Below are positions 1 through 64,000 of a DNA stretch of 64,000 bases, piece after piece. Every line of letters begins with the position of its first letter. Within the stretch, counting starts at the first letter, position 1. The translations under genes were made by a program, and so were the position numbers. Source of the DNA: Gemmobacter lanyuensis (GTDB taxonomy: Bacteria; Pseudomonadota; Alphaproteobacteria; Rhodobacterales; Rhodobacteraceae); the NCBI RefSeq assembly GCF_014652355.1, contig NZ_BMYQ01000001.1, forward strand, positions 246,180-310,179. Direction: 5' to 3'. A model generated the notes under the pieces. It was not told the DNA's origin. It saw only the letters and a program-made list of their open reading frames with translations, and did no database searches.

Positions 1-762
1 TTTGCAGGTGCTCGGTCGGCGCTGGCGGTGCTGTTCGTCTGGGGCTGGATGGTCTGGAAGGGCCGGGCGCCGCGCTACACCCCCGGCACGCTGGGGCCGG
101 GGCTTTTGATCGGGGCGGTCTTCGCGGTCGAATTCCTCTGTCTGTTCATGGCGCTGGACCTGACCACGGTCAGCCGCGCCGCGATCATCTTCTATTCCAT
201 GCCGGTCTGGCTGGGCCTGGCCGCGCATTTCGGGCTGCCGGGCGAAAGGCTGACGAAGGTGCGGGCGCTGGGGCTCTTGCTGGCCTTTTGCGGCACGGCC
301 TGGGCGATCCTCGACCGGGGCAGCAGCGGCGGGCAGGGCAGCCTTGCGGGCGATCTTTATGCGCTGGTCGGCGCCTTTGGATGGGCGGGAACGGCCTTCA
401 TCGCCCGCAGGCCGCGCATGGCCGCTGTCGGCCCCGAGATGCAGCTGCTGTGGATGGTCGCCGTCTCGGCCCCGATGCTGCTGATCGTCGCGCCCGCCTT
501 CGGCCCCTTTCTACGCGCGGTCGAGCCGATGCACTGGGTCTGGCTGGTGTTTCAGGCAGGGGTCGTGGTGGCGGGGGGCTTCATCAGCTGGCTCTGGCTT
601 CTGTCGCGCTACCCGGCCGCGACAGTGGCGAGCTTCAGCTTCCTCACGCCCATTTTCAGCCTGACGCTGGGCTGGCTGCTGATGGGGGAACATCTGGGAT
701 GGTCGATCCTGGGGGCCGGTGGACTGGTCGCGGCGGGAATCATCCTGATCAATCGCAGGTAA
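1..762 (+). CDS. DMT-family (EamA) transporter, 5' truncated by the window edge
   Basis: The reading frame is open from the first base, so the true start lies outside the window; 253 residues are visible. The protein is a string of hydrophobic segments broken by short loops, in the two-fold EamA repeat pattern of ten-helix drug/metabolite transporters. The second repeat starts near visible residue 120 (GDLYALVGAFGWAGTAF) and ends with the typical helix-terminating INRR tail. EamA proteins are inner-membrane exporters or permeases of small metabolites; the substrate cannot be read from the sequence. The gene stops at a TAA and is followed by the long nrdJ control region, so it is not in an operon with nrdJ. 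Confidence 0.85.
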   Translation, partial: FAGARSALAVLFVWGWMVWKGRAPRYTPGTLGPGLLIGAVFAVEFLCLFMALDLTTVSRAAIIFYSMPVWLGLAAHFGLPGERLTKVRALGLLLAFCGTAWAILDRGSSGGQGSLAGDLYALVGAFGWAGTAFIARRPRMAAVGPEMQLLWMVAVSAPMLLIVAPAFGPFLRAVEPMHWVWLVFQAGVVVAGGFISWLWLLSRYPAATVASFSFLTPIFSLTLGWLLMGEHLGWSILGAGGLVAAGIILINRR

Positions 763-910
763 GGGCCGGCTCTGCGGGACAGCGCCAGTGGCAGCTGGTG
801 CGCCAAAGCCACGGCACCGGCGGGAAATGGCCCATCATTTTGGCGGTGTCATCGCCCCGAAGGGATCAGATTCTGCCCGAAAAGCGGCCCTCTGCCACCC
901 GCGGGCGGAG

Positions 911-1087
911 TTATCCACAGCTGATACGCCGTCTGAGGCTTGCGCCCGAACCCTGCCGGAACATTGCGCTTTTTCGCGGCCCGCGCGGCGCCGCGGAAAA
1001 ATCGGCAACAGATTTCCCACAGAATAATCCACAGGCGCGGGGGGAGATCCGGGTCCCTCGGCCAAGCTATCCACCGCTTGTGGGTAA
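911..1087. promoter_or_regulatory. Cluster of DnaA-box-like 9-mers upstream of nrdJ
   Basis: Position 911-919 is a perfect TTATCCACA. Relatives of it are TTTCCCACA (1013-1021), TAATCCACA (1025-1033), CTATCCACC (1067-1075) and, on the minus strand, TTACCCACA (1079-1087). That makes five 9-mers within two mismatches of the consensus in 177 bp. In Escherichia coli, DnaA binding upstream of nrdAB links dNTP supply to replication. A similar role for the alphaproteobacterial nrdJ is inferred here from position only. Confidence 0.5.
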
Positions 1088-1099
1088 GCTGCGCGTCAA

Positions 1100-1113
1100 C
1101 ACCAAATCAGGTG
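1100..1113. promoter_or_regulatory. NrdR-box-like palindrome 1
   Basis: CACCAAATCAGGTG is a near-perfect 14-bp palindrome. In the 16-bp NrdR frame (acaCwAtATaTwGtgt) it keeps the conserved C, A, central AT and G positions. NrdR is the ATP-cone repressor of bacterial ribonucleotide reductase genes, and nrdJ follows directly. The match is partial. Confidence 0.4.
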
Positions 1114-1117
1114 GCTG

Positions 1118-1173
1118 CCCGCAAATTTCTCAGTTGATTGGCCCCGCAAATTCCGACAACTTGTCCCCGCAAA
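1118..1173 (+). repeat. Three CCCGCAAA direct repeats
   Basis: CCCGCAAA occurs at 1118, 1143 and 1166, spaced 25 and 23 bp apart, between the two NrdR-like palindromes. The first two copies extend to CCCGCAAATT. The function is unknown; phased spacing of about two helical turns suggests protein binding. Confidence 0.4.
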
Positions 1174-1182
1174 CCCGCGGGC

Positions 1183-1196
1183 CACCACATTTGGTG
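1183..1196. promoter_or_regulatory. NrdR-box-like palindrome 2
   Basis: CACCACATTTGGTG is the second copy, in inverted orientation relative to the first: its reverse complement shares CACCAAAT and GGTG with palindrome 1. The centre-to-centre distance is 83 bp, close to eight helical turns. NrdR boxes usually come as pairs spaced by whole turns, though normally about three. Confidence 0.4.
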
Positions 1197-1232
1197 TGTG
1201 GCGAACGGAATAGGCGATCCATACCACCAGAT

Positions 1233-1276
1233 GCGCCGCGCCCGTTGCGGCGCCGCCCGCCCCGTCTCCGGGCGGG
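1233..1276 (+). promoter_or_regulatory. Two GC-rich leader hairpins before nrdJ
   Basis: GCGCCGC (1233-1239) pairs with GCGGCGC (1247-1253), and CCCGCCC (1256-1262) pairs with GGGCGGG (1270-1276). They lie about 100 bp upstream of the nrdJ start with no U tract, so they look like leader structure and not a terminator. Confidence 0.35.
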
Positions 1277-1371
1277 AGGATCGCTTATGTCCGCCCGGGT
1301 CTGCGCGAGAGACAGTCCTGACCACAGCACAAAAGACGGGCCGAGCCCGCCGGATATGAAGCGAGGGGTAG

Positions 1372-4300
1372 ATGAAGATCGAGCGGAAGTTCACGACCGA
1401 GGAAACCGGCGCCTATGGCGCGCTGTCCTTCGGCACCACCACCTCTGAGATCCGCAATCCGGATGGCAAGGTGGTCTTCCGCAACGAGGCCGTCGAAATC
1501 CCCGAGGGCTGGAGCCAGGTCGCAAGCGATGTTCTGGCGCAGAAATACTTCCGCAAGGCCGGTGTGCCTGCCCGTTCGAAGCGCGTGGCCGAAAAGGGCG
1601 TGCCGGAATTCCTGTGGCGTTCGGTTCCCGATTCCGAAGCCATGGCCGATCTGCCCGAGGAGGCACGCTTTGGCGGCGAAACCTCGGCCAAGCAGGTCTT
1701 TGACCGTCTGGCCGGGGCCTGGGCCTATTGGGGCTGGAAGGGCGGCTATTTCACCGCCGAATCCGATGCCCGCGCCTATTACGATGAAATGCGCTTCATG
1801 CTGGCCCGCCAGATGGCCGCGCCCAATTCGCCGCAATGGTTCAACACGGGGCTGCACTGGGCCTATGGCATCGACGGCCCCGGTCAGGGCCATTTCTATG
1901 TCGATTATCAGACCGGCAAGCTCACCCCCTCTGACAGCGCCTATGAACATCCGCAGCCGCATGCCTGCTTCATCCAGTCGGTCAAGGATGATCTGGTGAA
2001 CGAAGGCGGGATCATGGACCTTTGGGTGCGTGAGGCGCGTCTCTTCAAATACGGCTCGGGCACCGGGACCAACTTCTCCTCGCTGCGGGGCGAGGGCGAA
2101 AAGCTGTCGGGCGGGGGCAAATCCTCGGGTCTGATGGGCTTCCTCAAGATTGGCGATCGTGCGGCGGGCGCCATCAAATCGGGCGGCACCACGCGCCGGG
2201 CGGCCAAGATGGTGATCTGCGACATGGATCACCCCGATGTCGAGGCCTTCATTAACTGGAAGGTCATCGAAGAGCAGAAGGTCGCAAGCCTTGTGGCCGG
2301 ATCCAAGATGCATGAGCAGCACCTGAACGCGATCTTCGCCGCGATCAAGGGCTGGGATGGCAGCGTCACCGACGCCTGCGATGCCACCCGGAATGCCGCG
2401 CTGAAGGGCGCGATCCGAGCTGCCAAACGTGCGATGATCCCGGAAACCTACATCAACCGGGTTCTGCAATACGCGCGGCAGGGCTTTGATTCCATTGAGT
2501 TTCCGACCTATGATACGGACTGGGACTCTGAGGCTTATATCAGCGTTTCGGGCCAGAATTCGAACAACTCGGTCCGCGTGACGGATGCCTTCCTCCAGGC
2601 GGTCAAGGACGATGCCGATTGGGCGCTGATCCGCCGCACCGATGGCAAGGTCGCCAAGACCGTGAAGGCGCGCGAGCTTTGGGATCAGGTCGGCCATGCC
2701 GCCTGGGCCTGCGCCGATCCGGGCATCCAGTTCCATGACACGGTCAACGCCTGGCACACCTGCCCCGAAGATGGGCCGATCCGCGGGTCGAACCCCTGTT
2801 CGGAATACATGTTCCTCGATGATACGGCCTGCAATCTGGCCTCGATGAACCTGCTGACCTTCTTTGCCGACGGCGCCTTTGACGCGCAGGCCTATATCCA
2901 CGCCACGCGGCTCTGGACGCTGACGCTGGAAATCAGCGTGATGATGGCGCAGTTTCCGTCGAAGGAAATCGCGCAACTTTCCTATGACTTCCGCACCCTG
3001 GGCCTTGGCTATGCCAATATCGGCGGGCTGCTGATGAACATGGGCCTTGGCTATGATTCCGACGCGGGGCGGGCGCTCTGCGGGGCGCTGACGGCGCTGA
3101 TGACCGGCGTGACCTATGCCACCAGCGCCGAAATCGCGGCCGAGCTTGGCCCCTTTGCGGGCTATGGCCGCAACGCGCCGCATATGCTGCGCGTGATCCG
3201 CAACCATCGCCGCGCCGCCTATGGCGAAACCAAGGGCTATGAGGCCCTGAACGTGACCCCCGTGCCGCTGGATGCCGCCAACTGCCCCGCGCCCGAACTG
3301 GTGACGCTGGCCCGTGGTGCCTGGGATGAGGCGCTGGCGCTTGGCGAACAGCATGGCTATCGCAACGCCCAGACTACCGTCATAGCCCCCACCGGCACCA
3401 TCGGTCTGGTTATGGATTGCGACACGACCGGGATCGAGCCTGATTTCGCGCTGGTCAAGTTCAAGAAGCTGGCGGGCGGCGGTTACTTCAAGATCATCAA
3501 CCAATCGGTTCCGGCGGCACTGGAAAAGCTGGGCTATTCCTCGGGCCAGATCGCCGAGATCGTGGCCTATGCGGTGGGTCATGGCACGCTGGGCAATTGC
3601 CCCGGCATCAACCATACCGCGCTGATCGGCCACGGCTTTGGCCCGCGCGAGATCGAGAAGATCGAAGCCGCGCTGCCTTCGGCCTTTGACATCCGCTTCG
3701 TCTTCAACCAGTGGACGCTGGGGGAAGAGTTCTGCAAGCACACGCTGGGCATCCCGGCCGAAAAGCTGCTGGACCCGACCTTCGACCTGCTGCGCCATCT
3801 GGGCTTTACCAAGGCGCAGATCGATGCGGCCAACGATCATGTCTGCGGGACGATGACGCTGGAAGGGGCGCCTTTCCTCAAGGCCCAGCACCTGCCGGTC
3901 TTTGACTGCGCCAACCCCTGCGGCAAGAAGGGGACGCGCTATCTGAGCGTGAACAGCCACATCACCATGATGGCGGCCGCGCAAAGCTTCATCTCGGGCG
4001 CGATTTCCAAGACGATCAACATGCCGAATTCGGCCACGATCGAGGAAACGCTGGCGGCTTATGAGCTGTCGCATTCGCTTGGGATCAAGGCCAACGCGCT
4101 CTATCGCGACGGCTCGAAACTGTCGCAGCCGTTGGCGGCCGCGCTGGTCGAGGATGATGAAGAGGCGGAAGAAATCCTCGCCACCGGCAATCCGCAGGAA
4201 AAGGCCGCCGTCCTGGCCGAGAAGATCATCGAGAAGGTGATCGTCAAGGAAATCGTCCGCAGCCACCGCGAAAAGCTGCCCGAGCGCCGCAAGGGCTATA

Positions 4301-5046
4301 CCCAGAAGGCGGTCGTCGGCGGGCACAAGGTCTATCTGCGGACCGGCGAATACAAGGACGGCACGCTGGGCGAGATCTTCATCGACATGCACAAGGAAGG
4401 CGCGGGCTTCCGGGCGATGATGAACAACTTCGCCATCGCCGTGTCGGTCGGCCTTCAATATGGCGTGCCGCTGGAGGAATTCGTCGATGCCTTCACCTTC
4501 ACCAAGTTCGAACCGGCGGGCATGGTGCAGGGGAATGACAGCATCAAGAACGCAACCTCGATCCTCGACTATGTGTTCCGCGAACTGGCGGTCAGCTATC
4601 TGGACCGCACCGACCTGGCCCATGTCGCCCCCAAGGGCGCCAGCTTTGACGACATCGGCGGCGGTAAGGATGAAGGCAAGCGCAGCAGCAATATCGAGCC
4701 GGTAAGCGAAAGCGCCGCCTCGAAATCGCTAGAAGTGCTGCGCCAGATCTCCTCGACCGGCTATCTCCGCAAGCGTCTGCCGCAAGAGCTTGTGGTGCTG
4801 CAGGGCGGGGCCGGGGCAACCGCGCTCAGCGGGGATGCGACCGCGCTGTCCATGCTGCTGCCTGAAACGGCGCCGATGGCAACCACGGCGCTAGCCACGG
4901 GCAGCGTGTCAATGGATGCGCGCACCAAGGCCAAGATGCAGGGCTACGAGGGCGAGGCTTGCGGCGAATGCGGCAACTACACGCTGGTCCGCAACGGCAC
5001 CTGCATGAAGTGCAACACCTGCGGCGGTACCTCTGGCTGCAGCTGA
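1372..5046 (+). CDS. nrdJ: Adenosylcobalamin-dependent (class II) ribonucleoside-diphosphate reductase
   Basis: This 1224-residue cytoplasmic enzyme reduces ribonucleotides to deoxyribonucleotides using a B12-derived radical, so it works with or without oxygen. Family signatures visible are the central [16 protein letters not shown] segment, the APTGTIGL segment and the [13 protein letters not shown] segment. The C-terminal tail is cysteine-rich ([18 protein letters not shown], then CGGTSGC), the pattern of the redox-active/zinc tail of NrdJ. The length fits the long alphaproteobacterial class II enzymes. The ATG at 1372 follows an AGGGG site. The gene stands alone between a complex promoter region and a strong terminator, so it is a monocistronic unit. 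No nrdAB or nrdR is in the window. Confidence 0.97.
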
Positions 5047-5087
5047 GAGGGCGCGCCTGTCCCTGACGTCAAAAAAGCTTCGGTTCG

Positions 5088-5117
5088 CAGGCCCCCTCCT
5101 CGGGGGCCTGTCGTCGT
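5088..5117 (+). terminator. Rho-independent terminator of nrdJ
   Basis: CAGGCCCCC (5088-5096) and GGGGGCCTG (5102-5110) form a perfect 9-bp stem with a 5-nt loop, followed by a T-rich TCGTCGTTCT. Confidence 0.85.
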
Positions 5118-5184
5118 TCTGGGGGGCTGCCGCCGCAGAGGGCGCGGATCTGGGCCGAGCCTGCCAATGTCTGAATGCGTAGTT

Positions 5185-5203
5185 GCACCGTTAACAGCGG
5201 TGC
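5185..5203. promoter_or_regulatory. Inverted repeat in the promoter region of the sensor/chemoreceptor pair
   Basis: GCACCG and CGGTGC flank TTAACAG, about 55 bp upstream of the start at 5259. It could be an operator or a small leader hairpin; nothing in the sequence names the regulator. Confidence 0.25.
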
Positions 5204-5258
5204 TTGGCCTGCCGTTATCTCTTGTTGGGTGATTCTGAAACCTTAGCAGGAGAATGGA

Positions 5259-5831
5259 ATGAAACTGTTTCGCCTTGCAGTTCTGCCTTTGGCGCTGATG
5301 ACCACTGCCGCCTATGCATCGGAATATGATGCCGCGATGCGTGCCTATCTGGACAGTTCGATCCGGACTTGGGCGAATGACCCGGTTCTGGTCGCCGCGA
5401 TCAATGCCGCAAATACCGAACGCGCGGGGATTGATCAGGCCAGGATCGACAACATGGATACGGCCTGGCGCGCCGAGGTGGGGCAGGCCGACAGCCCGAC
5501 GATCACGCCCATCTTGACCAGCGCGGCGGCCGATTTCCTGCGCACGCAGATCGACAGTTCCGGCGGCAAGATCACCGAAGTCTTCATCACCGACAATGTC
5601 GGTCTGAATGTCGCGGTCTCGGCGCCGACGTCCGACATGTGGCAAGGTGATGAAGACAAGTTCAGCAAGGTGTTCTCGGCGGGGCCGGATGCCGTGCTGC
5701 TGGGGGAAATCGAGCTTGATGAATCGACCCAGACCTACCAGGGGCAGATCTCCATTTCGATCACCGATCCTGCCACCTCGCAGGTGATCGGCACGATGAC
5801 GATCGGTCTCAATGCCGAAGCGTTGATGTGA
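5259..5831 (+). CDS. Exported stand-alone Cache/PDC-like sensor protein
   Basis: This 190-residue protein has a clear Sec signal peptide: a lysine/arginine start, a hydrophobic core and an AYAS cleavage site near residue 21. The mature part has the PDC/Cache pattern seen in bacterial sensor domains: a middle ITDNVGLNVAVSAPTSDMW strand pair, a QGDEDKF helix, and a final VIGTMTIGLNAEAL strand. There is no transmembrane anchor or output domain after it, so it should be free in the periplasm. It is 33 bp upstream of a chemoreceptor gene in the same direction, with a CAGGAGA binding site at 5247. I infer that it binds a ligand and presents it to, or works beside, that receptor. The ligand is unknown. 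Confidence 0.75.
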   Translation: MKLFRLAVLPLALMTTAAYASEYDAAMRAYLDSSIRTWANDPVLVAAINAANTERAGIDQARIDNMDTAWRAEVGQADSPTITPILTSAAADFLRTQIDSSGGKITEVFITDNVGLNVAVSAPTSDMWQGDEDKFSKVFSAGPDAVLLGEIELDESTQTYQGQISISITDPATSQVIGTMTIGLNAEALM

Positions 5832-5864
5832 CCCCCTCATCCAGATAACACGGGATAGATTCAG

Positions 5865-7376
5865 ATGGCCGTAACCTCGCCGCGACGCATCAGACTATCG
5901 GTGTTCGGCAAATGTCTTGCCATGATCATTTTGCTGACCATGATCGTTGCAGGCAGCATCACCCTGAATGCAGCAGGACTTCTGCGCAGCGTGGCCATGG
6001 AGGGGCTGCAGGCCCTTGCCTTTGACAGCACGCGGAGCACATCGCGCGAGGTTGCGGGCGCAATCAAGTTCGGCAAGACCGATCTGATCACAGCGGTCTT
6101 TGCCGATCTTGAAAAACGCGCCGCCGACAAACTGACTTCGGCGGTCGCCTTCGACGCCAAGATCACCCCCAAGGCCCAGGGGGGCGAGATCGACGAGGCG
6201 CAGATGAAGCGCACGACCGATCTGGCCGGCAAGGCCATCGCCTCGGGCAAGGTCGAGGTGGCCGAGAACGGATTGCTGATCGCATCGCCCGCGGTGTTCG
6301 GTGAAAAGGGCGATGTGACCGGTGTTGTCGTCACGCAGTGGTCAAGTGCCGAACTTGAGGCCAAATCCCAGGCCCAGCTGATCCGTGTCGTCTGGCTGGC
6401 GGCCATCATTCTCTGCACCTTGCTGGTTGCAGCCGCGTGGTTCCTGCACAGGACGTTGTCGGTGCCGCTGAAGTCCATTGCAAGCATCGGGCGGCGCGTT
6501 GCCGAGGGGGACTTGACCGAGGTTGCGCCTCGTCGCGGCAGTGATGAAATCGCGCAGCTACACCAGACGATTTGCGAGATGGTCGAAAGCCTGCGCGATG
6601 TGGTGGGGAATGTCGCGCTTGCCATTGATGGTGTGAGCGAGGGCAGCTCTGCGATTGCGACCTCCTCGACAGAGCTGAGCGGCAGTGCAACTGTCCAGTC
6701 CTCCGCTACGGAGCAGGTGTCTGCCGCCGTCGAGGAAATGACCGCGAACATCCAGCATTCCGCCGAAAACGCCGCACAGACCGAAAAGATTGCCGCGCAA
6801 TCCGCCCTTGATGCCCAGAAATCGGGGCAGGTGGTGGCCGAGGCGATGGAGGCGATGACGCGCATTGCCGAACGCATCTCGGTGGTTCAGGAAATCGCGC
6901 GACAAACCGATCTGCTGGCGCTGAATGCCGCGGTAGAGGCTGCACGCGCCGGAGAGAACGGTCGCGGCTTTGCGGTCGTCGCCGCCGAGGTACGCAAGCT
7001 GGCCGAAAAGAGCCAGTCCTCGGCGAGCGAGATTTCCGGCCTTGCCGGGCAGACCCTGCGTCTGGCGCAGCTTGCCGGTGAAATGCTGCACCGTCTGGTG
7101 CCGGCCATTCAGCAGACAGCAGAGCTTGTGACCGGCCTGTCCGCCAATGCGCGGGAACTGTCTATCGGGACTTCGCAGATTGCCAGCGCGATCCAGAGCC
7201 TTGACCGCGTGACGCAGCAGAATACCGCGGCGTCGGAAAGCCTGTCCTCAAGCGCAGTGGAACTGTCCTCGCAGGCCGAACAGGTGCGCGCGACGATCGG
7301 CTATTTCCACCTCACGCCGTCCGCAAACGCACGGGATGGCGGGCTGACGACCGATCTGCAGACTGCCACTGCATGA
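5865..7376 (+). CDS. Methyl-accepting chemotaxis protein
   Basis: This 503-residue inner-membrane chemoreceptor has a first membrane helix at about residues 16-38, a periplasmic sensor region to about 165, and a second helix at about 170-190. A HAMP domain follows (starting near [18 protein letters not shown]), then a long cytoplasmic coiled-coil signalling domain. The hairpin tip that contacts CheA/CheW is intact ([18 protein letters not shown], then [19 protein letters not shown]). The C terminus ends without a CheR-tethering NWETF-like pentapeptide. It follows the exported Cache-like gene, probably in one transcript. Its own periplasmic region has only a weak Cache resemblance, which fits a receptor that might use the partner protein. 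Confidence 0.93.
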
Positions 7377-7458
7377 TGCCGTCCCACCGGAAGATCGCCA
7401 CGCGGTCTTCCGGCATTTTGCCGTTCTTCTTGCCATAGCCTTCGTGGAACGTGGCCAT
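7312..7458 (-). CDS. Possible 48-residue protein, antisense to the chemoreceptor 3' end
   Basis: The minus-strand ATG at 7458 has a GGAG six bases upstream. The first 28 codons have the GC-rich third positions typical of genes here. The predicted product is basic and soluble (starts [19 protein letters not shown]). Its last 20 codons overlap the end of the chemoreceptor gene, and its middle overlaps that gene's terminator stem. I recognise no family. It could be a real small protein, a remnant of a larger gene, or chance. Confidence 0.35.
7387..7419 (+). terminator. Terminator of the chemoreceptor gene
   Basis: CCGGAAGATC (7387-7396) pairs with GGTCTTCCGG (7404-7413), a 10-bp stem with one G-U pair and a 7-nt loop, followed by CATTTTG. 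It starts 11 bp after the stop codon. Confidence 0.6.
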
Positions 7459-7707
7459 GACGGTCTCCGGTCCGATGTTTTCGTGGCAAGGATCTTTGCT
7501 CAGCGGTATCGCTTTGAAAAAGGTTTGAAGCGAAGAAAATGGCACAGGTGCCGACGCGCCGGGATGTTGCTTCTATCGTCTCTTGTACCATGGTATGGGC
7601 CAAACTCTTGGCGCTGATTTCGTAGGATGGATGCTGCACCGTATGGTGCACCACCGCGCACCGAATAGGCGCCAATCGGCGGCTAACGGCAGGAAACGGC
7701 GGCGTAG
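7459..7707. other. AT-richer intergenic stretch before dusA
   Basis: Together with 7377-7458, this 331-bp gap is lower in GC than its surroundings. It contains runs such as TTTGAAAAAGG and an inverted repeat TGCACC-GTAT-GGTGCA at 7635-7650, about 60 bp before dusA. No tRNA or convincing gene is visible apart from the tentative small minus-strand frame. The dusA promoter should lie in the right half. Confidence 0.4.
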
Positions 7708-8721
7708 ATGACTGAGAACAAATCCTTATTTTCCAAGGGGTCCCTTGTTTCGCAGGCGCACCGTCTCTCGGTCGCTCCCATGATGGATTGGACCGACCGT
7801 CATTGCCGGTTCTTCCATCGACTGATGACGCGGCGGGCTATGCTTTATACTGAGATGGTCACGGCGCCCGCGATTGTGCATGGGCCCAAGGCGCGGCTGC
7901 TCGACTATAGCGGGGCGGAGCATCCGATTGCGCTGCAAATCGGCGGGTCTGACCCGGATGAGCTCGCGCGCGCCACGGCCATGGCCCAGCCCTGGGGCTA
8001 TGACGAGATCAACCTCAACTGCGGCTGCCCGTCGGATCGGGTGCAATCGGGCTGTTTCGGCGCGGTGCTGATGGAGCGCCCTGCGCTGGTGGCCGATTGC
8101 ATGCGCGCCATGGCGCGGGAATCGGATGTGCCGGTGACGGTCAAATGCCGCATCGGGGTGGATGATCAGACCCCGTCTGAAATCCTGCCGCGCTTTATCG
8201 AAACGGTAGCCGGGGCAGGGGTTACGCATTTCGTGGTCCATGCGCGCAAGGCGTGGCTTCAGGGCCTGTCCCCCAAGGAGAACCGCGAGATCCCGCCGCT
8301 CGACTATCCTCTGGTGATCGAGATGAAGCGGCGCTTCCCCGAGCTGACGATCTGCATCAACGGCGGAATCGCCTCGCTGGAGCTTGCGCGCGACCTGCTG
8401 GCCGAGGGGCTGGACGGCGTGATGATCGGGCGGGCGGCCTATCACGATCCGGGGCAGGTGCTGATCGGGGCGGATGCGCTTTGGGGGGATGACCATGCCC
8501 CGGATGCTTTTGCCGTGGTCGCGGCGATGAAGCCCTATATCGCCGCCCATCTGGAGAGCGGCGGGCGGTTGCATCAGATCACGCGCCATATGCTCGGACT
8601 TTTCACCGGGCGCCCGGGTGCGCGCGGCTGGCGCCGCGTGCTGTCGGAAGGGGCCTCGCGTCCCGGGGCGGGGGTAGAGCTGATTGATGCCGCGCTGGCC
8701 GAGGTTCAGGCGCTGGCCTGA
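7708..8721 (+). CDS. dusA: tRNA-dihydrouridine(20/20a) synthase
   Basis: DusA is an FMN flavoenzyme that reduces uridine at positions 20/20a of the tRNA D-loop using NADPH. The 337-residue length is normal. Signatures are SVAPMMDWTDRHCRFFHRL at the start of the TIM barrel, NLNCGCPSDRVQSGCFGA with the catalytic cysteine in the GCFGA loop, VTVKCRIGVDD, and HARKAWLQGLSPKENR, a DusA-type segment. The ATG at 7708 gives a complete N terminus. The 3' end overlaps the convergent exporter gene by 16 bp. Confidence 0.95.
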   Translation: MTENKSLFSKGSLVSQAHRLSVAPMMDWTDRHCRFFHRLMTRRAMLYTEMVTAPAIVHGPKARLLDYSGAEHPIALQIGGSDPDELARATAMAQPWGYDEINLNCGCPSDRVQSGCFGAVLMERPALVADCMRAMARESDVPVTVKCRIGVDDQTPSEILPRFIETVAGAGVTHFVVHARKAWLQGLSPKENREIPPLDYPLVIEMKRRFPELTICINGGIASLELARDLLAEGLDGVMIGRAAYHDPGQVLIGADALWGDDHAPDAFAVVAAMKPYIAAHLESGGRLHQITRHMLGLFTGRPGARGWRRVLSEGASRPGAGVELIDAALAEVQALA

Positions 8722-9911
8722 ACCTTCGGCGCGGCGGGCAGGCGCGCCACCACCCCCGCCAGCATCAGCGCCAGCGCCCCGCAAAGCGCAATCGCCGCGA
8801 GCATCGGCAGCACCGATCCATCAAAGAACGGGCCGGTGAGGGCGATCATCACGCCGCCCGCCAGCATCTGTAGCGTGCCGCCCAGCGACGAGGCCAGCCC
8901 CGCCACATCGCCATGATCATCCAGCGCCATGACCATGGCGGTGGGGATCACAAGGCCAAGGCAGGCATTGGCCAGAAACAGCCCCGCCATCGTGACGACC
9001 AGCGTCGCCCCGCCCATCAGCCCGATCCCGAAAAGCCCGATTGTGAAGACGGCAAAACCCATGGTGGCGCGCACCATCACCGTGCGGGCGCCAAAGCGCA
9101 TCCCCAGCCGCGCGGCCACCTGCGATGAGGAGAAAAACCCCAGCGCATTGACCGCGAAGGCCAGCGAAAACTGTGTGGGCGTCAGGCCGAAGGCCTCGGC
9201 ATAGACAAAGGACGCCGAGGCGATGAAGACGAAGAAGCTGCCCATGGCAAAGCCGCCCAGCAGGGTCAGCGCCATGAAGCCCCGGTGGGTCAGGAGTTTC
9301 GCGCTCCCCCGCAGCAGCGCCCGGACCGAAACCGGCTGCCGGTCGGTCGGGGCCAGCGTCTCTTGCAGCAGGAACCGCGTCATCAGCAGCGAAATCACCG
9401 TGGCCAGGATCAGCGCGCCGAAAATCGCCCGCCAGCCCGCCAGTGCCATCAGCCCCGCTCCCACCAGCGGCGCTAGGAAGGGCGAGACCGAGATCACCAG
9501 CATGATCGCCGCCATCATCCGCGTCGCCTCATGCCCGGTGGACAGGTCGCGGATCACGGCCCGCGGCACCACCATCACGGCCGCGCCACCCAGACCCTGC
9601 ACGAAACGGCCGAAGATCAGCGCCTCGGTCGTGGGGGCGAAGGTGCAGATCAGCGTGCCCAGCAGGAAAATGCCAAGGCCCACATAGATCGGCGTCTTCC
9701 GCCCGGCCTGATCGGCCCAGGGGCCATAGATCAGCTGGGCAAGACCGAAAGCGATGAAATAGCTGGTGATCGTGCCCTGCATGGCTGGCACGCTTGCGCC
9801 CAGATCCGCACCGATACGGGGCAGGGCGGGCAGATACATGTCGATGGCAAAGGGGCCGACCGCCGACAAAAGCCCGAGAACGAGCGCGGCGCGCAAAAGA
9901 GAGGAAGGCAT
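8706..9911 (-). CDS. Bcr/CflA-family multidrug efflux MFS transporter
   Basis: This 401-residue, twelve-helix major facilitator protein has the Bcr/CflA family opening LSAVGPFAIDMYLPALPRI, followed by ADLGASVPAMQGTITSYFIAFGLAQLIYGPWADQ-type helices and the loop motif DQAGRKTPIYVG. Members export drugs and small metabolites by proton antiport. It is convergent with dusA (16-bp overlap) and divergent from the TauE-family gene, with about 145 bp between the two starts. The substrate cannot be inferred. Confidence 0.9.
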   Translation of the reverse strand: MPSSLLRAALVLGLLSAVGPFAIDMYLPALPRIGADLGASVPAMQGTITSYFIAFGLAQLIYGPWADQAGRKTPIYVGLGIFLLGTLICTFAPTTEALIFGRFVQGLGGAAVMVVPRAVIRDLSTGHEATRMMAAIMLVISVSPFLAPLVGAGLMALAGWRAIFGALILATVISLLMTRFLLQETLAPTDRQPVSVRALLRGSAKLLTHRGFMALTLLGGFAMGSFFVFIASASFVYAEAFGLTPTQFSLAFAVNALGFFSSSQVAARLGMRFGARTVMVRATMGFAVFTIGLFGIGLMGGATLVVTMAGLFLANACLGLVIPTAMVMALDDHGDVAGLASSLGGTLQMLAGGVMIALTGPFFDGSVLPMLAAIALCGALALMLAGVVARLPAAPKVQASA

Positions 9912-10056
9912 GGAGGAAAACCGATCTTAAAGTTGGACCAGAGCGTAACCTTTTCGGCGCTGCGGCACAATCGCCCTCTGGAAGCGGCGCGGCGGGCGGT
10001 CTAGCTTGCGCCCGCGCGGGCCGTATTCCGGCCCGATCCCAAGCGGAGTTTCCCGG

Positions 10057-10875
10057 ATGTCCGACCCCATCACCCTTCTGTCGATGCTGGCTTTGCTGGT
10101 GGGGATCGGGGCCTTGGCCGGGATCATCGCGGGGCTTCTGGGTGTGGGCGGGGGCATCGTGCTAGTGCCTGCGTTCTTCTATGCCTTCGCGCATCTGGGC
10201 TATGACGGGCCGCAGCTGATGCAGGTCTGTCTGGGCACCTCGCTTGCCACGATCATGGCCACGGCCATGCGGTCGGTGCGGGCGCATGACCGGCGCGGGG
10301 CGGTGGATTGGGCGCTGCTGCGCGGATGGGCGCCGGTGATCGGGGGCGGTGCGGTGCTGGGATTTCTGACCGCGACGCAGTTGAAATCGACGACGCTGCA
10401 GGCGGTCTTTGGCTGCCTTGGTCTTGTGGCCGGGCTCTGGATGGCCTTTGGGCGGGCGGATTGGCGGCTGGCCGACCATCTGCCGCAGGGGCCGGGGAAA
10501 TGGGCGCTTGGCGGGGGGCTTGGTTTCCTGTCGGTGCTGATGGGCATCGGCGGCGGCACCTTTGGCGTGCCGATGATGACGCTCTACGGCATGCCGATCC
10601 ATCGCGCCGTCGGCACGGCCTCGGGCTTCGGGCTGATCATTGCGGTGCCCTCGGCCATCGGCTTTCTGGTCATGCCGGTTGCGGGCGCGCCGCCCTATAC
10701 GCTGGGGGCGGTCAACCTGCCGGCCTTTGTCGTCATCGTCGCCATGACGCTGCTGACCACGCCGCTCGGGGTGCGTCTGGCCCATGCGATGGACCCCAAG
10801 CCTTTGAAACGGGCCTTTGCGGCCTTCCTGATTCTGGTGGCGCTGAACATGTTGCGGAAGGTGGCGGGATGGTAA
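10057..10875 (+). CDS. TauE/SafE-family sulfite/anion exporter-like permease
   Basis: This 272-residue inner-membrane protein has about eight helices and the two glycine-rich repeats of the family: LLGVGGGIVLVPAFFY near the N terminus and LMGIGGGTFGVPMMTLYG in the second half. Family members move sulfite, sulfoacetate or other organic sulfur anions, and many remain uncharacterised. I chose the ATG at 10057 because GGAG lies ten bases upstream; an earlier in-frame start would add 17 residues of arginine/proline-rich sequence with no ribosome binding site. The stop overlaps the start of the next gene (ATGGTAA), so the two are translationally coupled. Confidence 0.88.
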   Translation: MSDPITLLSMLALLVGIGALAGIIAGLLGVGGGIVLVPAFFYAFAHLGYDGPQLMQVCLGTSLATIMATAMRSVRAHDRRGAVDWALLRGWAPVIGGGAVLGFLTATQLKSTTLQAVFGCLGLVAGLWMAFGRADWRLADHLPQGPGKWALGGGLGFLSVLMGIGGGTFGVPMMTLYGMPIHRAVGTASGFGLIIAVPSAIGFLVMPVAGAPPYTLGAVNLPAFVVIVAMTLLTTPLGVRLAHAMDPKPLKRAFAAFLILVALNMLRKVAGW

Positions 10876-11612
10876 GCGATTGCGGTTGGCGGCGGATCGG
10901 GCCGCATCCGAAGATTCTGGCCTGGGCCGAGGCCGCCCTGCCGGTGGCCGAAAAGGTTCTGGCCACCAGTGCTGAAGTCTGGCGCTGCGGCGGCACCTGG
11001 TTCGTCGGGGTCGATGCCCTGCCCAATGATGCGGCGGGATGCATCGGCGGGGTGGCGCTGCCCTGGGATGTGATCGGCCTTGCGCCCGTGCCGCTGCATC
11101 GCGCGCAGCTTTCGGTCATGCGGCCCGGCTACCCCCAACCCTCTGAAACCGAGAGCGAGGCCGCCTACGGTTTCCGCCTTCGGCGGGGGGCCGCGCATCT
11201 GGATGGGCTGATCGCCGATGCCGATAAGCGCCGCTATGTGGCAGAGCCCCATGCCTGGGTGCTGGGCCTGTCGCTGAATGCCTGTTCTGCCGACGCGGCA
11301 CCGCTGACAGTCTGGGAAGGCAGCCATCACATCATGCGGGCCGCACTGGCCGAGGCTCTGCGCCCCCATCCGACCGAAGACTGGGGCCGGGTGGATATCA
11401 CGGCGGCCTATACCGCCGCGCGCAAACAGTGTTTTGAACGTTGTCCCCGGCGCGATCTGCCCTCGCGCCCCGGTGAGGCGATCCTGATCCACCGCCATCT
11501 GCTGCACGGGGTCAGCCCCTGGGCCGAGGGCGCAGAGGCGCCCGCAGCCGGGCGCATCATCGCCTATTTCCGCCCGGAATTGCCCGATGTGGCGTCCTGG
11601 ATCGGGGACTGA
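10869..11612 (+). CDS. Uncharacterised protein with PhyH-like oxygenase features
   Basis: This 247-residue soluble protein starts at an ATG that overlaps the last codons of the TauE/SafE gene. I do not recognise a named family with certainty. The C-terminal half has the layout of phytanoyl-CoA dioxygenase-like cupins: EPHAWVLGLSLNAC, a TVWEGSHHIM strand-turn, then RPGEAILIHRHLLHGVSPW and GRIIAYFRPE. This resembles the distal His and Arg of a non-heme iron, 2-oxoglutarate site. A clear HxD pair is not obvious (the nearest is the PHAW region), so catalysis is uncertain. Coupling to a permease suggests it acts on, or is regulated with, the transported compound. Confidence 0.6.
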   Translation: MVSDCGWRRIGPHPKILAWAEAALPVAEKVLATSAEVWRCGGTWFVGVDALPNDAAGCIGGVALPWDVIGLAPVPLHRAQLSVMRPGYPQPSETESEAAYGFRLRRGAAHLDGLIADADKRRYVAEPHAWVLGLSLNACSADAAPLTVWEGSHHIMRAALAEALRPHPTEDWGRVDITAAYTAARKQCFERCPRRDLPSRPGEAILIHRHLLHGVSPWAEGAEAPAAGRIIAYFRPELPDVASWIGD

Positions 11613-11625
11613 GGCGGGGGGCTGA

Positions 11626-11856
11626 TCAGCCCTCTATCCGCCCCATGCGCCCACCGCGGCGCTTGTGCAGACGGGGGGCACGGCCCGGCAGATCGGCCAT
11701 GATCGCGCGGCGCGCATCTGGCGTCAGCCGCGACCAGCTGCCGATTTCCTCGATGGTGCGATAGCAGCCCACGCAGATCCGCTCTACCGGATGCACCGAG
11801 CAGAGCTTCTTGCAGGGGCTTTCGATCTCGGCCCGTCTCCAGACGTCGTCACTCAT
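11626..11856 (-). CDS. DUF1289 small cysteine-motif protein
   Basis: This 76-residue protein carries the DUF1289 core SPCKKLCSVHPVERICVGC followed by RTIEEIGSWSRLTPDARR. Four closely spaced cysteines (C-x3-C and C-x2-C) suggest a small metal-binding or Fe-S fold; the function of the family is unknown. The start at 11856 overlaps the ruvX stop by 8 bp, so it is the last gene of the ccmI-ruvX-DUF1289 operon. The tail is rich in arginine and glycine (RGGRMGRIEG). Confidence 0.85.
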   Translation of the reverse strand: MSDDVWRRAEIESPCKKLCSVHPVERICVGCYRTIEEIGSWSRLTPDARRAIMADLPGRAPRLHKRRGGRMGRIEG

Positions 11857-12334
11857 CCCGTTGTTCCCGCCGCAGATGCGCCAGCCGGTCCAGCGCCCCC
11901 TGCAGGATAAACCCTGCGGCGACATGGTCGATCACCTCAGAGCGACGCATCCGGGACATATCCGCCTCAAGCAGCGCCCGTTCGGCAGCCACAGTGGACA
12001 AACGTTCGTCCCACAAGAGAATCGGGATCGGCTGCAGCCGGTCAAAATTCCGCGCAAAGGCGCGGGTCGATTGCGCGCGCGGCCCCTCGGTCCCGTCCAT
12101 GTTGCGCGGCAGACCCAGCACCAGCCCGCCCACGCGGCGATCGGCAATGATCTTCTGCAGGGCCACCGCATCGTCGGTGAACTTCACCCGCTTGATGGTC
12201 AAAAGCGGCGAGGCCACGCTGATCATCACATCCGACAGCGCAACCCCGATGGTCTTGGTTCCGAAGTCAAGGCCCGCAAGCGGCTGCATCCGGGGCAGGG
12301 CGGCGGCAAATTCGACGGCATCGTCATAGATCAT
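11849..12334 (-). CDS. ruvX: Holliday-junction resolvase-like / pre-16S rRNA nuclease RuvX (YqgF)
   Basis: This 161-residue RNase H-fold protein has LAGLDFGTKTIGVALSD at the first catalytic strand, the GLPRNMDGTEGPRA loop, and WDERLSTVAAE with its acidic catalytic pair. YqgF proteins mature the 5' end of 16S rRNA and have been linked to recombination. The start at 12334 shares ATGA with the ccmI stop; an earlier in-frame extension would run 49 residues into ccmI and has no family similarity. It is the second gene of a leftward operon. Confidence 0.92.
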   Translation of the reverse strand: MIYDDAVEFAAALPRMQPLAGLDFGTKTIGVALSDVMISVASPLLTIKRVKFTDDAVALQKIIADRRVGGLVLGLPRNMDGTEGPRAQSTRAFARNFDRLQPIPILLWDERLSTVAAERALLEADMSRMRRSEVIDHVAAGFILQGALDRLAHLRREQRDE

Positions 12335-13548
12335 TGCGCCACCCCCGCCTGTTCGGCAGCAGCACGCAGGATATCCAGCTCCGCCTCTTTGCCGGTGAAC
12401 TTCGTCTGGGCTTCGGCATAGATCGCGCGGGCGCGGTCGGCCTGCCCCAGCACCCCCAGCGACGAAATGAGACGCGCCCATTCCTCGGCGCTGCCCCCTT
12501 CGGATGCCAGACGGTCATTCAGCTGCGCGACCATGCCCTCGATCATCGCGGTGCGATCCTCGGCTGACATTTCTGAGGCGGCGGCCATGGCGGCGGCATC
12601 CGGCCCCGGCGCCCCGGCGGCGCCCGGCGGGGCATAGCGCACCCCTGCCATGGCCGCGAGACCCGCGATGTCGCGCTGGATCGGCGCAACCCATGGCGCA
12701 TCGGCGGGCGAGGTTTCCAGCAGGTCACGCCACATCGGGAAGGCCAGATCCGGCCGCCCCGTCTGCAACAGCATCAGGCCGCCATAATAGCGCGCAGTTC
12801 CATTCTTGGGATCTCGTTTCAGGGCTTCGGTCAGCGCGGCTTCCGCCTCGGGCGACACATAGCCCCCGGCGGCATAGATCAGCAGCTCTGCCCGCGAGGC
12901 ATGGTCTTCGGCGGTCGCATTTGCCCCCTTGAGGCGGATCACCGTATCCTGCGCGGCCAGTGCCGCGGTGAAACGGCCAAGACGCGCCTCGTTCTGGGCC
13001 AAAAGCTGTTGCCCGCGCAGATCGTCGGGGCGTTCGGCCACGGCAGCGCGAAGCTTTTCCATCAGGGCCTGATATTCAGGTTCGACGTCCGGCGCGGGGT
13101 GGGGGGGCACATCGGCCTCGGCCACGGCTTGGGAAGGGCGGCTCGCGCGCGCCTCATCTGCGGCGGCGATACGGGCAGCCAGCGGCATGTCGGGATAGCC
13201 GGGCGCCCCGATCCGCTCATAAAGCCAGACCGCCGCCGATGTCGCAATCAGCACGGTCCCTGCGGCGATGGTGGCCCCGCGTGTCGCAACTGAACCGGTC
13301 GCCGTGGTGCCCGCGGCGCGATCGGCATCCAGAATGCGACGGGACACTTCAAGGCGCAGCCGCGCGGCTTCCTCAGGGGCAATGGTCCCGCGGGCGGCAT
13401 CGCGTTCCACCTCGGCCAGCTGATCGCGATAGACCTGAAGGTCTTGTGCCGCTGCCGGTTGTGCTGGAATTCCGCGCCGCATGCCCAGAAGCAGCGCCAC
13501 CACCGAGGCAAGCAACAGCGCCCCCGCCGTCAGCCAGAACATCATCAT
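12331..13548 (-). CDS. ccmI: c-type cytochrome biogenesis protein CcmI (CycH)
   Basis: This 405-residue protein has an N-terminal membrane helix (FWLTAGALLLASVVALLLG). A short cytoplasmic loop follows with the CcmI signature VYRDQLAEVERDAARG, then RLRLEVSRRIL, a second helix near residue 90-110, and a periplasmic TPR-rich domain. CcmI binds the C terminus of apocytochrome c and delivers it to the CcmFH haem ligase. The start at 13548 has GGAG eleven bases upstream. The rest of the ccm genes are not in the window; the gene leads an operon with ruvX and DUF1289. Confidence 0.92.
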   Translation of the reverse strand: MMMFWLTAGALLLASVVALLLGMRRGIPAQPAAAQDLQVYRDQLAEVERDAARGTIAPEEAARLRLEVSRRILDADRAAGTTATGSVATRGATIAAGTVLIATSAAVWLYERIGAPGYPDMPLAARIAAADEARASRPSQAVAEADVPPHPAPDVEPEYQALMEKLRAAVAERPDDLRGQQLLAQNEARLGRFTAALAAQDTVIRLKGANATAEDHASRAELLIYAAGGYVSPEAEAALTEALKRDPKNGTARYYGGLMLLQTGRPDLAFPMWRDLLETSPADAPWVAPIQRDIAGLAAMAGVRYAPPGAAGAPGPDAAAMAAASEMSAEDRTAMIEGMVAQLNDRLASEGGSAEEWARLISSLGVLGQADRARAIYAEAQTKFTGKEAELDILRAAAEQAGVAQ

Positions 13549-13788
13549 GGGCCGTCTCCGTTTCCTGCCTTCGCCCCTCCATGTAGCGGCTCTGCGGGCC
13601 GGGCAAAAGGGTCTTGGCGTCGCAGGCCGGGCGGGGCCGATTCATGGCACGCGCAGGGGCGCGCACAGGGCGTAAAATATCCTTTGCACAGAGGTCGCAA
13701 TTTTCCCCATTGTGCCGCTGGGCGCTGCGGAAAATCCCGCGGACCGATGCATCGTTCTTTCATACCCGAACAGGGAGTTGGACAACCC

Positions 13789-15036
13789 ATGAAACGTTAC
13801 TCGGTCTTTGCCATCGCACGCGAGGCACTGCGCTATCACCAAGGGTGGGACAAGGCCTGGGCCTCACCCGCGCCGAAATCATCCTACGATGTCATCATCG
13901 TGGGTGCGGGCGGCCACGGCCTTGCCACCGCCTATTATCTGGGCAAGAACTTTGGCATCACCAATGTTGCGGTGATCGAAAAGGGCTGGCTCGGCGGCGG
14001 CAACACCGGCCGGAACACGACCATCATCCGGTCGAACTACCTGCAGGACCCTTCGGCGGCGATCTATGAAAAGGCCCGCTCGCTCTATGAGGACCTGAGC
14101 CAGGACATCAACTACAACGTGATGTTCAGCCCGCGCGGCCTGCTGATGCTGGCGCAGACCCATCACGAGGTGCGCGGCTACCTGCGGACGGTCCATGCCA
14201 ACAACCTGCAGGGCGTCAAGACGGAATGGATCGGCCCCGAAAAGGTCAAGGAACTGGTTCCGATCATCAATATCGATGGCCCTCGCTATCCGGTTCTGGG
14301 TGCGCTCTACCAGGCCCGCGGCGGCACCGCCCGTCACGATGCGGTCGCCTGGGGCTATGCCCGTGCCTGCTCGGCCATGGGGATGGACATCATCCAGCAA
14401 TGCGAAGTGACCGGCGTGCGCTCCGAGGGTGGCAAGGTCGTCGGCGTTGACACCACCAAGGGCTACATCGGCACCAAGAAGCTCGGGATCGTCGTCGCCG
14501 GCCATTCGGGCCAGGTCGCCGATATGGCGGGCTTCCGCCTTCCGGTCGAAGCCGTGGCGCTGCAGGCGCTTGTCTCTGAACCGATCAAGCCCTGCATGGA
14601 TGTGGTCGTCATGGCCAATACCGTCCACGGCTACATGTCGCAATCCGACAAGGGCGAGATGGTCATCGGCGGCGGCACCGACGGGTTCAACAACTTCACC
14701 CAGCGCGGCAGCTTCCACCATATCGAGGAAACGCTCCGCGCGCTGGTCGAAACCTTCCCCATGATCTCGCGGCTCAAGATGCTGCGGCAGTGGGGCGGCA
14801 TCGTGGACATGACCGGCGACCGTTCGCCCATCATCTCGAAGACGCCGCTGGGCAATTGCTTCATCAACTGCGGCTGGGGCACCGGCGGCTTCAAGGCGAT
14901 CCCCGGTTCGGGCTGGGCCATGGCCGAGCTGATGGCCAAGGGCGAACCCGGCCCCCTCGCGGCAGAATTCAACATGTGGCGCTTCCGCGAAGGCCAGTTC
15001 ATCGACGAATCCGTTGCGGCAGGGGTGGCGCACTGA
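13789..15036 (+). CDS. soxB: Sarcosine oxidase, subunit beta
   Basis: This 415-residue flavoprotein is the beta subunit of heterotetrameric sarcosine oxidase, which converts sarcosine, tetrahydrofolate and oxygen to glycine, 5,10-methylenetetrahydrofolate and hydrogen peroxide. The dinucleotide-binding motif DVIIVGAGGHGLATAYYLG is near residue 35 and is followed by EKGWLGGGNTGRNTTIIRSN, the flavin-contacting segment of the family. The C-terminal part has GNCFINCGWGTGGFKAIPGS. The start ATG at 13789 has GGGAG at 13773-13777; a longer frame upstream is non-coding. It is the first gene of soxBDAG, reading right. Confidence 0.95.
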   Translation: MKRYSVFAIAREALRYHQGWDKAWASPAPKSSYDVIIVGAGGHGLATAYYLGKNFGITNVAVIEKGWLGGGNTGRNTTIIRSNYLQDPSAAIYEKARSLYEDLSQDINYNVMFSPRGLLMLAQTHHEVRGYLRTVHANNLQGVKTEWIGPEKVKELVPIINIDGPRYPVLGALYQARGGTARHDAVAWGYARACSAMGMDIIQQCEVTGVRSEGGKVVGVDTTKGYIGTKKLGIVVAGHSGQVADMAGFRLPVEAVALQALVSEPIKPCMDVVVMANTVHGYMSQSDKGEMVIGGGTDGFNNFTQRGSFHHIEETLRALVETFPMISRLKMLRQWGGIVDMTGDRSPIISKTPLGNCFINCGWGTGGFKAIPGSGWAMAELMAKGEPGPLAAEFNMWRFREGQFIDESVAAGVAH

Positions 15037-15046
15037 TGCATCCCCT

Positions 15047-15092
15047 TCATCTTGGCAAAAATATCCTGGGGGTATGGGGGCAACGCCCCCAT
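15047..15092 (+). repeat. REP-like extragenic palindrome inside the sox operon
   Basis: The gap between soxB and soxD holds CTTCATCTTGGCAAAAATAT followed by a perfect stem ATGGGGGC (15074-15081) and GCCCCCAT (15085-15092) with a 3-nt loop. The motif style (an A/T-rich core, then a G5/C5 hairpin) resembles dispersed intergenic elements I associate with Rhodobacterales genomes. Only one copy is seen here. It may adjust soxB versus soxDAG mRNA levels. Confidence 0.5.
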
Positions 15093-15118
15093 GACACCCG
15101 CAAGCACGAGGCCCGGAC

Positions 15119-15442
15119 ATGCTGATCCTTGAATGCCCCTATTGCGGCGTCAAAGCCGAAGAAACCGAACTGACCCCGGGCTACGAGGCGCACCTGAAAC
15201 GCTTCGGTCCCGGTTCGTCGGACGAGGATTTCGAAAACTACATGTTCGCCCGCAAGAACCCCAAGGGCGTGCACTTTGAACGCTGGCGCCATGCCTATGG
15301 CTGCGGCAAATGGTTCCTGGCGGCGCGTTGCACCGCGACGCTTGAGGTCTTCGGCACCTATCCTGCCCAAACCTCGGAACCGCCCGCCGAAATCGTCGCC
15401 AAGATCAAGGCCAAGCGGCCGGACTGGAAGGGTTACAAATGA
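15119..15442 (+). CDS. soxD: Sarcosine oxidase, subunit delta
   Basis: This 107-residue subunit has the zinc-binding cysteines of SoxD: LECPYCGVKAEE at the N terminus and WRHAYGCGKWFLAARC in the middle. The phrase NPKGVHFERWRHAYGCGKWF is typical of the family. It is the small structural subunit of the heterotetramer. It lies 82 bp after soxB, beyond the REP-like hairpin, and its stop overlaps the soxA start (ATGA at 15439). Confidence 0.95.
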   Translation: MLILECPYCGVKAEETELTPGYEAHLKRFGPGSSDEDFENYMFARKNPKGVHFERWRHAYGCGKWFLAARCTATLEVFGTYPAQTSEPPAEIVAKIKAKRPDWKGYK

Positions 15443-18417
15443 GCAGCCGTCTTGCAAAGGGTGGCCGTCTGATCGATCGGACCACCGCCTGTGAATTCTC
15501 CTTCAACGGCAAGCGCCTGAAGGGTTACAAGGGCGATACGCTGGCCGCAGCCCTGCTGGCCAACGACCAGATGCTGGTCGGGCGTTCGTTCAAATATCAC
15601 CGTCCCCGCGGCATCGTGGGTTCGGGCGCCGAAGAGCCGAACGCGCTGGTGAACATGGGCACCGGCGGCCGGTTCGAGCCGAACCAGCGCACCACCACGA
15701 CCGAGCTTTTCGATGGTCTGACCTCGACCTCGCAAAACCATTGGCCAAGCCTCGAGTTCGACATTGGCGTCGTGAACAACTATGCCGCGCGCTTCCTGCC
15801 TGCGGGCTTCTACTACAAGACCTTCATCCACCCGCGCTTTGCCTGGAAGCACGTCTTTGAACCGATCGTCCGCCAGTCGGCCGGTCTGGGTCAGGTGCCG
15901 AAAGAGCGGGACGCCGACCGGTATGAGCAGGCTTATGCCTTCTGCGATCTGCTGATCGTGGGCGGCGGCATCGCCGGTCTGCAAGCGGCGCTGACGGCGG
16001 CCAAAGCGGGCAAGCGCATCTGGCTGGTCGAACAGACCGCACATTGGGGCGGCCGTGCCGTCGTCGACGGGGTCGAGATCGAAGGCCAACCGGCCGAGGT
16101 CTGGGTCAATGCGACCCTCGCCGCGCTGTCGAAGATGGAAAATGTCACCATCCGCAACCGCTGCATGGCGGCCGGGTCCTACGACCACGGCTATGTGCTG
16201 GCGGATGAGAAGGTGGCCGACCATACCCCTGGCGACGGTCGTCCGCGGCACCGCCTGTGGCGCATCCGTGCCGGTCAGATCGTGACCGCGACCGGGGCCA
16301 TCGAACGTCCGCTGTCCTTCGCAGGCAACGACATCCCCGGCGTGATGCTGGCGGGCGCCGTGCGTGACTATGTCATCAACTTCGGCGTGGCGCCGGGCGA
16401 CCGCACCGTTGTCGTCACCAACAACGACGATGCTTACCGCACCGCGATCGCGCTGAAAGAGGCGGGGCTTGAGGTTCCGGTGATCCTCGACGCCCGCGCC
16501 AATCTGACGGGCGAACTGCCCGCCAAGGCCCGCGCCATGGGCATCCGGGTCGAGGCCGGCAAGGGCATCGCCAAGGTCAAGGGCGGCAAGCGCGTCACCA
16601 GCGTGGCGATCTGCGCCCAGGCCGGGCAGGGCGCCGTGCTGGAGGAAATCTCCTGTGACGCGGTCGCCATGTCGGGCGGCTGGTCGCCGGTCGTGCACCT
16701 CTGGTCGCATTGCGGCGGCAAGCTGAACTGGGATACCGCCAAGGCCCATTTCGCCCCCGATCCGGCCCGCCCGCCGCTGAACCACGATGGTTCGGCGCTG
16801 GTTGTGACCGCCGGGTCCGCCTCGGGCCATCTGCTGGCCGATGAGGTTCTGGCAGATGCGACTCGCGCCGTCGGCGGCGAAGGTGCGCCTTCGGCCAAGG
16901 TGCCGCATGAAGCGCCGATCGAGGCCGTCTGGGTCATGCCGCAAGGCGCCCCGGTCGAGCTGCGCGCCAAGATGTGGCTCGACTACCAGAACGACGTGAA
17001 GGTCAGCGACGTGCAGCTGGCGGCCCGCGAAGGCTATACCTCGGTCGAACATACCAAGCGCTACACCACGCTCGGCATGGCCACCGACCAGGGGAAACTC
17101 TCGAACATCAACGGCCTCGCCATCCTCGCCGACAGCCTTTCGACCGCGATCCCGCAGGTGGGCACCACCACCTTCCGTCCGCCCTACACGCCCGTGACTA
17201 TCGGCGCGCTGGCGGGTGAGGCCCGCGGCGAGATCTTCCAGCCGCTGCGCCGCACCCCGGTCTATGACTGGCACATGGCCCAGAACGCCTATATGGAACC
17301 CGTTGGTCTGTGGCGTCGCCCCTACTGCTACCCGCGTGCGGGCGAAACTCACGAACAGGCGGTCCACCGCGAGGTCTTGAACACCCGCACCAACGTGGGC
17401 CTGCTCGATGCCTCGACGCTCGGCAAGATCATCGTCAAGGGCCCCGATGCGGGCAAGTTCCTCGACATGCTCTATACGAACGTCATGTCGAACCTCGGGA
17501 TCGGCAAGTGCCGCTACGGCCTGATGTGCAACGAACAGGGCTTCCTGTCCGATGACGGTGTGGTTGCCCGCATCGACGAGGACACCTGGCTTTGCCACAC
17601 CACCTCGGGCGGTGCAGACCGTATCCACGCCTGGATGGAAGACTGGCTGCAATGCGAATGGTGGGATTGGCAGGTCTATACCGCCAACGTCACCGAGCAA
17701 TATGCACAGTTCGCCGTCGTCGGTCCGAAGGCACGCAAGCTGCTTGAAAAGCTGGGCGGGATGGATGTCTCGAAAGAGACGCTGCCCTTCATGCAATGGG
17801 CGGATGGTGTGCTGGGCGGGTTCCGCGTCCGGGCTTACCGGATCTCGTTCTCGGGCGAATTGTCCTATGAGATCGCGGTTCCGGCCTCGGAAGGGCGTGC
17901 GTTCTGGGATGCGCTGGTTGCGGCGGGTGCGGAATTCGGGCTGATGCCCTATGGCACCGAAGGTCTGCACATCATGCGTGCCGAAAAAGGCTTCATCATG
18001 ATCGGTGATGAAACCGATGGCACGGTGATCCCGCAGGACCTGAACCTCGGCTGGGCGATCTCGAAGAAGAAGGCCGACTACCTCGGCAAGCGTGGTCAGG
18101 AACGGCCCTATCTGGCAAGCCCCGACCGCTGGAAGCTGGTGGGTCTGGAAACGCTCGACGGGTCGGTCATCCAGGATGGCGCTTACGCACCGGCCCCCGG
18201 CTTCAACGCCAATGGCCAGCGCAACACGCAGGGGCGCGTCACCTCGACCTATTACTCGCCCACGCTCAAGCGCGGGATTGCCATGGGTCTGGTGAAGGGC
18301 GGTCTGTCGCGCATCGGTGAAGTCATCGAGATGACCAAACTTGACGGCAGCACCCAGCAGGTTCGCATCTGCGATCCGGTGTTCTACGACAAAGAAGGTG
18401 AGAAGCAGAATGTCTAA
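15439..18417 (+). CDS. soxA: Sarcosine oxidase, subunit alpha
   Basis: At 992 residues this is full length. The N-terminal domain resembles a 2Fe-2S ferredoxin fold without the cluster cysteines (SFNGKRLKGYKGDTLAAALL). The NAD-binding domain follows (LLIVGGGIAGLQAALTAAKAG near residue 175). The C-terminal third is a GcvT/aminomethyltransferase domain that binds folate (starting near GLWRRPYCYPRAGE) and hands the one-carbon unit to tetrahydrofolate. The gene overlaps soxD by 4 bp and soxG by 8 bp, so the four subunits are coupled. No glyA or purU is nearby. Confidence 0.96.
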   Translation: MSSRLAKGGRLIDRTTACEFSFNGKRLKGYKGDTLAAALLANDQMLVGRSFKYHRPRGIVGSGAEEPNALVNMGTGGRFEPNQRTTTTELFDGLTSTSQNHWPSLEFDIGVVNNYAARFLPAGFYYKTFIHPRFAWKHVFEPIVRQSAGLGQVPKERDADRYEQAYAFCDLLIVGGGIAGLQAALTAAKAGKRIWLVEQTAHWGGRAVVDGVEIEGQPAEVWVNATLAALSKMENVTIRNRCMAAGSYDHGYVLADEKVADHTPGDGRPRHRLWRIRAGQIVTATGAIERPLSFAGNDIPGVMLAGAVRDYVINFGVAPGDRTVVVTNNDDAYRTAIALKEAGLEVPVILDARANLTGELPAKARAMGIRVEAGKGIAKVKGGKRVTSVAICAQAGQGAVLEEISCDAVAMSGGWSPVVHLWSHCGGKLNWDTAKAHFAPDPARPPLNHDGSALVVTAGSASGHLLADEVLADATRAVGGEGAPSAKVPHEAPIEAVWVMPQGAPVELRAKMWLDYQNDVKVSDVQLAAREGYTSVEHTKRYTTLGMATDQGKLSNINGLAILADSLSTAIPQVGTTTFRPPYTPVTIGALAGEARGEIFQPLRRTPVYDWHMAQNAYMEPVGLWRRPYCYPRAGETHEQAVHREVLNTRTNVGLLDASTLGKIIVKGPDAGKFLDMLYTNVMSNLGIGKCRYGLMCNEQGFLSDDGVVARIDEDTWLCHTTSGGADRIHAWMEDWLQCEWWDWQVYTANVTEQYAQFAVVGPKARKLLEKLGGMDVSKETLPFMQWADGVLGGFRVRAYRISFSGELSYEIAVPASEGRAFWDALVAAGAEFGLMPYGTEGLHIMRAEKGFIMIGDETDGTVIPQDLNLGWAISKKKADYLGKRGQERPYLASPDRWKLVGLETLDGSVIQDGAYAPAPGFNANGQRNTQGRVTSTYYSPTLKRGIAMGLVKGGLSRIGEVIEMTKLDGSTQQVRICDPVFYDKEGEKQNV

Positions 18418-18961
18418 GATCGTCAGCGCACTGAATGGCGCGAAGTTCGACGGCTTCGCCTCGATCCGGGAAATCGGCCCGGTCGGCATGATTACGCTCC
18501 GCGCCAAGCCCGACGTTGTCGGGCTGGCCGAGGCGGTGACCGCCGTCACCGGCACGCCGCTGCCCGCCCTGCGCCGCATCGAGATTGCGGGTGACAAGGC
18601 GGCCGGCTGGATGAGCCCGGATGAATACCTGATCGTCGTGCCCTATGCCGAAGTGGCCGGGGCGCTGGCGGTGCTGGCGGAAAAGCTGGCCGGTCAGCAT
18701 CACCTTGCGGTGGACGTGTCGGATGCCCGCGCGGTCTTCCGCATTGAAGGCGACAAGGCGGTCGAGGTGCTGCAAAAGCTCGCGCCGGTCGATCACGCCA
18801 CGCTGGAACCCGGTGAGCTGCGCCGCACGCGCATCGCGCAGGTGGCCGGGGCGTTCTGGGCGGATGATAAGGGCTATACCCTGGTCTGTTTCCGTTCGGT
18901 CGCGGCCTATGTGATGGGGCTTCTGACCCATTCGGCCCAGTCGGGCAGCGAACTGTTCTGA
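18410..18961 (+). CDS. soxG: Sarcosine oxidase, subunit gamma
   Basis: This 183-residue subunit has a GcvT-like fold, with IREIGPVGMITLRAK near the start, GWMSPDEYLIVVPY in the middle and CFRSVAAYVMGLLTHSA at the C terminus. The start at 18410 overlaps the end of soxA by 8 bp; an earlier in-frame start would lie within soxA and lacks support. It is the last gene of the operon and is followed by a strong terminator. Confidence 0.94.
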   Translation: MSKIVSALNGAKFDGFASIREIGPVGMITLRAKPDVVGLAEAVTAVTGTPLPALRRIEIAGDKAAGWMSPDEYLIVVPYAEVAGALAVLAEKLAGQHHLAVDVSDARAVFRIEGDKAVEVLQKLAPVDHATLEPGELRRTRIAQVAGAFWADDKGYTLVCFRSVAAYVMGLLTHSAQSGSELF

Positions 18962-18981
18962 TCCCGTCCGGATCAAAGACT

Positions 18982-19011
18982 AAAAGGGGGGAGCCATGCT
19001 TCCCCCTTTTT
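18982..19011 (+). terminator. Terminator of the soxBDAG operon
   Basis: AAAAGGGGG and CCCCCTTTT form a long stem that continues through GGAGC/GCTTC-type pairs to a 3-nt loop (18995-18997). It ends in a run of five T. Confidence 0.88.
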
Positions 19012-19037
19012 GCGTTCACGGGCCCTTGAATACTCTT

Positions 19038-19069
19038 TTGGTTGATGTTTTTATATAAATTTCAACCAA
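19038..19069. promoter_or_regulatory. TTGGTTGA inverted repeat upstream of a small exported protein
   Basis: TTGGTTGA (19038-19045) and TCAACCAA (19062-19069) are perfect 8-bp inverted halves. They flank a 16-bp A/T-only-like spacer that includes TATATAAA. It ends 9 bp before the start codon at 19079, in one of the most AT-rich spots of the window. It looks like an operator over a promoter. Confidence 0.45.
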
Positions 19070-19078
19070 TGATTTTCC

Positions 19079-19351
19079 ATGCTGCGTGTGATTTTGACGG
19101 CAGCTGCCCTGACCGCCCTGCCGTTCGGTGCGGTTGCCGAAACCCCCAAAGCCGCCCTGCACCGGATGGTGAAGATGCTGGGGCAGAAATACGTCTGCAA
19201 GGTCGAGAAGCGCGGCGCCAATGCGGGCTGGCTGGCGCACATGGGCTATCGGCTGTCCTTCTTCAAGGAAACCGGCAAGGTGACGGTGCGCGCCACCCCC
19301 TATGGCTATAGCAACAACTTTGAGGCGCGGGGCAGCTGCCAGAGCTTCTGA
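19079..19351 (+). CDS. Small exported protein, unknown function
   Basis: This 90-residue protein has a signal peptide (hydrophobic core VILTAAALTALPFGAVA, cleavage after residue 20). The mature domain is about 70 residues, with two cysteines (residues 40 and 87) that could form a disulfide. The domain is basic and aromatic, containing MGYRLSFFKETGKVTVRATPYG. I do not recognise a family. No strong Shine-Dalgarno is seen, and the palindrome at 19038-19069 sits almost on the start, so the transcript may be nearly leaderless. It is flanked by the sox terminator and the sodB promoter, so it is a single-gene unit. Confidence 0.7.
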   Translation: MLRVILTAAALTALPFGAVAETPKAALHRMVKMLGQKYVCKVEKRGANAGWLAHMGYRLSFFKETGKVTVRATPYGYSNNFEARGSCQSF

Positions 19352-19400
19352 CCCCTGTCTTTCCCGACGGCGGGAAACGGCAAGATTTCCCTGCCGCCCC

Positions 19401-19437
19401 TTGACCTTGGCGCCCCGCGGCCTCTTATTGGGCCCAA
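19401..19437 (+). promoter_or_regulatory. Probable sodB promoter with palindrome
   Basis: TTGACC (19401-19406) and TTATTG (19425-19430) are spaced like -35 and -10 boxes. A perfect 10-bp palindrome TTGGGCCCAA (19428-19437) overlaps the -10 end. sodB begins at 19465 with AGGAGAG upstream. Confidence 0.4.
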
Positions 19438-19464
19438 CGCAACATTTCGAACAGGAGAGTCCCC

Positions 19465-20067
19465 ATGGCCTTTACCCTTCCCGATCTGCCCTATGCCCAT
19501 GACGCGCTGGCGTCGCTCGGCATGTCGAAAGAGACGCTCGAATATCACCATGACCTGCACCACAAGGCCTATGTCGACAACGGCAACAAGCTGATCGCCG
19601 GGACCGAGTGGGAATCGAAATCGCTCGAAGAGATCGTCAAAGGCACCTATCAGGCGGGCGCCGTGGCGCAGAATGGCATTTTCAACAATGCCTCGCAGCA
19701 CTGGAACCACAACCTGTTCTGGGAAGTGATGGGTCCGGGCGAAGACAAGAAGATGCCGGGCGACCTGGAAAAGGCGCTGGTCGAGGCTTTCGGTTCGGTC
19801 GCCAAGTTCAAGGAAGATTTCGCCGCTGCCGGTGCCGGTCAGTTCGGTTCGGGCTGGGCCTGGCTGGTCAAGGACGCCGATGGCGCGCTGAAGATCACCA
19901 AGACCGAAAACGGCGTGAACCCGCTCTGCTTCAACCAGACCGCGCTGCTGGGCTGCGACGTGTGGGAACACTCCTACTACATCGATTTCCGCAACAAGCG
20001 CCCGGCCTATCTGACCAATTTCCTCGACAAGCTGGTCAACTGGGAAGCGGTTGCCGCGAAACTGTAA
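19465..20067 (+). CDS. sodB: Superoxide dismutase [Fe]
   Basis: This 200-residue enzyme dismutates superoxide to oxygen and hydrogen peroxide in the cytoplasm. Metal ligands are visible in context: the first His in LEYHHDLHHKAYVDN, the second in NNASQHWNHNLFW, and the Asp and His pair in CDVWEHSYYIDFRN. The opening FTLPDLPYAHDAL and the GAGQFGSGWAW segment are those of the iron-type enzymes; Fe versus Mn (cambialistic) use cannot be settled from sequence alone. It has its own promoter-like site and terminator. Confidence 0.95.
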   Translation: MAFTLPDLPYAHDALASLGMSKETLEYHHDLHHKAYVDNGNKLIAGTEWESKSLEEIVKGTYQAGAVAQNGIFNNASQHWNHNLFWEVMGPGEDKKMPGDLEKALVEAFGSVAKFKEDFAAAGAGQFGSGWAWLVKDADGALKITKTENGVNPLCFNQTALLGCDVWEHSYYIDFRNKRPAYLTNFLDKLVNWEAVAAKL

Positions 20068-20092
20068 TCCGGCACTTCGACCGGATCTGCGG

Positions 20093-20125
20093 GGGCCTGA
20101 CGGAGAAATCCGTCAGGCCCTTCGT
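20093..20125 (+). terminator. Terminator of sodB
   Basis: GGGCCTGACGGA (20093-20104) and TCCGTCAGGCCC (20109-20120) form a perfect 12-bp stem with a GAAA tetraloop, followed by TTCGTCTTTCT. Confidence 0.92.
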
Positions 20126-20194
20126 CTTTCTGCCTGCGGGGGCTTTTCGCCGCCCGCGGGCTGCGCCAGAAAGACGCGGCACAAGGGGGACAAG

Positions 20195-21133
20195 ATGACC
20201 GAGACAGGCAAGGGCGTGCTGGCCATGGTGGGGGTCTGCGTGATCTGGGGCGCCTCGGGGCTTTACTACAAGCTTCTGGCCCATGTTCCCCCGATCGAGG
20301 TCCTGAGCCACCGCACGCTGTGGTCGGCGGTGCTGTTCTCGGGGCTGCTTGCGGCGCAGGGCAGGCTGGGTACCCTGCGCGGTCTGCTGACGGGGCGGCG
20401 GCTTTTGCTGGTGGCGCTGGCGGCGGTGATGATCTCGGCCAACTGGTTTCTGTTCATCTTCTCGGTTCAGGCGGGCCATGCGGTCGAGGCGGCCATGGGC
20501 TATTACATCTTCCCGCTGGTGGCCGTGTTGCTGGGCGTCTTTTCCTTGGGCGAGCGGCTGACGCGCGGGCAGGGGGTGGCGGTGCTGCTGGCGGCAGGGG
20601 CGGTGCTGGTGCTGACGATCGGGCTTGGCGTGGCGCCCTGGGTAGCGCTGGCCATTGCGGGCAGCTTCGGCACCTATGGGTTGGTGAAAAAGCGGCTGGG
20701 GGCGGCGCCGGTGCCCTCTGTTACGGCCGAGGTGCTGGTGCTGACGCCGCTTGCGCTTTTGTGGATCTGGCTGACAGCCACAGGCCGGGTCGTCGAATTC
20801 GGCCGCCCCGGCGGGCATTTCTTCGATTCCCCCCTGACGGCGGCGCTGCTGGTCTTTTCGGGTGTGCTGACCGCGGGGCCGCTGATCATCTTTACCTATG
20901 CCACCGCGCGGGTGCGGCTGGCGACGGTGGGATTGATCCAATACCTCAACCCCACACTGCAATTCATTGTTGCGACACTGATTTTCGCCGAACCCTTCAC
21001 CCATTGGCACGCCGTGGCCTTTGGCCTGATCTGGGCGGGGCTCGTGATCTACAGCCTTGAGGCGCTGCGTCAGGACAGGGCGGCACGCAAAGCCGCGCGC
21101 AGCCCTTCGACATCGGAAATCGTGGTGAACTGA
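20195..21133 (+). CDS. rarD: EamA-family transporter RarD
   Basis: This 312-residue protein has ten predicted helices. The RarD branch is indicated by GVCVIWGASGLYYKLLAHVP at the start, IEVLSHRTLWS and the GYYIFPLVAVLLGV segment. RarD proteins are inner-membrane permeases of unknown substrate; chloramphenicol sensitivity is the namesake phenotype. The start at 20195 has AAGGGGGA just upstream; the longer frame covers the sodB terminator and is not coding. The 3' end overlaps the convergent LOG-family gene by 64 bp. Confidence 0.88.
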   Translation: MTETGKGVLAMVGVCVIWGASGLYYKLLAHVPPIEVLSHRTLWSAVLFSGLLAAQGRLGTLRGLLTGRRLLLVALAAVMISANWFLFIFSVQAGHAVEAAMGYYIFPLVAVLLGVFSLGERLTRGQGVAVLLAAGAVLVLTIGLGVAPWVALAIAGSFGTYGLVKKRLGAAPVPSVTAEVLVLTPLALLWIWLTATGRVVEFGRPGGHFFDSPLTAALLVFSGVLTAGPLIIFTYATARVRLATVGLIQYLNPTLQFIVATLIFAEPFTHWHAVAFGLIWAGLVIYSLEALRQDRAARKAARSPSTSEIVVN

Positions 21134-21624
21134 TCCAGCAGGCTGGCCGAGGCAAAGCCCTCGGCCACCACATGCTGCAAAAGCCCGATCAACGGCTGCC
21201 AATACCCTTCGGTATCCAGAAGGAAAATCGGCTTCTTGTGCAGGCCGATCTGCGCCCAGGTCAGCACCTCGAAAAACTCGTCCAGCGACCCGGCCCCACC
21301 GGGCAGCACGACGATGGCGTCGGAATTCATGAACATCACCTTCTTGCGTTCATGCATGTCCTCGGTGATCACCAGCTGCGTCAGATCGCGTTTGCCGACC
21401 TCCATCGCCATGAGATGCGTGGGGATCACCCCCATGGTCGCGGCGCCTGCGGCCTGCGCGCTGCGCGCGACCTCGCCCATCAGCCCCACATCGCCCGCGC
21501 CAAAGACCAGACGCCAGCCTTCGGCGGCCAAAAGCCGGCCCGTGGCACGCGCCGCTTCGGTATAGGAGGGGCGCGCACCGGGGCGTGCGCCGCAAAAGAC
21601 ACAGACAGAGCGCAGCTTCGACAT
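21070..21624 (-). CDS. LOG-family (TIGR00730) nucleoside 5'-monophosphate phosphoribohydrolase
   Basis: This 184-residue Rossmann-fold protein has the LOG nucleotide-binding motif [19 protein letters not shown] and the start [11 protein letters not shown]. Family members release the base from nucleoside 5'-monophosphates (cytokinin activation in plants, nucleotide clearing in bacteria). The start at 21624 has GAGGA five bases upstream; the very long frame upstream is antisense to the LysM gene and is not real. It is divergent from that gene, with 94 bp between the starts. Confidence 0.9.
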
Positions 21625-21718
21625 CGAGTCCTCGCAAAAGGTGTTGCGTTTCCAGATGTATCGGGGTTCCTCTGGGATGGAAAGCAGCGCCGGACAAGAG
21701 CGCGCGGAAGGGGATAGA

Positions 21719-22894
21719 ATGGCCGAGGGGAAACCGTTCGGAGGGGCAGCTGTCGCTGCCGGGGCTGCCGTCGCCGTTGCGGCAGTGGTTGGAATTTTGT
21801 GGTATGCACAGCGCCCTGAGCTGGTGGCACCCGCCGCCGAGACCGCGGCGGCGGGGACAGAGGCGACGGGGGCGGATGCCGCGACCACAGCGGCCGCCCC
21901 TGCGCCGGCGGCAATGCCCGGGGCCGCGGCGCCCGCGGCCGCCGAAAGCCCGGCAAGTGTGGCGCCCAGCTTTGATACCGTGCGCGTGACGCCCGTCGGC
22001 GAAGCGGTGGTCGCGGGGCGCGCCATGGCGGGGGCCGAACTGGCCTTGCGCGTCGATGGGGATGAGGTGGCGCGCAGTACCGCCGATGCAAATGGCGCCT
22101 TCGTGTCGATGTTCACGCTGCCGCCGTCGGACAAGCCGCGGATGCTGTCGCTGGTGATGCTCGGTGATCCCGAGGTGCCTGCGGCGGCCTCGGTCGCGCT
22201 GGCGCCCACCGGGGCCACCCTGACCGAGCCGGAAAAGCCTGCGGCTGCGCCCGAACCGGAAACCACCGTTGCGACCGTGCCGCCCACGGCCCTTCTGGTA
22301 ACGGAAGACGGGGCGCAAGTGCTGCAAGGCGCGGCAGTGGCGCCGGGCAATGTCTCGATCGCCGCGATCACCTATACGCCGGATGGCGCGGTGCAGCTTT
22401 CGGGGCGCGGGGATCCGGCGTCGACGGTGCGGCTCTATCTCGACAATACGCCCGTGGCGGATGCGACCGTGGCGGGCAGCGGCGGCTGGACCGCCGTCCT
22501 GCGCGGGATCGTGCCGGGGATCTATACCCTGCGTGCGGACCAGACGAATGCCGAAGGCAAGGTCACGGCGCGGTTTGAAACCCCGTTCCAGCGCGAAACG
22601 CCCGAGGCGCTGGCCGCTGCGATGAAACCGCGCGCGGCGGAGGGCGTGCCCGTGGCGCGCAAGCCTGCCGCGCCCACGCCGACCGCACCCGAAGCGGCGC
22701 CTGTAGCGGCAGCGGCGCCTGCAGCCGATCCCGCACTGACCGTGACCGTGCAGCCGGGCTTTACCCTCTGGCGCATCGCGCGCGAGAGCTTCGGGGACGG
22801 CATCCTTTACGTGAAGGTCTTTGAGGCCAACAAGGATCAGATCCGCGACCCCGATCTGATCTATCCGGGGCAGGTCTTCACCATTCCCGAATAA
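21719..22894 (+). CDS. LysM-domain protein with Ala/Pro-rich stalk
   Basis: This 391-residue protein has an N-terminal membrane anchor (residues about 10-30, [14 protein letters not shown]). A long Ala/Glu/Pro-rich linker follows, then two repeats of an Ig/Big-like extracellular fold ([21 protein letters not shown] and [20 protein letters not shown]). A C-terminal LysM domain ([19 protein letters not shown] to [11 protein letters not shown]) should bind peptidoglycan. The start at 21719 follows GAAGGGGA. It should sit in the inner membrane with its body in the periplasm. The exact role is unknown; such proteins are common in Rhodobacterales. Confidence 0.82.
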
Positions 22895-22900
22895 GCGTTG

Positions 22901-23290
22901 TCAGCCCTGCCCGTCCGGGTGGGGCTGCCCGGTCCCTGCTGTGCCGGTTGCCACGCTATGCAGGGCGGCGCGGGCCGCACTGCCGCAGCAGGCCAGCACC
23001 TCGGGGTGGTCCATGCAGCAGTCCGCCAGCAGGTAGGACAGGGTGCCGCCGATCCCGGCCAGATCGGCGCTATAGATCACATGGCGCGATACCCGCCGCG
23101 ACCGGATCAGCCCGGCCTGTTCCAGCGCCGACAGATGAAATGACAGCCGCGAGGCCGAAAGCCCCAGCGCCCGGGCAATATCGCCCGCATTCAGCCCATC
23201 TTCGCCCAGCGGCACCAGCAGGCGCACCAGATCCAGCCGGGATTCATGCGCCAGCGCCGCAAGGGCCATGAGGACTTTACTTCGCTCCAT
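22901..23290 (-). CDS. ArsR-family winged-helix regulator
   Basis: This 129-residue protein has the ArsR/SmtB fold: ALAHESRLDLVRLLV, then the recognition helix region GLSASRLSFHLSALEQAGLI and the wing RRVSRHVIYSADL. The C-terminal part carries paired cysteines (ADCCMDHPEVLACCG) that could bind thiophilic metal or metalloid. It is divergent from the Atm1-type exporter, with 87 bp between the starts and a TTCAAC/GTTGAA palindrome right at its own start. I infer autoregulation and control of the exporter in response to metal, metalloid or oxidised thiols. Confidence 0.88.
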   Translation of the reverse strand: MERSKVLMALAALAHESRLDLVRLLVPLGEDGLNAGDIARALGLSASRLSFHLSALEQAGLIRSRRVSRHVIYSADLAGIGGTLSYLLADCCMDHPEVLACCGSAARAALHSVATGTAGTGQPHPDGQG

Positions 23291-23292
23291 CT

Positions 23293-23316
23293 TTCAACTA
23301 CTCGTGAAACGTTGAA
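23293..23316. promoter_or_regulatory. Candidate ArsR-type operator
   Basis: TTCAAC (23293-23298) and GTTGAA (23311-23316) are inverted halves with a 12-bp spacer, 3 bp upstream of the ArsR start and 62 bp upstream of the exporter start. ArsR/SmtB operators are typically TTCAA/TTGAA palindromes. Confidence 0.5.
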
Positions 23317-23377
23317 TTGATCCTCTGTAACCCAGTGCCGCCCCCGGATCAACGGGGTAGGCCAAGGAAGCCTCTCG

Positions 23378-25219
23378 ATGCGCCGCCCCTCCGACAATCT
23401 GACTTCGGCCGATGCCGACACGCCCTCCACCCCGGGGATCGAGACGATCCGCCGGGTCTTGCCCTATCTCTGGCCCAAGGACGAAGCCTGGGTGAAACGC
23501 CGCGTCGTTCTGGCGCTGGTCATGCTGGGTCTGGCAAAGGTCGTCTCGGTGGCGACGCCGTTCTTTTACAAGGCGGCGGTGGACAAGCTGGCGGGGGATG
23601 CGCCCTCGGGGGCGATGCTCATGGGGCTGACGGCCGTGGCATTGACGCTGGCCTATGGTCTGGCACGGCTCGGCGCGGTGGCCTTTGGCGAATTGCGTGA
23701 TGCGATCTTCGTCAAGGTCGGGCAGCGGGCGCTGCGGAAGCTGGCGCTGGAAACCTTCACCCATATCCACCGCCTGTCGCTGCGCTATCACATCACGCGC
23801 AAGACCGGGGGGCTGAGCCGGATCATCGAGCGCGGGGTGAAGGGCGTCGATTTCCTTCTGCGCTTCATGCTGTTTTCCATCGGGCCGCTGATCCTGGAAC
23901 TGGCCATGGTTTCGGCCATTTTCGCCGTGATGTTCGGGTGGGAGTATATGGCGGTCGTGGTCGTCACCATCACCATCTATGTGGCCTTCACCTTCAAGGT
24001 CACGGAATGGCGCGTGGCGATCCGCCGCAAGATGAACGATCAGGATACCGATGCCAACCAGAAGGCGATCGACAGCCTGCTGAACTTTGAAACCGTCCGC
24101 TACTTTGGCGCCGCCCGGCGCGAGGCCGCGCGCTATGACCGCGCGATGGAGGGCTATGAAGCCGCCGCCGTCAAGACCGGCCAGTCGCTGAGTTTTCTGA
24201 ACGCGGGGCAGGCCTGCATCATCACCACCGGGCTTGTCATCGTCATGGTCATGGCGGCGATGGGCGTGCAGGCGGGGCGGCTGACGGTGGGCGATTTCGT
24301 CATGGTCAACGCCTATATGATCCAGATCACCATGCCGCTGAACTTCCTTGGCACGGTCTATCGGGAAATCCGGCAGGCGCTGGTCGATATGGGGCAGATG
24401 TTCGGCCTGCTGTCGCAACCTGCCGAAATCACCGATGCCCCTGGCGCGCCCGCTCTGCGCGTGACCGGTGGCCATGTGCGGTTTGACGACGTGCGGTTTG
24501 CGTATGATGCGGAACGGCCGATCCTCAAGGGCATTACGCTTGATGTGCCGGCGGGGCAGACGGTGGCGCTGGTCGGGCCGTCGGGGTCGGGGAAATCGAC
24601 GGTGGGGCGGCTCTTGTTCCGCTTCTATGATGTGACGGGCGGGGCGGTGCAGATCGACGGTCAGGATATCCGCACCATCACGCAGGACAGCCTCCATGCC
24701 CAGATCGGGGTGGTGCCGCAGGATACCGTGCTGTTCAACGACACGATCTATTACAACATCGCCTATGGCCGCCCCGAAGCCTCGCAGGCCGAGGTCGAGG
24801 CCGCGGCGCGGGCGGCCAAGATCCACGATTTCATCCTGTCGCTGCCCGACGGCTATCGCACCACGGTGGGCGAGCGCGGGCTGAAACTCTCGGGCGGTGA
24901 AAAGCAGCGCGTGGGCATTGCGCGCACGCTGCTGAAGAACCCGCCGATCCTGCTCCTGGATGAGGCGACCTCGGCGCTGGATACGCAGACGGAAAGCGAC
25001 ATCCAGCAAAGCCTGCGGGAAATGGGGCAGGGGCGAACGGTCATCACCATCGCGCACCGCCTGTCGACCATCGCCCATGCCGACCGCATCGTCGTGCTGG
25101 AGGCCGGTCGCATCATCGAGGAAGGCACCCATGACGAGCTGCTGGCCCGTGGCGGCAAATATGCTGCGATGTGGGCGCTGCAGGCCTCGGAGGCCGAGGA
25201 CGAAAGCGAAGCCGCCTGA
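23378..25219 (+). CDS. Atm1-type ABC exporter (fused permease and ATPase)
   Basis: This 613-residue half transporter has about six membrane helices (residues 40-340) and a C-terminal ATPase with Walker A GPSGSGKST, the signature LSGGEKQRVGIARTLL, Walker B ILLLDEATSALD and switch histidine IAHRLSTI. Helix sequences such as ERGVKGVDFLLRFMLFSIGP, SLLNFETVRYFGA and MPLNFLGTVYREIRQALVDM are diagnostic of the Atm1/HMT1 family. That family exports glutathione-linked metals or persulfides. The characterised alphaproteobacterial NaAtm1 protects against heavy metals. The divergent ArsR gene fits metal-induced expression. Confidence 0.92.
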   Translation: MRRPSDNLTSADADTPSTPGIETIRRVLPYLWPKDEAWVKRRVVLALVMLGLAKVVSVATPFFYKAAVDKLAGDAPSGAMLMGLTAVALTLAYGLARLGAVAFGELRDAIFVKVGQRALRKLALETFTHIHRLSLRYHITRKTGGLSRIIERGVKGVDFLLRFMLFSIGPLILELAMVSAIFAVMFGWEYMAVVVVTITIYVAFTFKVTEWRVAIRRKMNDQDTDANQKAIDSLLNFETVRYFGAARREAARYDRAMEGYEAAAVKTGQSLSFLNAGQACIITTGLVIVMVMAAMGVQAGRLTVGDFVMVNAYMIQITMPLNFLGTVYREIRQALVDMGQMFGLLSQPAEITDAPGAPALRVTGGHVRFDDVRFAYDAERPILKGITLDVPAGQTVALVGPSGSGKSTVGRLLFRFYDVTGGAVQIDGQDIRTITQDSLHAQIGVVPQDTVLFNDTIYYNIAYGRPEASQAEVEAAARAAKIHDFILSLPDGYRTTVGERGLKLSGGEKQRVGIARTLLKNPPILLLDEATSALDTQTESDIQQSLREMGQGRTVITIAHRLSTIAHADRIVVLEAGRIIEEGTHDELLARGGKYAAMWALQASEAEDESEAA

Positions 25220-25234
25220 GCTTTGCCCCCGGCG

Positions 25235-26128
25235 TCAGCGACCCGGATCAGCGATCAGGCTGATGTCATCAGCGGTCAGGTTCTGGCCGCCGGTGACATG
25301 GGCCACGACCTGACCGTTGAAGCTGATCTGCCCGGCAAGCCCATCCTCGCTGGGGGAAACCGAGATTTCCGGCGCGATCTCGGCCCCGTCGCTGCCGAAG
25401 GTGGGGGTATAGAACAGGGCCACGCTGTCACCCACGCCAAAATCGACGACACTTGTGACGGCGCTGCTGTCATCGCGCTGGTCCAGCACGAAATCGTCAT
25501 CGCCCGCCCCGCCGGTGCCGCGATCTCCGTGGCCCAGCATCAATGTGTCATTTCCCGCGCCGCCGTCCAGCGTGTCAAACCCGTCCAGGGCGCCGTCATC
25601 CACGAAACTTTGCTCGGGCGACATGCCCGCCAGAAGGTCGTCACCGTCCCCCCCGCTGATCATATCGGCCCCGCTGCCGCCCGCGACGGTATCATTGCCG
25701 TTTTCACCCGACAGAACATCCATCCCGCCATTGCCGACAAGGCTGTCATCCCCCGTGCCGCCCAGCACGGTATCAAAGCCCACGCCGGCATCGACGGTGT
25801 CGTTCCCGTCTCCGGCGCGCACGATGTCACTGCCGCTGAGCATGTGGAGATTGTCATCACCCGCCCCGCCATCCGCGAAATCATTGCCGATCGAGCCTGA
25901 GAGGGTGTCATTCCCCGCATCGAGGAACCATGCCAGATTTTCGGCCGCGTCTGCGGACAGGTCATCAGCGCCTGTCGTTCCGTCGATCCGGTCGCTGTAG
26001 GCGTTCCGATCATAAAGCGGGTCATCAGCGCCATCGTCGGAATTGGAACCCGAACTTGTGAACCAATCCAGCTCATTGCCGAACAGCAGAACGAAAAGCG
26101 ACATATAGAGCAGGGTGTAATAGTCCAT
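25235..26128 (-). CDS. RTX-type calcium-binding repeat protein
   Basis: This 297-residue acidic protein has degenerate GGxGxDxLx nonapeptides from about residue 60 to 215, such as GGTGDDSLVG, GGSGADMISGGDGDD and GGAGNDTLMLG. These form calcium-bound parallel beta rolls. The N terminus is a short hydrophobic stretch (LLYMSLFVLLFG), and the C-terminal 70 residues resemble the secretion-competent tails of type I-exported RTX proteins. No ABC/MFP secretion genes are next to it. It is convergent with the Atm1-type gene (15 bp apart). The role is unknown; surface adhesion is one option. Confidence 0.85.
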   Translation of the reverse strand: MDYYTLLYMSLFVLLFGNELDWFTSSGSNSDDGADDPLYDRNAYSDRIDGTTGADDLSADAAENLAWFLDAGNDTLSGSIGNDFADGGAGDDNLHMLSGSDIVRAGDGNDTVDAGVGFDTVLGGTGDDSLVGNGGMDVLSGENGNDTVAGGSGADMISGGDGDDLLAGMSPEQSFVDDGALDGFDTLDGGAGNDTLMLGHGDRGTGGAGDDDFVLDQRDDSSAVTSVVDFGVGDSVALFYTPTFGSDGAEIAPEISVSPSEDGLAGQISFNGQVVAHVTGGQNLTADDISLIADPGR

Positions 26129-26288
26129 CGGGGGGTGGCCTTTGTCTGCGTTTCGGTATCAATCCTTCAGAATTGTGAAGAATGATGGGCAAAACCGCGC
26201 CACTTTCGCGCCGGTTGCAGGGGGCGGTGCGGGCTTGGCAAGGGCTTTGCCTTGCGTGTAAGACGGGGGAAAGAATGGGAGAGACGCT

Positions 26289-26936
26289 TTGAGCAACCCC
26301 GAAAGCTTCATTGACGAGGTCACCGAAGAGGTGCGCCGCGACAAGCTGTTCGCCACGTTCCGCAAATATGGCTGGATCGGCATCCTTGCCGTGCTGGGCA
26401 TCGTGGGGGGCACGGCCTGGACCGAATGGCAGAAATCGCAGGCCGAGGCCGAGGCGCGCGCCTTTGGCGACGCGCTGATGATGGCAACCGATGCCTCAAC
26501 CCCCGAGGATCGGCGCGCCGCACTGGCGCAGGTCCAGGCGACGGGCGAAAAAGCTGCCGTCCTCAATCTGTTGATCGCCTCTGACCCGGCCGAGGACGCG
26601 ACGGCCACGCTCGAGGCGCTGAACCGGATCGAAGCCGACGCCACGCTGCCGCAGGTCTGGCGCGATCTGGCCGTTCTGCGCCGCATCGGTGTGCAGGGCC
26701 GCGATCTGCCGCTGGCCGACCGCCGCGCCGCGCTGGAGCCGCTGGCCCAGCCGGGCCGCAGCTTCCGCGTGCTGGCCGCCGAACAGCTGGCCTATCTGCT
26801 GATCGAAGAGGGCAAGACCCCAGAGGCGATTTCCGCCTTGCAGGCCCTGACGCAGGATCAGGAAGCCACCGGGGGGTTGCGTAACCGTGCCCAGCAGATG
26901 ATTGTGGCGCTGGGGGGCGAGGCCGCGCAGGGTTGA
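26289..26936 (+). CDS. YfgM-like membrane-anchored tetratricopeptide protein
   Basis: This 215-residue protein starts at a TTG (26289) with GGGAGAG six bases upstream; no ATG fits. It has a cytoplasmic N terminus (SFIDEVTEEVRRDKLFATFRKYG), one membrane helix (residues about 28-45), and a helical TPR-like periplasmic domain with LAAEQLAYLLIEEGKTPEAI. It precedes bamB and der, the same order as yfgM-bamB-der in enterobacteria, where YfgM joins the SecYEG and chaperone network for periplasmic folding. An equivalent role is inferred from order and architecture. Confidence 0.82.
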   Translation: MSNPESFIDEVTEEVRRDKLFATFRKYGWIGILAVLGIVGGTAWTEWQKSQAEAEARAFGDALMMATDASTPEDRRAALAQVQATGEKAAVLNLLIASDPAEDATATLEALNRIEADATLPQVWRDLAVLRRIGVQGRDLPLADRRAALEPLAQPGRSFRVLAAEQLAYLLIEEGKTPEAISALQALTQDQEATGGLRNRAQQMIVALGGEAAQG

Positions 26937-26979
26937 CCCCGCGCCGCCCGTCCGATCCCGCAGCAAACGGAGAGCTGTC

Positions 26980-28323
26980 GTGCCGCAGATGAAATCCGCT
27001 ATCTCTTTCATGGCGCTGCTGGCGCTGCTGGCCGCCTGTGAAAAAGAGGTGATCCTGCCCGGTGAACGCTTCGGGACGCGCACCCCGCTGGATGCCAGCC
27101 TTGCCACGACCGAACGGCCAAGTCCGACCGACCCGCTGGCTGTCCAGAAGAATGAGGCGCGTCCCATCAGCCTTCCGGCTGCGGTGGCCAATGCCGACTG
27201 GCCGCAGCGCGGGGGCAATGTGCGCCACCTGCCGCCCCATGGCACGCTGAGCGCCGCCCCCCAACGTGTCTGGAGCGCCGATATCGGCGCGGCGTCCACC
27301 CGGCGCAACCGGATTTCGGCCGCGCCTGTGGTGGCGGATGGCCGGATCTTCACGCTGGATGCGGGCATGGGTCTGCATGCGACGGGCCTGAATGGTGCCG
27401 CGCTCTGGGGGACCGATTTGACCCCCGTGGGCGACCGCCCGTCCGAGGTTTCGGGGGGCGGGCTGGCCGTCGGGGCCGGGCGGCTGTTTGTTTCGACCGG
27501 CTATGGTGAGCTGATCGCCGTCGACCCCAAGACCGGGGGCGTGCTTTGGCGGCAGGATCTCGGCTCCTCCGTCTCGGGTGCGCCTGCGGTGGATGGCGAT
27601 ACGGTCTATGTCGTCGGGCGTGACAGCGGGGCCTGGGCCGTGGACGTGGCCGATGGCAAGGTGCGCTGGCAGATCACCGGAACCGTGGGGACCACGGGCA
27701 TGGTCGGGTCCTCGGCCCCGGCCGTGACCGACCGTCTGGTGCTGCTGCCGACCGTTTCGGGCGACCTGCGCGCGGTGATGAAGGCGGGTGGCACGGAAAG
27801 CTGGCAGGCCGATATCGTGGGCAAGCGTCTGGGGCGGGCCTATGGCCTGATTTCCGACATTACCGGCGACCCGGTGGTGGCGGGCAGCACGATCTATGCG
27901 GGCAATGCCGCGGGCCGCACCTATGCGATCTCGGATACCGGCGAGACGCTGTGGATGGCCGAAGAGGGCGCACTTGGCCCGGTGCTTCCGGTGGGGGACT
28001 CGGTCTTTCTGGTGAATGATCAGGCGCAGCTGGTGCGGCTCGATGCCGCCAGCGGGGCCGTGATTTGGCGCGCCGACATGCCCTATTTCGACACCGCCAA
28101 AGCCAAGAAGCAAAAGTCGATCACCGCGCATTACGGGCCGGTGCTGGCAGGCGGGCGCATTGCGGTTGCCTCGGGCGATGGGCTGCTGCGCTTCTTTTCG
28201 CCCCTTGACGGCGCGATGGTCGCCACCGCCCCGATCCCCGGCGGCGCGGCCACCCAACCCGCGCTTGCGGGGGGAATGCTTTTCGTTGTCGGTGCCAATG
28301 GGCAACTTCACGCTTTCCGTTAG
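26980..28323 (+). CDS. bamB: Outer-membrane assembly lipoprotein BamB (PQQ-like beta-propeller)
   Basis: The protein is 447 residues if translation starts at the GTG at 26980, which has GGAGAG five bases upstream; the ATG nine bases later is spaced too far from that site. A lipoprotein signal ends in LLAAC. The rest is an eight-bladed PQQ-type propeller with repeated blades, for example GGGLAVGAGRLFVSTGYGEL, GGVLWRQDLGSSVSGAP and GLLRFFSPLDGAMV. BamB helps BamA insert beta-barrel proteins into the outer membrane. It follows the YfgM-like gene by 43 bp and precedes der; bamA itself is 10 kb downstream. Confidence 0.92.
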   Translation: MPQMKSAISFMALLALLAACEKEVILPGERFGTRTPLDASLATTERPSPTDPLAVQKNEARPISLPAAVANADWPQRGGNVRHLPPHGTLSAAPQRVWSADIGAASTRRNRISAAPVVADGRIFTLDAGMGLHATGLNGAALWGTDLTPVGDRPSEVSGGGLAVGAGRLFVSTGYGELIAVDPKTGGVLWRQDLGSSVSGAPAVDGDTVYVVGRDSGAWAVDVADGKVRWQITGTVGTTGMVGSSAPAVTDRLVLLPTVSGDLRAVMKAGGTESWQADIVGKRLGRAYGLISDITGDPVVAGSTIYAGNAAGRTYAISDTGETLWMAEEGALGPVLPVGDSVFLVNDQAQLVRLDAASGAVIWRADMPYFDTAKAKKQKSITAHYGPVLAGGRIAVASGDGLLRFFSPLDGAMVATAPIPGGAATQPALAGGMLFVVGANGQLHAFR

Positions 28324-28382
28324 GCGTGATCCGGTGTATCGGCAACAGCTTGACCTGATGTGACGGCCCCTGGAGAGCATCG

Positions 28383-29852
28383 ATGACCTTTACACTCGCC
28401 ATTGTCGGCCGCCCGAATGTCGGCAAATCGACGCTCTTCAACCGCCTCGTCGGCAAAAAGCTTGCGCTGGTCGATGACCAACCGGGCGTGACGCGCGACC
28501 TGCGCGAGGGCGATGCAAAGCTCTATGACCTGCGCTTCACGGTGATCGACACCGCCGGTCTGGAAGAGGTGACCGATGACAGCCTTCAGGGCCGGATGCG
28601 CCGCCTGACAGAGCGCGCGGTGGAAATGGCCGATGTCTGCCTGTTCCTGATAGATGGCCGTGTGGGCGTGACCCCGTCCGATGAGGTTTTCGCCGATATC
28701 CTGCGCCGCAAGAATGCCCGCGTGATCCTCGGCGTGAACAAGGCCGAGGGCAAGGCCGGTGACGGTGGCGCGATCGAGGCCTGGAGCCTCGGGCTCGGGG
28801 AACCCGTCCGTATGTCCGCCGAACACGGCGAGGGGATGGATGACCTCTATCACATCCTGCGCCCCATCGGGGCCGAGTTCGAGGAACGCGCGGCGCTGGA
28901 CGCGCCCATTGTCGACGTCGATGTGTCTGAAGAAGAGGCCGAGACCGAGGCCGATGAGGACGCGCACAAGCCCACCGAACGCCGCCCGCTGCAGATTGCG
29001 GTGATCGGCCGTCCGAATGCCGGGAAATCGACGCTGATCAACAAGATCATCGGCGAGGACCGTCTGCTCACCGGCCCCGAAGCCGGGATCACCCGCGACG
29101 CGATTTCGGTCCGCACCAACTGGTTCGGCACGCCCACGCGGATTTTCGACACCGCCGGGATGCGGAAAAAGGCGCGGATCAACGACAAGCTAGAAAAGCT
29201 TTCGGTGGCCGATGGCCTGCGCGCCGTGCGCTTTGCCGAGGTGGTGGTCGTGCTGCTGGACGTGGACATCCCCTTCGAACAGCAGGATCTGCGGATCGCC
29301 GACTTTGCGGAAACCGAGGGCCGCGCCGTTGTGGTGGCGGTGAACAAATGGGATCTGGAAGGCGACAAGCAGGAAAAGCTGGCCGAGCTGAAAGAGATGT
29401 TCGAGCGGCTTCTGCCGCAGCTGCGCGGCGCGCCGCTGGTGACTGTCTCGGCCAAGACCGGCCGCGGGCTTGACCGTCTGCACGGGGCCATCCTGCGCGC
29501 CCATGATGTGTGGAACCGCCGCATCACCACCGCGCGCCTGAACAGCTGGCTGGGCGCCATGACTGAGGCGCACCCGCCGCCGGCCCCCAGCGGCAAGCGC
29601 ATCAAGCTGCGTTACATGACGCAGGTGAAAACCCGTCCGCCGGGCTTTGTCGCCATGTGCAGCCACCCCGATCTGATGCCCGAAAGCTATCGCCGCTATC
29701 TGGTGAACGGGCTGCGCGATCACTTTGACATGCCCGGCACGCCGATCCGCGTGACTTTCCGCGGGCAGGGGGACAAGAACCCTTACAAGAACGCGAACAA
29801 GTTCCGCACCCCGTCGCGCCTCCGCAAGCATATCGACGGCCGCAAGGATTGA
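28383..29852 (+). CDS. der: Ribosome-assembly GTPase Der (EngA)
   Basis: This 489-residue protein has two GTPase domains in tandem. The first has GRPNVGKST (residues 8-16) and DTAGLEE; the second has [20 protein letters not shown] and [13 protein letters not shown]-like C-terminal domain contains [14 protein letters not shown] and [18 protein letters not shown]. Der is essential for 50S subunit maturation. GGAGAG precedes the ATG at 28383. An acidic linker between the G domains ([15 protein letters not shown]) is longer than in enterobacteria. It closes the yfgM-bamB-der unit, followed by a terminator. Confidence 0.97.
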
Positions 29853-29855
29853 TCC

Positions 29856-29895
29856 TGTCGCGCGTCCAGAGCTATCGGGCGCGCGTCATCTTTTT
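29856..29895 (+). terminator. Terminator of the bamB-der unit
   Basis: TGTCGCGCGTCC (29856-29867) pairs with GGGCGCGCGTCA (29877-29888) over a 9-nt loop, with one mismatch and one wobble. TCTTTTT follows. Confidence 0.75.
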
Positions 29896-29922
29896 GTCAT
29901 CTTGTGCGGCAAGGATCGGGGC

Positions 29923-30417
29923 ATGAACGATCTTGACCACGAATGCACCGCACGTCGCGACCCGCGTGTCTGGCTTTTGGTCTTGGTCGGCGCGGGCTTT
30001 GTTGTGGCGGGCTTCAGCATTGCCCCGGCCACGAATTGCAGCCCGTCGGGCGACTGCGCACCTTGGTTGGTGTGGCTCGCGCGCGGTCTAGGGGCGCTGG
30101 CACTGCTGGGCGGGCTGTGGCAGCTGATCGACAATCCGCGCCGGGGGTGCCGGATCGACGCTGAAACCGGTGATCTGATCTGGTGGCAGAACCGCAGTGC
30201 CGTGCGCAGCGGATTGGGTGGGCGCATTGCCCCCGTCCGGATCCGTCGGATCGACATCCGCAATGACCGCGAAGGCCCGGATGCCTTGCGTCTTTTTGAT
30301 GAACGGCGGCAGGTGCTGCCCTGGTTTGACGCAGAGGTGGTGCCACCGCCGCCTGAGGCATGGGCACAGCGCCTTGCCGCGCGCTATCCCCATATTCGGG
30401 TTGAGGTGTCGGCCTAG
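29923..30417 (+). CDS. Two-helix membrane protein, unknown function
   Basis: This 164-residue protein has two predicted membrane helices (VWLLVLVGAGFVVAGFSIA and WLARGLGALALLGGLWQLI), followed by a soluble C-terminal domain of about 95 residues containing GDLIWWQNRSAVRS and PVRIRRIDIRND. AAGGA lies upstream of the ATG at 29923. Two cysteines in the short loop between the helices (NCSPSGDC) could form a periplasmic disulfide. I do not recognise a family with a known function. Its stop lies inside a CCTAGG shared with the convergent AraC gene, so the two genes overlap by 4 bp. Confidence 0.7.
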   Translation: MNDLDHECTARRDPRVWLLVLVGAGFVVAGFSIAPATNCSPSGDCAPWLVWLARGLGALALLGGLWQLIDNPRRGCRIDAETGDLIWWQNRSAVRSGLGGRIAPVRIRRIDIRNDREGPDALRLFDERRQVLPWFDAEVVPPPPEAWAQRLAARYPHIRVEVSA

Positions 30418-31217
30418 GCCCCACGCCGGAAGGCGGTGGGTGACTTGCCAACCAGATGGTTGAAGGCCCGCGTGAAATAGGCGGGCGAGGTGAAGCCCAG
30501 ACTATCGGCGATCATATTGACCGGCAGGTCCGTCTCGCTCAGCAGGCGGCGGGCCTCAAAGATCAGGCGGTCATGCAGCAGGGCCGAGGCAGGGCGCCCG
30601 CAGGCCTGTTTGCAGCAGCGCGTCAGATGGGTGGGGGTGACATCCAGCTTGGCCGCGAAGTCCGCAACCCCCATGCCGGACCGGAATTCCTGTTCCAGCA
30701 GCGTGGTATAGCGCGCCACAAGGCGTTTGGCGGCATCGGGTTTCGGTTGGTCCGGGGCGGCCTTGGCGATCTGGCGTTCCAGCCAGACACCCAGCAGCCC
30801 CAGATGCGCTTGCGCCGCCCGGTCGCTGGCGGGGCTGTCGGAGTTCAGCTCGCGAAGGATGGCATCAAGCGTCACATTCAGTTCCTGCGCGACAAAGGTT
30901 TCGCGGATCCGCAGGTGATGGGGGTCTTTCGGCAGGATCACATTGCAATCGCGCCCGAAGAAGACGGCGGTGCCAAAGACCTGCGGCCCGACCTCAAACC
31001 CGTGCATGACGCCCGCGGGGATGAAGATCGCGTTATGGGCAGTATAGCCCCGCGTCAGCCCGGCCACCGTGATGCGCCCCTGACCCTTGGTGAACCATAG
31101 CAGGCAGGGTTCGGAATAGGCGCGCATGGCCTCAACCCGCCAGCGGCCACCGGCGGCCAGACGGGGGATCGCCACCAGACGAAGGGGGGATGGGCTGCTC
31201 AGTTCTTGCATTATCAT
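30414..31217 (-). CDS. AraC-family transcriptional regulator
   Basis: This protein of about 267 residues has an N-terminal AraC-type sugar-binding-like cupin (FTKGQGRITVAGLTRGYTAHNAIFIPAGVMHGFE). It ends in a two-helix-turn-helix DNA-binding domain (MGVADFAAKLDVTPTHLTRC, then MIADSLGFTSPAYFTRAFNHLVGKSPTAFRR). The start could be the ATG at 31217 or the one at 31211; GGA spacing slightly favours the latter. Its effector and targets are unknown, since neither neighbour is an obvious catabolic operon. It is downstream of miaA in the same direction, 168 bp away, so it likely has its own promoter. Confidence 0.88.
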   Translation of the reverse strand: MIMQELSSPSPLRLVAIPRLAAGGRWRVEAMRAYSEPCLLWFTKGQGRITVAGLTRGYTAHNAIFIPAGVMHGFEVGPQVFGTAVFFGRDCNVILPKDPHHLRIRETFVAQELNVTLDAILRELNSDSPASDRAAQAHLGLLGVWLERQIAKAAPDQPKPDAAKRLVARYTTLLEQEFRSGMGVADFAAKLDVTPTHLTRCCKQACGRPASALLHDRLIFEARRLLSETDLPVNMIADSLGFTSPAYFTRAFNHLVGKSPTAFRRGA

Positions 31218-31385
31218 TGGTCCGACGCGCTGACATGGGGGTACAGGCAACAGGTCACTCGCACGCGAGCCTCAGATAAACCCGCGCGGCCCCAAGTCCC
31301 AAGCGAAAAGATCGCCTTGACGCAGCAAAGCCGCGATTTCCGGAAATTGTTGCAAGTCAGACAGATAGAGGACGGTCTTCACACC

Positions 31386-32270
31386 TTAGGGCAGGGGCGG
31401 CGCCAGCCAGTCGCCCATGCGTGACCGGAACCACGTCCGCTGCCGTTTCGCATATTGGCGCGAGGCAAGTTTAGCGGCTGCCACGGCCTCGGACAACGAC
31501 ATCTGGCCCTGCAGATGGGCGATCAGCTCGGGCGCGCCGATGGCGCGGGCCGAGGGGCGGGCAGGATCCCAGGTCGGAAGCTCGGCCCGCGCTTCCTCCA
31601 GCGCACCCGCCGCCATCATCAGATCGAAGCGCCGGTCGATTCGCGCGTTCAGCCAATCGACATCGGGGCGCAGCACCACCTTGCGGCAGCGGGCAGGCGG
31701 CAAGAGCGGCGGCGGCGTCTGTGCCTGCCAGGCCGCAAGGCCGCGGCCGGTTGCGCGCAGCACCTCCCACGCGCGCTGGACGCGGGCGAGATTGGCCAGA
31801 TCGGTCTTGGCGGCAGTGGCCGGATCCAGCATTGCCACCATCCGCGCGGGGTCGGACAGGCGCAGCGCATCGCCCTCGGCGCGCACGTCCGGCGGGATGG
31901 CGGGGATTTCGGCCAGACCTTCCGTCAGGGCCATGAAGTAAAGGCCGGTGCCGCCGACGATGATCGGGCGGGCGCCTTCGGCGAGGATCGCCGCCACTTC
32001 GCGCAGCCAATGGCCGACGGAATAGGGCTGATCCCGCCCGACATGGCCATAAAGCCGATGGGGCGCCCGTGCCTCTTCGCTTGCATCCGGCCGGGCGGTC
32101 AGCAGGCGCCAGCAGCCGTAAACCTGCAGCGCATCGGCATTCACGATCACGCCGCCCTGCGCCTCGGCGGTCTGCAGCGCCAGCGCCGATTTACCCGAAG
32201 CTGTCGGCCCCGCGATCAGCACCGGCGTTTCGGGGGCAAGCCCGGTCATCACGCTGTCAAAGGCCGTCAT
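31386..32270 (-). CDS. miaA: tRNA dimethylallyltransferase
   Basis: MiaA transfers a dimethylallyl group to A37 of tRNAs reading UNN codons. The P-loop [16 protein letters not shown] is near residue 17, followed by [38 protein letters not shown] and the C-terminal [12 protein letters not shown] segment. I chose the ATG at 32270 because AGG lies six bases upstream; an ATG two codons earlier is immediately next to that AGG. The protein is 294 residues, typical of the family. It is divergent from pyrH, with 157 bp between the starts. The substrate comes from the isoprenoid pathway served by dxr in this window. Confidence 0.94.
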
Positions 32271-32427
32271 CTTCATCCTGATCCGTCCATCGCCCGAGTC
32301 TGTCGCGGAAAGCTGCGTGCGCTTTCGCGCTTCCCCGTTGAACCTCGGCGCGTTTTCCGACATTTTGCAGCGCGACGAAAGCCAAGTCACATCCGAATTT
32401 CCGCAAACGACTATAGGGACCGCCCCC

Positions 32428-33162
32428 ATGACCTCCGACACCGCGCCGAAACCCGTGAAATACAGCCGTGTGATGCTGAAAATCTCGGGGGAGGCCCTGA
32501 TGGGGGATCAGGGCTACGGCCTGCATCCGCCGACAGTGCAGCGCATCGCGCAAGAGGTGAAATCGGTGCGCGACCTTGGCGTCGAGATCTGCATGGTGAT
32601 CGGCGGGGGCAATATCTTCCGCGGTCTGGCCGGATCAGCACAGGGCATGGAACGCACCACCGCCGATTACATGGGGATGCTTGCGACCGTGATGAACGCG
32701 CTGGCCATGCAGTCGGCGCTGGAAAGCCTCGGCGTCTTTACCCGCGTGATCAGCGCCATCCCGATGGATCAGGTCTGCGAACCCTATATCCGCCGTCGCG
32801 CCGTCCGCCACCTTGAAAAGAAGCGCGTCTGCATCTTTGCCGCGGGCACCGGCAACCCCTATTTCACCACCGACACCGCAGCCACGCTGCGCGCAAATGA
32901 AATGGCCTGCGAGGCGATCTTCAAGGGCACCAAGGTGGACGGCGTCTATGACAAGGACCCGAAGAAATTCGCCGATGCCAAACGGTATGAGCATGTGAGC
33001 TATGACGAATGTCTGGCCAAGCATCTGGGCGTGATGGATGCTTCGGCCATTGCGCTGGCGCGCGACAATGATCTGCCGATCATCGTCTTCTCGCTGGATG
33101 AACCCGGCGGTTTCCGCACCATCCTCGCCGGTGAGGGCACCTATACCACTGTTCAGGGCTGA
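32428..33162 (+). CDS. pyrH: Uridylate kinase
   Basis: PyrH phosphorylates UMP to UDP. This 244-residue protein belongs to the amino-acid-kinase fold: [20 protein letters not shown] at the N terminus, [10 protein letters not shown], the [17 protein letters not shown] helix and [13 protein letters not shown]. The start at 32428 is chosen because the longer frame upstream lies in the divergent promoter region. It leads the pyrH-frr-uppS-cdsA-dxr-rseP envelope and translation cluster. Confidence 0.96.
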
Positions 33163-33289
33163 CCTTCGGCCGCTGTGGCAAGGGCTCGCGCACGGCGGGC
33201 CCCGGCCTTGCATCCCCCTATACCCATGCGCGGCGGCCCCTGCTATAGAAGCGGGACAGAGCGCCGCGCCGAACCCATGAGGACTAGCC

Positions 33290-33853
33290 ATGCCTGACGA
33301 TCTCGAGATCGACCTCGATGCCATCCAGCGCCGTATGGACGGCGCCATGAACGCGCTGAAGATGGAATTCGCCTCGCTGCGGACGGGCCGCGCCTCGGCC
33401 CAGATCCTGGACCCGATCCAGGTGGAAGCCTATGGCCAGATGACGCCGATCAACCAGCTTGGCACCGTCAACGTGCCCGAGCCGCGCATGGTCGTGATCA
33501 ACGTCTGGGACAAGGGCATGATCAACAAGGTCGAAAAGGCCATTCGTGAAAGCGGTCTGGGCATCAACCCGGTGACCGACGGCCCGCTGATCCGCCTGCC
33601 GATCCCGGAACTGAACGAACAGCGCCGCAAGGAACTGGCCAAGGTCGCCGCGGGCTATGCCGAAAGCTGCAAGGTGGCCATCCGCAACGTGCGCCGTGAC
33701 GGCATGGACCAGATCAAGAAGGCCAAGGCCGCCGGCATGTCGGAAGACGATCAGAAGATGTGGTCGGAAGAGGTGCAGGACCTGACCGACAAGCATATCG
33801 CCATGGTCGACAAGGCCCTGGAAACCAAACAGCAGGAAATCATGCAGGTCTGA
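33290..33853 (+). CDS. frr: Ribosome recycling factor
   Basis: This 187-residue factor splits post-termination ribosomes with EF-G. Family sequence is clear: [40 protein letters not shown], then [19 protein letters not shown] and the C-terminal [20 protein letters not shown]. The ATG at 33290 is preceded by GAGGA. It lies 127 bp after pyrH, the conserved order in most proteobacteria. Confidence 0.97.
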
Positions 33854-33893
33854 CGGCCTGCATCCGATCCCATCAGCCGCGAAGGGGCAGCAC

Positions 33894-34646
33894 TTGGCCG
33901 CCAGCGACACGCGATCAACCTCTGCCCCCGCCGGTTCCGGCAAAAAGGTGGAGCATGTGGCCATCATCATGGATGGCAACGGCCGCTGGGCCACAAATCG
34001 CGGCTGGCCGCGGCTTGTGGGCCACCGCAAGGGCGCCGAACGGGTGAAAGAGATCGTGCGCGCGGCGCCCGATCTCGGTATTCGCTGGCTGACCGTCTAT
34101 GCCTTTTCCACGGAAAACTGGAAACGGTCTACCGAAGAGGTGCTGGGCCTGATGGCCATCTTCGCGCGCTACATCGAACGCGAGGCTGATCGTCTTGCAG
34201 CCGAATCCGTGCGGATGCGCTTTATCGGCGATCGGTCGCGGCTGGACCCCAAGCTGCAAAAGCTCATGGCCGGGATCGAGGCGCGTACTGCCGCCTATAA
34301 CCGGCTGAACTTTACGATTGCCATCAACTATGGTGGCCGGGATGAAATCGTGCGCGCCACGCGCGACATTGCCCGCGCCGTGGCGCAGGGGCTGGTGAAG
34401 CCCGAACAGGTCACCGATCAGCTGATCGCGCAGCACCTGGATACCGCCGATCTGCCCGACCCGGATCTGGTGATCCGCACTTCGGGCGAGACGCGGACCT
34501 CGAACTTCCTGCCGTGGCAGGCGGCCTATGCCGAATATGAATTCACCGAAACGCTCTGGCCCGATTTCACGCCTGCCGAACTGGGCCGGATCGTGGCGCG
34601 CTTTGGCAACCGCGAGCGTCGCTTTGGCGGGGTGGTTGGCGCATGA
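33894..34646 (+). CDS. uppS: Isoprenyl transferase (undecaprenyl diphosphate synthase)
   Basis: This cis-prenyltransferase builds the C55 lipid carrier for peptidoglycan and surface polysaccharide. The 250 residues include VAIIMDGNGRWATNRGWPR with the catalytic Asp, the WLTVYAFSTENWKRS segment, and PDLVIRTSGETRTSNFLPWQ. The start is a TTG at 33894 with GAAGGGG six bases upstream; no in-frame ATG precedes the catalytic motif. The 3' end overlaps cdsA by 4 bp (ATGA). Confidence 0.95.
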   Translation: MAASDTRSTSAPAGSGKKVEHVAIIMDGNGRWATNRGWPRLVGHRKGAERVKEIVRAAPDLGIRWLTVYAFSTENWKRSTEEVLGLMAIFARYIEREADRLAAESVRMRFIGDRSRLDPKLQKLMAGIEARTAAYNRLNFTIAINYGGRDEIVRATRDIARAVAQGLVKPEQVTDQLIAQHLDTADLPDPDLVIRTSGETRTSNFLPWQAAYAEYEFTETLWPDFTPAELGRIVARFGNRERRFGGVVGA

Positions 34647-35428
34647 GCCGCACCTGGAATGATCTGATCCCCCGGCTTTTGTCCGGGGTGGTGATGCTGG
34701 GCCTGGGCACCTTGGCGATTTGGGCCGGGGGACTGGGCTTCCGGGCGCTGGTGATCCTCGTCACGGCGCTGATGATCTGGGAACTGGCGCGCATGACCGC
34801 GCGGCCCGGATCGGCCCCGGCCGAGGCGCTGGCGGCGGTGGCGGCGGCGGTGCTGGTGATGATCCTGCTGCTGCCGGGGGCCTTGCCCACGCTTCTGCTG
34901 CTGGTGCCGTCAATCCTTGGCCAGTTGCGGCCGCGCGCGGACCGCGTGGTCTTTGCCGCCTATGCGGTGGTGGTGATGGTCACGGGCTTTGGCCTGATCC
35001 TCTTGCGCGAAATGGGCGGGGCCACGACGATTCTCTGGATCGTGGCGCTGGTCGTGGCTTCGGATGTTATGGGCTATTTCGCCGGGCGTCTGCTGGGCGG
35101 GCCGAAGTTCTGGCCGCGCGTCAGCCCGAAAAAGACCTGGAGCGGCACGGTCGCAGGCTGGATCGGCGCGGCCTGCGTGGGCTGGGCCTTTCATGCGGCG
35201 GGGCTTGGCGGCGCGGCGCTGATCTGGATTTCGCCGCTGATCGCCTTTGCCGGTCAGCTGGGCGATATCGCCGAAAGCGCGATCAAGCGGCGCGCGGGCG
35301 TCAAGGACAGCTCGTCCCTGATCCCCGGTCATGGTGGGGTTCTGGATCGTTTTGATGCGCTGGCCTTTGCGGTGGTGCTGGTCTCGATCCTTGCCCATGT
35401 CGTCGATTTGCCTGTCTCCGGGGGCTGA
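34643..35428 (+). CDS. cdsA: Phosphatidate cytidylyltransferase
   Basis: This 261-residue inner-membrane enzyme makes CDP-diacylglycerol from phosphatidic acid and CTP. It has about seven helices and ends with the CDS signature: FAGQLGDIAESAIKRRAGVK followed by DSSSLIPGHGGVLDRFDAL. The segment YFAGRLLGGPKFWPRVSPKK is also typical. The start overlaps the uppS stop (ATGA). Confidence 0.94.
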   Translation: MSRTWNDLIPRLLSGVVMLGLGTLAIWAGGLGFRALVILVTALMIWELARMTARPGSAPAEALAAVAAAVLVMILLLPGALPTLLLLVPSILGQLRPRADRVVFAAYAVVVMVTGFGLILLREMGGATTILWIVALVVASDVMGYFAGRLLGGPKFWPRVSPKKTWSGTVAGWIGAACVGWAFHAAGLGGAALIWISPLIAFAGQLGDIAESAIKRRAGVKDSSSLIPGHGGVLDRFDALAFAVVLVSILAHVVDLPVSGG

Positions 35429-35431
35429 ACC

Positions 35432-36622
35432 ATGCGCCGCATTTCCATTTTCGGGGCGACCGGGTCGATTGGTGAACAGACCGTTGACCTGATGCTTCAC
35501 CACGGCGGGGCTGAAACCTTTCGCACCGTGGCGCTGACCGGCGGGCGTAATGTGGCGCGTCTGGCCGAAATGGCGCGCGCCCTGCGTGCCGAAGTGGCCG
35601 TGACCGCCTTTGACGATTGCCTGCCCGCCCTGCGCGCGGCTTTGGCCGGCAGCGGGATCGAGGCCGCGGCAGGCGAGGTGGCGCTTCTTGAGGCCGCTGA
35701 TCGCCCGGCCGATTGGATCATGTCCGCGATCGTCGGGGCGGCGGGGCTTGCGCCCGGCTTCCACGCGCTGCGCCACGGCACGACGCTGGCCCTTGCGAAC
35801 AAGGAAAGCCTTGTCACCGCAGGCCCACTTCTGATGGCCGAGGCCGCGCGCCACGGCGCCCGCATCCTGCCGGTCGACAGCGAACACAGCGCCATCTTTC
35901 AGGCGCTGGTGGGCGAGGATCTGGCCGCCGTCGAACGCATCGTGCTGACTGCTTCGGGCGGGGCGCTGCGCGACTGGCCGCTGGAGCGGCTGGCCCGCGC
36001 CACCGTGGCCGAGGCGCTGGCCCACCCCAACTGGTCGATGGGGCAGCGCATCACCATCGACAGCGCCTCGATGTTCAACAAGGCGCTCGAAGTTATCGAG
36101 ACGCGCGAATATTTCGGCGTGGCGCCTGAACAGATCGAAGTCATCATCCATCCCGAAAGCATCATCCATTCGATGGTTGGCTATCGCGACGGGGCAATGA
36201 TGGCACATCTGGGGGCGGCGGATATGCGCCATGCCATCGGCTATGCGCTGAACTGGCCCGAGCGGGCCGATCTGCCGGTGGCGCGGCTGGATTTCGCAGC
36301 GCTGGCGCAGCTGACCTTCCGCGCGCCCGAGGATGCCCGCTACCCCGCCCTGCGCCTTGCGCGCGAGGTCATGGCGACGCGCGGTCTGGCGGGCGCGGCC
36401 TTCAATGCGGCGAAGGAAATCGCTCTCGATCATTTCATTGGCGCGCGGATCGGATTTGCCGATATGGCGGGAGTGGTGGAAGACACGCTCGCCGCGCTTT
36501 CGCGCCGGAACGGCCTTGGAAATGCCCCGATGGGGCTGGAAGACGTTTTGTCGATGGATCGGATCGCCCGTGCGGAAGCCGAAACCTGTGCCCTCGCGCT
36601 GGCTGCGCGACGGGCGGGGTAA
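35432..36622 (+). CDS. dxr: 1-deoxy-D-xylulose 5-phosphate reductoisomerase
   Basis: Dxr is the first committed enzyme of the non-mevalonate isoprenoid pathway, making 2-C-methyl-D-erythritol 4-phosphate. The 396-residue protein has the NADPH-binding start ISIFGATGSIGEQTVDL, the segments LALANKESLVTAG and ILPVDSEHSAIFQAL, and the metal-binding region with IDSASMFNKALEVIE and HPESIIHSMV. It lies 3 bp after cdsA, within the uppS-cdsA-dxr-rseP unit, and supplies precursors that UppS and MiaA use. Confidence 0.97.
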   Translation: MRRISIFGATGSIGEQTVDLMLHHGGAETFRTVALTGGRNVARLAEMARALRAEVAVTAFDDCLPALRAALAGSGIEAAAGEVALLEAADRPADWIMSAIVGAAGLAPGFHALRHGTTLALANKESLVTAGPLLMAEAARHGARILPVDSEHSAIFQALVGEDLAAVERIVLTASGGALRDWPLERLARATVAEALAHPNWSMGQRITIDSASMFNKALEVIETREYFGVAPEQIEVIIHPESIIHSMVGYRDGAMMAHLGAADMRHAIGYALNWPERADLPVARLDFAALAQLTFRAPEDARYPALRLAREVMATRGLAGAAFNAAKEIALDHFIGARIGFADMAGVVEDTLAALSRRNGLGNAPMGLEDVLSMDRIARAEAETCALALAARRAG

Positions 36623-36654
36623 CGGCCGCGACGGGCTGACAAAAGGACAGGCAG

Positions 36655-37989
36655 TTGGAACTGGTCGGATTTCTCCCGGATTTCGGGAACCTCGCCCTCA
36701 CGCTGGTCGCCTTTGTGGCGGCGCTTTCGGTGATCGTTGCGGTGCATGAATACGGCCATTACATCGTCGGCCGCTGGTCGGGCATCCACGCCGAGGTTTT
36801 CAGCCTGGGTTTCGGCCCCACGCTGTTCAGCCGGGTGGACCGCCGCGGGACGCGCTGGCAGATCGCGGCCTTGCCCTTCGGCGGCTATGTGAAATTCCTG
36901 GGCGACAGCAACGCCGCCTCTGGCAAGGATGGCGCGGCGATGGCGGCGCTGCCCGAGGATGAGCTGCGCCGCACCATGCATGGCGCCCCCCTTTGGGCGC
37001 GTGCGGCCACGGTGGCGGCTGGGCCGGTGTTCAACTTCATTCTCGCGATCCTGATCTTTGCCGGGTATTTCTGGGTCGCGGGTATTGCGACCAACCAGCC
37101 GGTCGTCGGCGTGGTCAAGCCCGCGCCGGGGGCCGAGGTGTTGCAGGCTGGCGACCGTATCACCGCGCTGGGGGACACGCCCACCCCGGATCTGGAAAGC
37201 TTCCTCAAGGCCGCGCGCGACTTGCCCGTCTCTGCGACGGCCACCTATACCGTCGAACGGGCGGGCGCCGAGGTCGACCTGACCGGCCCCTATCCCTATC
37301 CGCCCTATGTGGACAGCGTGCAGCCCCTGTCGGCCGCCGCCGAGGCCGGGGTGCTGGAGGGCGATTTCGTGCAGGCGATCAACGGCCAGCCGGTCCAGAG
37401 CTTTGACGACATGCGCGACATCGTCGGCAATTCGGGTGGCGCGCCGGTGACGCTGCAGCTGATCCGGGATGGCGCGGGTCTGGAGCTGACCATGACTCCC
37501 CGCCGCGTGGACATGCCCAAGCCCGAGGGCGGGTTTGAAACCCGCTGGCTGGTGGGGCTGGGCGGCGGGCTGGTCTTCACCCCGGAATTGCGCAGCCCCG
37601 GCGTGATCGAGGGCTTGGGTCTGGCCGTGCAGCAGCTGATCAATGTCGTGAGCACCAGCCTTTCCGGCCTGTGGCACATGATCACGGGCGCGATTTCCAC
37701 CTGCAACCTGCAAGGGCCGCTGGGCATTGCCGAAACCTCGGGGGCCGCAGCCTCGATGGGGGCGGGCAGCTTCATCCTGTTCATCGCCACGCTTTCGACC
37801 GCAGTCGGGATGATGAACCTTTTCCCGGTGCCGGTGCTGGATGGCGGCCATCTGGTGTTTCACGCCTATGAGGCGGTGACGGGCCGCCCGCCGTCGGACC
37901 GGGCGCTGCGCGGGCTGATGACGGTGGGGCTGACGCTCTTGCTCAGCATGATGCTTTTTGCGCTGACGAACGATCTGTTCTGCCCGTGA
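36655..37989 (+). CDS. rseP: Site-2 membrane metalloprotease RseP
   Basis: This 444-residue intramembrane zinc protease cleaves anti-sigma factors and remnant signal peptides. The zinc motif HEYGH is in the first helix (VAVHEYGHYIVGR, residues about 29-41). Two PDZ-like domains occupy the middle (PAPGAEVLQAGDRITALGD and EAGVLEGDFVQAING). The distal motif NLFPVPVLDGGHL carries the third ligand. The start is a TTG at 36655 with AAAAGGA upstream; no ATG is better placed. It lies 32 bp after dxr. Confidence 0.95.
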   Translation: MELVGFLPDFGNLALTLVAFVAALSVIVAVHEYGHYIVGRWSGIHAEVFSLGFGPTLFSRVDRRGTRWQIAALPFGGYVKFLGDSNAASGKDGAAMAALPEDELRRTMHGAPLWARAATVAAGPVFNFILAILIFAGYFWVAGIATNQPVVGVVKPAPGAEVLQAGDRITALGDTPTPDLESFLKAARDLPVSATATYTVERAGAEVDLTGPYPYPPYVDSVQPLSAAAEAGVLEGDFVQAINGQPVQSFDDMRDIVGNSGGAPVTLQLIRDGAGLELTMTPRRVDMPKPEGGFETRWLVGLGGGLVFTPELRSPGVIEGLGLAVQQLINVVSTSLSGLWHMITGAISTCNLQGPLGIAETSGAAASMGAGSFILFIATLSTAVGMMNLFPVPVLDGGHLVFHAYEAVTGRPPSDRALRGLMTVGLTLLLSMMLFALTNDLFCP

Positions 37990-37992
37990 TGG

Positions 37993-38010
37993 CATCCATC
38001 CCTATGGATG
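37993..38010. repeat. Small inverted repeat after rseP
   Basis: CATCCAT and ATGGATG flank a 4-nt loop, 3 bp after the rseP stop codon. No T tract follows, so it is at best a weak terminator or mRNA-stabilising hairpin. Confidence 0.25.
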
Positions 38011-38081
38011 GATCAACATAGCCCTAATGATGCCATATTCACCTGCTAAGCTTGCCGAGTGATGAGAAGTGGGTGAAGACG

Positions 38082-38222
38082 ATGCAAACCGTCATGAATG
38101 GCTACCGTGGTCTGTCGTTCCTTGTGGGGCTGAATTGGGATTGGCTTGTCATGCTGGCCGCGATTCTGGGCGGGCTGCTTTCAGGGGCCTTCGTCGGCGC
38201 CCTGCTGACCGCGACCCCCTGA
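38082..38222 (+). CDS. 46-residue single-helix membrane protein
   Basis: An ATG at 38082 opens a 46-codon frame ending in TGA at 38220-38222. The peptide begins MQTVMNGYRGLSFLVGLNWD, continues into one membrane helix (residues about 20-42, rich in Leu, Ala and Gly) and ends TATP. The codon choice is GC-rich at third positions like its neighbours, and a GGTGAAG lies upstream. Similar NGYRGLS...GLNWD peptides are, to my recollection, widespread as unannotated small proteins in Rhodobacterales. Its position between rseP and bamA suggests an envelope role, which is inference only. Confidence 0.7.
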   Translation: MQTVMNGYRGLSFLVGLNWDWLVMLAAILGGLLSGAFVGALLTATP

Positions 38223-38310
38223 AAGGCCGGCGTCGCCCCCTGGCAGCGATGCAGGGGTGCAGCGGTTGTGTCGAACCCCGCCCACAGCCGCAAAACTTGC
38301 CCCGCGCCTT

Positions 38311-38339
38311 TTGACAACAGGTGGCTTTGCCGCTAGTCA
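38311..38339 (+). promoter_or_regulatory. Candidate bamA promoter
   Basis: A consensus -35 TTGACA (38311-38316) is followed after 17 bp by TAGTCA (38334-38339), a weak -10. The predicted transcription start falls 5' of the ATG at 38372. This supports that start codon over the GTG at 38321, which lies inside the promoter. Confidence 0.45.
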
Positions 38340-38371
38340 GAGGCAGGAATGATCTTCAGATAGGGCAGGCC

Positions 38372-40768
38372 ATGGTTCAGGCAGATCGCGCGATTTCGCG
38401 GCAAGGTAACCGCAAGGCGCAACTGATGCGCGGCGTGGCGATCGGCCTTTTCATGGGTGCTTCAAGCCTGTCCATGCCGGTTGTGCTGCCTGCACAGGCG
38501 CAAGCCTTTGATCCGGCGCAGGTGACGGTTGAAGGCAATCAGAATGTCGATGTCGCCTCGATCCTGAAACTGGCGGGAATCGCCAAGGGCAAGCCGCTGT
38601 CGGCCGGGGCGCTGAATGACGCCTATCAGGGCTTGCAGAATTCGGGCCTTTTCGAAGAGGTCTCGGTCGCGCCGCAGGGCAACCGGCTGGTGATCCGCGT
38701 CAAGGAATACCCGATCGTCAATGCCATCAACTTTGAAGGCAATTCGCGCCTCAAGGACGAGGCATTGGCCGAGATCGTGCAATCGAAGGCCCGCCGCGTC
38801 TATTCGCCCGCTCAGGCCGAAGCTGATGCCGCATCGATCGCCGAAGGCTATCGCGAGCAGGGGCGGCTTGCCGCCACCGTGACCCCTAAGGTCATCCGTC
38901 GCGACGGCAACCGCGTCGATCTGGTGTTCGAGATCACCGAAGGCAAGACGGTCGAGGTTGAGCGCCTGTCCTTCGTCGGCAACCGCGCCTTCAGCGACCG
39001 CCGCCTGCGTCAGGTGCTGCAGACCAAGCAGGCCGGCATCCTGCGTAACCTGATCAAGCGCGATACGCTGCGCCCCGAACAGCTGCAGATCGACAAGCAG
39101 CTTTTGAGCGATTTCTACCTGTCGCGCGGCTATATCGATGTGCAGGTTCTGGATGCTGCGGCAGAAGTCGCGCGCGAACGTGACGGCGTTTTCGTGACCT
39201 TCACCCTGAAGGAAGGCCAGCAATTCAAATTCGGTCAGATCACCGCGGTCAGCGAGATCGAGGGTCTGGATGCGGCCGAATTCGAGCAGGCGTTGCGTCT
39301 GCGGTCCGGCACCATCTATTCGCCTGCCGATATTGAGACGAACATCGCCCGGCTTGAGACGCTCGCGCTCAAAAAAGGGCTGACCTTCGTGGCGATTGAG
39401 CCGGTCGTAACCCGGAATGAGGCTGCGCGCACGCTGGATGTGGCCTTCACGCTGAAGCGCGGTCAGAAGACCTTCGTGGAACGTATTGATATTGAAGGCA
39501 ATACCACCACGCTGGACGAGGTGGTCCGCCGTCAGTTCCGTACTGTGGAAGGCGACCCCTTCAATCCGCGCGAGATTCGGCAATCGGCCGAACGCATCCG
39601 CGCGCTTGGGTATTTTGCCGATGCCAAGGTGGATGCCGAACCGGGTTCGAGCGCGGATCAGGTCGTGGTCAACGTCGATGTCGAAGAACAGCCGACCGGC
39701 TCTCTGTCGCTGGGGGCAAGCTATGGCGTATCGTCGGGGCCGGGTTTCAACATCGGGCTGCAGGAAACCAACTTCCTCGGGCGGGGGCAGACGGTCGGTC
39801 TGAACATCTCGACCGCGTCGGATTCGACCGACAGTTCGATCACCTTCATCGAACCTGCCTTCCTGGGCCGCGATCTGAAGTTCAAGTTCAACGCCTATTA
39901 CCGTGAGACGGACAATGAAAACGCCACCTATGACAGCCGTCTCATCGGCATCATCCCGGCGATCGAATTCCCGCTGAGCGAGGCGGGGCGGTTGGAACTG
40001 CGCGCCTTCGCGAAACAGTCGTCGATTTTCGATGTCTATGCGGGCGAAGATGCCAACGAGGATGGCGATTTCACCGATGATGGCGACACGCTGCCCACCT
40101 CGTCGATCATCGGGGATGATGCGGCGCGGGGCTCGCTTCTGTCGACCGGGCTGGGTGCGACTTATACCTTCGACAACCGCGTGACGGGCCTGAACCCGCG
40201 CGGTGGGGTGCTTCTGCGCTTTGGTCTGGATTATTCGGGCCTGGGCGGGGATGTGGAAAGCGTCGCCATGACGACGCTGGCCATGGCCGAACAGAAAATC
40301 TGGAACGAAGATGTCACCGTCCGCGCGATTTTCGAGGCCGGGGCTCTGCATATGCTGGGCAATGAACCCAGCCGCGTGACTGACCGCTTCTTCGCGAATG
40401 GCAAGATCCGCGGGTTTGAACCTGCAGGCATCGGCCCGCGCGATCCCGCCAATACCGATGGCGATGCGCTGGGGGGCAATATGTTTGCCGTCGCGCGTTT
40501 TGAAGCCGATTTCCCGCTGGGTCTGCCCGAGGAATATGGCATGTCGGGGGGCCTGTTTGCCGATATCGGTTCGGTCTGGAGCCTGGATGACGTCTCGGGC
40601 TATCAGAACCCGGTGGATGACGGGTTCCACCTCCGTTCTTCGATCGGGGTTTCGGTGTTCTGGACCACGCCCATCGGCCCGCTGCGCTTCAACTTTGCCA
40701 AGGCGCTGAACAAGCAGGACTACGACAAAGAGCAGGTCTTCGACCTGACGATCTCGACCCAGTTCTGA
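38372..40768 (+). CDS. bamA: Outer-membrane protein assembly factor BamA
   Basis: With the ATG at 38372 the protein has 798 residues. It has an N-terminal signal peptide with a long basic region (cleavage near AQAQA-FDP), then five POTRA repeats of about 75 residues (for example NAINFEGNSRLKDEALAEIV and VERIDIEGNTTTLDEVVRRQ). The C-terminal 16-strand barrel includes the RGFEP-type lid (IRGFEPAGIGPRD) and the final F of the beta signal (DLTISTQF). BamA folds barrel proteins into the outer membrane. It is followed by skp after 1 bp. Confidence 0.96.
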   Translation: MVQADRAISRQGNRKAQLMRGVAIGLFMGASSLSMPVVLPAQAQAFDPAQVTVEGNQNVDVASILKLAGIAKGKPLSAGALNDAYQGLQNSGLFEEVSVAPQGNRLVIRVKEYPIVNAINFEGNSRLKDEALAEIVQSKARRVYSPAQAEADAASIAEGYREQGRLAATVTPKVIRRDGNRVDLVFEITEGKTVEVERLSFVGNRAFSDRRLRQVLQTKQAGILRNLIKRDTLRPEQLQIDKQLLSDFYLSRGYIDVQVLDAAAEVARERDGVFVTFTLKEGQQFKFGQITAVSEIEGLDAAEFEQALRLRSGTIYSPADIETNIARLETLALKKGLTFVAIEPVVTRNEAARTLDVAFTLKRGQKTFVERIDIEGNTTTLDEVVRRQFRTVEGDPFNPREIRQSAERIRALGYFADAKVDAEPGSSADQVVVNVDVEEQPTGSLSLGASYGVSSGPGFNIGLQETNFLGRGQTVGLNISTASDSTDSSITFIEPAFLGRDLKFKFNAYYRETDNENATYDSRLIGIIPAIEFPLSEAGRLELRAFAKQSSIFDVYAGEDANEDGDFTDDGDTLPTSSIIGDDAARGSLLSTGLGATYTFDNRVTGLNPRGGVLLRFGLDYSGLGGDVESVAMTTLAMAEQKIWNEDVTVRAIFEAGALHMLGNEPSRVTDRFFANGKIRGFEPAGIGPRDPANTDGDALGGNMFAVARFEADFPLGLPEEYGMSGGLFADIGSVWSLDDVSGYQNPVDDGFHLRSSIGVSVFWTTPIGPLRFNFAKALNKQDYDKEQVFDLTISTQF

Positions 40769-40769
40769 G

Positions 40770-41369
40770 ATGGCGCGAGGGCGTGCATTTGCCTTGGGGG
40801 CGGTGGTGTCGATCCTGTCGACACTGCCCGCCTTGGCGCAGGAACCCGCTGCCGCAGCGGCTGCGCCGGGGGCAGCGCTTGCCGGTGTACATAGCCAGAT
40901 TGCCGTGATCGAGCAGGATCAGCTTTATATGCGCACACGTTATGGCCAGGCGATGCAGGCCCGTTCTGACGCCGCGCGCAGGGCCCTGCAGGCAGAGAAT
41001 CAGAAGCTCGAGGCTGCGCTTGAGGCGGAAGAACGCGATCTCACCAATCGCCGTGCCGCCATGACACCCGAGGAGTTTCGTCCCCTTTCCGAGGACTTCA
41101 ACGAAAAGGTCAAAGGCATCCGCGCGGCGCAGGATACCAAGGCCCGCTCGCTGACGACCCAGATGGAGGAAGATCGCGGCCGGTTCCGTGAAGTGGCCGG
41201 TCCCGTGCTTGCCGAACTTCTGCGCGAACTGGGTGCGGTGGTCCTTATCGACAAATCGACCGTCGTTCTGTCGCTGGATGCCATTGACATCACGGATCGT
41301 GCGATAGCCAAGATTGATGCCGTGCTGGGCGATGGTGCCACGCCCGCAGCCCCCACCCCCAAGCCATGA
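40770..41369 (+). CDS. skp: OmpH/Skp-family periplasmic chaperone
   Basis: This 199-residue protein has a signal peptide ([17 protein letters not shown]). The mature part has the OmpH arrangement: a beta strand with [17 protein letters not shown], long paired helices rich in Glu, Arg and Ala ([20 protein letters not shown]), and a final strand region with [12 protein letters not shown]. Skp holds unfolded outer-membrane proteins in the periplasm and passes them to BamA. The start is one base after the bamA stop. Confidence 0.9.
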
Positions 41370-41409
41370 CGAAGGCTGCCCCATGGATGGCAGCCGCAAG
41401 GAGACCCCG

Positions 41410-41877
41410 ATGACCGAAACCCCCGCAGCCCCGCTTTCTGCCGATCTGGACCTGATCCAGCGCATCATCCCGCATCGCTACCCCTTCCTGTTGGTGGATA
41501 AGGTCCGCGACATCGTGGTGAACGAAAGCTGCGTCGGCATCAAATGCGTCACCATGAACGAACCGCAGTTCACCGGGCATTTCCCCGGCATGCCGGTTTT
41601 CCCCGGTGTGATGATCATCGAGGCGATGGCCCAGACCTCGGGCATTCTGGTCGGCCTGTCGATGGATCTGGTGGACAAGAACGCCAAGGTTTTCTTCATG
41701 GGTGTTGACGGGGTAAAATTCCGTCGCAAAGTGGTGCCGGGCGATGTGCTGGAATTGCATGTCAAGGCGCTGCGCGGCGGTGGCAAGGTCTGGAAATTCG
41801 AGGGTCGCGCCATGGTTGATGGCGAACTGGCCTGCGAGGCGACCTTCACCGCCATGTTCGATCTGCCGAAGGCCTGA
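41410..41877 (+). CDS. fabZ: 3-hydroxyacyl-[acyl-carrier-protein] dehydratase FabZ
   Basis: This 155-residue hotdog-fold enzyme has the catalytic histidine in [14 protein letters not shown] and the acidic partner in [15 protein letters not shown]. It removes water from 3-hydroxyacyl-ACP in fatty acid synthesis and competes with LpxA for 3-hydroxyacyl-ACP. The ATG at 41410 has AAGGAG six bases upstream, so it is preferred over an ATG nine codons earlier. In many proteobacteria lpxD lies between skp and fabZ; here it does not. Confidence 0.96.
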
Positions 41878-41880
41878 CCC

Positions 41881-42669
41881 ATGACCGGAACCCGCATCCA
41901 CCCGATGGCCGTAGTCGAGCCGGGCGCCCAGATCGGCCCCGGCTGCGAAATCGGCCCCTTCGCCGTCATCGGTCCCGAGGTCACGCTGGGTGCGGGGGTT
42001 GTGGTCAAACCGCATGGTGTTGTCACGGGCTGGACCGAGATCGGCGATGAAACCGTGATCTTCCCCGGCGCCGTCGTGGGCGAGGTGCCACAGGATCTGA
42101 AGTTCCGCGGCGAACGCACCCGGCTTGTGGTGGGCAAGCGCTGCAAGATCCGCGAAGGTGCCACGCTGAACACTGGCACCGAAGGGGGTGGCGGGGTGAC
42201 CCGCATCGGCGATGATGTACTGATGATGACCGGCGCCCATGTCGGCCATGACGCGATTCTGGGCGATCGGGTGATCCTGGCCAATCAGGCCGCCATCGCC
42301 GGGCATTGCCAGATCGGGGATGACGTGATCATCGGCGGGCTTTCGGGCGTGCATCAATGGGTCCGCGTGGGCAAGGGTGCCATCATCGGCGCCGTGACCA
42401 TGGTCACCAATGACGTGGTGCCCTACGGTCTGGTGCAGGGGCCGCGCGGGGTGCTGGACGGGTTGAACCTTGTCGGCCTCAAGCGGCGCGGTGTTGACCG
42501 GCGCGAGATTACTGCCCTGCGTGCCGCCTATCAGATGCTTGCGCAGGGCGAGGGGTCGTTCCTGGACCGCGCGCGCAAGCTCGCCGAAGAAAATGACAGC
42601 GATTATGTGCGCGAGATGACGGATTTCATCCTCGGCGCCTCGGATCGCAGCTTCCTGACCCCCAAGTAA
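41881..42669 (+). CDS. lpxA: Acyl-[ACP]-UDP-N-acetylglucosamine O-acyltransferase
   Basis: LpxA catalyses the first step of lipid A synthesis. The 262-residue protein shows the left-handed beta-helix hexapeptides (IGPGCEIGPFAVIGPEVTLG), the catalytic-region segment TGAHVGHDAILGDRVILAN, and a helical C terminus. It starts 3 bp after fabZ. The GGLSGVHQWVRVGKGAIIG run is typical of the family. Confidence 0.96.
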   Translation: MTGTRIHPMAVVEPGAQIGPGCEIGPFAVIGPEVTLGAGVVVKPHGVVTGWTEIGDETVIFPGAVVGEVPQDLKFRGERTRLVVGKRCKIREGATLNTGTEGGGGVTRIGDDVLMMTGAHVGHDAILGDRVILANQAAIAGHCQIGDDVIIGGLSGVHQWVRVGKGAIIGAVTMVTNDVVPYGLVQGPRGVLDGLNLVGLKRRGVDRREITALRAAYQMLAQGEGSFLDRARKLAEENDSDYVREMTDFILGASDRSFLTPK

Positions 42670-42680
42670 GGCCCGCCGAT

Positions 42681-43496
42681 ATGACCAGAACCGCAATCAT
42701 CGCCGGGGCGGGGGCTTTGCCTGCGGCCGTCGCGGCGGAGCTGGATCAGCCGCTGGTCTGTGCGCTGGACGGATTTCAGCCTGCCGGGCTGGCGGTGGAT
42801 CAGGTTTTCCGGGTCGAACGTCTGGTGCCCTTCCTGCGCGGTCTGGCGGATGCCGGGGTGGAGCGGGTGATCTTTGCCGGCGCCGTACAGCGGCCGCGGC
42901 TGGACCCCGCGCTGTTTGACCCGGCGACGGCGCAGATGGTGCCGCGCCTGCTGGCGGCGATGCAGGCGGGCGATGACGCCACCCTGCGCGAGGTGCTGGC
43001 GATCTTTGCCGAGGCGGGGTTCGAAATTGCAGGTGTGGCCGATGTGGCCCCCGGTCTGGTGCCGGGCGCCGGTGTTCTGGCCGGTGCGCCGACCGAGGGG
43101 GACGCGCGCGATGCCGACCGGGCCGCGGCCATTGTGGCGGCGCTGGGGGCGGTCGATGTGGGGCAGGGTGCCGTGGTGGCGCAGGGTCTTTGCCTTGCGG
43201 TCGAGGCGCTGCCCGGCACGGATGCCATGCTGGACTGGGTGGCCCAAACCGCACGCCGCCCCGATCCGAAGGGCGCGCGCGGCGTATTCTACAAGGCACC
43301 GAAGCCCGGGCAGGACCGGCGGATCGATCTGCCCACGCTGGGGGTGGAAACACTGCGCCGCGCCCATGCGGCGGGGCTGGCGGGTATCGCGTTTGAGGCA
43401 GGTGGCGTTATTCTGCTTGACCGCGCCGCGATGCTGGCCGAGGCGGAGCGGCTGGGCCTTTTCCTCTGGGCGCGTGACGCCGCGGGGCAGGCATGA
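42681..43496 (+). CDS. lpxI: UDP-2,3-diacylglucosamine pyrophosphatase LpxI
   Basis: This 271-residue LpxI (formerly DUF1009) hydrolyses UDP-2,3-diacylglucosamine to lipid X and replaces LpxH in alphaproteobacteria. Signatures are the start RTAIIAGAGALPAAVAAEL, the segment VDVGQGAVVAQGLCLAVEAL with GTDAML, and KAPKPGQDRRIDLPTLGVET near the C terminus. It lies between lpxA and lpxB with a 4-bp overlap into lpxB. Confidence 0.95.
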   Translation: MTRTAIIAGAGALPAAVAAELDQPLVCALDGFQPAGLAVDQVFRVERLVPFLRGLADAGVERVIFAGAVQRPRLDPALFDPATAQMVPRLLAAMQAGDDATLREVLAIFAEAGFEIAGVADVAPGLVPGAGVLAGAPTEGDARDADRAAAIVAALGAVDVGQGAVVAQGLCLAVEALPGTDAMLDWVAQTARRPDPKGARGVFYKAPKPGQDRRIDLPTLGVETLRRAHAAGLAGIAFEAGGVILLDRAAMLAEAERLGLFLWARDAAGQA

Positions 43497-44620
43497 AGAT
43501 CTTCCTCGTCGCGGGCGAGCCCTCGGGCGATCGTCTGGGCGCGGCACTGATGGCGGGGCTGCGCGCCCTGCGCCCCGAGGTCGAATTCGAAGGCGTGGGC
43601 GGCCCGCTCATGCAGGCCGAGGGGATGGAAAGCCGCTTCCCGATGGAAGAGCTGTCCGTCATGGGCATCGCCGAGGTGCTGCCGAAATACCTGCATCTCA
43701 AACGGCGCATCCGTGAAACGGCGGCGGCGGCGGTGGCCTCTGGCGCCGTGGCCTTTCTGACCATCGACAGCCCCGATTTCTGCCTGCGCGCGGCGCGGCT
43801 GGTCAAGGCGGCGGCGCCTGGGATGCGGACCATCCACTACGTCGCGCCCTCGGTCTGGGCCTGGCGTCCGGGCCGGGCCGTGAAGATGGCCGAGGTGATC
43901 GACCATGTCCTTGCCCTGCTGCCCTTTGAGCCGCCCTATATGACCGCCGCGGGCATGACCTGCGATTTCGTGGGGCATCCGGTGGTGGCCGAACCGCTGG
44001 CGACCGAGGCCGAGCGCGCGGCACTGATGGGGCCCGGGCCGCTCATCCTCGCGCTGCCCGGATCGCGCCGGGGCGAGGTGAGCCGTCTGGCCCCGGTGAT
44101 CGGCGCGGTGCTGGAACAGGTAAAGGCCGTCCACCCGGAAGCGCGCGTGGTGCTGCCCACGGTGCGCGGCGTGCGCGATCTGGTTGAGGCGCTCTCTGCC
44201 GATTGGCCGATCCGGCCCGAGATCATCACCGATCCGGCCCGCAAACGCGGCGCTTTCGCCGCTGCGGATGTGGCGATTGCGGCCTCTGGCACGGTCAGTC
44301 TTGAACTGGCCGCCAATGGCTGCCCCATGGTCATCGCCTACCGCCTGCATCCGGTCAGCTTCTGGCTGATGAAGCGGGCCGCGCGGATCGATACGGTGAC
44401 GCTGGTCAATCTGGTCTCTGACACGCGCGCCGTGCCCGAATTCCTCGGCCCCGCCTGCGAGGCGGGAACGATCGCCCCGGCGCTGCTGGACCTGTTGACG
44501 CCCGGCCCCCGGCGCGCGGCGCAGATCGAGGCGATGGCGGTGACGATGGATCGGCTGGGCCGCGGGGGCGAGGCGCCGGGGCTGCGCGCGGCGCGGTCGG
44601 TGCTGGCGGCGCTGGCTTAA
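43493..44620 (+). CDS. lpxB: Lipid-A-disaccharide synthase
   Basis: LpxB joins lipid X and UDP-2,3-diacylglucosamine to form the lipid A disaccharide. The 375-residue GT-B fold protein has [19 protein letters not shown], the [19 protein letters not shown] region, [26 protein letters not shown] and [13 protein letters not shown]. The start shares ATGA with the lpxI stop, and the stop overlaps the convergent mnmA stop by 4 bp. Confidence 0.96.
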
Positions 44621-45753
44621 CGCCCGCGCCAGATCCAGCCGCCGCCAAGGATGCGGGACCCTTCTGTCGCATAAAAGACGCAAGCCTGACCTGCGGAGAC
44701 GCCATCTTCCGGGTCCAGCAGTTCGACTTCTGCCTCGGTCGCCGACACTGGCCGGATCACCGCCGGGCGCGGCGGCCGGGTCGAGCGGACCTTGACGTTC
44801 ACATGCCACTTGGCCTGGCTGTCAAAGGGCGCATCGCCCAGCCAGTTGATTTCACGCACCGGGATCACGCGGGTTGAGAGCGCGGCCTTCGGCCCCACCA
44901 CCACGCGGCGCAGATCGGGGTCGAGACGCACGACATAGACCGGCTCACCCAGCCCGCCGATGCCCAGACCTTTGCGCTGGCCGATGGTGTAATGGATCAC
45001 GCCACGATGCTGCCCCACGACACGGCCGTCAAGATCGACGATCTCGCCCGGTTCGGCGGCGCCGGGGCGCAGCTTTTCGATCACCGCCGCGTAATTCCCG
45101 TTCGGGACAAAGCAGATGTCCTGACTGTCGGGCTTGTCGGCCACCGGCAGCCCATAGCGCGCGGCCAGCGCCCGCGTTTCCGCCTTGCTTTGCAGATGGC
45201 CCAGCGGGAAGCGCAGGTAATCCAGCTGCTCGGGCGTGGTGGAAAACAGGAAATAGCTTTGGTCGCGGTTCGCATCGGCCGCGCAATGCAGCTCGGCCCC
45301 GGCGGCGCCCATCTTGCGCTGGATGTAATGGCCCGTCGCCATGCAATCGGCATCCAGATCGCGGGCCGTGGCCAGCAGATCCTTGAACTTGACGCGTTCA
45401 TTGCAGCGGATGCAAGGCACCGGCGTCGCCCCCGCCAGATAAGCATCGGCGAACTCTTCGATCACCGCCTCGCGGAAGGTGTTTTCGTAATCCAGCACGT
45501 AATGCGGGAACCCCATCGCCTCGGCCACGCGGCGGGCATCGTGGATGTCGCGCCCGGCGCAGCAGGCGCCCTTCTTGGCGAGCGCGGCCCCATGATCATA
45601 AAGCTGCAGCGTGACGCCAACCACGTCATAGCCTTCGTCCTTCAGCACCGCGGCCACCACGGAACTGTCGACGCCCCCCGACATGGCCACCACGACCCGC
45701 GTTTCCGAGGGGGGCTTCGGCAGGCCCAGCGAATTGAGCGGATGGTCAAGCAT
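44617..45753 (-). CDS. mnmA: tRNA-specific 2-thiouridylase MnmA
   Basis: This 378-residue enzyme thiolates U34 of Lys, Glu and Gln tRNAs. The PP-loop motif [18 protein letters not shown] is near residue 20. The catalytic cysteines are in [15 protein letters not shown] and [11 protein letters not shown]. The C-terminal beta domain includes [10 protein letters not shown]. The start ATG at 45753 gives a normal N terminus; a longer frame would extend through the divergent promoter. It is divergent from sciP and convergent with lpxB. Confidence 0.95.
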
Positions 45754-45891
45754 GGCAGATGTCCGGAAACGGGAGGCCGCGGAGGCGGCAATTGCCTCGC
45801 AATATAGGAAAATGCGGTGCAGTCTCAAGGTGCGGCTTCACCAAGGATTAAACACGCCCCTCCAGACTTGCCGCAGTCAGGAGGGGATGTG

Positions 45892-46170
45892 ATGTATCTC
45901 AAACGTGTCGATGGTCCGCGTCAGGTGACGCTGCCCGATGGTTCGATTTTGACCCGCGCCGATCTGCCGCCCGCCGATACACGCCGCTGGGTGGCCTCGC
46001 GCAAGGCCGTGGTGGTGCAGGCGGTGCGATATGGCCTTTTGTCCGAGGCTGATGCGCTGGCGCGCTATGACCTGTCAGAGGAAGAGTTTGCCCAATGGCG
46101 CGCCATGGTTGAGGCGCATGGCGTAAAGGCCCTGAAAATCACAGCTTTGCAGAAATATAGACAACTTTAG
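45892..46170 (+). CDS. sciP: CtrA inhibitor SciP (DUF1153)
   Basis: This 92-residue, all-helical protein has the DUF1153 pattern YLKRVDGPRQVTLPDGSILT, WVASRKAVVVQAVRYGLLS and EEEFAQWRAMVEAHGVKALK, matching SciP. In Caulobacter SciP binds CtrA at promoters and blocks RNA polymerase recruitment. AGGAGGGG lies just upstream of the ATG at 45892. It precedes ctrA by 95 bp on the same strand, so the regulator and its inhibitor form a locus. A TTAA half-site lies at 45848-45851 in its promoter region. Confidence 0.92.
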   Translation: MYLKRVDGPRQVTLPDGSILTRADLPPADTRRWVASRKAVVVQAVRYGLLSEADALARYDLSEEEFAQWRAMVEAHGVKALKITALQKYRQL

Positions 46171-46265
46171 ATTGTTTTCCGGATTGGTCATGCCACAGTA
46201 ACCTGTGGTTAACCAATGCGCCGCAGTATCGGATCTGTCACAGGCGCTGGAGCGGAGAGTAACAG
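46171..46265 (+). promoter_or_regulatory. sciP-ctrA intergenic region with a CtrA-type half-site
   Basis: The gap holds CCACAGTAACCTGTGG-like symmetry, followed by the palindrome GGTTAACC (46207-46214) in the context TTAACCAAT. TTAACCAT and TTAA-N7-TTAA are CtrA binding motifs in alphaproteobacteria, so autoregulation is possible. A second TTAA at the right spacing is absent. GGAGAG at about 46254-46259 is the ctrA ribosome binding site. Confidence 0.45.
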
Positions 46266-49155
<2,890 letters not shown>

Positions 49156-49156
<1 letters not shown>

Positions 49157-51243
49157 TGAGCCGCCCTGAGGTCCTGTTTCCGCTCTTTGCCGGGTTGGAA
49201 ACGCTCGACGGTGTCGGGCCGAAAACGGCCAAGGCGATGGAGGGGCTGGGCATCCAGCGCCCCAAGGACCTGCTGTTCCTCCTGCCCTATTCGGGGGTGG
49301 ATCGCAGCCGTCGCGCGTCGGTCCGCGATGTGCAGGTGCCTGCGACCGTGACGGTCGAGGTCACCGTTGGCGCGCATCTCCCCCCGCGCAGCAAGGGGCG
49401 GCCCTATCGCATCATGGTGCGGGATTCGGGCGTCGAGTTTCAGCTCGTGTTCTTCCACGCACGGGGCGACTATCTAAAAAAACTGCTCCCCGAGGGGGAG
49501 GTGCGCCTGGTTTCGGGCCGGGTGGAAGCGTTTGACGGCATCCCGCAGATGGTCCATCCCGACCACATCTTGCGCCCAGAAGACGCCGGGGAGCTGCCGG
49601 AGTATGAGCCGGTCTATCCGCTGGTTGCCGGGGTCACGCAAAAGGGGGTCGCTAAGGCTGCGCTTGCGGCGCTGGCCCGGGCGCCTGCACTGCCGGAATG
49701 GATCGACGGACCCTTGAAGCTGCGCGAGGGGTGGCCTGACTGGCATGAGGCGCTGCGCGCCGTGCATGCGCCGCGGTCGTCCGGGGATATCGGGCCTTCT
49801 GCACCAAACCGCCAGCGGCTGGCCTATGATGAGCTTTTCGCCCATCAGGTCACGTTGGCCCTGGCGCGGGCTCAGGCGCGGAAGGGCAAGGGAATCCCTT
49901 CGCGATCGACTGGAACTTTGCAGCGCAAGGTTTTGGATTCATTGCCTTATGTTCCAACGGGGGCGCAGGCCCGCGCGGTGGCCGAAATTGCCGCCGACAT
50001 GGCCTCGCCCCTGCGGATGAACAGGTTGTTGCAGGGGGATGTGGGCGCGGGCAAGACGCTGGTCGCGCTGATGGCTTTGCTGGTCGCGGTTGAGGCGGGC
50101 GGTCAGGGCGTGATGATGGCGCCGACGGAGATCCTTGCCCGCCAGCATCACGAGGGGCTCGCGCCGCTGGCCGCTGCCGCCGGGGTCCGGCTGGAACTGT
50201 TGACGGGCCGCGACAAGGGCGCGGACCGGGCCGCGAAGCTCGCGGCCCTTGCGGCGGGCGAGATCGGCATCCTTGTGGGCACCCATGCCGTGTTCCAGAA
50301 GGACGTGGCCTTTCACGATCTGCGCCTTGCTGTGATTGATGAACAGCATCGGTTTGGTGTGGCCCAGCGGATGGAGCTGGGGGCCAAGGGCGCCGCGGTT
50401 GATGTGCTGGTGATGACTGCGACCCCCATTCCCCGCAGCCTCGCTCTGGCGAGCTATGGCGATATGGATGTCTCGGTGCTGGATGAAAAGCCGCCGGGGC
50501 GCAAGCCGGTGAAGACGGTGATGGTCTCCGACAGCCGGATTGGCGAGGTGGTCGAACATCTGCGCCGCGCCGTGGCCGAGGGGCGGCAGGCCTATTGGGT
50601 CTGCCCGCTGGTCGAGGAAAGCGAAGTCGTCGATTACGCCAGTGCCGAGGAACGGTTTCAGGATCTGCGCGCCCATCTGGGCGAGGGCTGCGTCGGGCTG
50701 GTCCATGGGCAGATGCCGCCCGCCGAAAAGGACGCCGCCATGGCGCGGTTCGTGGCCGGGGAAACCAGTGTTCTGGTTGCGACCACGGTGATTGAGGTCG
50801 GGGTGAACGTGCCCAATGCCTCGATCATGGTGATCGAGCGGGCCGAGGTCTTTGGTCTGGCGCAGCTGCACCAGCTGCGGGGGCGGGTTGGCCGCGGGGC
50901 CGCGCAATCGACCTGTCTTCTGATGTATCAGGCGCCGCTGACCGAAGGCGGGCAGCGCCGGTTGCAGACGCTGCGCGATACCGAAGACGGGTTCCGCATC
51001 GCGGAAGAGGATCTCGCCATGCGCGGGGCGGGTGATCTGATCGGCACGGCGCAATCGGGACTGCCGCGGTTCCGAATCGCCGATCTGGAACGACAGTCGG
51101 CCCTGATGGAAATCGCCCAGTCCGATGCCCGCCGTTTGCTGGCCGATGACCCCCGGTTGGAGAGCCCGCGCGGCCGTGCGACCCGCAATCTTCTGTGGCT
51201 GCTGGATCAGGACCGCGCGATCAAGCTGATCTCGGTCGGCTGA
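49156..51243 (+). CDS. recG: ATP-dependent DNA helicase RecG
   Basis: This 695-residue fork-remodelling helicase has a wedge OB domain at residues 60-160, a Walker A-type motif in LLQGDVGAGKTLVALMAL, the helicase box DEQHRFGVAQRMEL, motif III MTATPIPRSLALA, and the C-terminal RecG segment GRVGRGAAQSTCLLMYQ. RecG regresses stalled forks and processes recombination intermediates. It is translationally coupled to ligA. Downstream is the LexA-box-controlled small gene. Confidence 0.96.
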
Positions 51244-51309
51244 CAAGCCGTTGAATCCGTTTCGGAACCGGCGGCGCGGCATAGGCGTTCCCCCTCTATG
51301 TTCTCAAAT

Positions 51310-51324
51310 GTTCTCTAAAAGTTC
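51310..51324 (+). promoter_or_regulatory. LexA (SOS) box, GTTC-N7-GTTC
   Basis: GTTCTCTAAAAGTTC fits the alphaproteobacterial LexA consensus GTTC-N7-GTTC exactly. Two further GTTC copies lie at 51287 and 51300. The box abuts a promoter-like TTTACA (51325-51330) with AACAAT (51349-51354), so a bound repressor would block polymerase. The controlled gene is the 41-residue frame starting at 51381. Confidence 0.8.
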
Positions 51325-51380
51325 TTTACAGGTGGTGAATCCTGTGAGAACAATTAGGCAACAAAGCAGAGGAGGTCTCG

Positions 51381-51506
51381 ATGCTGAAGGAAGTGAAAGC
51401 CGTCTTCGCCCATTCGTCCGCCACCATGCTGGAGGATGCGATCGGCACAGTCGCCATCTTCGCCCTGCTTTTCGTCGGGCTACACGTGCTGCCCAATTTC
51501 GTCTGA
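51381..51506 (+). CDS. 41-residue LexA-controlled single-helix membrane peptide
   Basis: An ATG at 51381 follows a strong GGAGG (AGAGGAGGTCTCG). The peptide begins MLKEVKAVFAHSSATMLED and continues into one membrane helix of about 20 residues ending at GLHVLPNFV. A basic, helical N terminus plus one helix is the design of small SOS-induced division inhibitors such as Caulobacter SidA, but I see no clear sequence match. The upstream LexA box and downstream strong terminator make it a single-gene SOS unit. It is too short for most gene finders. Confidence 0.82.
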   Translation: MLKEVKAVFAHSSATMLEDAIGTVAIFALLFVGLHVLPNFV

Positions 51507-51594
51507 GTTTCTGCCTGCGGTCTGCCTCAGGGCGCATCGTCCCCAAGCGATGCCGCGTCACTGTCCCGACGCTTGCCTGCCAGACACGCGACTT

Positions 51595-51624
51595 CCGCCG
51601 CGGCGTGCCGCGGCGGTTTTTTTT
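51595..51624 (+). terminator. Strong terminator after the SOS peptide gene
   Basis: CCGCCGCGG (51595-51603) and CCGCGGCGG (51608-51616) form a perfect 9-bp stem with a 4-nt loop, followed by eight T. It ends just before the stop of the convergent IscU-like gene at 51632. Confidence 0.95.
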
Positions 51625-51631
51625 ATGCGCC

Positions 51632-52072
51632 TCAGATGCTTTGCGCCTGTTCCATGGCCTCGGCCAGCGCCTCGATCGACAAGAGGATCGAGGCATGGCG
51701 GTTCTTGTACTCCCGCGCGGGAATCAGCACCTCGAACCCGGCAAACGGACCCGCGGGCGGGGCGGCACCTTCACGCAGCATGGCCTTCAGTGCATCGCGT
51801 GCGGTCTGAATTTCGGCCAGGTCACGCCCGGGTGCGGCTGCCCCCACAATGGCCGCCGCCGCCTGACCCAGCGCACAGGCCTTCACATCCTGCGCGAATT
51901 CGGCCACGCGCCCATCCTGCAGCACCACATCCGCCGTCACCGTGGACCCACACAGCGGCGAGCGCCGCCGCGCGCTGCCCTGCGGATGGGGCAGGCGGCC
52001 CAGATGCGGGATATCGGCCGCCAGCGCCAGAATGCGGCCCGAATAGAGTTTGACCAGATCCGTGTCGCTCAT
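51632..52072 (-). CDS. IscU/NifU-like iron-sulfur scaffold protein
   Basis: This 146-residue protein has the IscU/NifU N-domain layout: YSGRILALAADIPHLGRL at the start, SPLCGSTVTADVVLQDGRV, and VKACALGQAAAAIV. Cys41 and Cys66 match the first two scaffold cysteines; I see no third, so cluster assembly as in IscU is uncertain. The ATG at 52072 has GGAGGAAA upstream. It is divergent from hisI, with 66 bp between the starts. Relatives are annotated as Fe-S scaffold proteins in Rhodobacterales. Confidence 0.82.
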   Translation of the reverse strand: MSDTDLVKLYSGRILALAADIPHLGRLPHPQGSARRRSPLCGSTVTADVVLQDGRVAEFAQDVKACALGQAAAAIVGAAAPGRDLAEIQTARDALKAMLREGAAPPAGPFAGFEVLIPAREYKNRHASILLSIEALAEAMEQAQSI

Positions 52073-52138
52073 CGCTTTCCTCCGCGTCCTGTCCCGCATA
52101 GATAGACCCGTCCCGCACCCTTTGCAAAGGAGGCCAGA

Positions 52139-52498
52139 GTGCCCTTCGATCCGGCAAGCCTGAAATTTGATGCCAATGGCCTGATCCCCGCCATCGCCCA
52201 GGATCATGCTTCGGGCGAGGTGCTGATGATGGCCTGGATGAATGCCGAAAGCATCGCCCGCACCTTGCAGACCGGCAATGTCACCTATTGGTCGCGCTCG
52301 CGTGCGAGCTTTTGGGCCAAGGGTGAAACCTCGGGCCATGTGCAGCGGCTGGTCGAGCTGCGTGTCGATTGTGACCGCGACTGCCTGCTGCTTTTGGTGA
52401 CGCAGGAAGGCCCGGCCTGCCACACGAACCGCCGGTCCTGCTTTTACACGGCCGTCCGCGCCGGGGATGAGGTCGTGATCGCCGATCCGATGCTCTGA
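52139..52498 (+). CDS. hisI: Phosphoribosyl-AMP cyclohydrolase
   Basis: This 119-residue enzyme opens the adenine ring in step three of histidine synthesis. Family signatures are VLMMAWMNAESIARTLQTG, VTYWSRSRASFWAKGETSGH, and the metal-binding cysteines in VDCDRDCLLLLVTQEGPACH. The start is a GTG at 52139 with AAAGGAGG six bases upstream. It is a stand-alone cyclohydrolase without the HisE domain and is not in a his operon. Confidence 0.95.
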   Translation: MPFDPASLKFDANGLIPAIAQDHASGEVLMMAWMNAESIARTLQTGNVTYWSRSRASFWAKGETSGHVQRLVELRVDCDRDCLLLLVTQEGPACHTNRRSCFYTAVRAGDEVVIADPML

Positions 52499-52505
52499 GC
52501 ATGAA

Positions 52506-52537
52506 AAAACCGCGCAGGGTTGCCCCTGCGCGGTTTT
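52506..52537. terminator. Bidirectional terminator between hisI and rplI
   Basis: AAAACCGCGCAGGG (52506-52519) and CCCTGCGCGGTTTT (52524-52537) form a perfect 14-bp stem with a 4-nt loop. A/T runs on both ends let it serve hisI on the plus strand and rpsF-rpsR-rplI on the minus strand. Confidence 0.92.
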
Positions 52538-52557
52538 CGAGACGTCTGTCGAAACGA

Positions 52558-53127
52558 TCACTCGTCCGAAGCAGCCGAACCCATTTCGTCGAACAGCTCG
52601 GCGATCTCGAACTCGGCCGCGGCTTCTGCCTCGGCTGCGAGTTCCTGGATCGACTTGCCCGAAGCCTGCAGAGCGGCTTCTTCGACCGAACGTGCCACGT
52701 TGATCGAGACCTTCACCGCGACTTCCGGGTGCAGGACCACGGTCACCGGGTGCAGGCCCAGGTCCTTGATCGGACGGTCGAGAACGACCTGTGCGCGCGA
52801 CACGGTGAAACCGCCGGCGGTCGCGGCATCAGCCACGTCACGGGTGGTGACCGAACCGTAGAGAGCGCCCGAATCCGAAGCGGAACGGATGACCACGAAG
52901 GCCTGACCGTCGAGCTTGGCGCCCACGGCTTCGGCTTCTTTCTTGGTTTCCAGGTTCTGGGCTTCCAGCTGGGCCTTGCGGGCTTCGAAGCCTTTGATAT
53001 TGGCTTCGGTGGCGCGCAGCGCCTTGCCTTGCGGCAGCAGGAAGTTCCGGCCGTAGCCGTCCTTCACCTTCACCACATCGCCCATCTGGCCAAGTTTGGC
53101 CACGCGCTCAAGAAGGATGACTTGCAT
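52558..53127 (-). CDS. rplI: 50S ribosomal protein L9
   Basis: This 189-residue L9 has the N-terminal rRNA-binding domain [20 protein letters not shown] with [14 protein letters not shown], a connecting helix ([17 protein letters not shown]) and a globular C-domain. An acidic extension of about 30 residues ([18 protein letters not shown]) makes it longer than the 149-residue enterobacterial protein. It is the last gene of the rpsF-rpsR-rplI operon. Confidence 0.96.
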
Positions 53128-53139
53128 TGAGGTCTCTCC

Positions 53140-53367
53140 TTATTTCACGGCGTAGGGCAGCAGGGCCAGGAAGCGGGCGCGCTTGATGGCTTGCGCCAGT
53201 TCACGCTGCTTTTTGGCCGAGACGGCGGTGATGCGCGACGGGACGATCTTGCCGCGCTCGCTGATGTAGCGCTGCAGCAGACGCACGTCTTTGTAATCGA
53301 TCGCAGGAGCATTGTCGCCCGAGAAGGGGCAAACCTTGCGGCGGCGGAAGAAGGGTTTGTTCGCCAT
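53140..53367 (-). CDS. rpsR: 30S ribosomal protein S18
   Basis: At 75 residues this is the normal size, with [40 protein letters not shown] and [19 protein letters not shown], the standard S18 core. It binds S6 on the small subunit platform. It lies between rpsF (23 bp upstream) and rplI (12 bp downstream). Confidence 0.97.
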
Positions 53368-53390
53368 GTTCTGGTCCTTTCCTGATCAGA

Positions 53391-53792
53391 TCAACGACGA
53401 CGGTCGCCGCCGAAGCTGCGCTCACGACGTTCGCCACCTTCGGGGCGTTCGCCACGCTCGCCGCGCTCGTCACGCTTCTGCATCTGGACCGACGGGCCTT
53501 CCGCGTGCTTTTCGACCTTGATGGTCAGAACGCGCATCACGTCGTCATGCAGGCGCATCAGGCGTTCCATCTCCTGAACGGCAGCGGCAGGCGCGTCCGA
53601 TTTCAGGAAGGCATAGTGGCCCTTGCGGTTCTTGTTGATCTTATAGGCCATCGTTTTGACGCCCCAGTATTCGTGTTCAACGACTTTGCCGCCGTTGTCC
53701 GCGAGAACCGTGGAGAAATGTTCGATGAGACCTTCGGCTTGCGCGTTGGACAGGTCCTGACGCGCAATCATGACATGCTCGTAAAGCGGCAT
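53391..53792 (-). CDS. rpsF: 30S ribosomal protein S6
   Basis: This 133-residue S6 starts PLYEHVMIARQDLSNAQAE and has YWGVKTMAYKINKNRKGHY, the S6 core. The C-terminal 35 residues are an Arg/Glu/Gly-rich tail (RDERGERGERPEGGERRER), typical of alphaproteobacterial S6. GGAG lies six bases before the ATG at 53792. It leads the operon. Confidence 0.97.
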   Translation of the reverse strand: MPLYEHVMIARQDLSNAQAEGLIEHFSTVLADNGGKVVEHEYWGVKTMAYKINKNRKGHYAFLKSDAPAAAVQEMERLMRLHDDVMRVLTIKVEKHAEGPSVQMQKRDERGERGERPEGGERRERSFGGDRRR

Positions 53793-54117
53793 GTAAGCTC
53801 CGTATCACTGGGCGCATTTCATAGGTCGGGCCTGAACACCTTCCGCGGCCCGTCCACGAGAGGCTGCGCCGGTTCATGGGTCTTGCGGAAGGATGGGGTC
53901 GCATACACGGAAGCGGCCGCTGTGGCAAGCGCGCAGAACGGCGACCCGGCGCTTTGATCCGGCTTGGGCGCAAGATGGCACAGACCGGGGCCGGTTTCCA
54001 GCCGATGTCAGCCGATGACGGGCAGCTGTTATCGCATATCGGCGGCGCTGGGGGCTTGGCTGGAACCCGGACCGGGCCCTCGGCGTTGGGCCTGCACGAT
54101 TCGCGAAAGGATGCGGA
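53793..54117. other. Divergent promoter region of rpsF and the OmpA-family gene
   Basis: This 325-bp gap holds no convincing gene. On the minus strand, 34 bp upstream of rpsF, a hairpin pairs CGGGCC with GGCCCG (53827-53832 with 53847-53852) and extends by two GG/CC pairs past a mismatch. It could be an S6:S18 autoregulatory leader structure, but I cannot confirm the family motif. The plus-strand gene has AAAGGA six bases before its ATG at 54118. Confidence 0.35.
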
Positions 54118-56130
54118 ATGAAGCGACTTCTCACCTCAACCACTGCGCTGGCGGTCGCGCTCTCGCCGATGAATGCGGCGATGCTGCGCGCCGAGACGGT
54201 GATCGATGTGGACGGGCAGACGGTGATCTGTCTGCAGGATCGGAAGGCAACTTGCCCCGAGGGCTCTGTCTGCACCGTTGCCGTGAACCCCAAGAACTGC
54301 GAACGCAATGCCCGACGCGATCTGGGCGCGGCTGCCCCCGTGGAAGAGGCCGCACCTGTGGAAGACGGGGTGGCTGTGCCGGCAGACGACCCTGCACAGG
54401 CCGAGGCCGAGCTGAAAGCCGCTGAGGAGGCTGAGGCGAAGGCCAAGGCTGAGGCAGAGGCGAAAGCTGCGGAAGACGCAGCCAAGGCTGAGGCTGCGGC
54501 GAAGGCTGCCGAAGAGGCGGAGCAGGCTGAAGCCGAGGCGAAAGCTGCGGCCGATGCCCAAGCGGCCGAAGAGGCGGCCAAAGCCAAGGCGGCCGCAGAT
54601 GCCGCAGCGGCGCAAGCCGCAGAAGAGGCCGCCAAAGCCGAGGCCAAAGCCGCCGAAAAGGCCGCCAAAGCCGAAGAGAAAGCCGCCCGCGATGCGGCAA
54701 AGGCAGAAGCAAAGGCTGCGAGGGAAGCCGCCCGCGCCGCTGAAGCTGCCGCTGCCGAACAGGCCGCTAAAGACCCGGCTGCAACCGAACAGGCGCCCGA
54801 CGTGGGGGACCCGCTCGTTGTTCCGGAGCTGGGCGAGGTGGTGCTGGCCCCGGCTGAGGGTGAGGACATGCCCGCGGCCGAGGCGGTGGATGCGCTGACC
54901 AATATCCTGACCGAGGAAGCCTCGCCCAAGAAAAAGGCCACCTTGGGCACGCGCCCTGAAGGCAAACCCGTCCCGGGCACCGAGGCTGCCCCTGAAACCG
55001 CCGCGCAGGCCGAAGAGCCCGCCCCGAAGCCGCGCAAACCGCGCACCAAACCCGCCGCTGCTGCTGCACCGCATGAGGACCCGGCACCGGGCACGCGCGT
55101 TACCGAAACCACGGTGACCGAGGCAGATACCCGCGCCTCATCTGAGGAATTCAAGACCGAAGCCCTGACCCCGGCCGCCAAATCCGCTGCGACGGCAGAT
55201 GCCAAGTCTGCCACCGAAGCCAAGAAGAAGGACGGTCTGTCGGATCTCGAAAAGGCGGGTCTTGTGGTGCTTGGGGCGCTTGTTGTCGGCTCGCTGCTCA
55301 AGAACGGCGACCGTGTCGTATCCAACACCGGGGACCGCGTGGTCGTGCAGCAGGACAATGGCCAATATGTCGTGCTCAAGGATGATGACACGCTGCTGCG
55401 CCAGCCCGGTAATACCGTCCGGACAGAAACCTTTGCTGATGGTTCGGTCCGCACAATCGTGAGCCGCCCGGACGGCAGCCAGATCGTCACCATCCGCGAT
55501 GCGGCCGGCCGTGTCTTGCAACGCCTGCGCGTGGGCCCCGATGGTCGGCAGACGGTTCTGATCGACGACCTGTCGGACCAGATTCAGGAGGTCGATGTGA
55601 CCACCCTGCCGCCGCCGCGAGAAAACCTGACCATCTCGCCGCGCGCCGAGGATGCCGAACTGCGCGCCGGGCTGTTGCGCGCCCAGGCCGAAGAAGCGGG
55701 TCGCGCCTTCAGCCTGTCGCAGATCCGCGACTATCCGCAGGTGCGCGCATTGGCACCCACGGTGGATGTAGACAGCATCACCTTCGCCACAGGCTCGGCC
55801 GCGATCCGTTCGACCGAGGCGGCGAAACTGTCCGAGCTTGGCCGCTTCATGGCGCAGATGATCCGCCGCAACCCCGATGAGATGTTCCTGATCGAAGGCC
55901 ATACCGATGCCGTGGGCAGCGGGGCCTATAACCTTGCGCTGTCGGACCGCAGGGCCGAAAGCGTGGCGCTGGCGCTGACGGAATATTTCGACGTGCCGCC
56001 GGAAAACATGGTGGTGCAAGGCTATGGCGAAACCGAGCTGCGCGTGCCGACCGCGGGCGATGAGCCGCGCAACCGCCGCGCGGTGGTCCGCATGATCTCG
56101 CCCCTGATGCAGCAGCTGGCGGGGCGCTGA
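54118..56130 (+). CDS. OmpA-family protein with long Ala/Glu/Lys helical stalk
   Basis: This 670-residue protein has a signal peptide (LTSTTALAVALSPMNAAMLRA) and a short Cys-containing domain (VICLQDRKATCPEG). About 120 residues of repeated A-E-A-K-A-A-type sequence follow (residues about 90-220), predicted as a long charged helix. A Pro/Ala-rich linker and one hydrophobic segment (LEKAGLVVLGALVVGSLL) come next. The C-terminal OmpA domain (SITFATGSAAIRSTEAAKL, LIEGHTDAVGSGAYNLALSD, NRRAVVRM) should bind peptidoglycan. Rhodobacterales often carry one such OmpA/stalk protein; it may span envelope layers. It has its own promoter. Confidence 0.85.
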   Translation: MKRLLTSTTALAVALSPMNAAMLRAETVIDVDGQTVICLQDRKATCPEGSVCTVAVNPKNCERNARRDLGAAAPVEEAAPVEDGVAVPADDPAQAEAELKAAEEAEAKAKAEAEAKAAEDAAKAEAAAKAAEEAEQAEAEAKAAADAQAAEEAAKAKAAADAAAAQAAEEAAKAEAKAAEKAAKAEEKAARDAAKAEAKAAREAARAAEAAAAEQAAKDPAATEQAPDVGDPLVVPELGEVVLAPAEGEDMPAAEAVDALTNILTEEASPKKKATLGTRPEGKPVPGTEAAPETAAQAEEPAPKPRKPRTKPAAAAAPHEDPAPGTRVTETTVTEADTRASSEEFKTEALTPAAKSAATADAKSATEAKKKDGLSDLEKAGLVVLGALVVGSLLKNGDRVVSNTGDRVVVQQDNGQYVVLKDDDTLLRQPGNTVRTETFADGSVRTIVSRPDGSQIVTIRDAAGRVLQRLRVGPDGRQTVLIDDLSDQIQEVDVTTLPPPRENLTISPRAEDAELRAGLLRAQAEEAGRAFSLSQIRDYPQVRALAPTVDVDSITFATGSAAIRSTEAAKLSELGRFMAQMIRRNPDEMFLIEGHTDAVGSGAYNLALSDRRAESVALALTEYFDVPPENMVVQGYGETELRVPTAGDEPRNRRAVVRMISPLMQQLAGR

Positions 56131-56164
56131 TGCGGCGGCCTGCCGCGGCAGATGCCGCTCGGAC

Positions 56165-56178
56165 TTGACGCAAATCAA
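56165..56178 (+). promoter_or_regulatory. FNR/FnrL-type box
   Basis: TTGACGCAAATCAA matches the FNR consensus TTGAT-N4-ATCAA with one mismatch. A class II site here would place transcription start near 56213, and CATTCT (56201-56206) sits at the right place for a -10. The transcript would begin exactly at the first hairpin of the RNA candidate at 56213-56304. Confidence 0.6.
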
Positions 56179-56212
56179 GGCCGAGGGGCGCCGGGGCGGG
56201 CATTCTTTGGGG

Positions 56213-56304
56213 GTGACACGTTCTCCCTGTTCCGTGTCATCCCGTCGCATGCGCGACGGCTCCCTCCGCGCCGCCGGACCTCCCTCCGGCGGCGTCATCT
56301 TTTT
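56213..56304 (+). ncRNA. Candidate small RNA with three stem-loops and CUCCC motifs
   Basis: Three consecutive stems are visible. The first is TGACACG/CGTGTCA (56214-56220 with 56233-56239). The second is CCGTCGC/GCGACGG (56242-56248 with 56253-56259). The third is CGCCGCCGGA/TCCGGCGGCG (56269-56278 with 56285-56294), followed by TCATCTTTTT, an intrinsic terminator. CTCCC appears in loop 1 (56223-56227), CTCCCTCC in the single-stranded linker (56260-56267) and CCTCCC in loop 3 (56279-56284). Exposed CUCCC motifs are the mark of anti-Shine-Dalgarno RNAs (CcsR/cuckoo type) in Rhodobacter. Alternatively this is only the OmpA-family gene terminator or an attenuator for xdhC. Confidence 0.5.
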
Positions 56305-56407
56305 CCATCTCCTCGCGGGAATTCTTGAGTTTTTCCGCCGACATGCCACTTTGGTCGCGTGGCGCACCGGGCGGTGCCTTGCCATGCTGAAGCGCGGGAG
56401 GCAGCAG

Positions 56408-57418
56408 ATGCAGGACGGAACCGACAGCGGCGCCTTGCGCCATGACCAGATCCCCGAAATTGCGCTGGCCTGGCATCGCGCCGGGCGCGGGGCGGTGCTG
56501 GCCACCGTCGTCGAAACCTGGGGGTCGGCCCCGCGCCAACCGGGCAGCCAACTTGTGATTGATGCCTCGGGCGCCATCATGGGGTCGGTTTCGGGTGGCT
56601 GTGTCGAAGGGGCGGTCATTACCGAGGCGCTGGAGGCGTTGGAAGACGGGCGCTCGCGCGTTCTGACCTTCGGGGTCAGCGATGAAACGGCTTTTGCCGT
56701 GGGGCTGGCCTGCGGCGGCACGATCCGGGTGTTGGTGGAGCCGGTGGGCATTGGCCTGACCGAAGACCTCTTGGCCGAACTTGTCGCCGCCCGTGCTGCG
56801 CGACAGCCCCGGGTCTATGCCGTGCATCTGGGCCGGTGGGAACGGCGCCTTGTTGGCCTTGCATATGATCCGCTGACCGAGGCGGCTGCAGTGCGGCTGC
56901 GGTCTGACCGATCGGGATTGGAGGAGGGCGACTGGTTTCTCGCCGTTCATAACCCCGGCTTGCGGATGGTCATCGTGGGCGCCGTGCATATCGCGCAGGC
57001 GCTGGCGCCCATGGCGCGGGCCTGCGGCTATGAGGTGACGCTGATCGACCCGCGCGAAACCTTTGGGGCCGCGGCGCGCTTTCCGGGGGAACGGATCTTG
57101 GACGAATGGCCCGATGCCGCATTGGCATCCCTGGGCCCCGATGCGCGGACCGCGGTCGTCACGCTGACCCATGACACCAAGCTCGATGATCCGGCGATCC
57201 GCGCGGCGCTGGCGTCGGATGTCTTTTACCTGGGATGCCTCGGGTCCACGCGCACCCATGCCAAGCGATTGGATCGGCTGCGCGCGGCCGGGGTGCCGGA
57301 CGCACAGCTTGCGCGCATCCATGCGCCCGTCGGGCTCGATATCGGTGCGAAAACCCCGGCCGAGATTGCGGTCTCGGTGCTGGCGCAGATCACCCAGGTT
57401 CTGAGGCAGGGCGCATGA
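56408..57418 (+). CDS. XdhC/CoxI-family molybdoenzyme maturation protein
   Basis: This 336-residue protein has the XdhC_CoxI N-domain (GRGAVLATVVETWGSAPRQP, GSVSGGCVEGAVITEAL) and the XdhC Rossmann C-domain (MVIVGAVHIAQALAPMARAC, then VTLIDPRETFG and FYLGCLGSTRTHAKR). XdhC proteins bind and sulfurate molybdenum cofactor for xanthine-dehydrogenase-type enzymes. I chose the ATG at 56408 with GGAGG just upstream; the frame is open further back but runs through the hairpin array. No molybdoenzyme structural gene is in the window. Its stop overlaps the next start (ATGA). Confidence 0.88.
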   Translation: MQDGTDSGALRHDQIPEIALAWHRAGRGAVLATVVETWGSAPRQPGSQLVIDASGAIMGSVSGGCVEGAVITEALEALEDGRSRVLTFGVSDETAFAVGLACGGTIRVLVEPVGIGLTEDLLAELVAARAARQPRVYAVHLGRWERRLVGLAYDPLTEAAAVRLRSDRSGLEEGDWFLAVHNPGLRMVIVGAVHIAQALAPMARACGYEVTLIDPRETFGAAARFPGERILDEWPDAALASLGPDARTAVVTLTHDTKLDDPAIRAALASDVFYLGCLGSTRTHAKRLDRLRAAGVPDAQLARIHAPVGLDIGAKTPAEIAVSVLAQITQVLRQGA

Positions 57419-58407
57419 GGTTCGGCGCGGTTCCGCTAGGCGATGCCGAGGGGGCGATCCTCGCCCATCGGCTCGATCTGCCGGAGGGCAGCCTTGCCAA
57501 GGGGCATTGGCTGACGCCCGCCGACATTGTCCGACTTCAGGCGGCGGGTCTGCGCGACGTGACAGTCGCGCGTCTTGATCCCGGCGATGTGGCCGAGGAT
57601 ACGGCGGCATCACACCTTGGCGCGGCGCTGGTGCCGGAGGGCACACCGGGCCTGCGGCTTTCGACGGCCGCGACCGGGCGGGTCAATCTTTACGCCACCG
57701 GGCCGGGGGTCTTTCTGCCCGATCCCGCGCGGATTGCCGCGTTGAACGCCGTGGACCCGATGATCACACTGGCCACGCTTCCCAGCTTTTCCCGTGTTGC
57801 GGCGGGGGCCATGGTGGGGACGGTGAAGATCATCGCTTATGGCGTGGCAGAGGCGGCGCTGGCCCGTGCCTGTGCAGCGGCGACAGGGGCTGTGGCCCTT
57901 GCTGCGCCAAAGCTGCGGCATGCCACGCTGATCGAAACCGGCCTGTCTGGCGAAGCGCCGTCGATCAAGGGGCGCGAGGCGCTGGCTGCCCGGCTGGACC
58001 GGCTGGAGGCCGCGCTCGATCCCACGCGCCGCCTTGTGCCCCATCGCACCGCGGCGCTGGCCGCGGCCCTGCGCGACGCGCCGGGTGAGGTGATCTTCAT
58101 CCTGACCGCCTCGGCCACCTCGGATGCGGCGGATGTCGGCCCGGCTGCGCTGGAACAGGCGGGGGGGCGGCTGATCCGCTTTGGAATGCCGGTCGATCCG
58201 GGCAATCTGCTGTTTCTGGGGGATCTGCAGGGCAGGCCGGTCATTGGCCTGCCGGGCTGCGCCCGCTCGCCTGCGCTGAACGGGGCCGATTGGGTGCTGG
58301 AGCGGGTGATCTGCGGCCTGCCCATCGGTGCGGCCGAGATTGCGGCCATGGGCGTGGGCGGCCTGTTGAAAGAGATCCCCCAGCGCGGCCGTCTGCGCGA
58401 GGCCTGA
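57415..58407 (+). CDS. Molybdopterin-binding (MoaB/Mog-fold) protein
   Basis: This 330-residue protein has a C-terminal MoCF-biosynthesis fold (VIFILTASATSDAADVGPAA, then GRPVIGLPGCARSPALNG). An N-terminal part begins FGAVPLGDAEGAILAHRLDL and includes KGHWLTPADIVRLQAAG, like the first half of CoxX/MobA-linked molybdopterin proteins. A nucleotidyltransferase domain such as MocA is missing, so it probably binds molybdopterin without cytidylating it. It is translationally coupled to the XdhC gene, so the pair should act together in cofactor delivery. Confidence 0.78.
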   Translation: MRFGAVPLGDAEGAILAHRLDLPEGSLAKGHWLTPADIVRLQAAGLRDVTVARLDPGDVAEDTAASHLGAALVPEGTPGLRLSTAATGRVNLYATGPGVFLPDPARIAALNAVDPMITLATLPSFSRVAAGAMVGTVKIIAYGVAEAALARACAAATGAVALAAPKLRHATLIETGLSGEAPSIKGREALAARLDRLEAALDPTRRLVPHRTAALAAALRDAPGEVIFILTASATSDAADVGPAALEQAGGRLIRFGMPVDPGNLLFLGDLQGRPVIGLPGCARSPALNGADWVLERVICGLPIGAAEIAAMGVGGLLKEIPQRGRLREA

Positions 58408-58414
58408 ATGAAAA

Positions 58415-58434
58415 CGGGGGCCAACCGGCCCCCG
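58415..58434 (-). terminator. Terminator of infC
   Basis: CGGGGGCC (58415-58422) pairs with GGCCCCCG (58427-58434). Read on the minus strand it is followed by TTTT, 17 bp after the infC stop. Confidence 0.65.
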
Positions 58435-58450
58435 CACAAGACGCGATCGC

Positions 58451-58990
58451 TTATTTCGGCGCGATCATCATCACCATCTGACGCCCTTCGAGCTTGGGCA
58501 TCGATTCAATCTTGCCGGCTTCGGCCACATCGGCCGCCACACGGTTCAGAAGCTCAAGGCCAAGCTCCTGGTGGGCCATTTCACGGCCGCGGAAGCGCAG
58601 GGTGACCTTCACCTTGTCGCCTTCGCCCAGGAATTTATGCACGGCGCGCATCTTCACGTCATAGTCGTGATCATCGGTGCCGGGCCGGAACTTAATTTCC
58701 TTGATCTCGATGATCTTCTGCTTCTTGCGGGCCTCGGCCTCACGCTTCTGCTGTTCATATTTGAACTTGCCGAAGTCCATGATCTTGCAGACCGGCGGCT
58801 CGGCGTTGGGCGAGATCTCGACCAGATCAAGACCGGCCTCTTCCGCCATCGCCATGGCACGAGAGGGGGTCACGATCCCCACGTTTTCGCCGTCGGCGCC
58901 GATCAGGCGGATTTCCGGGGCGCGGATGCGTTCGTTGACACGGGGGCCCGTCTCGCGCTGCGGAGGGGCATTGTGGGGTCTGCGGGCTAT
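58451..58990 (-). CDS. infC: Translation initiation factor IF-3 with a probable AUA start
   Basis: This 179-residue IF-3 begins at ATA (minus strand, 58990), directly after AGAAGGA with an 8-nt spacer. There is no ATG, GTG or TTG start that would keep the conserved [20 protein letters not shown] opening. The N-domain, [20 protein letters not shown] linker and the C-domain with [20 protein letters not shown] are intact. IF-3 is known to use a rare start codon (AUU in Escherichia coli) to repress its own translation, and AUA fits that logic. The gene stands alone, divergent from the Ala-rich protein gene. Confidence 0.95.
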
Positions 58991-59121
58991 GGCCTTGATC
59001 CTTCTGTCCTTGGAACCGAGCGCAAAATACTGGTCCTTGGGCGCCAGTTCAACCAGATTCGCTGGGGCCTTTGGCCGTGGGCGCAAATGCCGCCATCGGC
59101 AATCCTTCGCCCATGCGGCCC

Positions 59122-59138
59122 GGGGAAAATTTTTCCCC
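59122..59138. promoter_or_regulatory. Perfect 17-bp A/T-core palindrome in the infC upstream region
   Basis: GGGGAAAATTTTTCCCC is perfectly symmetric around one central T. It lies about 130 bp upstream of the infC start and 94 bp upstream of the Ala-rich gene. Possible operator; no known regulator is matched. Confidence 0.35.
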
Positions 59139-59231
59139 CCAAGATTGCGGAACACGCCCCTTTCAATCGTGCCGGGGCGATGCCATCTGTCTGCCGACCG
59201 TGACCAGATCACGGCTGGAAGGAGCAAAATC

Positions 59232-59975
59232 ATGAACAGCAAGGTCATTATCGGCGGGGTCGTCATCGCCGCTGCCGCCGCAGGTTACTACTACTTCGGT
59301 CAGCCCGCCGAAGAGGTGGCAACCGATGCCGCGCAGACCGCGACCGAGGCCGCCAGCACTGCCTCCACTGCCGCGACTGAGGCCGCCAATCAGGCCTCTG
59401 CCGCGACCGAGGCCGCTGCGGATGCCGCCGCTGGGGCTGCGACCGATGCGACCCAGGCGGCGACGGATGCTGCCAATGCTGCCGCCAGCGCGACCGAAGC
59501 TGCGGGCGAGGCTGCTGCCGCCGCAACCGAAGCGGCCACCGAAGCCGTGACCGAGGCCGCAGGCGCCGCGAGCACGGGGGCCGCCGTTGCTGCCGACGCC
59601 GCCAATGATGCTGCCGCCGCCGCGACCCAGGCCGCCGGCGCCGCTGCAACCGCTGCAACCGAGGCTGCCCAGGCTGCGACCACCGCCGCCGGTGCCGCTG
59701 CCACCGCCGCGACCGACACCGCCACCGATGCGGCCACCGCCGCGACCGAGGCTGCGACCGCCGCCACCACCGCCGCTGCGGGGGCTGTGGCCGATGTGGC
59801 CGCCGTTCTGGACCCGGCGAATTTCGACGCCGCCAAGATCAGCGGTCTGATCGATGCCTCGACGCTGGATGATGCGACCAAGGGCACGCTGAAGGCCGCC
59901 GTGGATGGCGCCGCCAAGAACCCGGCTCTGGTGGAGGCCACCGTTCAGCAGGTCAAGACTGCGCTTGGGATGTGA
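59232..59975 (+). CDS. Alanine-rich amphipathic-repeat protein
   Basis: This 247-residue protein starts with a short anchor or signal ([19 protein letters not shown]). From about residue 27 to 190 it is a low-complexity run of Ala, Thr, Glu, Asp and Gln, with units such as [10 protein letters not shown] and AATDAAN, near 11-residue periodicity. It ends with a more complex domain of about 55 residues ([20 protein letters not shown] to [10 protein letters not shown]). The repeats predict a long amphipathic helix, like LEA or apolipoprotein proteins. AAGGAG precedes the ATG at 59232. I know no function. It is divergent from infC. Confidence 0.75.
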
Positions 59976-60015
59976 GCATATGGGGGGCGGCAGGACCGCC
60001 CCCATCGCGCCCATG

Positions 60016-60047
60016 AAAAACGCCGCAAGCGAACTTGCGGCGTTTTT
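60016..60047. terminator. Bidirectional terminator between the Ala-rich gene and fpr
   Basis: AAAAACGCCGCAAG (60016-60029) and CTTGCGGCGTTTTT (60034-60047) form a perfect 14-bp stem with a CGAA loop. The runs of A and T on the two sides make it work in both directions. Confidence 0.93.
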
Positions 60048-60077
60048 ATTTATAATGAGGGTCTTGTGTGGCGAATC

Positions 60078-60902
60078 TCAGATGCCATCGCCGACAAAGG
60101 CCTTTTCCACCACATATTCACGTGGCTCGGAATTGGCACCTTCCCGCAGGCCGTAGCTTTCCAGAACGGCCATCACATCCTTGTTGAAGGCCAAGCTGCC
60201 ACAGACCATGGCCCGGTCGGTTTCCTGGTTCATCTTCGGCAGGCCCAGATCCTCGAACACCTTGCCCGAGGCGAGGTTGTCGGTGATGCGGCCCATCCGC
60301 TCGGACGGTTCGCGCGTGGTGGTCGGATAGTAAAGGAGCTTGCCCTCGACCAGCTCGCCGATCAGCGGATCATCCTTGAGGCCTTCGACCAGCTGACGCC
60401 CGTATTCCAGCTCTGCCTGTTCGCGGCAGGTGTGCATCATCACGACGCGGTCGTATTTCTCATAGGTTTCGGGCTCGCGCATCAGGCTGGCGAAGGGCGC
60501 GATGCCGGTGCCGGTGGCCAGGAACCACAACGTCTTGCCCGGCAGCAGTGCATCATGCACCAGCGTCCCCACGGGTTTGGGACGCAGGATGATGTCGTCG
60601 CCCGGCTGGATGTGCTGCAGCTTCGACGTCAGCGGCCCGTCCGGCACCTTGATCGAATAGAACTCCAGCTCTTCGTCCCAGGCGGGCGAGGCGATGGAAT
60701 AGGCGCGCAGCAGCGGTTTGCCGTTGTCGCCCAGCAGGCCGATCATCACGAATTCGCCCGACCGGAAGCGCAGCGACTTGGGCCGCGCCACCCGGAACGA
60801 GAACAGACGGTCCGTCCAGTGCTTGACCGAGATCACGGTCTGGGCATCGGGCAGGGTGACTTTGGATGCAGCGGTTTCGGACACGGGTTTTTGCTCGGTC
60901 AT
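60078..60902 (-). CDS. fpr: Ferredoxin/flavodoxin-NADP+ reductase
   Basis: This 274-residue FAD enzyme has the flavin motif RAYSIASPAWDEELEFYSIK, the NADP motif LWFLATGTGIAPFASLMRE, and the Rhodobacter-type ending with GREYVVEKAFVGDGI-like residues (here EPREYVVEKAFVGDGI). It passes electrons from NADPH to ferredoxin. Only 51 bp separate it from the upstream DUF934 gene on the same strand, so it may be the last gene of the sulfur operon. It could power the sulfite reductase. Confidence 0.95.
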   Translation of the reverse strand: MTEQKPVSETAASKVTLPDAQTVISVKHWTDRLFSFRVARPKSLRFRSGEFVMIGLLGDNGKPLLRAYSIASPAWDEELEFYSIKVPDGPLTSKLQHIQPGDDIILRPKPVGTLVHDALLPGKTLWFLATGTGIAPFASLMREPETYEKYDRVVMMHTCREQAELEYGRQLVEGLKDDPLIGELVEGKLLYYPTTTREPSERMGRITDNLASGKVFEDLGLPKMNQETDRAMVCGSLAFNKDVMAVLESYGLREGANSEPREYVVEKAFVGDGI

Positions 60903-60953
60903 GGGATATCTGGTCCTGAATAGGTCAGGCGGAAGGTCAGGAAAAGCCCGAAG

Positions 60954-61355
60954 TCAGGCGCGCAGCCGCGACTGATAGTCATGGGCCTTCCAGTCCGCGC
61001 GGAATTTCCACTGGTCTTCGGGCTGGCGGGCGGCCAGATCATCGCTGATCTCGACCGCGTCAAAGCCGACGCGACGGGCCATGCCGTACTGATCGGCGAT
61101 GACATGGCCAAAGGCGCGCAGCTCGCCCGTGTAGCCCATCATCCGCAGGCGGCGGGCGATGGTGAAGGCGCGGCCGTCGCTGAAGGCCGGGAAGGCCACG
61201 CGGATCAGCGTGAGCTGCCCGAGCACATCCTTCAGCGCCGCCGGATCATCGGTATGCGCCAGATCCACTTGCGCGCCGGCGCCCAGATCGGCCAGCGCCG
61301 GGTTGGTGGTATCGGCAACCGGGGTAAAGCCGGTATCGGTGACGATCACGCTCAT
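60954..61355 (-). CDS. DUF934 sulfur-assimilation protein
   Basis: This 133-residue protein has the DUF934 pattern: VLGQLTLIRVAFPAFSDGRAFTIA, RRLRMMGYTGELRAFGHVIADQYGM, RRVGFDAVEISDDLA. DUF934 genes nearly always follow cysH, and the proteins are thought to aid sulfite reductase. The start shares ATGA with the cysH stop. Confidence 0.9.
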   Translation of the reverse strand: MSVIVTDTGFTPVADTTNPALADLGAGAQVDLAHTDDPAALKDVLGQLTLIRVAFPAFSDGRAFTIARRLRMMGYTGELRAFGHVIADQYGMARRVGFDAVEISDDLAARQPEDQWKFRADWKAHDYQSRLRA

Positions 61356-62131
61356 GCCGCGTTCTCCTCGTTGTTCGATGCATCGCCCACAGGGCCGCGC
61401 ACGGCCTTGCCATTGATGAAATGGATACCGCATTCGGTCTTGGACTGACCGCGCCAGCGGCCCGCCCGCGGGTCTTCGCCCGGCTTCACCGGGCTGGTGC
61501 AGGGGGCGCAGCCGATGGAGGGATAGCCCTTGGCCACCAGCGGATGCCGGGGCAGGCGGTTGTTGACGATATAGTCTTCCAGATCCTCGCGGCCCCAATG
61601 GGCCAGCGGGTTCACCTTGATGCGCGTCTCGCCCTCGGCCTCGAAGAAATCGACATCCTGCCGGGTCGAGCCCTGATAGCGTTTGCGCCCGGTGATCCAG
61701 CCGTCGAACTCCTTCAGCGCCCGTTCCAGCGGCTCCACCTTGCGGATGTTGCAGCAGGCATCGGTGTTGAATTCGTTCAGGGTCCCGTCCGGATCCTCGA
61801 ATTCCACGCGCTTGGGGTGCGCGCGAATGGTGCGGATGTCGCAGAGCGCGAGTTTCTCGGCCAGTTCGCGCTGATAATCGAGCGTTTCCTGGAACAGCAT
61901 CCGCGTATCGACGAACAGGACCGGGGTCTCGGGCGCGATGACCGACACCAGATGCAACAGCACCACCGATTCCGCCCCGAAGGACGAAACCAGCGCCACC
62001 TTGCCCAGATCCGGGTCCGTCAGGGCACGCTCCAGCACCGCCGTCGCCCCGTGGTGGCGATAGCGGGCATTCAGCGCGACGACCCGTTCGGCAACGGTGC
62101 CAACCGGGCCGGTGCTGGTGTCACGCGGCAT
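61352..62131 (-). CDS. cysH: Adenylyl-sulfate (APS) reductase, CysH family
   Basis: This 259-residue enzyme reduces activated sulfate to sulfite. It has the catalytic C-terminal KTECGIHF motif. The two cysteine pairs that hold a 4Fe-4S cluster are present (DACCNIRK and GCAPCTS), which mark APS reductases; enterobacterial PAPS reductases lack them. So the substrate is most likely APS. SSFGAESVVLLHLV forms the nucleotide-binding loop. The start at 62131 overlaps cysI by 11 bp. It feeds sulfite to CysI. Confidence 0.94.
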   Translation of the reverse strand: MPRDTSTGPVGTVAERVVALNARYRHHGATAVLERALTDPDLGKVALVSSFGAESVVLLHLVSVIAPETPVLFVDTRMLFQETLDYQRELAEKLALCDIRTIRAHPKRVEFEDPDGTLNEFNTDACCNIRKVEPLERALKEFDGWITGRKRYQGSTRQDVDFFEAEGETRIKVNPLAHWGREDLEDYIVNNRLPRHPLVAKGYPSIGCAPCTSPVKPGEDPRAGRWRGQSKTECGIHFINGKAVRGPVGDASNNEENAA

Positions 62132-63791
62132 CCTTGTTTCCTTCCGCCGGATAGAGCGCCGCCTTGAACGGCTGCAGGCCGAGGCGGCGATAGGCTTCGA
62201 GGAAGGTTTCCTCGGGGCCTTCGCGATGTTCCAGATAGGCCTGCACCAGACGCTCGATCGCGGGAACGATCTCGTCATAGGCAAAACCCGGACCGGCACG
62301 TTCGCCGATGACAGCCGTTTCGGTGCCGTCACCGCCCAGCGTGATCTGGTAGTTTTCCACCCCGGCACGGTCCAGACCCAGAATGCCGATATGGCCGACA
62401 TGGTGGTGACCGCAGGCGTTGATGCAGCCCGAAATCTTGATCTTCAGCGGACCGATGTCATGTTCCAGCTTCAGCGCGTCAAAGCGGGTCGCAATCTCTT
62501 GCGCCACCGGGATCGACCGGGCTGTCGCCAGCGCACAGTAATCCATGCCGGGGCAGGCGATGATATCCGAGATCAGCCCCACATTGGCCGTCCCCAGACC
62601 CGCCTTCACCAGCGCCGCATGCACCGCGGGCAGATCGCCCTTGTGGACATGGGGCAGGATCACGTTCTGCTCATGGCTGATGCGCAGCTCGTTATGGCCA
62701 TAGGTCTCTGCCAGATCCGCCATGACGCGCATCTGATCCGAGGTTGCATCACCCGGCGTCTGGCCATGGGCCTTCAGGCTGATGGTGACGATCGCGTATT
62801 GATCATTGCGATGCTGGGTAAGGTTGGTATCGGCCCAGGCGCGGAACACCGGATCGGCCTTGTAAAAGGCGTCATAGGCATCGGTCGGCGCATTGCGGAA
62901 GGCCGGCGTTGCAAAGGCTTCGCGAATATCGGCCAGCAGCTTCTGGTCATTGCCGCCAAAGAGCGGGCGCAGCTCGGCAAAGCGCTCTTCCACCATGCGG
63001 CTGATTTCTTCCTTGCCGGTCTCGTGCAAGGTGATCTTGATGCGCGCCTTGTATTTGTTGTCGCGCCGACCCAGCGTGTTGTAGACGCTCAGCACCGCCT
63101 CGACATAGGGCAGCAGATCTTCGATCGGCAGGAACTCCCGCACGACCATGCCCACCATCGGCGTGCGGCCCAGACCGCCGCCCACGATGACCTCGAAGCC
63201 GGTTTCGCCGGCCGCGTTCTTCACCATGCGCAGCCCGATGTCATGGGCCTTGGTCACGGCGCGGTCATTCGGCGCGCCGGTGATGGCGATCTTGAACTTG
63301 CGCGGCAGGAACTGAAACTCCGGATGATCGGTCGACCACTGGCGCAGCAGCTCGGCATAGGGGCGCGGATCCTCGATCTCGTCCACCGCGGCCCCGGCAA
63401 AGTGATCCGAGGTCACGTTGCGGACGCAATTGCCCGAGGTCTGGATCGCATGCATCCCCACATCCGCCAGCGCCGACAGCATCTTCGGCACATCAGGAAG
63501 CTTGGGCCAGTTGAACTGGATGTTCTGCCGCGTGGTGAAGTGGCCATAGCCCTTGTCCCAGCTGTCGGCGATGAAGGCCAGCTGGCGCATCTGATGCGGG
63601 TTCAGCGTGCCATAGGGGATGGCCACGCGCAGCATATAGGCATGCAGCTGAAGGTAGAGACCGTTCATCAGACGGAGCGGACGGAATTCCTCCTCGGTCA
63701 GGCTGCCGTCGATACGACGCTCGACCTGATGGGTGAACTGCGCGACGCGGGCGCGGACGAAGGCTTCGTCGAATTCGTTGTAGCTGTACAT
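62121..63791 (-). CDS. cysI: Sulfite reductase hemoprotein (ferredoxin/NADPH type), beta subunit
   Basis: This 556-residue siroheme enzyme reduces sulfite to sulfide with six electrons. Cluster and siroheme ligand cysteines are in IACPGMDYCALATARS (C-x5-C) and ISGCINACGHHHVGHIG (C-x3-C). GHFTTRQNIQFNW, IQTSGNCVRNVTSD and MVKNAAGETGFEVIVGGGLG are family segments. No cysJ flavoprotein is adjacent, whereas fpr is, so electrons may come through ferredoxin. Nitrite reductases share the fold, but the cysH/DUF934 neighbours favour sulfite. Confidence 0.93.
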   Translation of the reverse strand: MYSYNEFDEAFVRARVAQFTHQVERRIDGSLTEEEFRPLRLMNGLYLQLHAYMLRVAIPYGTLNPHQMRQLAFIADSWDKGYGHFTTRQNIQFNWPKLPDVPKMLSALADVGMHAIQTSGNCVRNVTSDHFAGAAVDEIEDPRPYAELLRQWSTDHPEFQFLPRKFKIAITGAPNDRAVTKAHDIGLRMVKNAAGETGFEVIVGGGLGRTPMVGMVVREFLPIEDLLPYVEAVLSVYNTLGRRDNKYKARIKITLHETGKEEISRMVEERFAELRPLFGGNDQKLLADIREAFATPAFRNAPTDAYDAFYKADPVFRAWADTNLTQHRNDQYAIVTISLKAHGQTPGDATSDQMRVMADLAETYGHNELRISHEQNVILPHVHKGDLPAVHAALVKAGLGTANVGLISDIIACPGMDYCALATARSIPVAQEIATRFDALKLEHDIGPLKIKISGCINACGHHHVGHIGILGLDRAGVENYQITLGGDGTETAVIGERAGPGFAYDEIVPAIERLVQAYLEHREGPEETFLEAYRRLGLQPFKAALYPAEGNKDAA

Positions 63792-63811
63792 GCGTATGGT
63801 CCTGCCTGCGG

Positions 63812-64000
63812 TCAGTTCAGCTCGGCCTGTTTGCCGTGGAAGTAGTTGGACGGGCCACGGGTGCGGAACACCTCGCGGAAATGGGTGGGCTCAGGGCCGT
63901 TCTGCCCGGCCTTGGCATCGGCGAGATAGGCGCCGACGATGACATTCTTCTGCGCGGCAGCAAAAGCCAGGCGCTGATCGCCGTATTCAGCCTCGGTGAT
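63812..64000 (-). CDS. DUF2849 protein, truncated by the window edge
   Basis: 62 C-terminal residues are visible, ending at a TGA (63812-63814), 20 bp upstream of the cysI start. The segment VIVGAYLADAKAGQNGPEP followed by FREVFRTRGPSNYFHGKQAE is the conserved tail of DUF2849 proteins. These sit upstream of cysI in Rhodobacterales sulfate operons, usually after cysG. The function is unknown. The N terminus lies outside the window. Confidence 0.85.
   Translation of the reverse strand: MTEAEYGDQRLAFAAAQKNVIVGAYLADAKAGQNGPEPTHFREVFRTRGPSNYFHGKQAELN

Follow-up and report, generated by a model that had tools for sequence, protein, structure and literature searches.

What lies in the gap between an OmpA-family gene (54118–56130, plus strand; PF00691) and an XdhC-family gene (56408–57418, plus strand; PF13478 and PF02625, with the best NCBIfam model, NF045664, below its cut-off) in the window, the 64,000-nucleotide stretch of DNA analyzed here? 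A first-pass annotation placed in it a candidate small RNA of about 92 nt controlled by the oxygen regulator FnrL, with an FNR-type box centered 41.5 bp upstream of the first of three stem-loops, a CATTCT sequence in between and a terminator at the end. This layout was confirmed. The element begins 35 nt past the ompA stop codon with the box TTGACGCAAATCAA (56165–56178), a predicted FnrL site, followed by CATTCT (56201–56206) at positions 37 to 42 counted from the box. The predicted RNA starts with hairpin 1 (56213–56240; loop UUCUCCCUGUUC) and continues with hairpin 2 (56242–56259; loop AUGC), the single-stranded linker CTCCCTCC (56260–56267) and hairpin 3 (56268–56295; loop CCUCCC), which is the stem of an intrinsic terminator whose T5 run (56300–56304) marks the predicted RNA end. 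All of these features are on the plus strand, as is xdhC, which begins approximately 100 nt beyond the terminator. Farther downstream, on the minus strand, lies infC, coding for IF-3 (58451–59266; TIGR00168), a neighbor common to many other loci described below.

For the 92-nt segment 56213–56304, the predicted folding energy is −45.1 kcal/mol, versus −24.4 ± 2.7 for shuffled sequences (z = −7.6; none of 200 shuffles as low). Between 55800 and 56700 a single terminator-like site was found, namely hairpin 3, with 0.5 expected. CTCCC motifs start at 56223 in loop 1, 56260 in the linker and 56280 in loop 3; hairpin 2 has none. In line with the proposal, all three are predicted to be exposed, with unpaired probabilities of 0.91 (56223–56227), 1.0 and 1.0. 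The motif occurs 13 times on the plus strand of the window and 12 times on the minus strand, and nowhere else are three copies found within 92 nt.

The conservation of the element was investigated in a survey of 86 XdhC-bearing loci, made up of six strong matches from other members of the genus and 80 further loci. A perfect TTGA-N6-TCAA box with a hairpin element behind it was present at 19 of them (L005 to L008, L010, L019, L020, L033, L034, L042, L047, L056, L062, L063, L065, L075, L076, L084 and L088), a lower bound because eight loci have less than 450 nt of upstream sequence. As compared, the sequences are identical within the pairs L019/L007 and L020/L008. Within the genus, 6 of 11 genomes are carriers; a search for the box followed by two CTCCC motifs gave eight matches there, including two at other places (L217 and L218). 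A plain DNA similarity search of 60 other genomes returned two weak matches (L002 and L003), which were judged by eye to be chance.

In the long form of the element, an outer stem mostly encloses an inner GCGGC-TCTCCC-GCCGC hairpin and is followed by a CTCCC hairpin 2 and a GC-rich terminator with a CTCCC loop. The number of CTCCC motifs varies from two to five among natural variants, and one locus (L010) has ATCCC and no CTCCC. The first-pass annotation had named the conservation of stems and CUCCC loops in relatives as a test of its proposal, and both were found to be conserved. In a MAFFT alignment of nine long-form loci (A5), from which the structure itself was drawn, 87.7% of the pair cells hold standard pairs, versus 40 to 50% when the structure is slid along the alignment. 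The covariation score was 0.207 versus 0.123, a value reached by none of 500 shuffles. Nine pairs have changes in both partners, a number attained by 1 of 500 shuffles (mean, 4.1), but this count is a weak measure, as a slide by one position still gives eight. Pairing and covariation in A5 thus support the predicted fold, short of formal proof. Over 33 collected loci, with RNA ends set by a crude T-run rule, 79 of 96 CTCCC motifs are predicted to be unpaired with a probability above 0.8.

We then looked for the element without recourse to xdhC, using two RNA models and the box-CTCCC pattern. A MAFFT alignment of the complete set of 12 forms (A1) was too poor for modeling. The first model, R1, is therefore based on five short-form loci (A2) selected by means of xdhC and the box, and it covers the RNA but not the box. 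Applied to 149 genomes of the family, R1 returned 16 matches, spread over 14 genomes. All six matches with at least two CTCCC motifs and no CCTCCTCCC have a perfect box 47 to 72 nt upstream, versus none of the remaining 10. Among 87 sources, R1 yielded 62 matches at E values up to 1, 24 of which were inspected singly. Matches devoid of CTCCC, which fit chiefly the terminator hairpin, were left out of the member count.

The box-CTCCC pattern was found in 15 of 295 family genomes, and its reversed control in one; 13 of the 15 look genuine, including the window, and two (L118 and L121) look like chance. The second model, R2, built from the nine long-form loci of A5, matched 21 of the 295 genomes, nine of them training genomes. 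Among the other 12, a perfect box accompanies the match in five, a box with one mismatch in one, and no box in six; R2 thereby added five genomes, four in which the box is perfect and one in which it deviates at one position. The pattern and the R2 additions together indicate a copy in about 18 of the 295 sampled genera. In most of the 295 genomes neither search found a copy, and in 190 genomes of the class R2 gave three matches, none with a box. In 25 named genomes the pattern gave 11 matches in nine genomes (control, one). It recovered five of eight known carriers, missing L075 and the loci of Gemmobacter lutimaris, L019, and Gemmobacter caeni, L020, and revealed one new carrier, Pararhodobacter aggregans (L226); the matches L220, L221, L228, L229 and L230 were judged to be non-members, and no convincing copy was found by this search in C. 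changlensis. The copy in the window was reported by neither R1 nor R2 in whole-genome scans with strict filters, and its local R1 score is 32.4 bits. It is a divergent member of the family, with no CTCCC in hairpin 2 and CA in place of TA at the −10 position. The sensitivity of the survey is thus limited, since the models skip this copy and the pattern misses three of eight known carriers.

A single match to the FNR pattern TTGAYNNNNRTCAA occurs in the 64 kb, namely the box itself, against a mean of 0.17 in shuffled windows. As 17 of 100 shuffled windows contain at least one match, the box by itself is weak evidence. A simple sigma-70 consensus scan detected no promoter at the locus, with 0.1 expected. 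The loci, which were picked without reference to the −10 element, were then aligned on the box. In 27 loci thus aligned, T occupies position 37 in 19 and A occupies position 38 in 24. Over the 33 collected loci, A is found at position 38 in 30 and TA at positions 37 and 38 in 22; the window copy has CA where TA is commonest. The distance between box and −10 element is thus fixed, and perfect boxes in relatives lie equally far from the RNA. A −10 hexamer at positions 37 to 42 places the predicted start near position 49, and the center of the box at −41.5. Class II activation by FNR involves a box near −41.5 and a −10 element at a fixed distance from it. With the start site predicted in this manner, the spacing found here matches that of a class II FNR-activated promoter. 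The distance from the box to the first hairpin is longer at four loci (L056, L075, L084 and L144), and one locus (L031) has the RNA without a box. The genome of the window encodes a Crp/Fnr-type regulator with N-terminal cysteines, the presumed FnrL.

The constant part of the 38 member loci is the RNA, and the genes around it vary. The first-pass annotation had offered as an alternative an oxygen-gated attenuator for the xdhC/molybdopterin pair. In such a case, transcription from the FNR promoter would continue past hairpin 3 as far as xdhC in certain circumstances. The shared strand, the gap of about 100 nt and the presence of xdhC as the next gene at 23 of the 38 loci agree with such a leader, but the last figure is biased because 19 of those loci entered the set by way of xdhC or as the window. 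The association with xdhC is not constant, since this gene comes next at only 4 of the 17 loci found otherwise. There, the same element precedes infC on the opposite strand at five (L116, L125, L127, L128 and L129) and a sulphur-transport gene at three (L123, L139 and L143); at the remaining five it precedes none of the five genes that were looked for. The element is independent of xdhC in this respect. At L034 an OmpA-family gene separates the RNA from xdhC, a crude pattern search found a promoter-like motif before xdhC at 13 of 20 member loci and 18 of 63 non-member loci, and an attenuator would have no use for CTCCC loops; we consider this explanation unlikely. Even less credit goes to the idea that the element only terminates the OmpA-family gene or forms its 3′ region, with a box that is there by chance or for something else. 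Its start 35 nt past the ompA stop is in keeping with that idea, as are the plain terminators without CTCCC that follow ompA at many loci lacking the RNA (e.g., L038, L073 and L074). Nevertheless, box, −10 element and three hairpins recur together at loci with an upstream gene other than ompA (L116, L123, L125, L127, L128 and L129).

Within the flanking sequences covered, infC is present at 19 of the 38 member loci, the window included. We read the member loci as probable descendants of one ancestral locus beside infC. The sulphur-transport gene of L123 belongs to PF04143, and a second FNR-type box lies directly before the sulphur-transport gene in L139 and L143. The promoter-like motif before xdhC mentioned above resembles CCACCTTTTGNCAGTGG and is perhaps the xdhC promoter region; it is found 50 to 90 nt before xdhC at loci with or without the RNA, at about 56345–56365 in the window.

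Judging from these sequence comparisons, 56213–56304 very probably encodes a small regulatory RNA, which is shared by various relatives of Rhodobacter. The main proposal of the first-pass annotation, an RNA of about 92 nt of the FnrL type with anti-Shine-Dalgarno loops, is well supported at this level by the co-occurrence of box, −10 position, hairpins and CTCCC motifs at dozens of loci. We regard it as likely that the gene encodes a trans-acting, FnrL-activated anti-Shine-Dalgarno RNA of this size, conserved in part of the Rhodobacter family.

Is it a known RNA? Neither the window nor 13 related loci contain a match to any Rfam family at or above the respective cut-off. The first-pass annotation had linked the RNA to the CcsR/cuckoo group, and this link stands for the kind of RNA, given the anti-Shine-Dalgarno loops, but not for membership: in the covariance search that it had called for, the CcsR model (RF02791) scored 13.4 bits on 56234–56300, versus an Rfam cut-off of 65.3. 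According to passages of PMC10253847, CcsR1 to CcsR4 of R. sphaeroides lie behind a DUF1127 gene, have an RpoHI/RpoHII promoter and are matured by RNase E. The RNA described here shares with them the anti-Shine-Dalgarno loops and the bacterial family. It differs in having an FNR box and no CCTCCTCCC, and the gene in front of it is of the OmpA family, not DUF1127. CcsR-like loci are found elsewhere in the same genome, the best at 52.2 bits, also under the cut-off: L174 (G000:C6:87388-87466) has two CCTCCTCCC motifs behind a DUF1127 gene (PF06568), and L175 (G000:C9:74800-75269) has nine, with a DUF1127-type frame read by eye; neither has a perfect box.

The layout is that of alpha-r14/NfeR1, cuckoo RNAs of Rhizobiales that are described in parts of PMC7143759 and PMC10746234 as having three hairpins with anti-Shine-Dalgarno motifs in their loops, variable stems and a strong terminator. 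The three hairpins are found in the window RNA. In contrast, the motif of alpha-r14/NfeR1 given in those parts is CCUCCUCCC, in each hairpin loop; it is absent from 56213–56304, which displays the shorter CUCCC or CCUCCC, with the second motif in the linker and none in the loop of hairpin 2. The NfeR1 promoter is described there as a sigma-70 promoter under NtrC and LsrB, whereas the window has an FNR box at −41.5. SmelA075 and SmelA099 of S. meliloti have three and four hairpins, respectively, each with an anti-Shine-Dalgarno loop; their loop motif is also CCUCCUCCC, and the passages of PMC3927594 that describe them do not mention FNR control. Regarding low-oxygen RNAs, a review (PMC8139620) describes PcrZ of R. 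sphaeroides, in the part concerned, as induced at low oxygen in a PrrA- and FnrL-dependent manner, with a PrrA consensus site and an FnrL control that may be indirect; the window RNA would resemble it in being a low-oxygen small RNA. The review also presents FnrS of E. coli, a small RNA dependent on FNR, as a repressor of functions that the cell can do without when oxygen is absent. The window RNA has no Rfam match at cut-off, and its likeness to FnrS is likely convergent. The literature searched, which included few subscription papers, contained no description of an FnrL-controlled anti-Shine-Dalgarno RNA, which does not prove its absence. The element is best interpreted as a novel cuckoo-type RNA that has no match in Rfam.

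A displaced CcsR RNA under heat-shock sigma factors would account for the weak similarities, i.e., the CcsR1 score of 13.4 bits and an R2 match of 35.3 bits to the CcsR-like locus L142. This is a very improbable origin, with a score far under the cut-off, no CCTCCTCCC, no DUF1127 gene and separate CcsR-like loci in the same genome. It is also improbable that the RNA is real but acts mainly by capturing an RNA-binding protein, in the manner of a decoy or sponge, rather than by pairing with mRNAs. Repeated similar loops would be suitable for that purpose, and an RNA-binding protein, CcaF1, aids RNase E in maturing the CcsR RNAs according to passages of PMC10253847; however, NfeR1, which has the same layout, acts by pairing in the account given in part in PMC10746234. 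L142 itself (1501–1622, matched on the minus strand) has three CCTCCC hairpins, a DUF1127-like frame before them as judged by eye, and no FNR box, and it possibly links CcsR and the FNR-box family.

For the FnrL-activated anti-Shine-Dalgarno RNA, we infer transcription, FnrL binding, pairing and repression as follows. When oxygen falls, FnrL would occupy the box at −41.5 and recruit RNA polymerase by class II activation. The transcript would fold into three hairpins and terminate at the third, with loop 1, the linker and loop 3 each displaying a CUCCC-type stretch. Acting as interchangeable seeds, these stretches would base-pair with selected mRNAs at their Shine-Dalgarno regions (AGGGAG, GGGAGG) and prevent ribosomes from entering; NfeR1 represses mRNAs via three redundant anti-Shine-Dalgarno motifs, as reported in passages of PMC10746234. 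The best predicted partner of the loop 1 sequence UCUCCCUG is CAGGGAGA.

Candidate targets were sought as occurrences of ACAGGGAG located 2 to 10 nt before an ATG. There are 15 such places in the genome, versus two for the reversed pattern; 12 precede frames of at least 256 residues, and eight of these 12 were scanned. Three passed curated cut-offs, namely allantoate amidohydrolase and the phenylacetate-breakdown proteins PaaA and PaaN. Below cut-off were a StyA-like monooxygenase, a trimethylamine methyltransferase-like protein and two sugar-binding proteins, and one frame had no match. Predicted duplex energies between loop 1 and the candidate start regions range from −15 to −21 kcal/mol, as expected because the candidates were chosen for the match. 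Among genomes having paaA, ACAGGGAG precedes it in three of five carriers and one of 10 non-carriers, all four in the genus of the window; of the 11 carriers checked in other genera, 10 lack paaA. The candidates would be consistent with an RNA that silences oxygen-dependent breakdown and uptake.

A wider reading is plausible but tentative, and we give it somewhat less than even confidence. The element would represent an FnrL-driven, infC-anchored family of the cuckoo type that was already present in the ancestor of part of the Rhodobacter family and is an alphaproteobacterial counterpart of FnrS. Through two to five interchangeable anti-Shine-Dalgarno seeds, it would, upon oxygen loss, shut down the translation of many mRNAs for transporters and oxygen-dependent catabolism, sharing targets with the stress-induced CcsR RNAs under another signal. 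In the source passages cited above, anti-Shine-Dalgarno cuckoo RNAs respond to stress-related sigma factors in the case of CcsR and to nitrogen regulators in that of NfeR1. One wired to the oxygen sensor would give the FnrL regulon a posttranscriptional arm, in a group of hosts much used for studying the switch between respiration, photosynthesis and denitrification. According to a passage of PMC4263372, 13 FnrL ChIP sites in R. sphaeroides are not located upstream of an annotated gene, and two of these 13 are at small RNAs. RNAs of the present kind could thus explain such orphan sites. Natural variation in the number of CTCCC motifs, from two to five, also offers a ready system to determine how many redundant seeds are needed.

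Elsewhere in the window, another candidate small RNA was noted at 51526–51624 on the plus strand, behind a short membrane-like frame (51381–51507). It consists of hairpins and a T8 terminator, with a fold z score of only −2.1 and 25.1 bits to the mmgR/suhB model (RF00519; cut-off, 41), and it is conserved with 76% identity in L021 (350–554).
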